Below, piece after piece: positions 1 through 42,652 of a DNA stretch of 42,652 bases. The position numbers and the translations under genes are program-made. The number at the start of each line of letters is the position of its first letter. Position 1 is the stretch's first letter. The notes under the pieces were generated by a model. That model searched no databases and had not been told where the DNA came from. It worked only from the letters and a program-made list of their open reading frames with translations. Source of the DNA: Candidatus Shapirobacteria bacterium (GTDB lineage: Bacteria; Patescibacteriota; Microgenomatia; UBA12405); contig JAQVSI010000005.1 in the NCBI GenBank assembly GCA_028700625.1, positions 1-42,652 of the forward strand. The letters are read 5' to 3'.

Positions 1-1
1 A

Positions 2-373
2 ACCCCAAACACTGTTTCTAATTTTATTAACAAAGTTAATACTGGTTTTTATAAAGGTCTAATTTTTCACCGAGTTATTCCAGGTTTCATGGCTCAAGGT
101 GGCGATCCAACTGGCACCGGCACTGGCGGGAGTAAACAAAAATCAGAATTAAACGATATTCCTTTTGTTCGAGGTAGTCTTGGTCTAGCCAGAACTGCCG
201 AAACTAACCAAATTAGTAATGACAGTCAATTTTTTATCTGTTATACAAATGAAGGTTGTCAACATTTAACCAGTGATTACGTTAATTTTGGTGAAGTTAT
301 TTCCGGTTTAGATATTTTAGACAAAATCCAACAGGGTGACAAAATTATAGATATTACCACAAAAACTAAATGA
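2..373 (+). CDS. Peptidyl-prolyl cis-trans isomerase, cyclophilin type (5'-truncated by window edge)
   Basis: Frame open from nt 2; FHRVIPGFMAQGGDPTGTGTGG and SQFFI motifs of cyclophilins. Confidence 0.93.
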   Translation, partial: TPNTVSNFINKVNTGFYKGLIFHRVIPGFMAQGGDPTGTGTGGSKQKSELNDIPFVRGSLGLARTAETNQISNDSQFFICYTNEGCQHLTSDYVNFGEVISGLDILDKIQQGDKIIDITTKTK

Positions 374-756
374 TCAAAAAAATAATAACTATTATCATAA
401 TAATCTTTGCTTTTTTTGGTTTATATAAAATTACCTCTAAAAAACCAGATTCAATTACAATCATTAATCCAGATTCTGAGTTATTTTTGTTTTATGGTGA
501 CACCTGTCCTCATTGCAAAGACGTTGAAGAATTTATTGCCAAAAATCAAATTGATCAAAAATTAAAAATAAACAACCTTGAGATTTATAGCAATAAACCT
601 AATTCATCCTTATTTTTTGAAATGGTTAATGAAACCTGTCCAAACAATTCCAGTCCAGAAGGTATTCCTGTTCCTTTTTTGATTAATAAAAAAGACAAAC
701 AATGTTTTCTAGGCACTCCTGCCATAACAGAATATTTATCCGAAAAATCAAAATAA
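370..756 (+). CDS. Membrane-anchored thioredoxin-fold protein with CPHC motif
   Basis: N-terminal TM, FYGDTCPHCKDVEEFI motif, cis-Pro-like VPFLI; ATGA overlap with upstream gene. Confidence 0.75.
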   Translation: MIKKIITIIIIIFAFFGLYKITSKKPDSITIINPDSELFLFYGDTCPHCKDVEEFIAKNQIDQKLKINNLEIYSNKPNSSLFFEMVNETCPNNSSPEGIPVPFLINKKDKQCFLGTPAITEYLSEKSK

Positions 757-779
757 CTCTTTAATGATAAAATTAACTT

Positions 780-1187
780 GTGTCTACAAGTTTTAAAAAG
801 AAACATTCAAAATTTACTTTTCAATCATTAATCAGATTGGTAATTTTTGCTATTCTCATTTTTTTTCTAATTTCATTTGTCTCTGGCCAAAAAATAAATT
901 CTCCAAAAATAATTGATGATACTTTATCAATCGACGAAAAAGAATCTAATTTTATTCTTGGAAAGACCACTGAAATTAGCAACAATATTTACCAAGCAAT
1001 TCCCGAAAACAGTCGTCAACAATTAGAAAATATAAACCAAACTCCAGCCATGATTTTTGTTCAAGAAAAAATAAATTACATAAAAGAGCAAAGCCAGGGT
1101 TTTCCTCAAAAACAAATTAAAGAAATTCAAAAAATGATTGCCAAAAGTATTTACGAGAATGCGGTTAGAAATATTGAATCAAATTAA
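780..1187 (+). CDS. Hypothetical single-TM protein
   Basis: ORF with N-terminal hydrophobic segment, GTG start, coupled to prfB. Confidence 0.55.
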
Positions 1188-2260
1188 TGTCGCAAATTAC
1201 CGAATTAAAATCAAAAATAGGAATTTTAAAAACTAAATTATTCTATGATGAAAATTTAATAAAATTAAATGATCTTAAATTAAAATCAGAAGACGAATCT
1301 CTTTGGTCAGATTCTACTAAAGCTCAAGAAATATTACAAAACATTTCCGATCTTCAAAAAAACATTCAAAATATTGATTCTATTGAATTAGATATTAAAA
1401 ATCTAGAAGAATTCGAAACATTATTAGAAGACGAACCAGATCAAAGCTTAAAACTAGAAATGGAATCCTCGTTAAAAGAATTGTCCAAAAAAATAACAGA
1501 ACTCGAACTACAAACTTATTTATCTGGTAAGTATGACAAAAATAGTGCTATTTTTTCTATTCACTCAGGTCAAGGCGGAACTGAAGCTATGGATTGGGCT
1601 TCAATTCTTCAACGTATGTATATGAAATTTTTCGAACGTAAAGGTTGGAAATTTTCCCTAATAGATATCACTCCAGGTGAAGAGGCCGGTATAAAATCAG
1701 TTTATTTCAAAATCACCGGGCCATACATTTATGGATATCTTAAACATGAGAGTGGCACCCATCGACTTGTTCGTCTTTCTCCTTTCAATGCCGACAGTCT
1801 TCGTCAAACTTCTTTTGCCAAAGTTGAAGTTAGTCCGGTTATTGAAAACGATAACACTGTTGAAATAAAGCCAGAAGATATTGAATTTTCTGCTTTCAGA
1901 TCAGGTGGTAATGGTGGTCAAAACGTCAATAAAGTTAGTACTGCTGTTCGTATTGTTCACAAACCAACAGGTATTGCGGTAAGCAGCCAAAGTCAACGAT
2001 CTCAAGAGCAAAATCGTGATCTAGCTATGGAAGTTTTGCTATCAAAACTTTGGGCCATTGAACAGGAAAAACAAAATCAAGAAAAAAAAGATATAAAAGG
2101 GGACAATGTGGTTGCTGGTTGGGGTCATCAAATTAGATCGTATGTTCTTCATCCTTATAAAATGGTTAAAGATTTACGCACTAGATATGAAACTTCCGAC
2201 ACTATTGGAGTTCTTGATGGTGACCTTGACGCTTTTATAGAAGCTGAGCTAAAATTATAA
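1187..2260 (+). CDS. prfB: Peptide chain release factor 2
   Basis: [17 protein letters not shown] (RF2-type SPF tripeptide) and GNGGQNVNK (GGQ) motifs; single uninterrupted frame. Confidence 0.95.
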
Positions 2261-2262
2261 AC

Positions 2263-3312
2263 ATGACTCCTCTTCAAATTTTAATCAAAAGCATTAAAAC
2301 TTTTTTTGTCTTTATTTTTGGTTTTATTTTCATCTTTATATTTTTAATTGTATTAAACCTAAGCTTTTTTTCCAGATCAATTAATAGACCCCCAAACTAT
2401 TTAATTGAAACAATTTACAATTCAATAAAAGAAAACCCTTATCAATCAAAAGAAAAAATAAATTTTTTAATTCTAGGTTTAGATAAGCGAGATGATGCTC
2501 TCGAAAAAACTACCACTACTGACACCATAATTTTTGCTTCTTTAAATTTAAAAACCTTCAAATTAAATTTAATTTCCACTCCAAGAGATCTTTGGTTTTA
2601 TGAAAAAGAAACAAAAATAAATGGTCTTTATCCCTTATCCCTGGATTCAAAAGAAGATAAGTTCGATTTTTTAAAATCCGACTTTGAAAAACTTTATGGG
2701 CAACCAATCGATCATATTATCGTTATAACTACTGACAGTTTAATTTCTTTTGTAAACACTATTGGTGGTGTTGATCTCTATTTGGAAAAAGGTTTCATTG
2801 ACGATCAATATCCAAATCCAGACTATATAAAAAATCCTTCCAAAGATGTTCCTATTTATAAAACAATCGAATTTAAATCAGGTCAAATTCATCTAGATCA
2901 GTCGAACATTACCGAATTTGTTCGTTCGAGGAAAAGTGCTGAAACCAGTGCTGCTGGTGGCACTGATATTGGTCGAATTGAACGTCAACAAATTTTAATT
3001 GAGGCTATTTTAAATAAAATTAGATTAGGAAAAGTAATTACCGACAAAAATCAAATAAAAAATCTTTATTTTTTTTGGAATAAAGAAATTTCCAAAACTC
3101 TTTCCGATATTGACGCTTTTCAAATTGCTCTAATTTTAAACGAAAACATCAATAAAATTTCTCTTAATAAAATAGAAATTCCAATTGGTCAAAACGCCAA
3201 AACTGGCATTATTTACCATCCTCTTAAATTTATTAACAAACAATGGGTTTTTATAACCAGTGACGACAAATATCAAGCTTTTCAGGAATTTGTTTTCGAT
3301 AAAATCAAATAA
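2263..3312 (+). CDS. LytR-CpsA-Psr (LCP) family protein
   Basis: N-terminal TM; FLILGLDKRDD...TDTIIFASLNLKTFKLNLISTPRDLW and VNTIGGVDL motifs. Confidence 0.9.
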   Translation: MTPLQILIKSIKTFFVFIFGFIFIFIFLIVLNLSFFSRSINRPPNYLIETIYNSIKENPYQSKEKINFLILGLDKRDDALEKTTTTDTIIFASLNLKTFKLNLISTPRDLWFYEKETKINGLYPLSLDSKEDKFDFLKSDFEKLYGQPIDHIIVITTDSLISFVNTIGGVDLYLEKGFIDDQYPNPDYIKNPSKDVPIYKTIEFKSGQIHLDQSNITEFVRSRKSAETSAAGGTDIGRIERQQILIEAILNKIRLGKVITDKNQIKNLYFFWNKEISKTLSDIDAFQIALILNENINKISLNKIEIPIGQNAKTGIIYHPLKFINKQWVFITSDDKYQAFQEFVFDKIK

Positions 3313-3319
3313 AATAATT

Positions 3320-3781
3320 ATGAAAAATAAATTATATAGATTTACATTAATTTATATAATCGTATTTTATATTTTGACAGCTATTGGTTTTATTTTTTTC
3401 AAAAATTATTATAAAAATAATTACAGTCAAGAAAAATTAGATATATTATTAAATTCAAACTCTATTTGGGACAACTTGAGTGAGAATCCTTGTAGTAATC
3501 AAATTTTCAATAGTCCACTACCAAATAAAGAAGGATCTTCACAGATAAATTTTTATTGTTCTTCAGGTCAAAAAAGTCTAAACACTATATCTTTAGTTGT
3601 TTTAAAAAATGAAAAAACATTAAAAAATGCTATTCAAGAAATTAGTAGAATAAATGCTTTTAATCCGAATCAAATATTTAAGTTAGACAACTGGAATTGT
3701 TTTTTAGGTAAAAATAAAATTTTTAGTTTTGATATGCCTATAAATAATGAAGATATTATAAATTGTTATCAAGACAAATGA
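3320..3781 (+). CDS. Hypothetical membrane-anchored protein
   Basis: ORF with N-terminal TM; start refined from 3260 to ATG 3320, after the LCP stop. Confidence 0.55.
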   Translation: MKNKLYRFTLIYIIVFYILTAIGFIFFKNYYKNNYSQEKLDILLNSNSIWDNLSENPCSNQIFNSPLPNKEGSSQINFYCSSGQKSLNTISLVVLKNEKTLKNAIQEISRINAFNPNQIFKLDNWNCFLGKNKIFSFDMPINNEDIINCYQDK

Positions 3782-5205
3782 TTAAATATTTAAAAATTTT
3801 ATTAAAAACATCTTTTATTGTTTTAATCTTAATTGTTTCTTTTACGTTAAGATATAAAAATTATGACCAAGTCCCTGTTGTGGGTCAGTCAGTTGATGAA
3901 TATAGTAATTCTTGGGTTGGGTTGTCATTAATAAAAACAGGTTATCCTGTTGGTATAACCAACATGAAGGGTTATGAAAACAACGATTATCGATATGTTA
4001 ATGTTGATCATATTTACCAAAAACTTGAAGGAACCCCTTTTAATATTGGTAAACCATGGTTTGATCATCCTCCTCTTATGGGTATATTAACTGGATCCTA
4101 TACATATTTTAAAGGTGCTCAAGTTTTTGAAGATGTTCGTTTATTTTTAATTAGAAAACCGATGGTATATTTAGGAACTTTTTCTGTATTATTAGTTTTT
4201 TTAATTTGTTTTCTAAATTTTAATTATTTTACTGGTTTAATTGCTGCCATCGTATATGGAACCACTCCTTTTATAGTTATCACTAGTCGCATGGCTCAAG
4301 CTGAAAATGGAGTAATTCCAATGTTTCTTTTGTCTTTATTATTTTATTCTTTATTCAAAAAAAACAAACACTATTTTTATCTTTTTTTAAGTGCTGTTTT
4401 TGCCGGATTGGCAACTTTATTTAAAATACCAGGTGTAGTTTCAATACTTTCAATTATATTTTTAATATATTCTGATAATAAAAAACAACTTAAAAATCAA
4501 CCAGATAAAGTTGAAGAAATAATATTTTTTAGTACCATTGCTTTTTCAATAACTAGTTTATTTGTAATTTATGGCTTTATTTATGATTGGACAACTTTTA
4601 AAAATATTTTTAATACCAACGCTAACAGATATTACGGTATAGGACCTTATTCTATTTTTCATTTGCTAACTCAAAATAAAATAACTAATAGTAAAAATAT
4701 GACCGATGCTTGGATTATTACATCTTGGATACCATTTTTTATTTTAATGTTTAGAAAAAAAATTAATTTTGGTGAAAAATTAATAATTGTTTCAATTCTA
4801 AGCTATTTAGCTATTTATATTATTCTCGGTAGTGATCCTTTCGGTTGGTATACTTTTCCTTTTTTACCATTTATATCAATTGCTCTAGCTCGCATTTTAT
4901 ATTTAGGTTTCAACAACATAAGATATATGGTTAGTAGCTTCATATTACTGTTAATTCCTCTTGGTTTCAATATTAGTCATTTTATAGACATCCCTTCATT
5001 TCAGAAATATTCCAATATTTGGCGTTTTTCTCTTGGATTTTTAATTATTTTATTTATTTTCTTAAAATTAAAGAAGTTAAATTATCCCAAATTTGTATAT
5101 CTCTTCATTAGATTAATACTTATCTTAATTTTTGCCACGACTATTTATCTAAATATTAAATATGTTTCTTCAATTAATATAAATACATGGTACGGAATAG
5201 ACTAA
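3778..5205 (+). CDS. Polytopic GT-C/GT39-like glycosyltransferase
   Basis: Multiple TMs, N-terminal VDEYSNSW and WFDHPPLMGI motifs; ATGA overlap; resembles the 27733..29229 protein. Confidence 0.72.
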   Translation: MIKYLKILLKTSFIVLILIVSFTLRYKNYDQVPVVGQSVDEYSNSWVGLSLIKTGYPVGITNMKGYENNDYRYVNVDHIYQKLEGTPFNIGKPWFDHPPLMGILTGSYTYFKGAQVFEDVRLFLIRKPMVYLGTFSVLLVFLICFLNFNYFTGLIAAIVYGTTPFIVITSRMAQAENGVIPMFLLSLLFYSLFKKNKHYFYLFLSAVFAGLATLFKIPGVVSILSIIFLIYSDNKKQLKNQPDKVEEIIFFSTIAFSITSLFVIYGFIYDWTTFKNIFNTNANRYYGIGPYSIFHLLTQNKITNSKNMTDAWIITSWIPFFILMFRKKINFGEKLIIVSILSYLAIYIILGSDPFGWYTFPFLPFISIALARILYLGFNNIRYMVSSFILLLIPLGFNISHFIDIPSFQKYSNIWRFSLGFLIILFIFLKLKKLNYPKFVYLFIRLILILIFATTIYLNIKYVSSININTWYGID

Positions 5206-5270
5206 AACCAATTAGTTCAAATTAAAGAAAATTCAGTTTTTTTGTTATACTGAATTATTAACTATTTTCA

Positions 5271-5294
5271 TTAGAAATTAGAAATTAGAAATTT
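5271..5294. repeat. Perfect heptanucleotide tandem repeat in 5' intergenic region
   Basis: (ttagaaa)x3 followed by ttt, upstream of the 5307 ORF. Confidence 0.75.
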
Positions 5295-5306
5295 AATTAA
5301 AAAAAC

Positions 5307-5804
5307 ATGGATATTCCAAACTTATCTCAAAATCAAACAATTCCAATTTTAAATCAACCAGCTCCAAAAGAAACTCAAAAAAATTCAAAAATAATTTTTT
5401 TTATAATAATAATTTTAGCCATAGTTTCCGGATTTTGGGCTTCTCGTTTTTGGCCAATAAATAATTCAAAAAATAGTGTTCTTACCAATTTAACTCAAGG
5501 CAATGTTGCTTCAGCTGACAGTATTAAAAGTACTAGCGATTTAGTCGTTGGTCAATCTTATGGAGATACAGGCAAAACTTTCACCGATAGCGCCACTGGG
5601 ATTGTTGTTGCTGGTGGTATTAATGGCGAAGGAACCCATACTCTTCAAAGAGAAGGTGGTAAAACTCAAAACGCGGCACTAACTTCTTCAACTGCCGATC
5701 TTGATCTTTTTGTTGGTAAAAAAGTAGAAATTAAAGGTGAAACCAATTCTTCAACCAAAGCTGGTTGGTTTTTGGATGTTGGCATTATAAAAATATTAGA
5801 ATAA
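5307..5804 (+). CDS. Single-TM secreted hypothetical protein with C-terminal beta-rich (possibly OB-like) domain
   Basis: N-terminal TM; C-terminal LFVGKKVEIKGETNSSTKAGWFLDVGIIKILE. Confidence 0.55.
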   Translation: MDIPNLSQNQTIPILNQPAPKETQKNSKIIFFIIIILAIVSGFWASRFWPINNSKNSVLTNLTQGNVASADSIKSTSDLVVGQSYGDTGKTFTDSATGIVVAGGINGEGTHTLQREGGKTQNAALTSSTADLDLFVGKKVEIKGETNSSTKAGWFLDVGIIKILE

Positions 5805-5807
5805 TTT

Positions 5808-6461
5808 ATGAAGATTGTTTTTGATCAAGTTGACAAAAAATTTGGCATCGTCAATGCTCTGAAAGATGTCAGTTTTGAGATTGATCAAGGAGAATTTGTT
5901 TTTATTATTGGTAATTCTGGAGCTGGTAAATCAACCCTTTTAAAACTTATTTTAAATCAATTAAAACCTACTTCTGGAAAAATATTGTTAGGAGATATCG
6001 ATCTCTCTAAGGGAAATAAAGAAGAAATCAATCAGACCAGAAGAAAAGTAGGCGTTGTTTTTCAGGATTACCAACTAATTCCTGATAAAACAGTAGAAGA
6101 AAATATTGCTCTAATTCTAGACATTGTTAATTATCCAAAAGAAAAAATTCAATCTCGCATCGATCAAGTTATAAAAGAAGTCAACCTTGGAACTCGTCGT
6201 TTTCTTTTTCCTTCCCAATTGGCCGGAGGAGAAATGCAAAGAGCTGCTCTAGCTAGAGCTCTAGCCATCGAACCAGAAGTAATTTTGGCCGACGAACCAA
6301 CTGGAAATCTAGACCCAGAAAATTCTTGGAATTTAGTCAAACTCTTAAAAGAGATTAACCAAAAAAACAATACCACCATTATTATGACTACTCACAATAA
6401 CGACATTGTTGAATCTATGGGCAAAAGAGTTATAAAATTTAAAGAAGGAGAAATTGTATGA
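5808..6461 (+). CDS. ftsE: Cell division ATP-binding protein FtsE
   Basis: Walker [10 protein letters not shown], signature [15 protein letters not shown], Walker [14 protein letters not shown]; followed by ftsX. Confidence 0.93.
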
Positions 6462-7330
6462 ATCCCTTAAAAACTACTTGGCATCACATCAGAAGATCAC
6501 CTTTTCAAAGTTTAATTGCTACCATTGCCATGGTTTTAAGTTTCTTTTTCATCTCCACTTTTGCCATAATCAATTCTGGTCTATCTTCAGTTTTGTCATA
6601 TTTTGAAACCAAACCAGAAATTACGCTTTTTCTAAAGGATGGTCTAGACAAAGCCACTGTTGAAGATATTCAAAAAGATCTTTCAAGCTATCCAAGCCTA
6701 AAAGAAATTACTTTTGTTTCCAAAGAAAAAGCTTTAACTATCTATAAAGAACAAAACAAAGATAACCCTCTTCTAACCGAAATGGTTACTGCCAGTATCT
6801 TGCCAGCTTCTTTTGAAATTACTGTTTCAAATCCAAAAGTATTAGAAGAGATCTATCAAAACTATTCCACAAAAACTAATGTAATAGACGAAATTATTTA
6901 TCAAAAAGATATTATTCAATCATTACTAGATTGGACCAGTGCTACCAGAAAAATTGGTTTTGCCATTATTCTAATAATTGCCTCTATTTCTTTTTTAACA
7001 ATGGTTACTATTATTGGTATGAAAATCACCAATCGAAAAGAAGAAATCAAAATTAGTCGTCTTCTTGGGGCCTCAAATTTTTATGTCAAAAGACCTTTCT
7101 TACTAGAAGGTATCATTTATGGTTTAGTTGGCAGCATTCTGGGCTTTTTACTTAGTTTCTTATTAAGTTTACTTTCTCAAAAAGCAGTAAATTCTTTCTT
7201 TCAGCCAGTTATTTTTCTAGATCTAAACGTCAAATTTTATCTTTTGCTTTTATTTTCAGAAGTATTGATTGGTACCACTCTAGGTTTTGTTGCCAGCTGG
7301 ATCGGTGTCAAAAGATATATTAAGTACTAA
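6458..7330 (+). CDS. ftsX: Cell division permease FtsX
   Basis: Four-TM topology, [18 protein letters not shown]-terminus and large extracellular loop; ATGA overlap with ftsE. Confidence 0.92.
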   Translation: MNPLKTTWHHIRRSPFQSLIATIAMVLSFFFISTFAIINSGLSSVLSYFETKPEITLFLKDGLDKATVEDIQKDLSSYPSLKEITFVSKEKALTIYKEQNKDNPLLTEMVTASILPASFEITVSNPKVLEEIYQNYSTKTNVIDEIIYQKDIIQSLLDWTSATRKIGFAIILIIASISFLTMVTIIGMKITNRKEEIKISRLLGASNFYVKRPFLLEGIIYGLVGSILGFLLSFLLSLLSQKAVNSFFQPVIFLDLNVKFYLLLLFSEVLIGTTLGFVASWIGVKRYIKY

Positions 7331-7336
7331 ATATAG

Positions 7337-8524
7337 ATGATTAAAAAAATAATTTTATTATTTTTTATCTGTTTTTTTTGTCTCAGTTTACCAATAAAAA
7401 TAAAAGCTGAAGAATCGACAGACATATTAGCTAAACAGATTGATGAATATATTCAAAAATTAGGAGAATTAGCTACCTCAAAAAATACATTAGCAAATCA
7501 AGTCAAAATTATTAATTCTCAAGTTGAATTAACTCTTCTAAAAATTACTCAAACTGAAAATTCTATTAAAAACCTCGAAAATGAAATAAATAACTTAACG
7601 GTTGAAATAAGTAATCTCGACATTCAATTAGACCAACTTTCTTCACTTTATGTCATTCAGATCATTGAAAATTATAAACTTCAAAAAAAGATTCCTCCTT
7701 TTACTTTTTTAATTTCATCTCGACTCAACAATTTTCTTGAACAATATAAATATCTTTCCAATGTCCAAAAAAGCAGTCAAAACACTTTGATAAATATGGA
7801 AACTGTTAGAACCAATTATAACAATCAAAAAACTACCAAAATAAAGAAACAACAAGAATTGGAAACACTTCAAAAAACTCTCGCTTCTCAAAAAATTAAT
7901 CTTAATAATCAAAAAATTGCTAAAAATAAACTTCTTGAAAGTACAAAAAACGACGAAAAAAAATATCAACAACTTCTTACTGAAGCCCAGAATCAACTCA
8001 ATGCTTTAAGAAATTTCTCTAGTTCAGCTGGTGGAAGTAGTTGTTTGGCTTCATCTCCTGGAAGCGGTAGTGATGGTAATTTTTATTCTCAAAGAGATCC
8101 TCGTTGGTGTAATCAATACATTGGAAATTCGAAAGATACTATAGGTGAGGTGGGTTGTTTTATCAGCAGTCTTTCTATTGCTTATAAAAAACTTGGTTTT
8201 ACCATTACTCCATCAATCTACGCTGCTGATTCTAATAACTTTTGGGTAAATACAGCTTACATGGTGGCATTAACACCACCATCTGGTTACACCTATAAAC
8301 AAGTTCCATATAATATCTCGGTTATAGATAACGAATTAAAAAATGGTCGTTATGTTATTACTCAAATGAAGATGAACAATAGTGCTGGAATGCATTTTAT
8401 TGTCATAATTAGTGGTAGTAATGGTAATTATATGATTCACGATCCTTGGTTTGGTGCAGATCTAAAATTTAGTGATCGTTACTCACCATCTTCAGTCTTA
8501 AGTCTTCGTCTAATAACAAGGTAA
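7337..8524 (+). CDS. Secreted coiled-coil protein with C-terminal C39-like peptidase domain; putative FtsEX partner
   Basis: Signal peptide, about 200 aa EnvC/PcsB-like coiled coil, then YSQRDPRWCNQ...GEVGCFISSLSIAYKKLG...MHFIVIISG...MIHDPW. Confidence 0.78.
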   Translation: MIKKIILLFFICFFCLSLPIKIKAEESTDILAKQIDEYIQKLGELATSKNTLANQVKIINSQVELTLLKITQTENSIKNLENEINNLTVEISNLDIQLDQLSSLYVIQIIENYKLQKKIPPFTFLISSRLNNFLEQYKYLSNVQKSSQNTLINMETVRTNYNNQKTTKIKKQQELETLQKTLASQKINLNNQKIAKNKLLESTKNDEKKYQQLLTEAQNQLNALRNFSSSAGGSSCLASSPGSGSDGNFYSQRDPRWCNQYIGNSKDTIGEVGCFISSLSIAYKKLGFTITPSIYAADSNNFWVNTAYMVALTPPSGYTYKQVPYNISVIDNELKNGRYVITQMKMNNSAGMHFIVIISGSNGNYMIHDPWFGADLKFSDRYSPSSVLSLRLITR

Positions 8525-8547
8525 AAGTTTTCATGTTAACTACTAAA

Positions 8548-8632
8548 AATCCCCCATCTTCCGACAGGGGATTCAAATGTTTTTTTAAGTCTCCCTTTTA
8601 TCAAGGGGAGATGTCTGAAGGACAGAGGGGTT
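8548..8632. repeat. REP-like multi-hairpin element between convergent genes; probable bidirectional terminator
   Basis: AATCCCC(8548-8554)...GGGGATT(8567-8573) followed by T7; CTCCCTTTTATCAAGGGGAG (8591-8610); TGTC-TGAAG-GACA; GAGGGGTTT. Resembles 30272-30320. Confidence 0.75.
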
Positions 8633-9255
8633 TAAAAACCTCTAGCCAACTTTCTGAAATAAAATCCACCAGAAGCAGTTAATGTAACTAAAATTGTTTT
8701 AACAATAAGATCAGAAGCACCAGTATTGGGGACAGTATTTTTACCAATAAAATAACTGGCATTATCACTGTCGCTTAAATTATCAACCTTAGCTTCAACA
8801 TTATTAGTTTCTTTAGTAAGAACACTAATTTTTGTAGAATCTTTTATTTTAGCTCTGATTAAGTATTCCTTAGATTGACCTGGGTCTAATTTATCAATAG
8901 TCCATTCAACTAAATTTCCTTTTTCATTAAAAGTTCCTGGATTAAAAATTAGTCCTAAATATTTTGGTAAAGTATCTCTAACTTTAATATTATTTAAAGT
9001 TTCTTTTCCAGTGTTTTCCACTTTAATTTGAAACTCAATTACATCTTTTTCAAAAAATGTTTTTCTTGAAGCTTCAATATTATCAAAATATTGAGTATCA
9101 CCTATAGCTCTAATTTTTTTATCGATTGAGATTTCTTTATTATTCTCACTTTGAGAATAATATTGACCATAGGCCTTAAGAGGACTGAATAGCGAAAAAA
9201 ACAAGATTGCTATTGCTCCGAAGATAAAACTGATATTTAATATTTTATGTTCCAC
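8632..9255 (-). CDS. DUF11-like surface protein with LPxTG-like C-terminal sorting signal
   Basis: Signal peptide; VIEFQIKVENTGKETLNNIKVRDTLPKYL (DUF11-like); C-terminal VPNTGAS + hydrophobic helix + RKLAR tail; GTG start. Confidence 0.75.
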   Translation of the reverse strand: MEHKILNISFIFGAIAILFFSLFSPLKAYGQYYSQSENNKEISIDKKIRAIGDTQYFDNIEASRKTFFEKDVIEFQIKVENTGKETLNNIKVRDTLPKYLGLIFNPGTFNEKGNLVEWTIDKLDPGQSKEYLIRAKIKDSTKISVLTKETNNVEAKVDNLSDSDNASYFIGKNTVPNTGASDLIVKTILVTLTASGGFYFRKLARGF

Positions 9256-9283
9256 CTGCGTTATTAATATTTAATTATAGGAC

Positions 9284-9312
9284 ATTATATCTCTTTAGTG
9301 TTCAATTGTCAA
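9284..9312 (-). promoter_or_regulatory. Consensus sigma70-type promoter for the DUF11 gene
   Basis: Minus strand TTGACA (9312-9307), 17-bp spacer, TATAAT (9289-9284). Confidence 0.75.
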
Positions 9313-9327
9313 ACAAAACTCAAATAC

Positions 9328-9357
9328 TTGTTTTTTAATCCTTTTTTGCCTTATACT
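9328..9357 (+). promoter_or_regulatory. Putative promoter giving a leaderless transcript of the 9364 GT2 gene
   Basis: TTGTTT (9328-9333), 18-bp spacer, TATACT (9352-9357); ATG starts 7 nt after the -10. Confidence 0.5.
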
Positions 9358-9363
9358 CTATTT

Positions 9364-10092
9364 ATGGCTAAATATCTAATAGACGAACTTTCTGTTTTTT
9401 TTCCTTGCTACAACGAAGAAAAAAATATCAAAAATACAATAGACAAAACCATTCCAGTTCTTAAAAAAAATGCCCAAAATTGGGAAATAATTTTAATTAA
9501 TGATGGTTCTAAAGATAACACAGCTAAGGTTTTAGAGGAAATCAAAAAAGAATACCCTAAGCAAATCGAGATCATAAATCACAACCCTAATCGTGGCTAC
9601 GGAGCTGCTCTTAAAAGTGGCCTTTACAATGCTAAATATCAATGGATTGCTTTTACCGATGCCGATGGTCAGTTCGATTTTGCCGAAGTCACTAAGCTTA
9701 TTGAAAAGCAAAAATCAACCAAAGCAGACATAGTTATTGGCTATTATCTAGCTCGTCAGGTTTCCAAGGCCGCCATTTTTACCTCAAAGATATGGGAATT
9801 AATCGTTTTTATTCTTTTTGGACTTCATGTTACCGACATTGATTGTGGATTCAAATTGATTAATAAAAAAGTTATAGACACTATTCCCAAGCTTGAAGCT
9901 GAAAGGGGAGCCTTTATAAGTAGTGAATTTTTAATTAAATCAAAAAAGGCTGGCTTTAAAATTGTTGAAATAGGTGTTCACCACTATCCAAGGCTTGAAG
10001 GTAAAGCCACAGGTAGAAGCTTAAAAGTAATCATAAAAAGCTTTTCTGACCTATTTAGGCTTTGGTTTAAAATTTCTTTTCACCGTGCTTAA
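9364..10092 (+). CDS. GT2 polyprenyl-phosphate sugar synthase (DPM1/DPG-synthase-like)
   Basis: SVFFPCYNEEKNI, LINDGSKDNT, FTDADGQFD, DCGFKLI; ATG 9364 preferred over upstream GTG 9298. Confidence 0.85.
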   Translation: MAKYLIDELSVFFPCYNEEKNIKNTIDKTIPVLKKNAQNWEIILINDGSKDNTAKVLEEIKKEYPKQIEIINHNPNRGYGAALKSGLYNAKYQWIAFTDADGQFDFAEVTKLIEKQKSTKADIVIGYYLARQVSKAAIFTSKIWELIVFILFGLHVTDIDCGFKLINKKVIDTIPKLEAERGAFISSEFLIKSKKAGFKIVEIGVHHYPRLEGKATGRSLKVIIKSFSDLFRLWFKISFHRA

Positions 10093-11566
10093 AAATTTCT
10101 TCAAAAAATATTGGTTACTAGTCGCCATCTTGATTTTGGCTTCTTTTCTTCGTCTTTATAGAATCTCTGATTATATGGAATTTCTCGGTGATCAAGGCCG
10201 TGATGTCGTCATTATTAAAGACTTCCTAAAAAATGGTAATTTATTTTTTATAGGTCCTCAAACCAGTATTGGCAATATGTATCTTGGCCCTTATTTCTAT
10301 TATTTAATCGCTCCTTCTCTTTTAATTGCCAATTACAACCCTGTCGGCCCAGCTGTTTTTATTGCTCTCATTAATATTGCTACTGTTGCTTTAATATTTT
10401 TTGTCAGTAAAAAATGGTTTAATCTAAAAATTGCCTATATTGCTTCCTTTTTATTCTCCATCTCTCCTGTTGTTATTAAATTTTCCAATTTCATCTGGAA
10501 TCCCAATATAATGCCTTTTTTTAGCTTACTTTTTGTCTATTTTTTCTTCGAAAGTTTTCATTCAAAAAAATTCCATTATTTTCTCTATGCATCACTAGCT
10601 TTTGTCATGGTAATGAATAGCCACTACCTTGGTTTAGCTCTCTTACCTTTTGTTGGTCTTTTCTGGATTTATAATCTGATTAAATTTATTAGAAATAAGT
10701 CATCGCAACTTAAACCTTTTTTAAAATACACTCTTTTGGCTTTTTTAATTTTTATAGTATCTCTTACTCCTCAAATTCTTTTTGATATTAAGCATAATGG
10801 TCAAAATATCAAATCTCTTTTAACGTTTTTCACTTACCGGGAAACCACTGTCAATATCAAGGCCTACAAGGCCATTCCAGAGCTTCCTTCTTTATTCAAT
10901 CAAGTTAATACTCGGCTTTTAGCCGGCAAGAATGAAACAGCCGGTCTGGTAATTAGTATTATTTTTGCCATCAGCCTTATTTTTGTTTTTATTAAAAAAA
11001 GTCTACGATCTAATACCTACAATCTAATATCTATCTTTTGGCTTTTATCTGGTCTAATTTGTTTAGCTCTATATAAACAACATGTTTATGATCATTATTT
11101 TGCTTTTCTTTTCCCTGTAGTCTTTATTTTAATAGCTTTTTTAATTTCAAAATCTAAAATTTTTGGAATTCCTCTCTTTATCTTAATAACAGTATTTTCT
11201 TTAATAGAAATTCCTTTTCGTTGGCAACCAAATTACCAATTAAAAACCACCACTCAGATTGTTGATTTGATTATTTCCAATTCCAACGATCAAGATTTTA
11301 ATTTTGCCTTATTAGCTAAACAAAATTATGATCCAACTTACAGGTATATATTAGATAGTAAAAAAGCTAAGTTGGTAAATTTACCAGTCAAATTAGCATC
11401 TCAATTATTTGTAGTTTGTGAACCTTTTCAAATTGATTGTAATCCCATCAATAATCCAGAGTGGGCTGTTGCTGCTTTTGGTTGGGCAAAAATAGATAAT
11501 CAATGGGAAATAAATGGAATTAAAATCTTTAAGTTAATCCATAATCCAAATGGTAAGAAAGAATAA
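10085..11566 (+). CDS. Polytopic GT-C/GT39-like glycosyltransferase (DQGRD subfamily)
   Basis: Multiple TMs; FLGDQGRDVVIIKDFL, GPQTSIGNMYLGPYFYYLI; GTG start overlapping the previous stop. Confidence 0.78.
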   Translation: MLKNFFKKYWLLVAILILASFLRLYRISDYMEFLGDQGRDVVIIKDFLKNGNLFFIGPQTSIGNMYLGPYFYYLIAPSLLIANYNPVGPAVFIALINIATVALIFFVSKKWFNLKIAYIASFLFSISPVVIKFSNFIWNPNIMPFFSLLFVYFFFESFHSKKFHYFLYASLAFVMVMNSHYLGLALLPFVGLFWIYNLIKFIRNKSSQLKPFLKYTLLAFLIFIVSLTPQILFDIKHNGQNIKSLLTFFTYRETTVNIKAYKAIPELPSLFNQVNTRLLAGKNETAGLVISIIFAISLIFVFIKKSLRSNTYNLISIFWLLSGLICLALYKQHVYDHYFAFLFPVVFILIAFLISKSKIFGIPLFILITVFSLIEIPFRWQPNYQLKTTTQIVDLIISNSNDQDFNFALLAKQNYDPTYRYILDSKKAKLVNLPVKLASQLFVVCEPFQIDCNPINNPEWAVAAFGWAKIDNQWEINGIKIFKLIHNPNGKKE

Positions 11567-13064
11567 AATAAAATTTTTTTTAAAAAATAATTGGTTAATT
11601 ATTGCAATTTGGTTAGTTGGTTTATTTCTAAGATCTTACCGTCAAGGCGATTTGTTAGGTTTTTATTATGATCAAGGAAGAGATGCCTTAATGGCCCAAG
11701 ACATAATTAGTGGTAAAAATTTTCCAGCCATAGGCCCAACAACCGGAATTAAAGGTTTATATCTAGGTCCTTTTTGGTTTTATTTAATAACCCCAGGTTA
11801 TTTTTTTGGAAGGGGCAACCCTGCCATTGCCAGTCTTTTTATTGAATTTTTAGAAAGTCTTACTATTCCTTTAATCTATCTTTTATTAAAAAAGTATTGG
11901 AATAAAACTGGAGCTATATTAGCCGCAACCTTCTGGTCTTTTAGTTATTATTTAATCCTTTCCAGCCGATGGTTTTCAAATCCTTCGCCCTTACCTTTTT
12001 TTGTCCTCCTTATTATTTATTTTCTCTTAGAAGTTTTCAATTACAAAAAGTATAAATATTGGCCAATAATTTCTCTGTTATTAGGATTATCACTTCAACT
12101 CGAAGCTGCTTCGGCTGTTTTTTTTATTCCCGTTATTTTGGTTTTTTCTTTAATAAATTATCGTGTTTTGTTAAAAATTAAGTTTAAAATATGGCTTCAA
12201 GTAGCTTTTTCCTTTTTTATTCTCTTAATTCCTCAGTTTGCTTTTGAATTTAAAAATAATTTTTTTATAACTAAAAACTTATTTGGTTTTTTAACCGGTA
12301 AAGTAAATTCGTCTACTGGAAAATCTTGGGCAATTCCAAATTTACATTTTATTAAAGAAAGATTTTTAGTTTTCTATAACATTCTCTTTTCAAAATTAGA
12401 TACTAACGTCACTTGGATTTCTATTGTTTTTTTAATTATTTTTATTATCAGTGTTATTTTGTTGTCAACAAGATTAAAAAATAAATTTGTTCAAATTTTA
12501 ATGCTTTGGTTGTTTATCCCTTTATTTTTACTCTTATTTTTTGTCGGTAATTACGGCAATCTTTATGACTATTACCTAACTGGTTTCTTTCCATCTTTTA
12601 TTATCATTTTTTCATTAGGATTAACTTTTTTTAATAAATCTATTTTAAATAAATTATTATTAATTATTATTTTTATCTTGTTTTTTAAAGGAAATCTTTC
12701 TTTTATAAAAAATAAATTATCAGCTGGAATTGACGGTCCTGAACATATCACCTTTGGCAATCAAAAATGGGCCTTAAATAAAATTTGCCAAGAGACTAGA
12801 GGTAAAAAATACAATTTTTCTGTTTATGTGCCGCCATATACCCCTTATTCTTATGACTATTTAATGAATTGGTATGTAAAAGAAGGAAAGTGTTCTTTTC
12901 CAATTAAAGAAGAAGCCGATTCAATTTTTCTCATTTATGAAGTTGATCCAGCCAATCCAGAGAGATTAAACACTTGGCTACAAGACAACACTGCAACAAT
13001 AAAATCAAAAACAAACTATGGTGGTGTGCATGTTCAAGAAAGGGTAAGAAACGTTAAAAAATAG
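11550..13064 (+). CDS. Polytopic GT-C/GT39-like glycosyltransferase (DQGRD subfamily)
   Basis: FYYDQGRDALMAQDII, GPTTGIKGLYLGPFWFYLITP; paralogue of 10085. Confidence 0.78.
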   Translation: MVRKNKIKFFLKNNWLIIAIWLVGLFLRSYRQGDLLGFYYDQGRDALMAQDIISGKNFPAIGPTTGIKGLYLGPFWFYLITPGYFFGRGNPAIASLFIEFLESLTIPLIYLLLKKYWNKTGAILAATFWSFSYYLILSSRWFSNPSPLPFFVLLIIYFLLEVFNYKKYKYWPIISLLLGLSLQLEAASAVFFIPVILVFSLINYRVLLKIKFKIWLQVAFSFFILLIPQFAFEFKNNFFITKNLFGFLTGKVNSSTGKSWAIPNLHFIKERFLVFYNILFSKLDTNVTWISIVFLIIFIISVILLSTRLKNKFVQILMLWLFIPLFLLLFFVGNYGNLYDYYLTGFFPSFIIIFSLGLTFFNKSILNKLLLIIIFILFFKGNLSFIKNKLSAGIDGPEHITFGNQKWALNKICQETRGKKYNFSVYVPPYTPYSYDYLMNWYVKEGKCSFPIKEEADSIFLIYEVDPANPERLNTWLQDNTATIKSKTNYGGVHVQERVRNVKK

Positions 13065-13067
13065 TTT

Positions 13068-14564
13068 TTATTCAGTGTATCCAAGTAATGGATCTATTTT
13101 ATTATTTGGATCTTTACACCATTCTTCACTAGAAGCTTTAGTTTGTACTGGCAAAATAACTCCAAATCTTCCAAACTTTTTATTTACTTCATTATTGCTT
13201 ATATCCCACGGAACAACCACATTGTAAGTTGGAACAGAATTACTTGGTTTAATTATGTCCACGCCTTTATACCAAAACAAATATCTAAATCCCACTCCGT
13301 CTCCAAATTTAGCTATATAATTTATTCCAACACATGGGTAATTATTTTTAATTTGGTCGGCTCTAATATATTCTACTAATTGTTTTTTGTAAAAATAAGA
13401 ATCATTTAAATCATTAGCTGTTATTAACCAGTAAAAATTAGTAACTAAATAAACTCCACCAATCACCCAAGCTATCTTATTTAAGTATTTTTTGTTTAAA
13501 ACAAGATCAAAAAACAAAGCGAGCATTAATATATATATTGGTAAATAGTTAGTGAAATAATATTCACTCACTACTCTTTTTGACGTAAATTGAGCCAATC
13601 CAATTAAAAACATCCATAATAGTAATAGATTAAGGTCTTTTTTTGATATTTTTTTAAATTTATAAACCACATAAGTAATAAAAATAAAAACTATCCACAT
13701 AAGTTCAAAAGGTTTAATTGGCCATTCAGAAATTAATCTCCTTTGCATTTCCCAAGATGAAGCATTAATAACTTTTTTGAGTTTAGCAAAGCCAGTTGGG
13801 TTTCCTAGGTCTTTTTTAGAAGCAATAATAACGCTTTTTACTTGAGAAAAATTATGTTTAATTTCAAAAAACCAAAAAGGACTACTAACCATCATAAATA
13901 TTAAAAACGAAATTAAAACATTCTTAATTTTAATTGCTTTAATTTTTTCTTTAAAAGTACCCTTAGACATAAAATAAGCCAAAATAGGTATTGGTAAGAT
14001 AGGTAAAAGAGCGATATGAATGTGATAAGTTAATCCTACTAAAACAGCATAAAGTGGCATTAATTTTAAATTTTTTCTAAACATTCCAAAAATTACATAC
14101 AAAAACCAAACAGACCAAATTATTGCCGGTTCTGTTGGTACTGACCATTTATCATAAAAAGCTGTTCCAAAAGAAACAGCATGTATAAAAGCCATTATCA
14201 ATCCAACTCTCTCAGAAAAATATTTCTTACCAAAAAAATAAAAACTTAATATAGTTAACAATCCGATTATTGTTGTTGGCACAATGGCACTCATCGGATC
14301 CATATTAGACAACCAATAACTTGCTGCCATTATGTAGTAGTAGAGTGGTCCAATAAAAACACCATCAACACTGGTAATTTGTCCAACACTTCTTATATGT
14401 TTATTAACCACAATATCTTTTGCAATCCAAGAATATAAATCATGATCATGCCCAAAATTGAAAGATTTTTCAAAATTATAAACCCTCATCACAAAACCAA
14501 TTAAAATAATAGCAATCAATATTAAAAAAGTTTTTTTACTAGTAATTTCTTTTATCTTTAACAT
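13068..14564 (-). CDS. Polytopic GT-C/GT39-like glycosyltransferase
   Basis: GHDHDLYSWIAKDI, GQITSVDGVFIGPLYYYIM, related to 10085/11550; start refined to MLKIKEITSKK. Confidence 0.75.
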   Translation of the reverse strand: MLKIKEITSKKTFLILIAIILIGFVMRVYNFEKSFNFGHDHDLYSWIAKDIVVNKHIRSVGQITSVDGVFIGPLYYYIMAASYWLSNMDPMSAIVPTTIIGLLTILSFYFFGKKYFSERVGLIMAFIHAVSFGTAFYDKWSVPTEPAIIWSVWFLYVIFGMFRKNLKLMPLYAVLVGLTYHIHIALLPILPIPILAYFMSKGTFKEKIKAIKIKNVLISFLIFMMVSSPFWFFEIKHNFSQVKSVIIASKKDLGNPTGFAKLKKVINASSWEMQRRLISEWPIKPFELMWIVFIFITYVVYKFKKISKKDLNLLLLWMFLIGLAQFTSKRVVSEYYFTNYLPIYILMLALFFDLVLNKKYLNKIAWVIGGVYLVTNFYWLITANDLNDSYFYKKQLVEYIRADQIKNNYPCVGINYIAKFGDGVGFRYLFWYKGVDIIKPSNSVPTYNVVVPWDISNNEVNKKFGRFGVILPVQTKASSEEWCKDPNNKIDPLLGYTE

Positions 14565-14568
14565 AATT

Positions 14569-14619
14569 CTAATATTAGCATAATATCCATTTTCCAATCA
14601 AACAAATTGATTGTATAAT
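14569..14619. promoter_or_regulatory. Divergent promoter pair with overlapping -35 regions
   Basis: Plus: TTTCCA (14591-14596), 17 bp, TATAAT (14614-14619), ATG 14627. Minus: TTGGAA (14597-14592), 17 bp, TATTAG (14574-14569), ATG 14564. Confidence 0.5.
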
Positions 14620-14626
14620 TCATTAA

Positions 14627-15391
14627 ATGAAATCAATTTCAATCATTATCCCTTGCTATAACGAAGAAAACAACCTAAAAAATGGTGTCTTAGATGAAGT
14701 TTATTCTTTTCTTAAAACCCAAGAATTTAATTGGGAGGTTATAATCTGTAACGATGAATCAACCGATAACAGTTTTAAATTAGTCAAAGAATTTTCGTCT
14801 AAACATACTGGTTTTCGTGTATTAAATTTACCTCATGGAGGTAAACCATCAGCAGTTTGGGGTGGTATTAAAGAAGCTAAATATCCCCTAATTCTTTTTA
14901 CCGACATGGATCAATCCACCCCTTTAAAAGAAATAAATAAATTATTACCATTTTTTGATAAAGGATTTGACATTGTAATTGGTTCTAGAGGTGTCTCTCG
15001 TGAAGGGAATTCTTTAATTAGAAAAATAATGGCCAGAGGTTTTCTTTTTGGTCGTCGTTTAGTCTTACTTCCAAAAATAATCGATACCCAATGTGGTTTT
15101 AAAGCTTTTAAAACAGACGTTGCTAAAAAAACGTTCCCAAACCTTCAATTTTTTAAAGATAAAAATGATAAAAAAGGATGGAGAGTATCAGCTTTCGATG
15201 TAGAACTTCTTTTTATGGCTCAAAAATGGGGTTATAAAATTAAAGAGGTTGAAGTCGATTGGAAAAACGAAGATTTAAGTACCACCAAAGGTGATGATTC
15301 TACTCGTTTTCAAAAAGAATCAAAGCAAATGCTACAAGAAATAGTAAGAGTTATTAAAAACAACCTTCAAGGTGTTTATGACAAAAAATAA
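14627..15391 (+). CDS. GT2 polyprenyl-phosphate sugar synthase (DPM1-like)
   Basis: SIIIPCYNEENNL, ICNDESTDNSF, FTDMDQSTP, DTQCGFKAF motifs. Confidence 0.85.
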   Translation: MKSISIIIPCYNEENNLKNGVLDEVYSFLKTQEFNWEVIICNDESTDNSFKLVKEFSSKHTGFRVLNLPHGGKPSAVWGGIKEAKYPLILFTDMDQSTPLKEINKLLPFFDKGFDIVIGSRGVSREGNSLIRKIMARGFLFGRRLVLLPKIIDTQCGFKAFKTDVAKKTFPNLQFFKDKNDKKGWRVSAFDVELLFMAQKWGYKIKEVEVDWKNEDLSTTKGDDSTRFQKESKQMLQEIVRVIKNNLQGVYDKK

Positions 15392-16952
15392 ATTTTTTCG
15401 TTTTCTTTTGTTATTTTTAATTGTCGGATTTTATTTCTTTTCTCGTCTTCAAAATTTAACATCAATTCCTGTTTTTTGTGATGAAGCTATTTATATTCGT
15501 TGGTCTCAAGTTATTCAAAGTGAAGAAACATTAAGATTTATTCCTCAAACAGACGGCAAACAACCACTTTTTATGTGGATAAATGCTCTTACTCTTAAGT
15601 TTATACAAGATCCATTGGTTGCAGGTAGAATAATTTCTGTCTTTGCTGGCTTTGGTCTATTAATATTTTTATTTATTACCACTGCTGTTTTTTTGTCCTA
15701 TGAAGATAAAGAAGCTAATATTTTCAAGTTTGTTAAAAATAGTCTTCAGAAAAACTTTTATCCTTCTCTTTTAACTTCTTCCATTTATTGTCTAATTCCT
15801 TTTTCCTTTTTCTTTGATCGTCTAACCCTAGCTGATAATCTATTATCTTTTTTTGGTCTATTAGCTTTATTGTTTTCCTTTTTATTGGCAAAATATCCAA
15901 GGTTGGATTTAGCTCTAATTTTAGGTTTTATTCTTGGTTTATCTTGGCTTACTAAATCACCAGCTGTCTATTTTATTGTCTTATCTATTCTCACTTTTTT
16001 TGTTTTAAATTTACCACCAAAGATCTATCATCTACGATCTAAAATCTTATTTCCTGTAATTTCCTCTGTTGTTGCTTTTTTAATCTACAATATTCTCCGT
16101 CTTGGTCCTCAGTTCCATATGATTGCTATAAGAAATAAAGATTATATTTGGACTCTTTCTGAAATCTTAAAACACCCTCTAGATCCTCTAAAACCTCATT
16201 TAATTGATACTTTTAATATATATGCTCAATACCTTTCTTGGCCACTTTTAATTTTTGCTCTTGTTGGTTTAGTTTTGTTTTTTAAAAAAAATTGGAAATT
16301 AAAAATCGGAAATTGGAAATTTATAACCCTTGGTTCTTGGTGGATTTTACCTTTAATTGCCAATTGTGCTATGGCTAAAGTTTTCACTGCCAGATATATT
16401 CTCTTCACACTTTCACCTCTAGTTATTTTAATTTCTCTTGGATTTTTTACTTTTTTATCTAAAATTAAACCAAATTTTTTAAAAATAATTTTTATTATTT
16501 CTGTTTTTATTTTAAATATAAATTTTATTTATAATCTTTCCTTAAATCCTTTTAATCAAAAATTATTATCTTCAGAATATAACTATTTATCAGATTGGAC
16601 ATCTGGTTGGGGAATTAAAGAATCAGCCGACTTTTTAATTCAAAGATCTCTTGTTTCCAATGTAATTGTTGGCACTGAAGGTGCTTTTGGTACTCTTCCC
16701 GACGGACTCCAAATTTATGCTCGCAATATCCCAAATTTGACTATTATTGGCGTAGGATTAGGTTTTTCTAAATTACCAGAAAGTTTAATTAATGCTAGAA
16801 ATTATGGCGATGAAGTTTATTTATTAATCAACAAATCTCGCCTTAAAATAGATACAGCAGAAATAAACCAATTAGAACTAGTAAAATCATTTAATAAGCC
16901 AAACGACGATCAATTGTTACTTTATAGATTTTTAAAAGTTAATATAAAATAG
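15378..16952 (+). CDS. Polytopic GT-C/GT39-like glycosyltransferase
   Basis: PVFCDEAIYIRWSQ and DGKQPLFMWI; multiple TMs; ATG 15378 preferred over GTG 15372. Confidence 0.78.
   Translation: MTKNKFFRFLLLFLIVGFYFFSRLQNLTSIPVFCDEAIYIRWSQVIQSEETLRFIPQTDGKQPLFMWINALTLKFIQDPLVAGRIISVFAGFGLLIFLFITTAVFLSYEDKEANIFKFVKNSLQKNFYPSLLTSSIYCLIPFSFFFDRLTLADNLLSFFGLLALLFSFLLAKYPRLDLALILGFILGLSWLTKSPAVYFIVLSILTFFVLNLPPKIYHLRSKILFPVISSVVAFLIYNILRLGPQFHMIAIRNKDYIWTLSEILKHPLDPLKPHLIDTFNIYAQYLSWPLLIFALVGLVLFFKKNWKLKIGNWKFITLGSWWILPLIANCAMAKVFTARYILFTLSPLVILISLGFFTFLSKIKPNFLKIIFIISVFILNINFIYNLSLNPFNQKLLSSEYNYLSDWTSGWGIKESADFLIQRSLVSNVIVGTEGAFGTLPDGLQIYARNIPNLTIIGVGLGFSKLPESLINARNYGDEVYLLINKSRLKIDTAEINQLELVKSFNKPNDDQLLLYRFLKVNIK
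16022..16049. repeat. Degenerate heptanucleotide repeat (GATCTAC-type) inside CDS
   Basis: gatctat|catctac|gatctaa|aatctta; encodes KIYHLRSKI. Confidence 0.55.
16291..16322. repeat. Degenerate heptanucleotide repeat (GGAAATT-type) inside CDS
   Basis: attggaa|attaaaa|atcggaa|attggaa|attt; encodes NWKLKIGNWKF. Confidence 0.7.
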
Positions 16953-16955
16953 ACT

Positions 16956-18194
16956 ATGTTTAAAATAAGTAAAAAAATATGGATTCCACTTCTAGTAGGT
17001 GTTATTATCCGTGTTTTTTTAATGTTTTCTACATACCATCCAGATCTCGCTGGTCAAGGTTTATCTTCCTATTTTTGGGGATTTAAAAATGTCACCAATG
17101 TTTATGAACACCTTCAATCTCTTCCTCCGACCGATCCACTGGTCAAAAATTTTGGTGTTAATGATATTTTTATTTATCCACCTTTAACCTATTTCACCCT
17201 TGGTACTTTTCAAAAAATATTTGCTTTTACCGGTTTGGGCCACTTTTTAGAAACCATCATGTCTGGTGTTAATATCTATAAAATTACAGGGCTTTCTTTT
17301 TATCTTTTTATAATAAAACTTCCTTATCTCTTTTTTGATTTAGCGATTGCCTATTTTTTATATAAATATTTTGACACTCCACGTCAAAAATATTTAGCTT
17401 TTATTTTTTGGATTTTTAATCCAATTACTTTATACGCCACTTTCTGTATGGGGGTTTTTGATATTATCCCTGTATTTTTCACTGTTCTTGCCGCTTATTT
17501 CCTCAAAAAACAAAAACTATCTCTTTCTGTCTTAGCTATCGGTTTTGGAATTGCTTTTAAAATGTACCCTGTCTTTTTATTGCCTTTTATTATTTTCAAA
17601 TCAGATAAATGGCTTCAACGTATAAAATTATCGATTATTGCTTTTTTACCGTTAATTGTTACCAATCTTCCATTTATTTTCTCTTCAGCTTATCGTTATA
17701 TGGTTTTTAGTAGTAAAAATTCAAAAATGCTTTATATGCAATGGATGCTTTCTGGAGCCGAAGGTTTATTTCCATTTCTTTTAATTTTAGTTTTTATTTA
17801 TCTTCTTTCACAAAACAAATCACTTCGACCAAAATTTTACATTTCTTATTTTTTTGTCTTCTTTTTATTACTTTTTTCCGTAACCCACTTCCATCCTCAA
17901 TGGTTCGTTTGGATCAGCCCTTTTTTAATAATTGAAATAATAAATTATAAATTCAAAGAAGCTTGGGCTTATTTAGCTTTAATGTTAATTTATATATTTA
18001 TAATTTTTACCTTCGAAAATTCTCTTTCAGTTGGCTTATTTGCCCCCATAAACCCCACTCTAGCTTCTTTTGTTGGCACTCAAACTATTCTTACCAAAAC
18101 TACCGATATCAATCAATTAAAAAGTTATTTTCGTAGTATTTTTGCTGGAATTTCCGCTTATTTAGCCTTTACTCATCTTAAAAAAAGTGTTTAA
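16956..18194 (+). CDS. Polytopic mannosyltransferase-like membrane protein (GT87/PIG-M-like GT-C)
   Basis: Multiple TMs; FWIFNPITLYATFCMGVFDIIPVFFTVLAAYFLKK...GFGIAFKMYPVFLLP. Confidence 0.7.
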   Translation: MFKISKKIWIPLLVGVIIRVFLMFSTYHPDLAGQGLSSYFWGFKNVTNVYEHLQSLPPTDPLVKNFGVNDIFIYPPLTYFTLGTFQKIFAFTGLGHFLETIMSGVNIYKITGLSFYLFIIKLPYLFFDLAIAYFLYKYFDTPRQKYLAFIFWIFNPITLYATFCMGVFDIIPVFFTVLAAYFLKKQKLSLSVLAIGFGIAFKMYPVFLLPFIIFKSDKWLQRIKLSIIAFLPLIVTNLPFIFSSAYRYMVFSSKNSKMLYMQWMLSGAEGLFPFLLILVFIYLLSQNKSLRPKFYISYFFVFFLLLFSVTHFHPQWFVWISPFLIIEIINYKFKEAWAYLALMLIYIFIIFTFENSLSVGLFAPINPTLASFVGTQTILTKTTDINQLKSYFRSIFAGISAYLAFTHLKKSV

Positions 18195-19911
18195 AAAAAA
18201 GTTTTTTTTACCATTATTGCTCTTGGTTTTAACTATTCCTGCTTTTTTCTTTTTTTTAAAACCAGGAAATCTCTATTGGAATATGCAAGACGACATGCAA
18301 ATGATGCGTCAATTAGAGTTTGAAAAATGTTTAAAAGATGGCCAAATTCCTTGTCGTTGGAATCCAGATCTTGGTTTTGGATACGGTTATCCTCTGTTTA
18401 ATTTCTACCCCCCACTTCCTAGTTTAGTTGGTCAAATATTTCGTACTTTTTCCTTATCTTTTGTTCAAAGTGTAAAATTTACTGCTGTTCTCCAATTTGT
18501 TTTAGCAGCACTTTTTATGTATTTACTTGCCAGTTCTCTTTTTGGTAAATTTGGTGGCTTTATTTCTGCCCTTTTTTATACTTATGTCCCTTATCACGCT
18601 CTTAATATCTATGTTAGAGGGGCTATGAACGAAGCTTGGGCTGCAGTTTTTTTTCCTCTAATTTTTTATTTTTCCAGAAAAATTATTCTCAAAAAGAAAA
18701 TCATTGACATTTTAGGGTTAGGAATCTCTTTTGCTTGTTTGTTTTTGTCACATAATCCCATGGTTCTTACTTTTACTCCAATACTTTTTGTTTGGGTGTT
18801 ATTTTGGTTGTGGCAAACCTATAGATTAAAAGTCAAACTAATGATTCCTTCAGTTGTTAAATTAATTTTTTCTGGTCTATTAAGTCTTTCTTTAGCTGCT
18901 TTTTTTACTCTTCCTGTTCTGTTTGAAACAAAATTAGTTCAAGTAGAAAGCATGTTTCAAAACTATTATTCTTTTTCAGCTCACTTTGTCAGTATTAAAC
19001 AATTATTCTTCAGTAACTTTTGGGGTGATGGTCCTTCAGTGTGGGGGACTGCTGATGGTATGTCTTTTATGGTTGGTTTTGTTTATTGGATTTTGGCTAT
19101 TCTAACTGTCTTTTATTTTACTTTTATTTCAATTAAAGATAAAAAGATTGATCGTAAACTATTACTACCAATCCTTCTTATTTTTATCGGTTTTATCGCT
19201 ATTTTTATGACTCATGAAAGATCCACTTTTTTATGGATTACTTTCAAAGAAATTCAAAAAGTCCAATTTCCTTGGCGTTTTTTAAATCATAGTGCTTTTC
19301 TTTTTTCTCTTTCGGCAGGAATTTTACCTTACATTTTAAATAAAATATTTTCTAAAAAAATTGCCATAAGTATTATTATTTCTATTTTAATTTTTCTTTT
19401 TGCTACGAATATTTCTCATTTTTATCCCATTTATAGTGGACCTCTAACCGACGATCAAAAATTTTCCGGCAACAGTTGGACACGCCAAATAACTTCAAGC
19501 ATTTATGATTATTTACCAAAAACAGCAAGTATTGCCGCCAAATCAGCTGCAAAACCTTATGTCGATAATATCGAACCTCAAAAAGCTTTTGTTAGTTTTT
19601 CTGGTGAAAAAAAAGGTACCGATTGGTTATTTTTTAATTTATTTTTAAATCAAGAAGCCAAAATTACAATTTCTCAACTAGCTTTTCCAAACTTTGAAAT
19701 AACCGACAAAGGTGAAAAAATAGATTATAAAATTGAACCAGAACTCGGTCGCATGGTGATAGATCTAAAAAGCGGGGATCATCAAATTTATGTTAAATTA
19801 AAAAACACACCAATAAGAACTATTTCTAATTATATTTCATTATTTGCATGGTTGGGATTAGTTTTATATCTATTAAAGCCTCTATGGAAGAAATTGATCT
19901 TCAGGAAATAA
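18187..19911 (+). CDS. Large polytopic membrane protein (YfhO-like / '6-pyruvoyl-tetrahydropterin synthase-related' class)
   Basis: MQDDMQMMRQ...GQIPCRWNPDLGFGYGYPLFNFYPPL, FPWRFLN, C-terminal beta domain ending NTPIRTISNYIS; GTG start. Confidence 0.7.
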   Translation: MFKKKFFLPLLLLVLTIPAFFFFLKPGNLYWNMQDDMQMMRQLEFEKCLKDGQIPCRWNPDLGFGYGYPLFNFYPPLPSLVGQIFRTFSLSFVQSVKFTAVLQFVLAALFMYLLASSLFGKFGGFISALFYTYVPYHALNIYVRGAMNEAWAAVFFPLIFYFSRKIILKKKIIDILGLGISFACLFLSHNPMVLTFTPILFVWVLFWLWQTYRLKVKLMIPSVVKLIFSGLLSLSLAAFFTLPVLFETKLVQVESMFQNYYSFSAHFVSIKQLFFSNFWGDGPSVWGTADGMSFMVGFVYWILAILTVFYFTFISIKDKKIDRKLLLPILLIFIGFIAIFMTHERSTFLWITFKEIQKVQFPWRFLNHSAFLFSLSAGILPYILNKIFSKKIAISIIISILIFLFATNISHFYPIYSGPLTDDQKFSGNSWTRQITSSIYDYLPKTASIAAKSAAKPYVDNIEPQKAFVSFSGEKKGTDWLFFNLFLNQEAKITISQLAFPNFEITDKGEKIDYKIEPELGRMVIDLKSGDHQIYVKLKNTPIRTISNYISLFAWLGLVLYLLKPLWKKLIFRK

Positions 19912-21338
19912 AAAAGAAAACTACTAAGAATGTTTTTTTTCTGTCAGTAAGAAACATGGGCATTCAATCGGTTTCCATTATCGGCTTTTTTTTGTTAACC
20001 ATTTTATTGGGCACTGCCGAAGTGGGATTATTTGCCATAGTTGCTGAGTCTGTTGGAATATTGGGTTATTTTTCTGATATTGGTCTAGCTGCAGCTTTAA
20101 TTCAAAAAAAAGATGAAGTTAAAAAAGAAGAACTTCAGACAACTTTCACTATCCAACAAATTTTAGTTTTTGTTTCTTTAATTGTCATTTATTTTGTTTA
20201 TTCCAAAATTAGTTTTACTAAAGGTTATGGTTCCAAAGAATTTTGGATTTTTTTATCTCTTTGTTTCTCTTTTGCTGCCGCATCCTTAAAAACAATTCCT
20301 TCAGTATTACTTGAAAGAAAACTCAATTTTAAGCTTATTTCAACTATAGATATTATTGAAAATGCTTCTTTTTATGTTTTTGCTGTTCTTTTTGCTTTTC
20401 TAGGTTTTGGAGCTTATTCATATGCAATTGCCACATTTATAAGAAGTCTTCTAGGTTTAGTAATTATTTATAAATACAGTTCTTGGCCAATAGGTTTTTC
20501 TTTTCACAAAAATTCTGCCAAAACTCTTTTCAAATATGGCATTCCTTTTCAATTAAATTCCTTTATAGCCATGGCAAAAGACAGATTGTCAAATCTGTTT
20601 GTCGCCACAATCGTTGGTAGAGAATCTTTTGGTATCCTTTCTTGGGCTCAAAAAGCCACCAGAATCCCTCTAAGTTTTATGGATGCTATCATGAAAGTTA
20701 CTTTCCCTACTTTTGCTCGTCTTCAAGATCATAAAGAAATTTTAAAAAGATCATTAGAAAAAAGTATTTATTTCATTGCTCTTTTTGTTTTTCCAATGAC
20801 TGCCGGAATTGCCCTAATCGCTCCTGATTTAATTAATTTTATCCCAAAATACACTAAATGGGCTCCAGCCATTTTTCCTCTTTATCTATATGCTGTTAAC
20901 GTTGCCATTGCTTCTATTACAACCCCTCTAACTAATGCTTTCAATGCGATTGGTAAAATCACCCTAACCACAAAATTTATGATCATGTGGACAGTCTTAA
21001 CATGGATACTCTTTCCTATATTAAGTATTAAATTTGGTTATATAGGGACTGCTTATGCCACTCTTTTGGTGGGTATGAGTTCTTTTATTGTCTGGTTTAT
21101 GGCTAAAAGAGTTTTTGATATTCAAATTATAAAAACAATTTTTAAACCGGCTACCGCCACTTTTTTGATGGTTGTTGCTTGTTTATTTTTTCAATCATTG
21201 GGACTAAGTAGTTTTCTAAACATAATTGGTACATTTTTGCTTTCAATTTTGGTTTACAGTTTATACCATTACCTATTCTCTAAAGACGAAATTATTTGGT
21301 TTTGGCAACAAATAAAATGTTTAAAGCAAAAAAAATAA
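19884..21338 (+). CDS. Wzx-like polysaccharide flippase (MOP superfamily)
   Basis: About 12 TMs; FGIPFQLNSFIAMAKDRLSNLFVATIVG, GILSWAQKATRIPLSFMDAIMKVTFPTFARLQ; ATG 19884 preferred. Confidence 0.87.
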   Translation: MEEIDLQEIKKKTTKNVFFLSVRNMGIQSVSIIGFFLLTILLGTAEVGLFAIVAESVGILGYFSDIGLAAALIQKKDEVKKEELQTTFTIQQILVFVSLIVIYFVYSKISFTKGYGSKEFWIFLSLCFSFAAASLKTIPSVLLERKLNFKLISTIDIIENASFYVFAVLFAFLGFGAYSYAIATFIRSLLGLVIIYKYSSWPIGFSFHKNSAKTLFKYGIPFQLNSFIAMAKDRLSNLFVATIVGRESFGILSWAQKATRIPLSFMDAIMKVTFPTFARLQDHKEILKRSLEKSIYFIALFVFPMTAGIALIAPDLINFIPKYTKWAPAIFPLYLYAVNVAIASITTPLTNAFNAIGKITLTTKFMIMWTVLTWILFPILSIKFGYIGTAYATLLVGMSSFIVWFMAKRVFDIQIIKTIFKPATATFLMVVACLFFQSLGLSSFLNIIGTFLLSILVYSLYHYLFSKDEIIWFWQQIKCLKQKK

Positions 21339-23008
21339 AAATAATACCAGTCATTTTAGTATTAATTAGTACCTTCTTTTTTTGTCTAACCATGTTCAAA
21401 AGTGGATTAAAATATGAATATGGTTTAGGATTTTGGGGTCCAAATGGTCACGATGCTATTTGGCATTTAAGTTTAATAAATCAATTAAAAAAACAAGTTC
21501 CACCTAGAAATCCGATTTATTCAGGGACTTTATTAAATAATTACCATTGGGGTTTTGATTTTTTAGTTGCCCTGATTTCAAATTTAACTAAACTAAGTTC
21601 GAGTTTCCTTTATTTTCAAGTTCTTCCTATAATTTTTTCTTTTTTGATTGGTTTTCTATCTTACAAATTGGCCTTTTTAGTTACCAAAAATAGAATAACT
21701 AGTGTAATTTTTATATTTTTAAATTATTTTGCTGGTTCTTTTGGTTGGATTTATACATTATTAAAAAATCATCAAATTGGTGGAGAATCTCTATTTTGGT
21801 CAATGCAATCAGTTTCTACCTTATTAAATCCTCCTTTTGCCCTGTCTTTAATTTTAATTTTAATAGGTCTAATTCTTTGGCATAAAAATCGTTCTTCCAA
21901 TTCAATTAAAATGGCCATTTTAATTGGTTTAATTTTTGGGTTGTTAAGTGGGATAAAAATTTATGCCGGCATTCTTATTGGACTATCTCTTTCTCTTTAT
22001 TGGCTTTTTAATGTCTTTTCCTCAAAAAAGATATTTGGTTTTAATTTTATTGTTTGTTTAACAATGGCTACTGTTTCTCTTTTTATTCTTTTTTTGTTAG
22101 GAGTTTTACAAGGTAATCAATTGTTAGAATTTAAGCCTTTTTGGTTTACTTCTTCAATGATTCAATCTATTGATAAATTTTATTGGCCCAAACTAGCTTC
22201 TTTCAAATTCAATCAAAGTAATATTTTAATTTCTTTAATTATAGAAATTGGATTAATTTTTATTTTTATAATTGGAAACCTTGGTCTTAGGTTTTTAGGT
22301 TTTTTTACTTTTTTGTCAAAAAAAACAAAAAAAGTATTAACTGATTTTGATAAATTAATTATTTTCATTTTTCTTTTTTCACTTTCAATTCCCCTTCTTT
22401 TTGTTCAAAAGGGGACTGCTTGGAATACTATCCAATTCCTTTATTATTTTCTTTTCTTTGCTAATTTATATTTAGCTATTTTTCTGTCAAATCTTTGGTC
22501 AAAACACAAAATACTTGTTTTTGTTTTATTGTTTTTGTCATCAATCACCAGTATTGGTACTCTAAAAGATTATTTTGGAAACCCTTCTCCTAGTTTTTTA
22601 CCAAAACCAGAAATAGAAGCCCTTTCTTTCCTTAAACAACAACCAAGAACAGATTCTGTTTTAACATATCCTTACGATAAATATAAAAAAGAAAAAATGA
22701 CAACCCCAATTCCTTTATACACCTATGAAACTACCGCCTATGTTTCCGCTTTTAGTGAAAAAACTACCTTTTTAGAAGATGAAATGAATTTAGATATCAT
22801 AGGTTTTAATTGGAAAAAAAGACGTTTGGAAGAAGAAAAACTATTTTCCAGTACTGATAAATCTTTTATTGATGGTTTTTTAATTAGTGAAAATATTGAT
22901 TATATTTATTTAGTAAAAGATCAAAATTTTGCGTTAAATACATCAGATTTACAAATAGACGAAATATTCAATAATGGTCAAGTTCGGATTTATAAAGTCA
23001 GAAGGTGA
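21317..23008 (+). CDS. Polytopic GT-C-like membrane protein
   Basis: Multiple TMs; FWGPNGHDAIWHLSLINQL, NNYHWGFDFL; ATG 21317 preferred. Confidence 0.65.
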   Translation: MFKAKKIKIIPVILVLISTFFFCLTMFKSGLKYEYGLGFWGPNGHDAIWHLSLINQLKKQVPPRNPIYSGTLLNNYHWGFDFLVALISNLTKLSSSFLYFQVLPIIFSFLIGFLSYKLAFLVTKNRITSVIFIFLNYFAGSFGWIYTLLKNHQIGGESLFWSMQSVSTLLNPPFALSLILILIGLILWHKNRSSNSIKMAILIGLIFGLLSGIKIYAGILIGLSLSLYWLFNVFSSKKIFGFNFIVCLTMATVSLFILFLLGVLQGNQLLEFKPFWFTSSMIQSIDKFYWPKLASFKFNQSNILISLIIEIGLIFIFIIGNLGLRFLGFFTFLSKKTKKVLTDFDKLIIFIFLFSLSIPLLFVQKGTAWNTIQFLYYFLFFANLYLAIFLSNLWSKHKILVFVLLFLSSITSIGTLKDYFGNPSPSFLPKPEIEALSFLKQQPRTDSVLTYPYDKYKKEKMTTPIPLYTYETTAYVSAFSEKTTFLEDEMNLDIIGFNWKKRRLEEEKLFSSTDKSFIDGFLISENIDYIYLVKDQNFALNTSDLQIDEIFNNGQVRIYKVRR

Positions 23009-23027
23009 TAAAATATTACATCTAATT

Positions 23028-23963
23028 ATGATTAAAAAACCTCTTATTTCGGCCGTAATTAATGTTAGAAACGAAGCCGAAGCTCTAAACAAATGTCTTC
23101 GATCTATTAAAAATATAGCCGACGAAATTATTATTGTTGATATGAGTTCAACGGATGGTAGTCAAGAAATAGCCACAAATGCAGGTGCCAAGCTTTATTC
23201 ATATAAACCAATGAAATATGTTGAACCAGCCAGAAATTTTGCTCTTTCAAAAGCCACTGGAAAATGGATTTTATTACTTGATCCAGATGAGTTTTTAAAC
23301 AAAACTTTAAAAAAAGAATTAATTTCTATTACCAAGAGAGGCGATGTCGACTTTGTTAAAATTCCTAGAAAAAATATTATTTTTGGTAAATGGATGCGCC
23401 ACTCAAATTCTTGGCCAGATTATTTAATCCGTTTTTTTAAAAAAGGCGCTGTTACCTGGAAAAAAGAAATTCACAGTCAACCAATCACCAAAGGTAATGG
23501 TATTACTCTTTTAGATTCAGAAAAATTAGCTATTCAACACAATAATTACACCAGTGTCAGTCAGTTTATCATAAGAGCTGTTCGTTATAGTGGTATTCAA
23601 GCTGATGAATTATTTTCTTCTGACTACAAAATAAAAACTAGTGACTTTGTTTTAAAGCCAATTCAAGAGTTCAACAGTCGTTTCTTTTTTGCTGAAGGAT
23701 ATAAAGACGGCTTCCACGGTTTGGTTTTTTCCATTCTTCAAGCTTTTGCAATTGCTTTAGTCTATATTAGATTATGGGAAAAACAAGGCAGTCAAGATAA
23801 GGCTCTCACCAAAGAATCTTTTGTCTCGGCCAGTCAAGAAACTTCCTTTGAATATGATTTCTGGTTTAATAAATATTTTAAAAATGAATATTCTTCAAAT
23901 ATTTTCAAAAGATTCTTTCTTAAAATTCGTTTAACTTTAAATTATCTAACTAAAAATTTTTAG
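23028..23963 (+). CDS. GT2 glycosyltransferase (WaaE/KdtX-like)
   Basis: INVRNEAEALNKCLRSI, IVDMSSTDGSQ, LLDPDEFL; ATG 23028 preferred. Confidence 0.85.
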   Translation: MIKKPLISAVINVRNEAEALNKCLRSIKNIADEIIIVDMSSTDGSQEIATNAGAKLYSYKPMKYVEPARNFALSKATGKWILLLDPDEFLNKTLKKELISITKRGDVDFVKIPRKNIIFGKWMRHSNSWPDYLIRFFKKGAVTWKKEIHSQPITKGNGITLLDSEKLAIQHNNYTSVSQFIIRAVRYSGIQADELFSSDYKIKTSDFVLKPIQEFNSRFFFAEGYKDGFHGLVFSILQAFAIALVYIRLWEKQGSQDKALTKESFVSASQETSFEYDFWFNKYFKNEYSSNIFKRFFLKIRLTLNYLTKNF

Positions 23964-23967
23964 TTTC

Positions 23968-24879
23968 ATGAAAAAAATTGCCATCATTGTTTTAAATTGG
24001 AAGCAACCAAAACTAACTGTTGAAACAATTACTTCAATTCTAAAAATTAACCATTCTTCTTTTATCTATGAAATTGTTTTGATCGATAATGGTTCACCAG
24101 ATAATTCTCTAAAAATTTTTAATAAAAAATATAAAAATAATAATTTAATAAAAATTTTAGATACAAAAAGTAATTTGGGTTATGTTGGAGGTAATAATTT
24201 TGGTATTAATTATGCCTTAGAAAATAATTTCGATTTTATTATTCTTCTAAATAATGATGTTATCGTTGATCAAAATTTTTTAGAAGAATTATTAAAGGAA
24301 TCAAACCATTATGATATTTTAGGACCCAAAATTTATTTTGCCCCTGGTTTTGAATTTCACAAAGATAGATATCAAAAAAAAGATTTGGGTAAAGTAATCT
24401 GGTCTCTCGGCGGTAAAATAGATTGGAATAATATTTATGGCAGTAATATTAGTATAGATAAAGTAGACCACGGCCAATTTGAAAAAATTAATGAAAATAT
24501 AGATTTTATTAGTGGTTGTTGTTTGATGGCAAGTCGTGGAGTCTTTAAAACCATAGGTCTTCTAGATAAAAATTATTTTATGTATTTAGAAGATGTTGAT
24601 TTTTGTCAGCGAGCCAAAAGATCAAATTTAAAACTAGCATGTATCCCCAAATCTGTTATTTGGCATATTAATTCTGGATCATCAAAAAGTGGTGGTGATT
24701 TACATGATTATTTCATAACTCGAAACAGAATTTATTTTGCTTATAAATATGCCAGTTTAAGAACAAAATTAGCTGTTTTTAGAGAATCTTTCAGATTATT
24801 TTTTAGTCAATCAAAATGGAAAAGACAGGCTGTAATAGATCTTTATAAACATAAAATGAACAAGGGGAGTTGGCAATGA
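23968..24879 (+). CDS. GT2 glycosyltransferase (rhamnosyltransferase/WbbL-like)
   Basis: IVLNWKQPKLTVETI, LIDNGSPDNSL, NLGYVGGNNFGINYA, LLNNDVIVD, YLEDVDFCQRAK. Confidence 0.88.
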   Translation: MKKIAIIVLNWKQPKLTVETITSILKINHSSFIYEIVLIDNGSPDNSLKIFNKKYKNNNLIKILDTKSNLGYVGGNNFGINYALENNFDFIILLNNDVIVDQNFLEELLKESNHYDILGPKIYFAPGFEFHKDRYQKKDLGKVIWSLGGKIDWNNIYGSNISIDKVDHGQFEKINENIDFISGCCLMASRGVFKTIGLLDKNYFMYLEDVDFCQRAKRSNLKLACIPKSVIWHINSGSSKSGGDLHDYFITRNRIYFAYKYASLRTKLAVFRESFRLFFSQSKWKRQAVIDLYKHKMNKGSWQ

Positions 24880-25664
24880 TCCAAAAAAATCTTTCAATAA
24901 TTGTCTTAGCTGGAAATGAAGAACAAATGATTGTTGATTGTCTTAAATCATGTAATTGGACCAATGAAATCATTTTAGTTGCCGCCAACTCAACAGACAA
25001 TACTGTTAATTTAGCTAAAAAGACAATTCCTTCTATTAAAATAATAAAAACAAAAGATGAATACAATAAAAACTTTTCTAAATGGAGAAATCTTGGATAT
25101 CAAGCCGCCACTAAAGATTGGATTCTCTATATAGATGCTGATGAAAGGATTCCTTTAAAACTAAAAAAGGAAATAATTAGTAACATAAATAAAAAAAATA
25201 ATAAAATCTCCCACTACGACATTCCCAGAGCTAATCATTATTTAGGTAAAAGAGTTCATTTTGGAGGGTCTTACCCAGACTACGTTAAAAGGCTTTATTG
25301 TAAAAAATATTTCAAAGGTTACAAAGGTATCTTACACGAGGAACCTCTTATTGTTGGGTTTCTAGAACACTTAAAATCAGATCTTCTACACTACACTCAC
25401 CGAGACTTAAATTCTATGGTTAATAAAACATTAGCTTGGACAGATATGGAAGCTAAGGCCCTTTTTCAAAATAATCATCCACCTGTTGTTTGGTGGCGTT
25501 TTATTAGAATGATGTTGACCAAAATTTGGCAACGCCTTATTATTCAAAAAATGTGGTGTGATGGCACAGTTGGTTGGATTTCAGTTTTATTTGAAACCTT
25601 CGACACTTTTTTGATTTACGCTCGTCTTTGGGAAATTCAACAAAAACAAAACAATCAAATTTAG
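24876..25664 (+). CDS. GT2 glycosyltransferase (WaaE-like)
   Basis: IVLAGNEEQMIVDCL, YIDADERIPLKLKKEI; ATGA overlap. Confidence 0.83.
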   Translation: MIQKNLSIIVLAGNEEQMIVDCLKSCNWTNEIILVAANSTDNTVNLAKKTIPSIKIIKTKDEYNKNFSKWRNLGYQAATKDWILYIDADERIPLKLKKEIISNINKKNNKISHYDIPRANHYLGKRVHFGGSYPDYVKRLYCKKYFKGYKGILHEEPLIVGFLEHLKSDLLHYTHRDLNSMVNKTLAWTDMEAKALFQNNHPPVVWWRFIRMMLTKIWQRLIIQKMWCDGTVGWISVLFETFDTFLIYARLWEIQQKQNNQI

Positions 25665-25673
25665 TGATATCAT
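25665..25673 (+). promoter_or_regulatory. Extended -10 promoter, apparently leaderless
   Basis: TGATATCAT (TGn + TATCAT) ends 7 nt before ATG 25681. Confidence 0.4.
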
Positions 25674-25680
25674 AAATTTG

Positions 25681-26862
25681 ATGGTAAAAAGAGCTGCAAT
25701 TTATGATCCCTATTTAGATACTCTAGGTGGTGGTGAAAGATATTGTCTTACTGTCGCTGAAATTTTACTGAAAAATGGATATAAAGTTGATTTATTTTGG
25801 TCTGGGAAACAAGATCTAATCGAAAAAGCAGAACAAAGATTTTCCTTAAAATTAGAAGGTTTAAATTTAGTTACAGATGTTTTTCAGATAAAACCTCACC
25901 AAATTGATCTTCTTGAAGGTAAACAAAATCTTTTTGATATTATCAACAAATCACTTAATCCTCAAAAAATCCATCAAAAAATAACTACTTTTGTTAAAAA
26001 GTTAAAAATAACCAGTAAGTACGATATCTTTTTTTATTTAGGTGACGGCAGTATTCCTATTCTCATAGGTAAACAAAATTTTCTCCATATTCAAGTTCCA
26101 TTTTCAAACGAAAGAAGTTTTTTAAATAAACTAATTACTAAATCAAAACTATTATTATTTTCCAAAATAATTTGTAATTCAAAATTTACCGCTAAGTTCT
26201 ACGAAGATGATATTTTATCTAAAATAACAGTTCTTTATCCTCCAGTCGATGTTGAGAAATTTGAAACATCAAAAGATAAAGAAAACATAATTCTTTCTGT
26301 CGGTCGTTTTGATAATGTTTTAAACGCAAAAAAACAAGACGTCTTAATTGATGCTTTCAAAGAACTAGTCGAAAAAGAAGGAATAAAAAATTGGAAATTA
26401 GTTCTAGCAGGAGGCAGTCTAATAGATCCAGATCATAATTCTTATTTAAAATACTTACAAGAAAAAGCAAAAGATCTTCCAATTTATTTTATTATTAATC
26501 CAAAATTTGATAAATTAAAAGAAATTTATGCAAAGTCAAAAATTTATTGGCATGCAGCTGGTTTTGATGTTGATGAAAAAAAACATCCAGAAAATACAGA
26601 ACATTTTGGAATGACTGTCGTTGAAGCAATGGCTTCTGAATTAGTTCCAGTAGTTGTTTCAAAAGGTGGAATTCCAGAAATCATTTCTGACGGCGTAGAT
26701 GGATATCTGTGGAAAACTTTAGATGAATTAGTCTTTAAAACAAAAAGTCTCATCGATTCTCCTGAAGATTTAGAAAAAATGTCTAGAAAAGCTATTATTA
26801 AATGTCAAAAGTTTTCAAAAGATAATTTTGAAACAGCTTTAACTGCTTTAATCAAAAAATAA
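25681..26862 (+). CDS. GT4 glycosyltransferase
   Basis: TLGGGERYCLTVAEIL, ILSVGRFDN, NWKLVLAGG, EHFGMTVVEAMASELVPVV. Confidence 0.9.
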   Translation: MVKRAAIYDPYLDTLGGGERYCLTVAEILLKNGYKVDLFWSGKQDLIEKAEQRFSLKLEGLNLVTDVFQIKPHQIDLLEGKQNLFDIINKSLNPQKIHQKITTFVKKLKITSKYDIFFYLGDGSIPILIGKQNFLHIQVPFSNERSFLNKLITKSKLLLFSKIICNSKFTAKFYEDDILSKITVLYPPVDVEKFETSKDKENIILSVGRFDNVLNAKKQDVLIDAFKELVEKEGIKNWKLVLAGGSLIDPDHNSYLKYLQEKAKDLPIYFIINPKFDKLKEIYAKSKIYWHAAGFDVDEKKHPENTEHFGMTVVEAMASELVPVVVSKGGIPEIISDGVDGYLWKTLDELVFKTKSLIDSPEDLEKMSRKAIIKCQKFSKDNFETALTALIKK

Positions 26863-26863
26863 T

Positions 26864-27736
26864 ATGAAAATATCAGTTATAGTTACAAACTGGAATGGAC
26901 TTTCTTTATTAAAAAAAAATCTAGAACAGATTGTTAAAATGAGTCCAGAAGCAGAAGAAATAATAGTTGCCGACGATGCTTCTACCGACAAAAGTGTAGA
27001 TTATGTTAAGGATTTACAAAAAAAATATCCAAAATTAAAATTAATTACTCATAAAAACTTTGGTTTTGGTAAAAATTCAAATGATGCAATTTCAAAAAGC
27101 AAAGGAGATTTAGTAGTTTTATTAAATAGTGATATTTTTCCCCATCCAAATTACATTAAAAATTCTCTTCATCACTTTTCCGATCCAAATTTATTTGGAG
27201 TTGGTTTTTCCGAGTTTGGTCATGAAAATTGGTCAACTATCTTTTGGAAAAATGGATATCTTCAACACAATAGAGGTAAAGATGCCAGTAAAACTCATAT
27301 AACCGGATGGCTTTCAGGAGGAGACTCAATTATAAGAAAAGATTTATTTCAAAAATTAGGTGGTTTTGATGATGTATATGAACCTTTTTATTGTGAGGAC
27401 TTAGATCTTGGCATAAGAGCTTGGAAATCTGGATATACACTCTTATGGGAACCAAAATGCGTTGTTGAACACAACCATGAATCAACTATTTCCAAATTCT
27501 CTAAAAGTTTTTTAAATTATGTTAAAGAGAGAAACAGGCTAATATCAACATGGCGAAATGTCGATGATCCACAATTTATTGTTTCCAATAAAATTGCTTT
27601 AATCGGCCGTGTTTTATCTGGCCCAAACTACATAAAAATTATTTTAGCTGCCAAAAGACAAATAAAAAAACACCAAGCGCCAATTGTTTTTCCAAAACTT
27701 ACAGACAGAGAAGTTTTTAATAAATTTAAGCTTTAA
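26864..27736 (+). CDS. GT2 glycosyltransferase
   Basis: VIVTNWNGLSLL, VADDASTDKS, LLNSDIFP, YCEDLDLGIRAWKSG. Confidence 0.88.
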   Translation: MKISVIVTNWNGLSLLKKNLEQIVKMSPEAEEIIVADDASTDKSVDYVKDLQKKYPKLKLITHKNFGFGKNSNDAISKSKGDLVVLLNSDIFPHPNYIKNSLHHFSDPNLFGVGFSEFGHENWSTIFWKNGYLQHNRGKDASKTHITGWLSGGDSIIRKDLFQKLGGFDDVYEPFYCEDLDLGIRAWKSGYTLLWEPKCVVEHNHESTISKFSKSFLNYVKERNRLISTWRNVDDPQFIVSNKIALIGRVLSGPNYIKIILAAKRQIKKHQAPIVFPKLTDREVFNKFKL

Positions 27737-29229
27737 AACCAAGGTCTCTTGGTGGTCAACATATCAGTTGCTGGATATTTAGGTAAAAGAAATCTATCGA
27801 AAAAAGGTAATTTTGTTTTTGATAATAAAGTTGATTGACTAAACGGACAAGTTTTATTCTCACATCTAATTTCAAAAGCCGAATAAATATATTTTGCATT
27901 AAAATAAAATCCCAAAATTACAAATACAATCAAAATCCATCTCGATATTTTTTTTGCCAAAGTACTTTTGTTTAGAAAAGACAATAAAGAAGGAATCAAG
28001 GCTATAAAATAAACAATTCTGTAAACATTTGGTGGTGTAGTTGGTCTAAAATCATTTGCTAAATAATATCTAGAGCTCAACAACAAACCAACAGCAAAAA
28101 CCATTGTAAAGAAATTAGCTCTCTTGTAAACCCAAACTAACCCTAAAGATCCAAATATTGATAACATTGGGAAAAATGGATATCTGTACCAGGGCAACAA
28201 ATCCTGTTCTGATCCAGAAATAACCGACATCACCAACCAATAAAAGAAAAACATACTCAATAATTTTGTATTTTTACCCATCTTTTTTTGAAATGAAAAG
28301 AATAGGGCAAAAAATAATCCGAAAACATACCAACCATCAAAAAGTGTAAAAATATCAAAAGATGGTGAATTCAAGACGTAAGCCAATCCGGTCCAACCAG
28401 CAAATCTGCCTCCTTGAATTGCCACAATACTTTTAAATAATTCCCAATCATACATATACCCATAAAGAATATAGAGACCTATTCCTAATATTACAAAGCC
28501 AGTTATTATTAAAATATCTTTCCATCTTTTGTTTTTTACAGCAAAATAAATACAAAGTGGTGCCAAGAAAAATCCAGTTGGTTTCATTAATCCCAAAAGC
28601 ATACTAAAAATACCAAAGATAAAAGCATAAAATAACTTTGGTTTTCTCATGTAAGATTTCATTAACAAAAGCGAAGCAGTCACTGCTAAGGCAATAATAT
28701 TTTCTGGAACCGACATTCTCGATCCAAATACTATTATTGGAGTAATCCCATAAAAGCACATTGCTAATATTCCAACATTAAAGCTATAAAATTTATATCC
28801 AACCCAAAAAACTAAAAACATCGTCACTACCGATGCTAAAACAGTTGGAATTCTGGAATGTGATGTTGGAATTAACTTATCTCTATCGTCTCCGAAAAGA
28901 TGAGCCACTCCTCCAGACATTAAGGAAAATAATGGTGGTTCATCTAACCAAGGCTTGTACAGCTTTGCTGGTAAATATACTCCTTTCAAATCTCCCACAA
29001 TTCCATCAAACATCAAGTTTTCTTTCGAATAATCCAATGTTGACCAAGACATAGGTACCCCTGTTTCAATTAAATTTATTCCAGACCAGCTATACAATAA
29101 CTCCTCAGCATGAGCAGAATCTGGAACTCTATCGTAATTATGAAACTTTAATATCAGTAAAAACAAAAATAAAACACCAAAAACAAGATATCTACCATTA
29201 AATTTTATATTTTTTAAAATATTCAACAT
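27733..29229 (-). CDS. Polytopic GT-C/GT39-like glycosyltransferase
   Basis: DSAHAEELLYSWSGINLIETG, WLDEPPLFSLMSGG; related to 3778..5205. Confidence 0.75.
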   Translation of the reverse strand: MLNILKNIKFNGRYLVFGVLFLFLLILKFHNYDRVPDSAHAEELLYSWSGINLIETGVPMSWSTLDYSKENLMFDGIVGDLKGVYLPAKLYKPWLDEPPLFSLMSGGVAHLFGDDRDKLIPTSHSRIPTVLASVVTMFLVFWVGYKFYSFNVGILAMCFYGITPIIVFGSRMSVPENIIALAVTASLLLMKSYMRKPKLFYAFIFGIFSMLLGLMKPTGFFLAPLCIYFAVKNKRWKDILIITGFVILGIGLYILYGYMYDWELFKSIVAIQGGRFAGWTGLAYVLNSPSFDIFTLFDGWYVFGLFFALFFSFQKKMGKNTKLLSMFFFYWLVMSVISGSEQDLLPWYRYPFFPMLSIFGSLGLVWVYKRANFFTMVFAVGLLLSSRYYLANDFRPTTPPNVYRIVYFIALIPSLLSFLNKSTLAKKISRWILIVFVILGFYFNAKYIYSAFEIRCENKTCPFSQSTLLSKTKLPFFDRFLLPKYPATDMLTTKRPWF

Positions 29230-29307
29230 ATTTTTAATAGAAACTTACATACTATTATTCAATAATATAAATTATAATGGAATTAAACAACAAGTAATCT
29301 CTACTAA

Positions 29308-31035
29308 ATGAAAAATAAAAAAACTCTAATACTTCTAATTTGTTTATTTTTAGTTTCCGTAATTACCTTCTATCGTCTTCTTCGCCCTGGTTATTTTTCT
29401 ATGATGGATGACATGCATGTCTTCAGACTCGATCAGCTTGATATATGCCTAAAAGATGGACAATTTCCTTGTCGTTTTATTAAAGACGGGGGAATGGGTT
29501 ATGGTCATCCTCTTTTTAATTATTATTCACCTCTGGCCTATGGGGTTGCTGAGTTTTTTCATCTTTGTGGCTTCAGTCTTATTAATAGTCTTAAAATAAC
29601 CTTTGCTTCTTGTCATTTAATTGGTGTTTTCGGCATGTTTTTCTTTGCTAGTCTTTTTTGGGGCAATTTAGGCGCTTTTGTTTCAGCCATCATCTTTCTT
29701 TTAGCTCCATATCAAGCCACTGATAGTTTTGTTCGTGGAGCTATTTCTGAATCTTTGGCCATTAATATAATTCCTTGGATCTTCTATTTTTTAACGAAAT
29801 TTATTAACCAACAAAAAAACAAAAAATGGAAATTAAAAATTGGAAATTGGGGTTTAATTATATCCCTAACAGCTATTCTCCTAAGCCATAATCTCATCAG
29901 CTTAGCCATCGCTCCAATTCTTGTTGTTTACTCTCTTTTTCTGTTAATAAAAAACAAAAACCTTAATTTAAAATCAATTTTAAATCTTTTGTTTCCTGTT
30001 TTAATTTCTGTTGGTATAAGTGCTTTCTTTTTATTGCCAGCACTTTTTGAAAAGAATTTAGTCACCATCGACACCATGACTCAGGGATATTTTAACTATA
30101 TAATTCATTTTGCAACCCTATTTCAGCTCTTTATTTCTCGTTTTTGGGGTTTTGGAGCTTCTCTTTGGGGCCCAATCGACGACATGGCATTCTCTATTGG
30201 TCTTGTTCAATGGTTAATACCATTAATAACAGTTTTATTTTTATTTTTCAAAAAAATATTGAAAAAGAAGGTCCTCCTTGTCAAGGGAGGATGTCCTGAT
30301 TTATCAGGACAGGTGGGTTTAATATTACTATTCTTTTTCTTTTTTCTATTTTCAATCTTTCTAACTCACAACAAATCAACTTTCATTTGGAAACTTTTTC
30401 CTTTTATGTCTTTCTATCAATTTCCTTGGCGTTTTCTTTCAATTTCCATTTTTACTTCGTCCTTTATTGCTGGTTCGTTAATTTCATTTATTAATAAAAA
30501 ATATCAAATATTAATTGTTGTAGTTATTTCACTCCTTACCATTATTTTAAATTTTTCCTATTTTAAAGAAGACATCTGGTTTTCAAATTTAACCGATGTT
30601 CAAAAACTTTCTTCAACTGAAATAGTTAAACAAAGTGGAGCTGGACTAAAAGATTACTGGCCAAAATATGGTCAATCATTTCCTACCACTTTTGCTCCAA
30701 CCGAACTCACCGTTTCTAATGATGTTGTTATTAAAAATTATATTAAAAAAAGTAACAAAATTAGTTTTGATTTCATTGCTAATTCAAACAGTAAAATAAC
30801 AGTTCCTTTGGTTTATTTTCCAAATTGGAAACTCTTTGTCGATGATAAAATTACAGATTTTGAAATTAGTAAAGACTTGGGCCTAATCGAATTTGATGTC
30901 GTCCCCGGAAACCATTCTGTTTTATTGAAATTAACCAACACTCCAATAAGAACCATAAGTAATCTAATTAGTATTATTAGCTTAGCTTTAGCTATAATTG
31001 TAAGCATCAGATTGAAATTTAAAAATGAAAAATAA
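29308..31035 (+). CDS. Large polytopic membrane protein (YfhO-like class), paralogue of 18187..19911
   Basis: MMDDMHVFRLDQLDICLKDGQFPCRFIKDGGMGYGHPLFNYYSPL, FPWRFLS, NTPIRTISNLIS. Confidence 0.72.
   Translation: MKNKKTLILLICLFLVSVITFYRLLRPGYFSMMDDMHVFRLDQLDICLKDGQFPCRFIKDGGMGYGHPLFNYYSPLAYGVAEFFHLCGFSLINSLKITFASCHLIGVFGMFFFASLFWGNLGAFVSAIIFLLAPYQATDSFVRGAISESLAINIIPWIFYFLTKFINQQKNKKWKLKIGNWGLIISLTAILLSHNLISLAIAPILVVYSLFLLIKNKNLNLKSILNLLFPVLISVGISAFFLLPALFEKNLVTIDTMTQGYFNYIIHFATLFQLFISRFWGFGASLWGPIDDMAFSIGLVQWLIPLITVLFLFFKKILKKKVLLVKGGCPDLSGQVGLILLFFFFFLFSIFLTHNKSTFIWKLFPFMSFYQFPWRFLSISIFTSSFIAGSLISFINKKYQILIVVVISLLTIILNFSYFKEDIWFSNLTDVQKLSSTEIVKQSGAGLKDYWPKYGQSFPTTFAPTELTVSNDVVIKNYIKKSNKISFDFIANSNSKITVPLVYFPNWKLFVDDKITDFEISKDLGLIEFDVVPGNHSVLLKLTNTPIRTISNLISIISLALAIIVSIRLKFKNEK
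29827..29850. repeat. Degenerate heptanucleotide repeat (GGAAATT-type) inside CDS
   Basis: tggaaattaaaaattggaaattgg: 23/24 identity to nt within 16291-16322; encodes WKLKIGNW. Confidence 0.7.
30272..30320. repeat. REP-like double-hairpin element inside CDS
   Basis: TCCTCCTTGTCAAGGGAGGA followed by TGTCCTGA-TTTA-TCAGGACA (perfect 8-bp arms) and GGTGGGTTT; matches the layout at 8590-8632. Confidence 0.7.
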
Positions 31036-32686
31036 AAAATATATTTTATTTATTTTAATTACCTTAATTGCTTTTTTTCTCAGATTTTGGCAATTAAACA
31101 AATTTCCAGTCGGTCTTAATTGGGATGAAGTTAGCCATGGTTACAATGCTTACAGTCTAATTAAAACCGGCCAAGATCAATGGTCAAAATCGTGGCCTAT
31201 TTTTAATTTTAGGGCCTATGGAGATTATCCAACCACTCTTAACATGTATCTTTCCATGCCTTTTATCTATTTATTTGGTTTAAATGAATGGACAACCAGA
31301 ATTGTTTCTGCTCTTTGCGGCTTTGGTTTAGTTATCGTTTCCTATTTTCTAGGTAAAGAACTATTTAAAGATGAAAAAAAATCTTATCTGTTAATGTTAT
31401 TAGTCGCCCTTTCTCCTTGGACATTTTTCACTTCAAGAGCTGTTTTTCAATCGACAGTTGCTCAATTTTTTCTTTCTCTTGGAATCTTATTTTTAATCAA
31501 AGCTACAAAAAAAATAAACTTTCTATTATTAGGAATCTTTTTTACGTCACTTTCAACTTATGCCTATCACAACGCTAAAATAGTTGTTCCAATATTATTT
31601 TTTGCCTATGCTTTTATTTTCTTTAAAGAAATAAAAGAAAATTCTGCAAAAAAAATAAAAGTGTTTCTAGTTAGTTTAGTTTTAATTTTTGTTTTAATGA
31701 TTCCTCAGGCAATCAATATCTTTAATAAAGATGCTCAAGCCCGCAGTCGTTGGGTTTTTGCCATAAATCCAGCCACTATCAATCAAATAGAAACCGATAG
31801 AAATAATTATCAAGGTAATTCATTAATTGCCAAATTAAAATACAACAAGATCACTGTTTTTACCGAAATTGTCGCAAAAAATTATCTTGGTTTTATAAAT
31901 CCACGAATTTTATTTTTTGACAGCACTCAAAACTTCCAATTTAACATTCCTCAAACTGGAGTCCTTTACTCTGTTTGCCTCCCTTTCTTTTATATTGGTT
32001 TGATAATTTTAATTTTAAAATTTTTTAAAAAAGAAAAACTCCCTATTTTCATAATTTTTTGGTTCCTAATTGGTCTAATTCCTGCAGTTATAACCATTGG
32101 CGATTTTCCAATCATCAGGGCCATGACTATCTTACCTTTACCTCAAATTTTTATAACTTATGGTTTTTTTAAAACAATTGATTTCTTTAAAAATAAAAAG
32201 ACAAAATCTTTATTCATTTTTTTATTTTTATTAATTTTATTTTTTCAATCTTTTATTTATTTTAAAAATTATTTTAGTGATTACTCAAAAAATTATTCCT
32301 CTTCTTGGCAATATGGATATAAAGAAGTTATAACTTATATAAAAAATAATTATGATAATTATGATCAAATTATTTTCACCAAAAAATATGGTGAAGCTCA
32401 TGAATTCGTTTTATTTTATTGGCCTTGGAATCCAAAATCTTATCAAAATGATCCTAGTTTAAATTGGGATTTTCATGCCGATTGGTATTGGGTTAATGCT
32501 TTTGATAAATTCAAATTTGTTAATGACTGGGATATTAAAAAAGAAACTAACAATATCACCTCAAAAACCCTTTTAATCACTTCTCCTGGCAACTATAATA
32601 AAGAAAATACTAATTTAATTAAAACTATTTATTTTCTCGATAAGTCACCAGCCTTTGATATTTTAAACACTTATGACCAAAAGTAA
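31025..32686 (+). CDS. Polytopic GT-C/ArnT-like glycosyltransferase (tandem paralogue 1)
   Basis: FPVGLNWDEVSHGYNAYSLIKTGQDQW, RAYGDYPTTLNMYL. Confidence 0.78.
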   Translation: MKNKKYILFILITLIAFFLRFWQLNKFPVGLNWDEVSHGYNAYSLIKTGQDQWSKSWPIFNFRAYGDYPTTLNMYLSMPFIYLFGLNEWTTRIVSALCGFGLVIVSYFLGKELFKDEKKSYLLMLLVALSPWTFFTSRAVFQSTVAQFFLSLGILFLIKATKKINFLLLGIFFTSLSTYAYHNAKIVVPILFFAYAFIFFKEIKENSAKKIKVFLVSLVLIFVLMIPQAINIFNKDAQARSRWVFAINPATINQIETDRNNYQGNSLIAKLKYNKITVFTEIVAKNYLGFINPRILFFDSTQNFQFNIPQTGVLYSVCLPFFYIGLIILILKFFKKEKLPIFIIFWFLIGLIPAVITIGDFPIIRAMTILPLPQIFITYGFFKTIDFFKNKKTKSLFIFLFLLILFFQSFIYFKNYFSDYSKNYSSSWQYGYKEVITYIKNNYDNYDQIIFTKKYGEAHEFVLFYWPWNPKSYQNDPSLNWDFHADWYWVNAFDKFKFVNDWDIKKETNNITSKTLLITSPGNYNKENTNLIKTIYFLDKSPAFDILNTYDQK

Positions 32687-34316
32687 TAAATTGTTTTTAA
32701 TTATTATTTTTTTTATTTCGTTTTTCTTAAGATTTTATAAAGTAGGGAAATACCCCACTTTGCTTTGGGACGAAGCCGCTATTGGCTACAACGCTTATTC
32801 TCTTATTGAAACAGGCAAAGATGAATATGGCAAAACCTTACCAATTATTTTTAAGTCTTTTGGAGATTACAAACCAGGATTTTATATTTATTTAGCGGCT
32901 CCATTTATTAAAATCTTTGGATTAAATGCCACTGCCACCAGATTACCATCTGTTTTATTGGGGTCATTATTGCCAATTTTGATTTATTTTTTAATTAAAG
33001 AAATAAATCCAAAAGCTCACAAAACTGCCATTATTGCTGCTATTATTACTGTTTTCAATCCTTATTCAATTCATTTTTCTCGTGGTGCTTGGGAAAGTAA
33101 TGTTCTAACTTTTGAATTAGTTTTAGCCGCTTTTCTTTTCTTTAAATACATCAACAAAAAATCAAACAAATATTTATTATTTTCAGCTATCACTTTTGGA
33201 TTAACTCTTTTCACCTATCAAGCCGGTAAAATGATTAGTCTTTTTCTAATTGTTATTTTGTTTTTAACAAACTTAAGTATTGTCAATCTAAAAAATATTA
33301 AAAATTTATTTTTAAATTTTGTTTTTCCTCTTTTTCTTTTTTCTCTACCAATACTCTATGGTCTGTTTTTTTCCAGCAATGCTAATCGTTTAAAGGTTGT
33401 TAGTCTTTTTTCTTATCCTAGACCGACTCAAGAATCAATTATCATTAAAAATGAGAGTAATCAATTAGATTATGATCTTTTTCATAATCAATTTGTTTTT
33501 TTTGGACGTAACTTTTTACTTCGTTATTTCAATCATTTTTCACCAAGATTTTTAGCTTTTGAAGGTGATTGGCAAAGTCCACGTCATTCAGCTCCTTATG
33601 TCGGAGTTATTCTTTATCCAAGTCTTATTTTTTTAATTATTGGCATCTTTTTTGCCTTAAGTCGACAAAAAATTGATAAATTAGGTATTTTCTTTTTCCT
33701 CTGGCTTATTGTTGCTCCACTTCCTTCCGCTCTTACTAGAGATATTGTTCAATCATTAAGATCCATGTCTTTTTCTATTCCTTTAATATATTTTATTTCT
33801 GTTGGCATCTATGTTGTTGTAAATAAATATAAAAACATCTTTGTTTATAGTCTAATTATTGGTGCTTATTTAGTTTCTTTCTTTTATTATTCTGATCTTT
33901 ATTTAAATCATATGATCAAAAAAAATCCAGACGAATTTCTCTATGGCTATCAACAATCAATGGATTATATAGTCAAAAATCAAAGCAAATATAAAAATAT
34001 AACCATAAGTGATTATTACGGCCAAGCTTATATTTTTTACCTTTTTTATTCCAAATATCCACCACAACTTTATCAACAACAAGCCAAATTAGTAGAAAAT
34101 TCATCAGGTGACACTGGAAAAGTTGAACAAATCGATAATATTAAATTTACTACGCCAGATTATAATGTAATTAAAAGCCAACCATCATCTCTGGCTATTT
34201 TTAATTATAATGAAATTTATCGTCAATCAATCGATAAATCGGATTATTTTAAAGATTTTTTACCACTAAGTCCTATCAATAATATTTCCACTTTCTATGC
34301 CTACCAAAATCAATAA
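32673..34316 (+). CDS. Polytopic GT-C/ArnT-like glycosyltransferase (tandem paralogue 2)
   Basis: YPTLLWDEAAIGYNAYSLIETGKDEYG, FKSFGDYKPGFYIYLAAPFIKIFGLN. Confidence 0.8.
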   Translation: MTKSNKLFLIIIFFISFFLRFYKVGKYPTLLWDEAAIGYNAYSLIETGKDEYGKTLPIIFKSFGDYKPGFYIYLAAPFIKIFGLNATATRLPSVLLGSLLPILIYFLIKEINPKAHKTAIIAAIITVFNPYSIHFSRGAWESNVLTFELVLAAFLFFKYINKKSNKYLLFSAITFGLTLFTYQAGKMISLFLIVILFLTNLSIVNLKNIKNLFLNFVFPLFLFSLPILYGLFFSSNANRLKVVSLFSYPRPTQESIIIKNESNQLDYDLFHNQFVFFGRNFLLRYFNHFSPRFLAFEGDWQSPRHSAPYVGVILYPSLIFLIIGIFFALSRQKIDKLGIFFFLWLIVAPLPSALTRDIVQSLRSMSFSIPLIYFISVGIYVVVNKYKNIFVYSLIIGAYLVSFFYYSDLYLNHMIKKNPDEFLYGYQQSMDYIVKNQSKYKNITISDYYGQAYIFYLFYSKYPPQLYQQQAKLVENSSGDTGKVEQIDNIKFTTPDYNVIKSQPSSLAIFNYNEIYRQSIDKSDYFKDFLPLSPINNISTFYAYQNQ

Positions 34317-35919
34317 AATACCATTAATAATAATTCTTATTATTGCCTTTTTAATTAGGTTTATTAATTTAGACAATACTCCTGCTTTAAATCCAGATGA
34401 AGCCGCTCTAGGATATAATGTTTATTCTCTTCTCCAGACTGGCAAAGACGAACATGGTATTTCTTGGCCTCTTCATTTCAAATCTTTTGGTGATTTTAAA
34501 CCAGGTGGTTATGTATATCTGGCCATGCCTTTTATAAAAATTTTAGGTCTTAATACTTTTGCTGTTCGTCTTCCAAATTTAATTCTTTCTCTTTTAACCA
34601 TTTTATTTTTATATAAATTAGTATTACTTCTTTCAAAATCAAACAAACTAGCCCTTTTAAGTGCCCTAGTTTTAACTTTTTCTCCTTGGCATATTCACTT
34701 TAGTCGTGGTGCCTGGGAATCTTCAGCCGCTCTTTCTTTCGTTGTCATCGGCACCTATTTTTTCTTCAAATCAATTAAAGAAAAATTTATCTTAAATTTT
34801 AGTCTTTTTGTTGTTTTTTATATTCTATCTTTGTATATCTATCATTCAGCCAGATTAATTGCCCCTGTTTTAGCCTTAACTTTAATTATTCTTTATTTTA
34901 AAAATTTAGTTAAAAAACTACCTCAAATATTAATTCCTATCGTTTTTGGTATCATTTTGGCACTACCAGTAGTGTTTTCATTTTTAAACAATGGTGGAAC
35001 CCAACGTCTTGGCGGGGTTGGTTTAACTGCCGATCAGGGTCCAATTTGGCGAGCAAATGAACTTATCAATCAACACGGTAACACTAAATTGATAAACAGA
35101 ATAATGCACAACAAAAGACTTCTTTATTTAATTTCTTGGGGACAAAAATATACCTCTCATTTTGATTTAAATTTTTTAAGTATCAATGGTGATGAAGTTC
35201 CTCGTTCAAAAGTTCCTGAAATGGGTCAAATCCACCTAATAGAACTTCCATTCTTAATTCTCGGTCTAATCTTTTTATTAAAATCGACGATCTACAATCG
35301 ACGATCCAAGATCTTTTTTATTGCTTTTTTACTGATAGCTCCTATCGCTTCTTCATTAACCTTCCAAGCTCCCTCAGCCCTAAGAGCTCTTTTAATGGTT
35401 ATTCCAATTTCTATTTTAATTGCCAATGGTATTTATTTTTTCTTTAGTTTAATAAAAAATAAGAAATTATTAAAGTTAATTTCCATTATATTCATAATTA
35501 TCTATGTTTATTTTATTGCTTATTATTTAGATTCTTATTTTATTCATTATGCTAAAAGATATCCTTTTGCTTGGCAATATGGTTTTGATAAATTGGTTCC
35601 ATATTTAGAACAAGAAAAAAGTAAATATAATCAAGTTTATGTTACTAACAAGTACGATCAACCCTACATTCTTTTTCTTTTTTATTCTAAATATTCACCA
35701 CAACTTATTCAAAAAGAAATAAAATTAACTCCACCAGATAATTTTGGTTTTTCTACTGTTTTAAACTTTGACAAATACAATTTTCAAAAGATTGAATGGG
35801 ATAAAATTCCCTCAAATTCATTGGTTGTAACTAGTGATGAAAATGTTCCAATTGAACCTGCAAAAATTATTAATTTCCCAAATGGTCAACCAGGGTTTAA
35901 AATTTACTCAAAGTTATGA
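34297..35919 (+). CDS. Polytopic GT-C/ArnT-like glycosyltransferase (tandem paralogue 3)
   Basis: TPALNPDEAALGYNVYSLLQTGKDEHG, FKSFGDFKPGGYVYLAMPFIKILGLN. Confidence 0.8.
   Translation: MPTKINKIPLIIILIIAFLIRFINLDNTPALNPDEAALGYNVYSLLQTGKDEHGISWPLHFKSFGDFKPGGYVYLAMPFIKILGLNTFAVRLPNLILSLLTILFLYKLVLLLSKSNKLALLSALVLTFSPWHIHFSRGAWESSAALSFVVIGTYFFFKSIKEKFILNFSLFVVFYILSLYIYHSARLIAPVLALTLIILYFKNLVKKLPQILIPIVFGIILALPVVFSFLNNGGTQRLGGVGLTADQGPIWRANELINQHGNTKLINRIMHNKRLLYLISWGQKYTSHFDLNFLSINGDEVPRSKVPEMGQIHLIELPFLILGLIFLLKSTIYNRRSKIFFIAFLLIAPIASSLTFQAPSALRALLMVIPISILIANGIYFFFSLIKNKKLLKLISIIFIIIYVYFIAYYLDSYFIHYAKRYPFAWQYGFDKLVPYLEQEKSKYNQVYVTNKYDQPYILFLFYSKYSPQLIQKEIKLTPPDNFGFSTVLNFDKYNFQKIEWDKIPSNSLVVTSDENVPIEPAKIINFPNGQPGFKIYSKL
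35282..35316. repeat. Degenerate heptanucleotide repeat (GATCTAC-type) inside CDS
   Basis: aatcgac|gatctac|aatcgac|gatccaa|gatcttt; encodes STIYNRRSKIF. Confidence 0.6.
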
Positions 35920-36743
35920 AAAACCAAAAAAGAAAAATATCTGTTGCTATCGCTACTTATAATGAAGAAAACAATATTGAAAAATGCCTAAAAGCTGTTT
36001 TTGATTGGGTTGATGAAATAGTTATTGCCGATGGCAGCTCTCAAGATAAGACCGTTGAAATTGCTTCAAAATTCAAAAATGTAAAAATAATCAAAACCAC
36101 AAATAAAGAAGTTTTTCATATCAATAAAAATATGGCCATTGATGCTTGTACTGGCGATTGGATACTTCAATTAGACGCCGACGAAATAGTTTCTGTTGAG
36201 CTTAAAAAAGAAATTGAAAATATTTTGTCTAAAGATCCTAAAAATATAAAAGAAAATGGTTTTTGGATCAATCGAAAAAATTACTTTTTAGGAACCTTTC
36301 TTAAAAAAGGTGGTCAATATCCAGACGCTACCCCAAGATTGTTTAAAAACGGCAAAGGTCGACTTCCTTGTCTTGATGTTCATGAACAACCAAAGATAGA
36401 AGGGGAATCTGGTCATCTAAAAAACGATCTTGAGCATTATGCTGATGTCTCTTTTTCTCGCTATCTTTTAAGACATAATCGCTACACCACTTCTTATGCT
36501 AGAGAGTTTCAAGATAAAAATATCCCTATAAGTGGTTTTAGTTTTTTAAACTATTACTTTTTTAAGCCTACTTGGTGGTTTTTAATGGCTTTCTTTAGAC
36601 ATAAAGGTTTTTATGATGGATTTCCTGGTTTTGTTTTTGCTTTCTATTCTGCCCTCAGATTTCCAATTGCTTATACCAAATATTGGGAACTTCAAAAAAC
36701 CAATCGCAAAATTGATTTATCAAAAGATTGGGACAAAAAATAA
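35916..36743 (+). CDS. GT2 glycosyltransferase (WaaE-like)
   Basis: VAIATYNEENNIEKCLKAV, IADGSSQDKT, QLDADEIV; ATGA overlap. Confidence 0.87.
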   Translation: MKNQKRKISVAIATYNEENNIEKCLKAVFDWVDEIVIADGSSQDKTVEIASKFKNVKIIKTTNKEVFHINKNMAIDACTGDWILQLDADEIVSVELKKEIENILSKDPKNIKENGFWINRKNYFLGTFLKKGGQYPDATPRLFKNGKGRLPCLDVHEQPKIEGESGHLKNDLEHYADVSFSRYLLRHNRYTTSYAREFQDKNIPISGFSFLNYYFFKPTWWFLMAFFRHKGFYDGFPGFVFAFYSALRFPIAYTKYWELQKTNRKIDLSKDWDKK

Positions 36744-37822
36744 TGGCCAAAAAAATAAAAATAGCTATCGATGTTTCTCCTACTCAAGATGGTAATGCTC
36801 TTCGTGGAGTTGGTTATTACACTTCAAATTTAGTTTCCGCTCTCCAAACTGAAATCAAAACCAATCCTCTTTATAAAAATTATCAAATAGACCTAATAAC
36901 TGACATCTGCCATCTGAAATCTGAGATCTATAATTTGATCCACTATCCTTATTTCGATCCTTTTAAACTAACTTTACCTAAAAAAACCAATATTCCGACC
37001 ATTGTTACAGTTCACGACCTCATTCCTCGACAATTTAAAAAATATTTCCCAGTCGGCATTAAAGGTGAAATAAAATGGTTTATTCAAAAACATAGACTAT
37101 TAAAAGTTGATAAAATTTTAACCGTTTCCAATTACTCCAAAAATATTATCAATAAAATTACCGGGTATCCTCTACAGAATATTTTTGCCACCCACCTAGC
37201 CGCTGATTCCAGTTTTAAAGTTTTGACTGATTCAAAAAAACTAAAAGAAATCCAAAAAAAATATAAATTACCCAATAAATTTGTTCTATTTGTCGGTGAT
37301 ATTAATTGGAATAAAAATATTCCAACTCTAGTTAACGCTTGTTTAAAATTAAAATACCCTTTAGTCATTGTCGGCTCTTCAGCCACTAAAAAAGATGTTC
37401 CCAATCATCCTTGGACTCAAGATCTTCTTTGGCTTCAATCTCAAAAATCACCAAATTTGATTTTAACTGGTTTTGTTCCAGATGAAGATTTACCAATAAT
37501 TTTTAATTTAGCTACGCTCTATTGCCAACCTTCTTTTGCTGAAGGCTTTGGTCTTCCTCTTGTTCAAGCTATGTCCTCTGGTTGTCCAGTCGTTTACAGT
37601 CAAGATTCTTGTTTAGATGAAATAATGGAATCTAATGGTCTTAAATTTAATCCTCACTCCCAAAAAGATTTAGAAAAAAAATTAGAACAGTTTTGGATTA
37701 ATAAAGAATTACGACAAAAATATATTAATCTTGGTCTAATCCGCGCCAAAAGTTTTGATTGGAAAAACACTGCCATTCAAACCCTTGCTCTTTATAATTT
37801 GACCTTATCAAATGAAAAATAG
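36743..37822 (+). CDS. GT4 glycosyltransferase (mannosyltransferase-like)
   Basis: IAIDVSPTQDGNALRGVGYYTSNLV, PTIVTVHDLIP, FVLFVGDINWNKNI, PSFAEGFGLPLVQAMSSGCPVV. Confidence 0.88.
   Translation: MAKKIKIAIDVSPTQDGNALRGVGYYTSNLVSALQTEIKTNPLYKNYQIDLITDICHLKSEIYNLIHYPYFDPFKLTLPKKTNIPTIVTVHDLIPRQFKKYFPVGIKGEIKWFIQKHRLLKVDKILTVSNYSKNIINKITGYPLQNIFATHLAADSSFKVLTDSKKLKEIQKKYKLPNKFVLFVGDINWNKNIPTLVNACLKLKYPLVIVGSSATKKDVPNHPWTQDLLWLQSQKSPNLILTGFVPDEDLPIIFNLATLYCQPSFAEGFGLPLVQAMSSGCPVVYSQDSCLDEIMESNGLKFNPHSQKDLEKKLEQFWINKELRQKYINLGLIRAKSFDWKNTAIQTLALYNLTLSNEK
36901..36928. repeat. Degenerate heptanucleotide repeat inside GT4 CDS
   Basis: tgacatc|tgccatc|tgaaatc|tgagatc; encodes DICHLKSEI. Confidence 0.65.
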
Positions 37823-38615
37823 TAATCATTTTTTATCAGTCATAATTCCTGTTTACAAACAAGAAAAGACTATTAAAAAAGATCTTAAACTTATTGACAA
37901 AACTCTTCAACAAATTCGTTATAACTATGAAATTATAGCTATTGTTGATGGTACCACTATCGATAATTCTTTAAAAGAAATCAAAAAATTAAAACTCAAA
38001 AATTTAAAGGTTTTCGGTTACAAAAACAATCATGGTAAAGGTTACGCTATTCGCTATGGTATGGCTAAAACAAAAGGGGATTATATCGCTTTTATAGATT
38101 CAGGTATGGAAATAGACCCAAACGGAATTTCTCTCATTCTAGAGCATATGGAATGGTACGACGCAGACATTATTGTTGCCTCAAAACGTCATCCAGCTTC
38201 AAAGGTCAATTATCCAGTTGATCGAAAAATAATCAGTCTAGGGGCTTTTCTAATCGCTAGATTTTTATTAGGAATTAATGTTCACGATACCCAAGCTGGT
38301 TTAAAGATATTTAAAAGAGAAGTTTTAATTAAAGTTCTTCCTCGTCTTTTAGTTAAAAACTATGCCTTTGATCTAGAAATTTTATCAGTCGCCAACAGAT
38401 TAGGTTTTACTAGAATTTATGAATCTCCAATAAAATTAAATTATGCCTTTGATAGTCTAACTCACGCTACTGGTCTTAAAACAATTTACAGTTGTTTTAT
38501 AGATGCCATGGCTGTTTTCTACCGATTAAGAATTTTAAACTATTACGACGATAAAAATAAAAGAAAATGGATTTACAATCCAGAATTAGAAATGAGAATT
38601 AACACTGGAAAATAG
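37812..38615 (+). CDS. GT2 polyprenyl-phosphate sugar synthase (DPM1-like)
   Basis: VIIPVYKQEKTI, GKGYAIRYGMAKTKGDYIAFIDSGMEIDP, DTQAGLKIFKREV. Confidence 0.84.
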   Translation: MKNSNHFLSVIIPVYKQEKTIKKDLKLIDKTLQQIRYNYEIIAIVDGTTIDNSLKEIKKLKLKNLKVFGYKNNHGKGYAIRYGMAKTKGDYIAFIDSGMEIDPNGISLILEHMEWYDADIIVASKRHPASKVNYPVDRKIISLGAFLIARFLLGINVHDTQAGLKIFKREVLIKVLPRLLVKNYAFDLEILSVANRLGFTRIYESPIKLNYAFDSLTHATGLKTIYSCFIDAMAVFYRLRILNYYDDKNKRKWIYNPELEMRINTGK

Positions 38616-38617
38616 TA

Positions 38618-39598
38618 ATGAAAACACCAATTTTTTCAATTATTATTCCAGTTCGAAAAAGCAATCCTTATCTTGAAGAAACTTTAATTAAACTGAAAAA
38701 ACAATCAGTTGATAATTTTGAAATTTTAGTTATTACCGATGAAGTTTCAGATTCGGCAAATCCTTCGGAAAAAAGAAACTTAGGTGCAAAAAATGCAAAA
38801 GGTGACTATCTGGTTTTTTTCGACGACGATTCTTATCCTAATAAAAACTATTTTAAAAATGCTTTTAATTTAGTTAATAAAAATTCAAAATTTGCTGCTT
38901 TTTGTGGCCCTTGTCTTACTCCTCCAAAAGATGATTTATTCAAACAAGCCTCTGGTTTGGTTTGGTCAAGCTGGTTAGGCAGTGGTGGTGCTGGTCTTTA
39001 TCGAAATAGTATTCAACCTGCTCGTTTTGTTGATGATTACCCAAGTGTTAATTTAATCGTCAAAAAAGAAGATTTTGATTCAGTGGGTGGTTTCAATACT
39101 TCTTTTTGGCCAGGTGAAGACACTGTTCTTTGTTTAAATTTAGTTAAAAAACTTAATAAAAAAATTTTTTACCATCCGTCTCTTGTCGTCTATCACCATA
39201 GAAGATCAGTTATTATTCCTCATCTTCAACAAATCACTCGTTATGCCATTCAAAGAGGTTTCTTTGTTAAAAAGTTTCCTGAAACCAGTTTTAAAATTGG
39301 CTATTTTATTCCCACTCTTTTTTCTTTTTACATGATTTTATTTTTGATAAATAAAATATTTTTACATCAATTTTTATTAAATTTTCCATTATATATATAC
39401 ATATCTATATTAATAACAACATTTATTAAATTTATTTTTGATGGTAAAAATTTAATAATTTCTTTATTAGCTACAATCACCATACCTCTTACTCATTTTT
39501 ACTACGGTATACTATTTCTACATGGTTTATCAAAAAAAGAAGTCAAATTTAAAGCCCATGCTTTCGACAAAAAAACCGGAAAATATATTGGCGGTTAA
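38618..39598 (+). CDS. GT2 glycosyltransferase with C-terminal TM helices
   Basis: FSIIIPVRKSNPYLEETLIKLKKQ, FFDDDSYP, FWPGEDTVLCLNLVKK, C-terminal hydrophobic helices. Confidence 0.85.
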   Translation: MKTPIFSIIIPVRKSNPYLEETLIKLKKQSVDNFEILVITDEVSDSANPSEKRNLGAKNAKGDYLVFFDDDSYPNKNYFKNAFNLVNKNSKFAAFCGPCLTPPKDDLFKQASGLVWSSWLGSGGAGLYRNSIQPARFVDDYPSVNLIVKKEDFDSVGGFNTSFWPGEDTVLCLNLVKKLNKKIFYHPSLVVYHHRRSVIIPHLQQITRYAIQRGFFVKKFPETSFKIGYFIPTLFSFYMILFLINKIFLHQFLLNFPLYIYISILITTFIKFIFDGKNLIISLLATITIPLTHFYYGILFLHGLSKKEVKFKAHAFDKKTGKYIGG

Positions 39599-41027
39599 AT
39601 CTGTTTCTATTTCATATCCACCCCTAGAGTCTGAAAAAGGTTCCGCTTTTTTGTCTCAAAACCGTCAATTTCAATGGACAAACACTGGCAATGTCATTTA
39701 TCCAATTATTCCAGCCTATGCGGCCACTTTTTTAAAAACTAAAGGTCTAAAAATATTTTGGGATGATGCTATTGCCGAGAAACTGACTTACAAAGATTGG
39801 TTTAAACGAATTTTAAAAAATAAACCAGACATTGTTGTTATTGAAACCAAAACCCCAGTAATCAAACGACATTGGAAAATAATCAATGAATTAAAAAAAG
39901 AAAGTTTAAAGTTCAAAAATTGGAAATTAAAAATTATTCTCATGGGCGACCATGTCACTGCTCTTCCAAAAGAATCAATTAAAAATTGTAAAGTTGACTA
40001 CATTTTAATTGGTGGAGATTATGATTTTTTATTAGATGAACTAATTACTCTAATCAACAACAAAGAAGCTCCAAAAGATAAAATTTTTAAAAGCCAAAAA
40101 AAATATGATTTAAATTCCTTGCCAATCATCGACAGAAAATTAACCCAATGGCAACTCTACGCCTACAACAATACTAATTATAAATACAAACCTGGTTCTT
40201 ATATAATGTCCGGTCGTGATTGTTGGTGGGGACGTTGCAAATTCTGCTCTTGGTGCACGCTTTTTCCAGGAAAAAATTTCCGTCATTTCTCTGTTAAACA
40301 TACTATAAATGAAATAGAAAACTTAGTTTACAATTTTGGTATCAAAGAGATTTTTGATGATTCAGGCACTCTTCCAATTGGCCCTTGGCTAAAAGAATTA
40401 TGCAATGAATTAATAAAAAGAGGATTAAGTAAAAAGGTAAAAATAGGCTGTAATATGCGTTTTGGAGCTCTTTCTTTAGCTGAGTATCAACTAATGCATC
40501 AAGCTGGTTTTCGTTTTGTTTTGTACGGTCTAGAATCAGCCAATCAAAAAACTTTAGATTTTGTCAATAAAAACGAAAAGACTAATTTTGCCATAGAAAC
40601 TCTCAAAATTGCCAAAATTGCCAAAATTGAACCACATGTTACTGTCATGATTGGTTATCCAAACGAAACCAAATCTGATGCCAATAAAACCCTCAATTTA
40701 GCTAGAAAAATCTTTAAAGAAGGTCTTGCCGACAGTCTTCAAGCCACCATTCTTATTCCTTATCCTGGCACTCCACTTTTTAAATATTGTAAAGAAAAAA
40801 ATCTACTTTTAACCACAAATTGGGATGATTTTGATATGCGTCAACCAATCATTAAATCTCCAATTTCATCTGCTGAACAAATTGAATTAGTTCAAAATTT
40901 ATTTAAAGGTATTCTTTCTCCCAAATTTATTTTTCAAAAAATTATTTCCATTCGTTCATTTTCCGACATCAAACATCTCTCCAATTATGCTATTAAATAT
41001 ATTCAAAAATTAAAAGATTTTCAATAA
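39558..41027 (+). CDS. B12-binding-domain radical SAM protein
   Basis: N-terminal B12-binding-like domain (MGDHVTALPKE), radical SAM CWWGRCKFC, FDDSGTLP, YGLESANQKTLDFVNK, MIGYPNET; ATG 39558 preferred over 39522. Confidence 0.86.
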   Translation: MLSTKKPENILAVKSVSISYPPLESEKGSAFLSQNRQFQWTNTGNVIYPIIPAYAATFLKTKGLKIFWDDAIAEKLTYKDWFKRILKNKPDIVVIETKTPVIKRHWKIINELKKESLKFKNWKLKIILMGDHVTALPKESIKNCKVDYILIGGDYDFLLDELITLINNKEAPKDKIFKSQKKYDLNSLPIIDRKLTQWQLYAYNNTNYKYKPGSYIMSGRDCWWGRCKFCSWCTLFPGKNFRHFSVKHTINEIENLVYNFGIKEIFDDSGTLPIGPWLKELCNELIKRGLSKKVKIGCNMRFGALSLAEYQLMHQAGFRFVLYGLESANQKTLDFVNKNEKTNFAIETLKIAKIAKIEPHVTVMIGYPNETKSDANKTLNLARKIFKEGLADSLQATILIPYPGTPLFKYCKEKNLLLTTNWDDFDMRQPIIKSPISSAEQIELVQNLFKGILSPKFIFQKIISIRSFSDIKHLSNYAIKYIQKLKDFQ

Positions 41028-41029
41028 AG

Positions 41030-41632
41030 ATGAAGAATTACGATTGGAATCATTTATTAAGCACCTACAAAAAAATAGTTAAGCCAAATTTTATTGTCCT
41101 AGAAATTGGAGCATCGACACAAAAAAGAACTAATGATTTAATTCCATTTTGTAAAAAAATTATTGGGATTGAATACAACAAAAAACGTCTTCTTAAAAAT
41201 AGTAAAAATATTGAATACTTATTAGGAGATTGGCAAAAATTAAGTAAAATACTAAAACCAAACAGTATTGATTTAGCCATCAGTAGCCATGTAATAGAAC
41301 ACATTCCTGACGATGTTAAGGCTTTAAATGAACTTTATTCTGTATTAAAACCAAATAGTTGTGCCATTATAAACACTCCAAACAGAGAAAGATTAACCAG
41401 AAAAATAATTGAAGTTTTTACTGGTAAAAGAAAATTTCCTTATTGGGAACACATTCGCGAATATACCGAATCCGACTTGATTTCTCTAATTTATAAATCA
41501 AATTTTAAAAAATATAAAATTACTCCTTTAGTTTTTGGAATTCACGGAGCTAATATAAATTTTTATCTAAAAAAAGTACCTAAATTTTTAAGGAAGTTAT
41601 CAAATTTTTGGGAAATAGTGTTATATAAATAA
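41030..41632 (+). CDS. Class I SAM-dependent methyltransferase
   Basis: VLEIGAST, IGIEYN, DLAISSHVIEHIPDDVKALNELYSVLKPNSCAIINTPN. Confidence 0.87.
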   Translation: MKNYDWNHLLSTYKKIVKPNFIVLEIGASTQKRTNDLIPFCKKIIGIEYNKKRLLKNSKNIEYLLGDWQKLSKILKPNSIDLAISSHVIEHIPDDVKALNELYSVLKPNSCAIINTPNRERLTRKIIEVFTGKRKFPYWEHIREYTESDLISLIYKSNFKKYKITPLVFGIHGANINFYLKKVPKFLRKLSNFWEIVLYK

Positions 41633-41634
41633 TT

Positions 41635-42651
41635 ATGATTAAAATTTCTTTTGTTATTCCCACTCTAAATGCTTCTTCTGTTTTAGAGACTTGTCTTAAA
41701 TCAATTAAAAAACAATCTATCTCTCCAAAAGAATACGAAATAATTATTGCCGACGGTGGTTCAACCGACGATACTCTTAAAATTGCAAAAAAATATAATG
41801 CCAAAATTATTAAAAACCCCCTGAAAACTGCTGAAGCTGGCAAGGCTGTTGGTGTTAGAAAAGCTATTGGTAAATATATTGCTCTAATTGATTCAGACAA
41901 TATTCTTCCTACTAAAAACTGGCTCAAAATAAACCTAAACATTTTAGAAAAAGATAAAAAATTAATTGGAACAGAACCTTTATTCTTCACCTATCGTCCC
42001 AAAGCCGGCTTTATTGAAAGATATTCAGCCTTAACTGGAGTCAACGATCCTTATGCTTTTATTTCTGGAGTCTACGATCGTCGAAATTACATCAATTTCA
42101 AATGGACAGGCCTAAAGATAGATCAAGTTGATAATGGTCAATATATAAAAATCAAACTCAAACCAAATAATGAGATACCTACCATTGGTGCCAATGGTAC
42201 TATTTTTAGAAGTGATTTTTTAAAAAACAATTTAAATTCAGACTATCTTTTTGATATTGATATCCTTGCTAGTTATTTGGCTAAAAATAAAAAACCAGCT
42301 TTTTTTGTCAAAGTTAAACAGGGGATTATTCATACTTTTTGTGAATCTTCGATCAAAAAATTTATTCGAAAACAAAATCGTCGTATTACCGACTATTTTT
42401 ATTACCAGAACCTTCGTCAATTTAATTGGGATCAAACCAACAAATCTGGTGTTTTAAAATTTATTTTTTACACTGTCTTAATTTTCCCAATGCTTTTTGA
42501 TACTTTTCGCGGTTTTTTTCATAAACCAGATATTGCTTGGTTTTTTCACCCCTTAGCTTGCATAATAACTCTCTACCTTTATACTATAAACACCATCAAA
42601 AAAAGATTAAATTTATTAAAACAAGTAAACAGAACTAAATGGCAACAATAG
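41635..42651 (+). CDS. GT2 glycosyltransferase with C-terminal hydrophobic region
   Basis: FVIPTLNASSVLETCLKSIKKQ, IADGGSTDDT, ALIDSDNILPTKNW. Confidence 0.87.
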   Translation: MIKISFVIPTLNASSVLETCLKSIKKQSISPKEYEIIIADGGSTDDTLKIAKKYNAKIIKNPLKTAEAGKAVGVRKAIGKYIALIDSDNILPTKNWLKINLNILEKDKKLIGTEPLFFTYRPKAGFIERYSALTGVNDPYAFISGVYDRRNYINFKWTGLKIDQVDNGQYIKIKLKPNNEIPTIGANGTIFRSDFLKNNLNSDYLFDIDILASYLAKNKKPAFFVKVKQGIIHTFCESSIKKFIRKQNRRITDYFYYQNLRQFNWDQTNKSGVLKFIFYTVLIFPMLFDTFRGFFHKPDIAWFFHPLACIITLYLYTINTIKKRLNLLKQVNRTKWQQ

Positions 42652-42652
42652 A

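Follow-up and report, generated by a model that had tools for sequence, protein, structure and literature searches.

A putative mobile element with the layout of a class II intrastrand triplex motif, carried in frame by genes of a CPR-type genome

A repeated element within a membrane-protein gene

A repeat of about 50 nt, one copy of which lies inside a membrane-protein gene, is interpreted here as a short, non-autonomous mobile element of the class II triplex type, which would move as a single strand with an enzyme supplied in trans and of which in-frame copies would be retained (probability about 0.7). The best reading is that of a mobile triplex element that behaves like the Rickettsia palindromic elements. 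The window, which is the whole 42,652-nt stretch of DNA analysed, is contig C19 of an 813-kb CPR-type genome (55 contigs, 97% complete), and its relevant features are listed in Table 1.

The sequence reported in the first-pass annotation is present at its position within an intact 575-aa ORF. Its place was correctly given as 30272-30320, but not its limits, as the element with the tail GGTGGGTTT included occupies about 30268-30322. The in-ORF copy folds into two adjoining hairpins of 9 and 7 bp, and its folding energy is -24.3 kcal/mol, as compared with -14.6 +/- 2.8 for shuffled sequences (z -3.5). An intergenic copy in the window was said to share this layout and orientation, and does so. 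The TTTAA tail of the intergenic copy provides the stop codon (TAA, minus strand, 8632-8634) of the gene at 8632-9255, and a short inverted repeat, AATCCCC..GGGGATT, is found directly upstream at 8548-8573.

Table 1. Location of the element copies, their parts and the related reading frames in the window
Feature	Coordinates	Strand	Description
Host ORF, 575-aa membrane protein	29308..31035	+	PF10131 match; homologues in 54 of 57 genomes
Paralogue of the host ORF, without the element	18187..19911	+	Sequence comparison
Element copy in the ORF	30268..30322	+	Covariance model R1 positions 1-49; 44 bits, E 8e-12
Hairpin 1	30271..30292	+	Pyrimidine arm GTCCTCCTT (30271-30279), loop gtca, purine arm AGGGAGGAT (30284-30292)
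Hairpin 2 (loop 2 of the triplex layout)	30292..30311	+	TGTCCTGAT-tt-ATCAGGACA, perfect 9-nt palindrome
Tail	30312..30320	+	GGTGGGTTT; triplex-code mirror of the hairpin 1 purine arm, 7 of 7 positions
Insert-spanning peptide, example			KVLLVKGGCPDLSGQVGLILL
Intergenic copy	8587..8635	+	Between convergent genes; top match in the genome, 72.6 bits

The insert was absent from every orthologue that was aligned across the site, the closest of these being 76, 58, 52 and 50% identical, and the alignment clearly places it in a protein loop. The corresponding site in the nearest species is CAAAAAAAACAAAAAAAATCTTAGC, and locally that species has a net 45 nt less. As the aligned orthologues do not carry the insert, it was therefore gained in frame on the lineage of the 813-kb genome. 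The paralogue likewise has no comparable stretch, as had been claimed. The in-frame capture of a repeated palindromic element, proposed from the window alone, is thus upheld by orthologues without the insert and by many genomic copies; orthologues all encoding the same insert, or a lack of further copies, had been named as grounds for abandoning it, and the orthologues do not encode the insert while further copies are abundant. The insertion had also been called recent, which holds only in the sense that it is specific to the lineage.

Given 76% protein identity to the nearest genome, the junctions are too diverged to define exact ends or a target duplication. Some of the net length differences at the compared sites are 30-45 nt, i.e. 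below the length of the element; either flanking bases were altered at such sites, or some of the 'empty' sites are losses. That the stretch is an ordinary ancestral protein loop resembling the repeat by chance is scarcely credible: the aligned orthologues and the paralogue are without it, the covariance-model E value of the in-ORF copy is 8e-12, no supporting point was found, and this reading is counted as already refuted.

Architecture of the element

The architecture was assessed in a set of 122 copies from the 813-kb genome and its nearest relative, G007. Hairpin 1 has its pyrimidine arm first and its purine arm second. Hairpin 2 varies between copies, with 49 distinct arm sequences among the palindromic ones, and is mostly palindromic; a perfect stem of at least 4 bp is present in 72 of 92 long middles, as compared with 11 for shuffled middles. 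For hairpin 2, pair counts on the model alignment, which was fitted to the structure, agree, with 94% of cells paired and both-sided changes at 5 of 5 pairs.

The description as a double hairpin is correct for the two hairpins but omits the main regularity, which lies in the tail. The purine arm GGGAGG is found with tails GGAGGG or GGTGGG, GGGGAG with GAGGGG, GGGAG(A) with GAGGG(A), and GGAGAG with GAGAGG. The tail is thus a mirror of the arm in which T is allowed over A, and this is the code of an antiparallel purine-motif triplex (G on G; A or T on A). In the 813-kb genome and G007 the code is kept at 755 of 800 tail positions (94%), and 70 of 110 distinct copies are perfect over at least 7 positions. 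When tails were permuted among these copies, the score fell by 11 standard deviations, a figure to be read with the relatedness of the copies, as the family includes perhaps only seven or eight independent stem types, far below the copy number. In five other genomes the code is kept at 371 of 393 positions (94%; permutation z 8.6). In the MiaA copy of G005, which has a new stem, TTTCCCTT..AAGGGAAA, the tail AAAGGGTTTT again fits. A direct-repeat tail, which would form Watson-Crick pairs with the pyrimidine arm, was considered and rejected, agreeing at 70% of positions and perfectly in 1 of 110 copies.

A crossed test, in which identical stems were searched for with the tail either mirrored or direct, was made in IMG/VR viral contigs and is the more independent of the tail tests. 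Mirrored and direct tails were found in 44:0, 1:0 and 33:0 stretches, some of the contigs being near-duplicates. Since the tail mirrors the purine arm under the triplex code, the element is, as judged from its sequence, a predicted class II intrastrand triplex motif whose loop 2 holds a palindromic hairpin of variable sequence, and it may form a triplex in vivo.

The copies might instead have arisen through replication errors, namely template switching at palindromes and slippage, rather than transposition, with palindrome correction keeping hairpin 2 perfect. A hairpin 2 that is hypervariable yet perfect, an orientation tied to replication and the finding of no transposase linked to the element would fit this account. 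However, local errors would account neither for the conservation of arms, loop and tail at about 86 unlinked sites nor for copies at sites that are empty in relatives; both call for a source that is copied, which makes this account quite improbable.

Copy number and distribution

The family was searched for using BLAST with two copies and then with a covariance model, R1, built from ten copies with the 30268 copy excluded; a subset was used because MAFFT misaligned the variable hairpin when given all copies. A search of the genome and its relatives for further copies had been advised, and in the 813-kb genome R1 matched at 88 places with E <= 0.01, two of which are a palindrome re-read on the other strand. 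Hence, about 86 distinct copies are present, one per 9-10 kb, and the target sites are AT-rich. Among the 57 genomes searched, 28 of the 35 assigned to the same taxonomic family (the 813-kb genome included) have at least one match, with 0-85 copies each, whereas only three isolated matches with E between 0.001 and 0.01 were found outside the family. As G004, which belongs to the same genus, has no R1 match, the repeat family is dispensable.

An exact DNA pattern searched against named genomes gave two matches, both in Patescibacteria and one of them in Candidatus Shapirobacteria, though this pattern is too strict to indicate distribution. Going by these two matches, the 813-kb genome probably belongs to a CPR bacterium of the Microgenomates type. 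A plasmid search returned a single weak cyanobacterial match. Searches of the open-licence literature gave no account of elements of this type from CPR bacteria. Similarly laid-out repeats are probably common in other phyla. Many uncultivated viral contigs (loci L232-L308) each have several mirror-tailed motifs.

Several genes hold more than one copy. In the 813-kb genome, the genes for a DUF4012 protein (C12:17461-20475, -) and a TraG-like ATPase (C12:31053-33584, -) each include two or three, and a 499-aa ORF of G007 includes three within about 200 nt (G007 C12:124366-124575). Two of the last three encode an identical peptide, and duplication of an element-containing segment is suggested at this locus.

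In-frame occurrence in genes

About a third of the copies, 23 of 75 in the 813-kb genome and 17 of 47 in G007, lie in ORFs of at least 100 aa, and all of these are in frame. No gene split out of frame was detected among the remaining copies of the two genomes; two flagged ones (C55:9391 and G007 C1:172) likewise proved to be in frame by arithmetic from the reported frames. The host genes include those for ribonucleotide reductase, tRNA synthetases, RecG, Rho and MiaA, together with a RadA-like ATPase, RsmA, TsaC-TsaE, PheT, a RarA-like ATPase, MutM and glycosyltransferases.

Insert-free orthologues were seen in both directions when the 813-kb genome and G007 were compared. The insert is present only in G007 in ribonucleotide reductase, CysRS, another class I tRNA synthetase and a mannosyltransferase-like membrane protein, and only in the 813-kb genome in RecG, a DUF2298 protein, an O-antigen-ligase-like protein and the ORF at 29308-31035. 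One MiaA copy is common to both genomes, and two MiaA loops carry copies in several genomes of the taxonomic family. The element enters genes repeatedly, and frame-breaking copies are presumably removed. Permissive loops are either hit anew or keep old, diverged copies. In the second MiaA loop of the 813-kb genome (C55; L310, about 2230-2260), an in-frame GTAG-type repeat, TGTAGGGACGAGGCATGACTCGCCC, is found where relatives have the triplex-type element.

Orientation relative to replication

On most contigs, the copies share a direction. Orientation and local GC skew have opposite signs for 61 of 75 copies in the 813-kb genome (binomial p 4e-8) and for 46 of 47 in G007 (binomial p 7e-13). Copies that share a contig are not independent of one another, but the majority agrees in 10 of 13 contigs or segments and 7 of 7 contigs, respectively. 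In stretches of five more genomes, 59 oppose the skew and 3 do not. This result is not circular, because the element's own G excess would push the skew the opposite way. Most of the exceptions in the 813-kb genome cluster in C39 and C50:38000-67819. An almost identical copy of the element is found at the ends of these two contigs, which may adjoin each other.

The strand of the nearest gene is matched by only 35 of 75 copies in the 813-kb genome and 21 of 47 in G007, and of the in-ORF copies, 39 of 40 oppose the skew and 19 of 40 are on the strand of the host gene. Orientation thus follows GC skew and ignores gene strand, and the element is therefore tied to replication. The same counts bear on the suggestion of an RNA element, a terminator or attenuator, that was captured by a gene; the in-ORF copy has a strong RNA fold and one copy lies between convergent genes, but orientation is independent of gene strand and no Rfam family matched anywhere in the window, making this reading very improbable.

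The strand with positive skew is normally the lagging-strand template, and on this basis the C-rich complement of the element would be part of the strand that becomes exposed in single-stranded form. The orientation rule argues for a single-strand, replication-coupled process. An element laid out as pyrimidine arm, purine arm, hairpin in loop 2 and mirrored third-strand tail would move or insert as single-stranded DNA, with the lagging-strand template, on which the C-rich complement lies, as its most likely target. The folded single strand may be what is recognised by a trans-acting enzyme, which could be of the HUH/Y1 type. Insertions that break the frame would be purged and in-frame ones in permissive loops would persist, so that the element would now be coding sequence in the host ORF and in essential enzymes.

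The strongest rival to such a replication-coupled process is random orientation at insertion, by any mechanism of movement, followed by selection against the orientation in which the triplex or hairpin stalls the fork. The third-strand geometry of the element would allow this, and triplex motifs are known from published work to block the progress of DNA polymerase in vitro and to be markers of unstable loci (PMC4666352). However, the bias is near complete in G007 and in the in-gene copies and is already seen in the highest-scoring, presumably youngest, copies, while a strand bias is absent for the E. coli motif described earlier (PMC4666352). Later selection is hence regarded as possible but rather unlikely.

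Search for a mobilising enzyme

A search for a RAYT or Y1 transposase elsewhere in the genome had been advised. The Pfam Y1_Tnp profile (PF01797) gave no match in the 813-kb genome, which is misleading, as it missed a RAYT-type (TnpA-REP) fragment that was detected with a profile from relatives at C39:25184-25531 (-; locus L145), where it is cut by the contig end. A RAYT is present in this form, though no link to the element was found. A GTAG-type palindrome, GTAGGGGCGCGGCGTGACGCGCCC, lies inside the coding sequence of this fragment and belongs to a separate, rarer GTAG repeat family of the same genome. Two element copies lie about 430-550 bp downstream of the fragment, with another gene between. 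Other RAYT loci are not enriched in the element, and a REPtron-like flanking of RAYT genes was not supported.

The identity of the element as a REP proper, mobilised by the RAYT of the genome, is consistent with the RAYT fragment, with the common occurrence of RAYTs in the taxonomic family, with the single-strand orientation signature of the element and with a weak correlation between element and RAYT numbers (rho 0.41, p 0.016, uncorrected for descent). It is nevertheless unlikely. Near an end of the element, a GTAG tag is found in 1 of 108 copies and a CGTC tag in 3 of 108, RAYT loci are not enriched, G003, G005 and G031 hold 20-34 copies and no RAYT match, and a different GTAG repeat exists and sits in the RAYT gene. 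The REP label of the first-pass annotation was accordingly dropped. Most simply, the GTAG repeats would be what the RAYT acts on, and the element would depend on an enzyme for which no linked candidate was found.

Implications

It is possible, though on balance doubtful, that class II triplex motifs are widespread single-stranded mobile elements, with the third strand forming part of the recognition signal, insertion occurring into the lagging-strand template and peptides being added to essential CPR proteins. Triplex motifs have so far been viewed as passive, instability-prone repeats. If they are mobile, their uneven copy numbers and the genome instability associated with them would be easier to account for, and the very small CPR genomes would harbour a natural insertional mutagen by which essential enzymes gain roughly 13-18 residues. 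The element unites three separate subjects, namely intrastrand triplex repeats, the protein-coding palindromes of Rickettsia and replication-coupled single-strand transposition, and the tail/arm and orientation rules make sharp predictions for any genome.

Comparison with known systems

Among bacterial class II intrastrand triplex motifs are the PIT elements and the TM motifs, such as BoxC/TM_ECO of E. coli (Holder et al. 2015, PMC4666352). Like these, the element is multicopy and G/C-rich and has a pyrimidine arm, a purine arm and a 3' third strand, with a reverse-Hoogsteen arm using GGC, AAT and TAT triplets over at least 6 positions. However, the search rule of the ITxF database allows a loop 2 of 1-6 nt, whereas loop 2 of the element is usually a hairpin of 10-25 nt; the middle is at least 7 nt in 92 of 113 copies, and about a fifth would pass. 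As this limit is a search rule and not structural, the family is called a variant of PIT/TM. TM_ECO is always intergenic, with no strand bias and no link to mobile elements, and its triplex was demonstrated in vitro and was not seen by in vivo footprinting (PMC4666352). In contrast, about a third of the element copies are in genes and in frame, orientation is strongly biased and there is evidence of both gain and loss at orthologous sites.

REPs carry GTAG or CGTC tags, and tagged REPs are sometimes intragenic (PMC3733652); TnpA-REP is the RAYT enzyme of this system (PMC6006769). The element is similarly a short, multicopy palindrome that is sometimes intragenic, in genomes that also encode RAYT proteins, but it has no GTAG/CGTC tag, no association with RAYT loci was found, and its mirrored tail lies outside the stem. 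By analogy, the IS200/IS605 family (IS608, ISDra2) shares a replication-fork-tied orientation and subterminal hairpins, and the orientation of the element is likewise fixed relative to replication. The element differs in having no transposase of its own and no demonstrated guide or cleavage sites, and in being only about 50 nt long.

Landing in genes without breaking them is a habit known mainly from Rickettsia. The Rickettsia palindromic elements (RPEs) are the known case of frequent in-frame capture (Ogata et al. 2000, 2002, according to a review, PMC10969869), and those of R. conorii end in CGTC (PMC3733652). Like an RPE, the element is a short palindromic repeat found in frame in many unrelated genes, including housekeeping genes, and has insert-free orthologues. 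Unlike RPEs of about 150 nt, it is about 50 nt long, has no homologous RPE sequence, occurs in another bacterial phylum, uses both strands for coding (19 of 40 sense) and has a triplex-code tail and no CGTC end. Together with an orientation relative to replication that was not found reported for either, the element combines the predicted structure of a triplex motif with the behaviour of an RPE.
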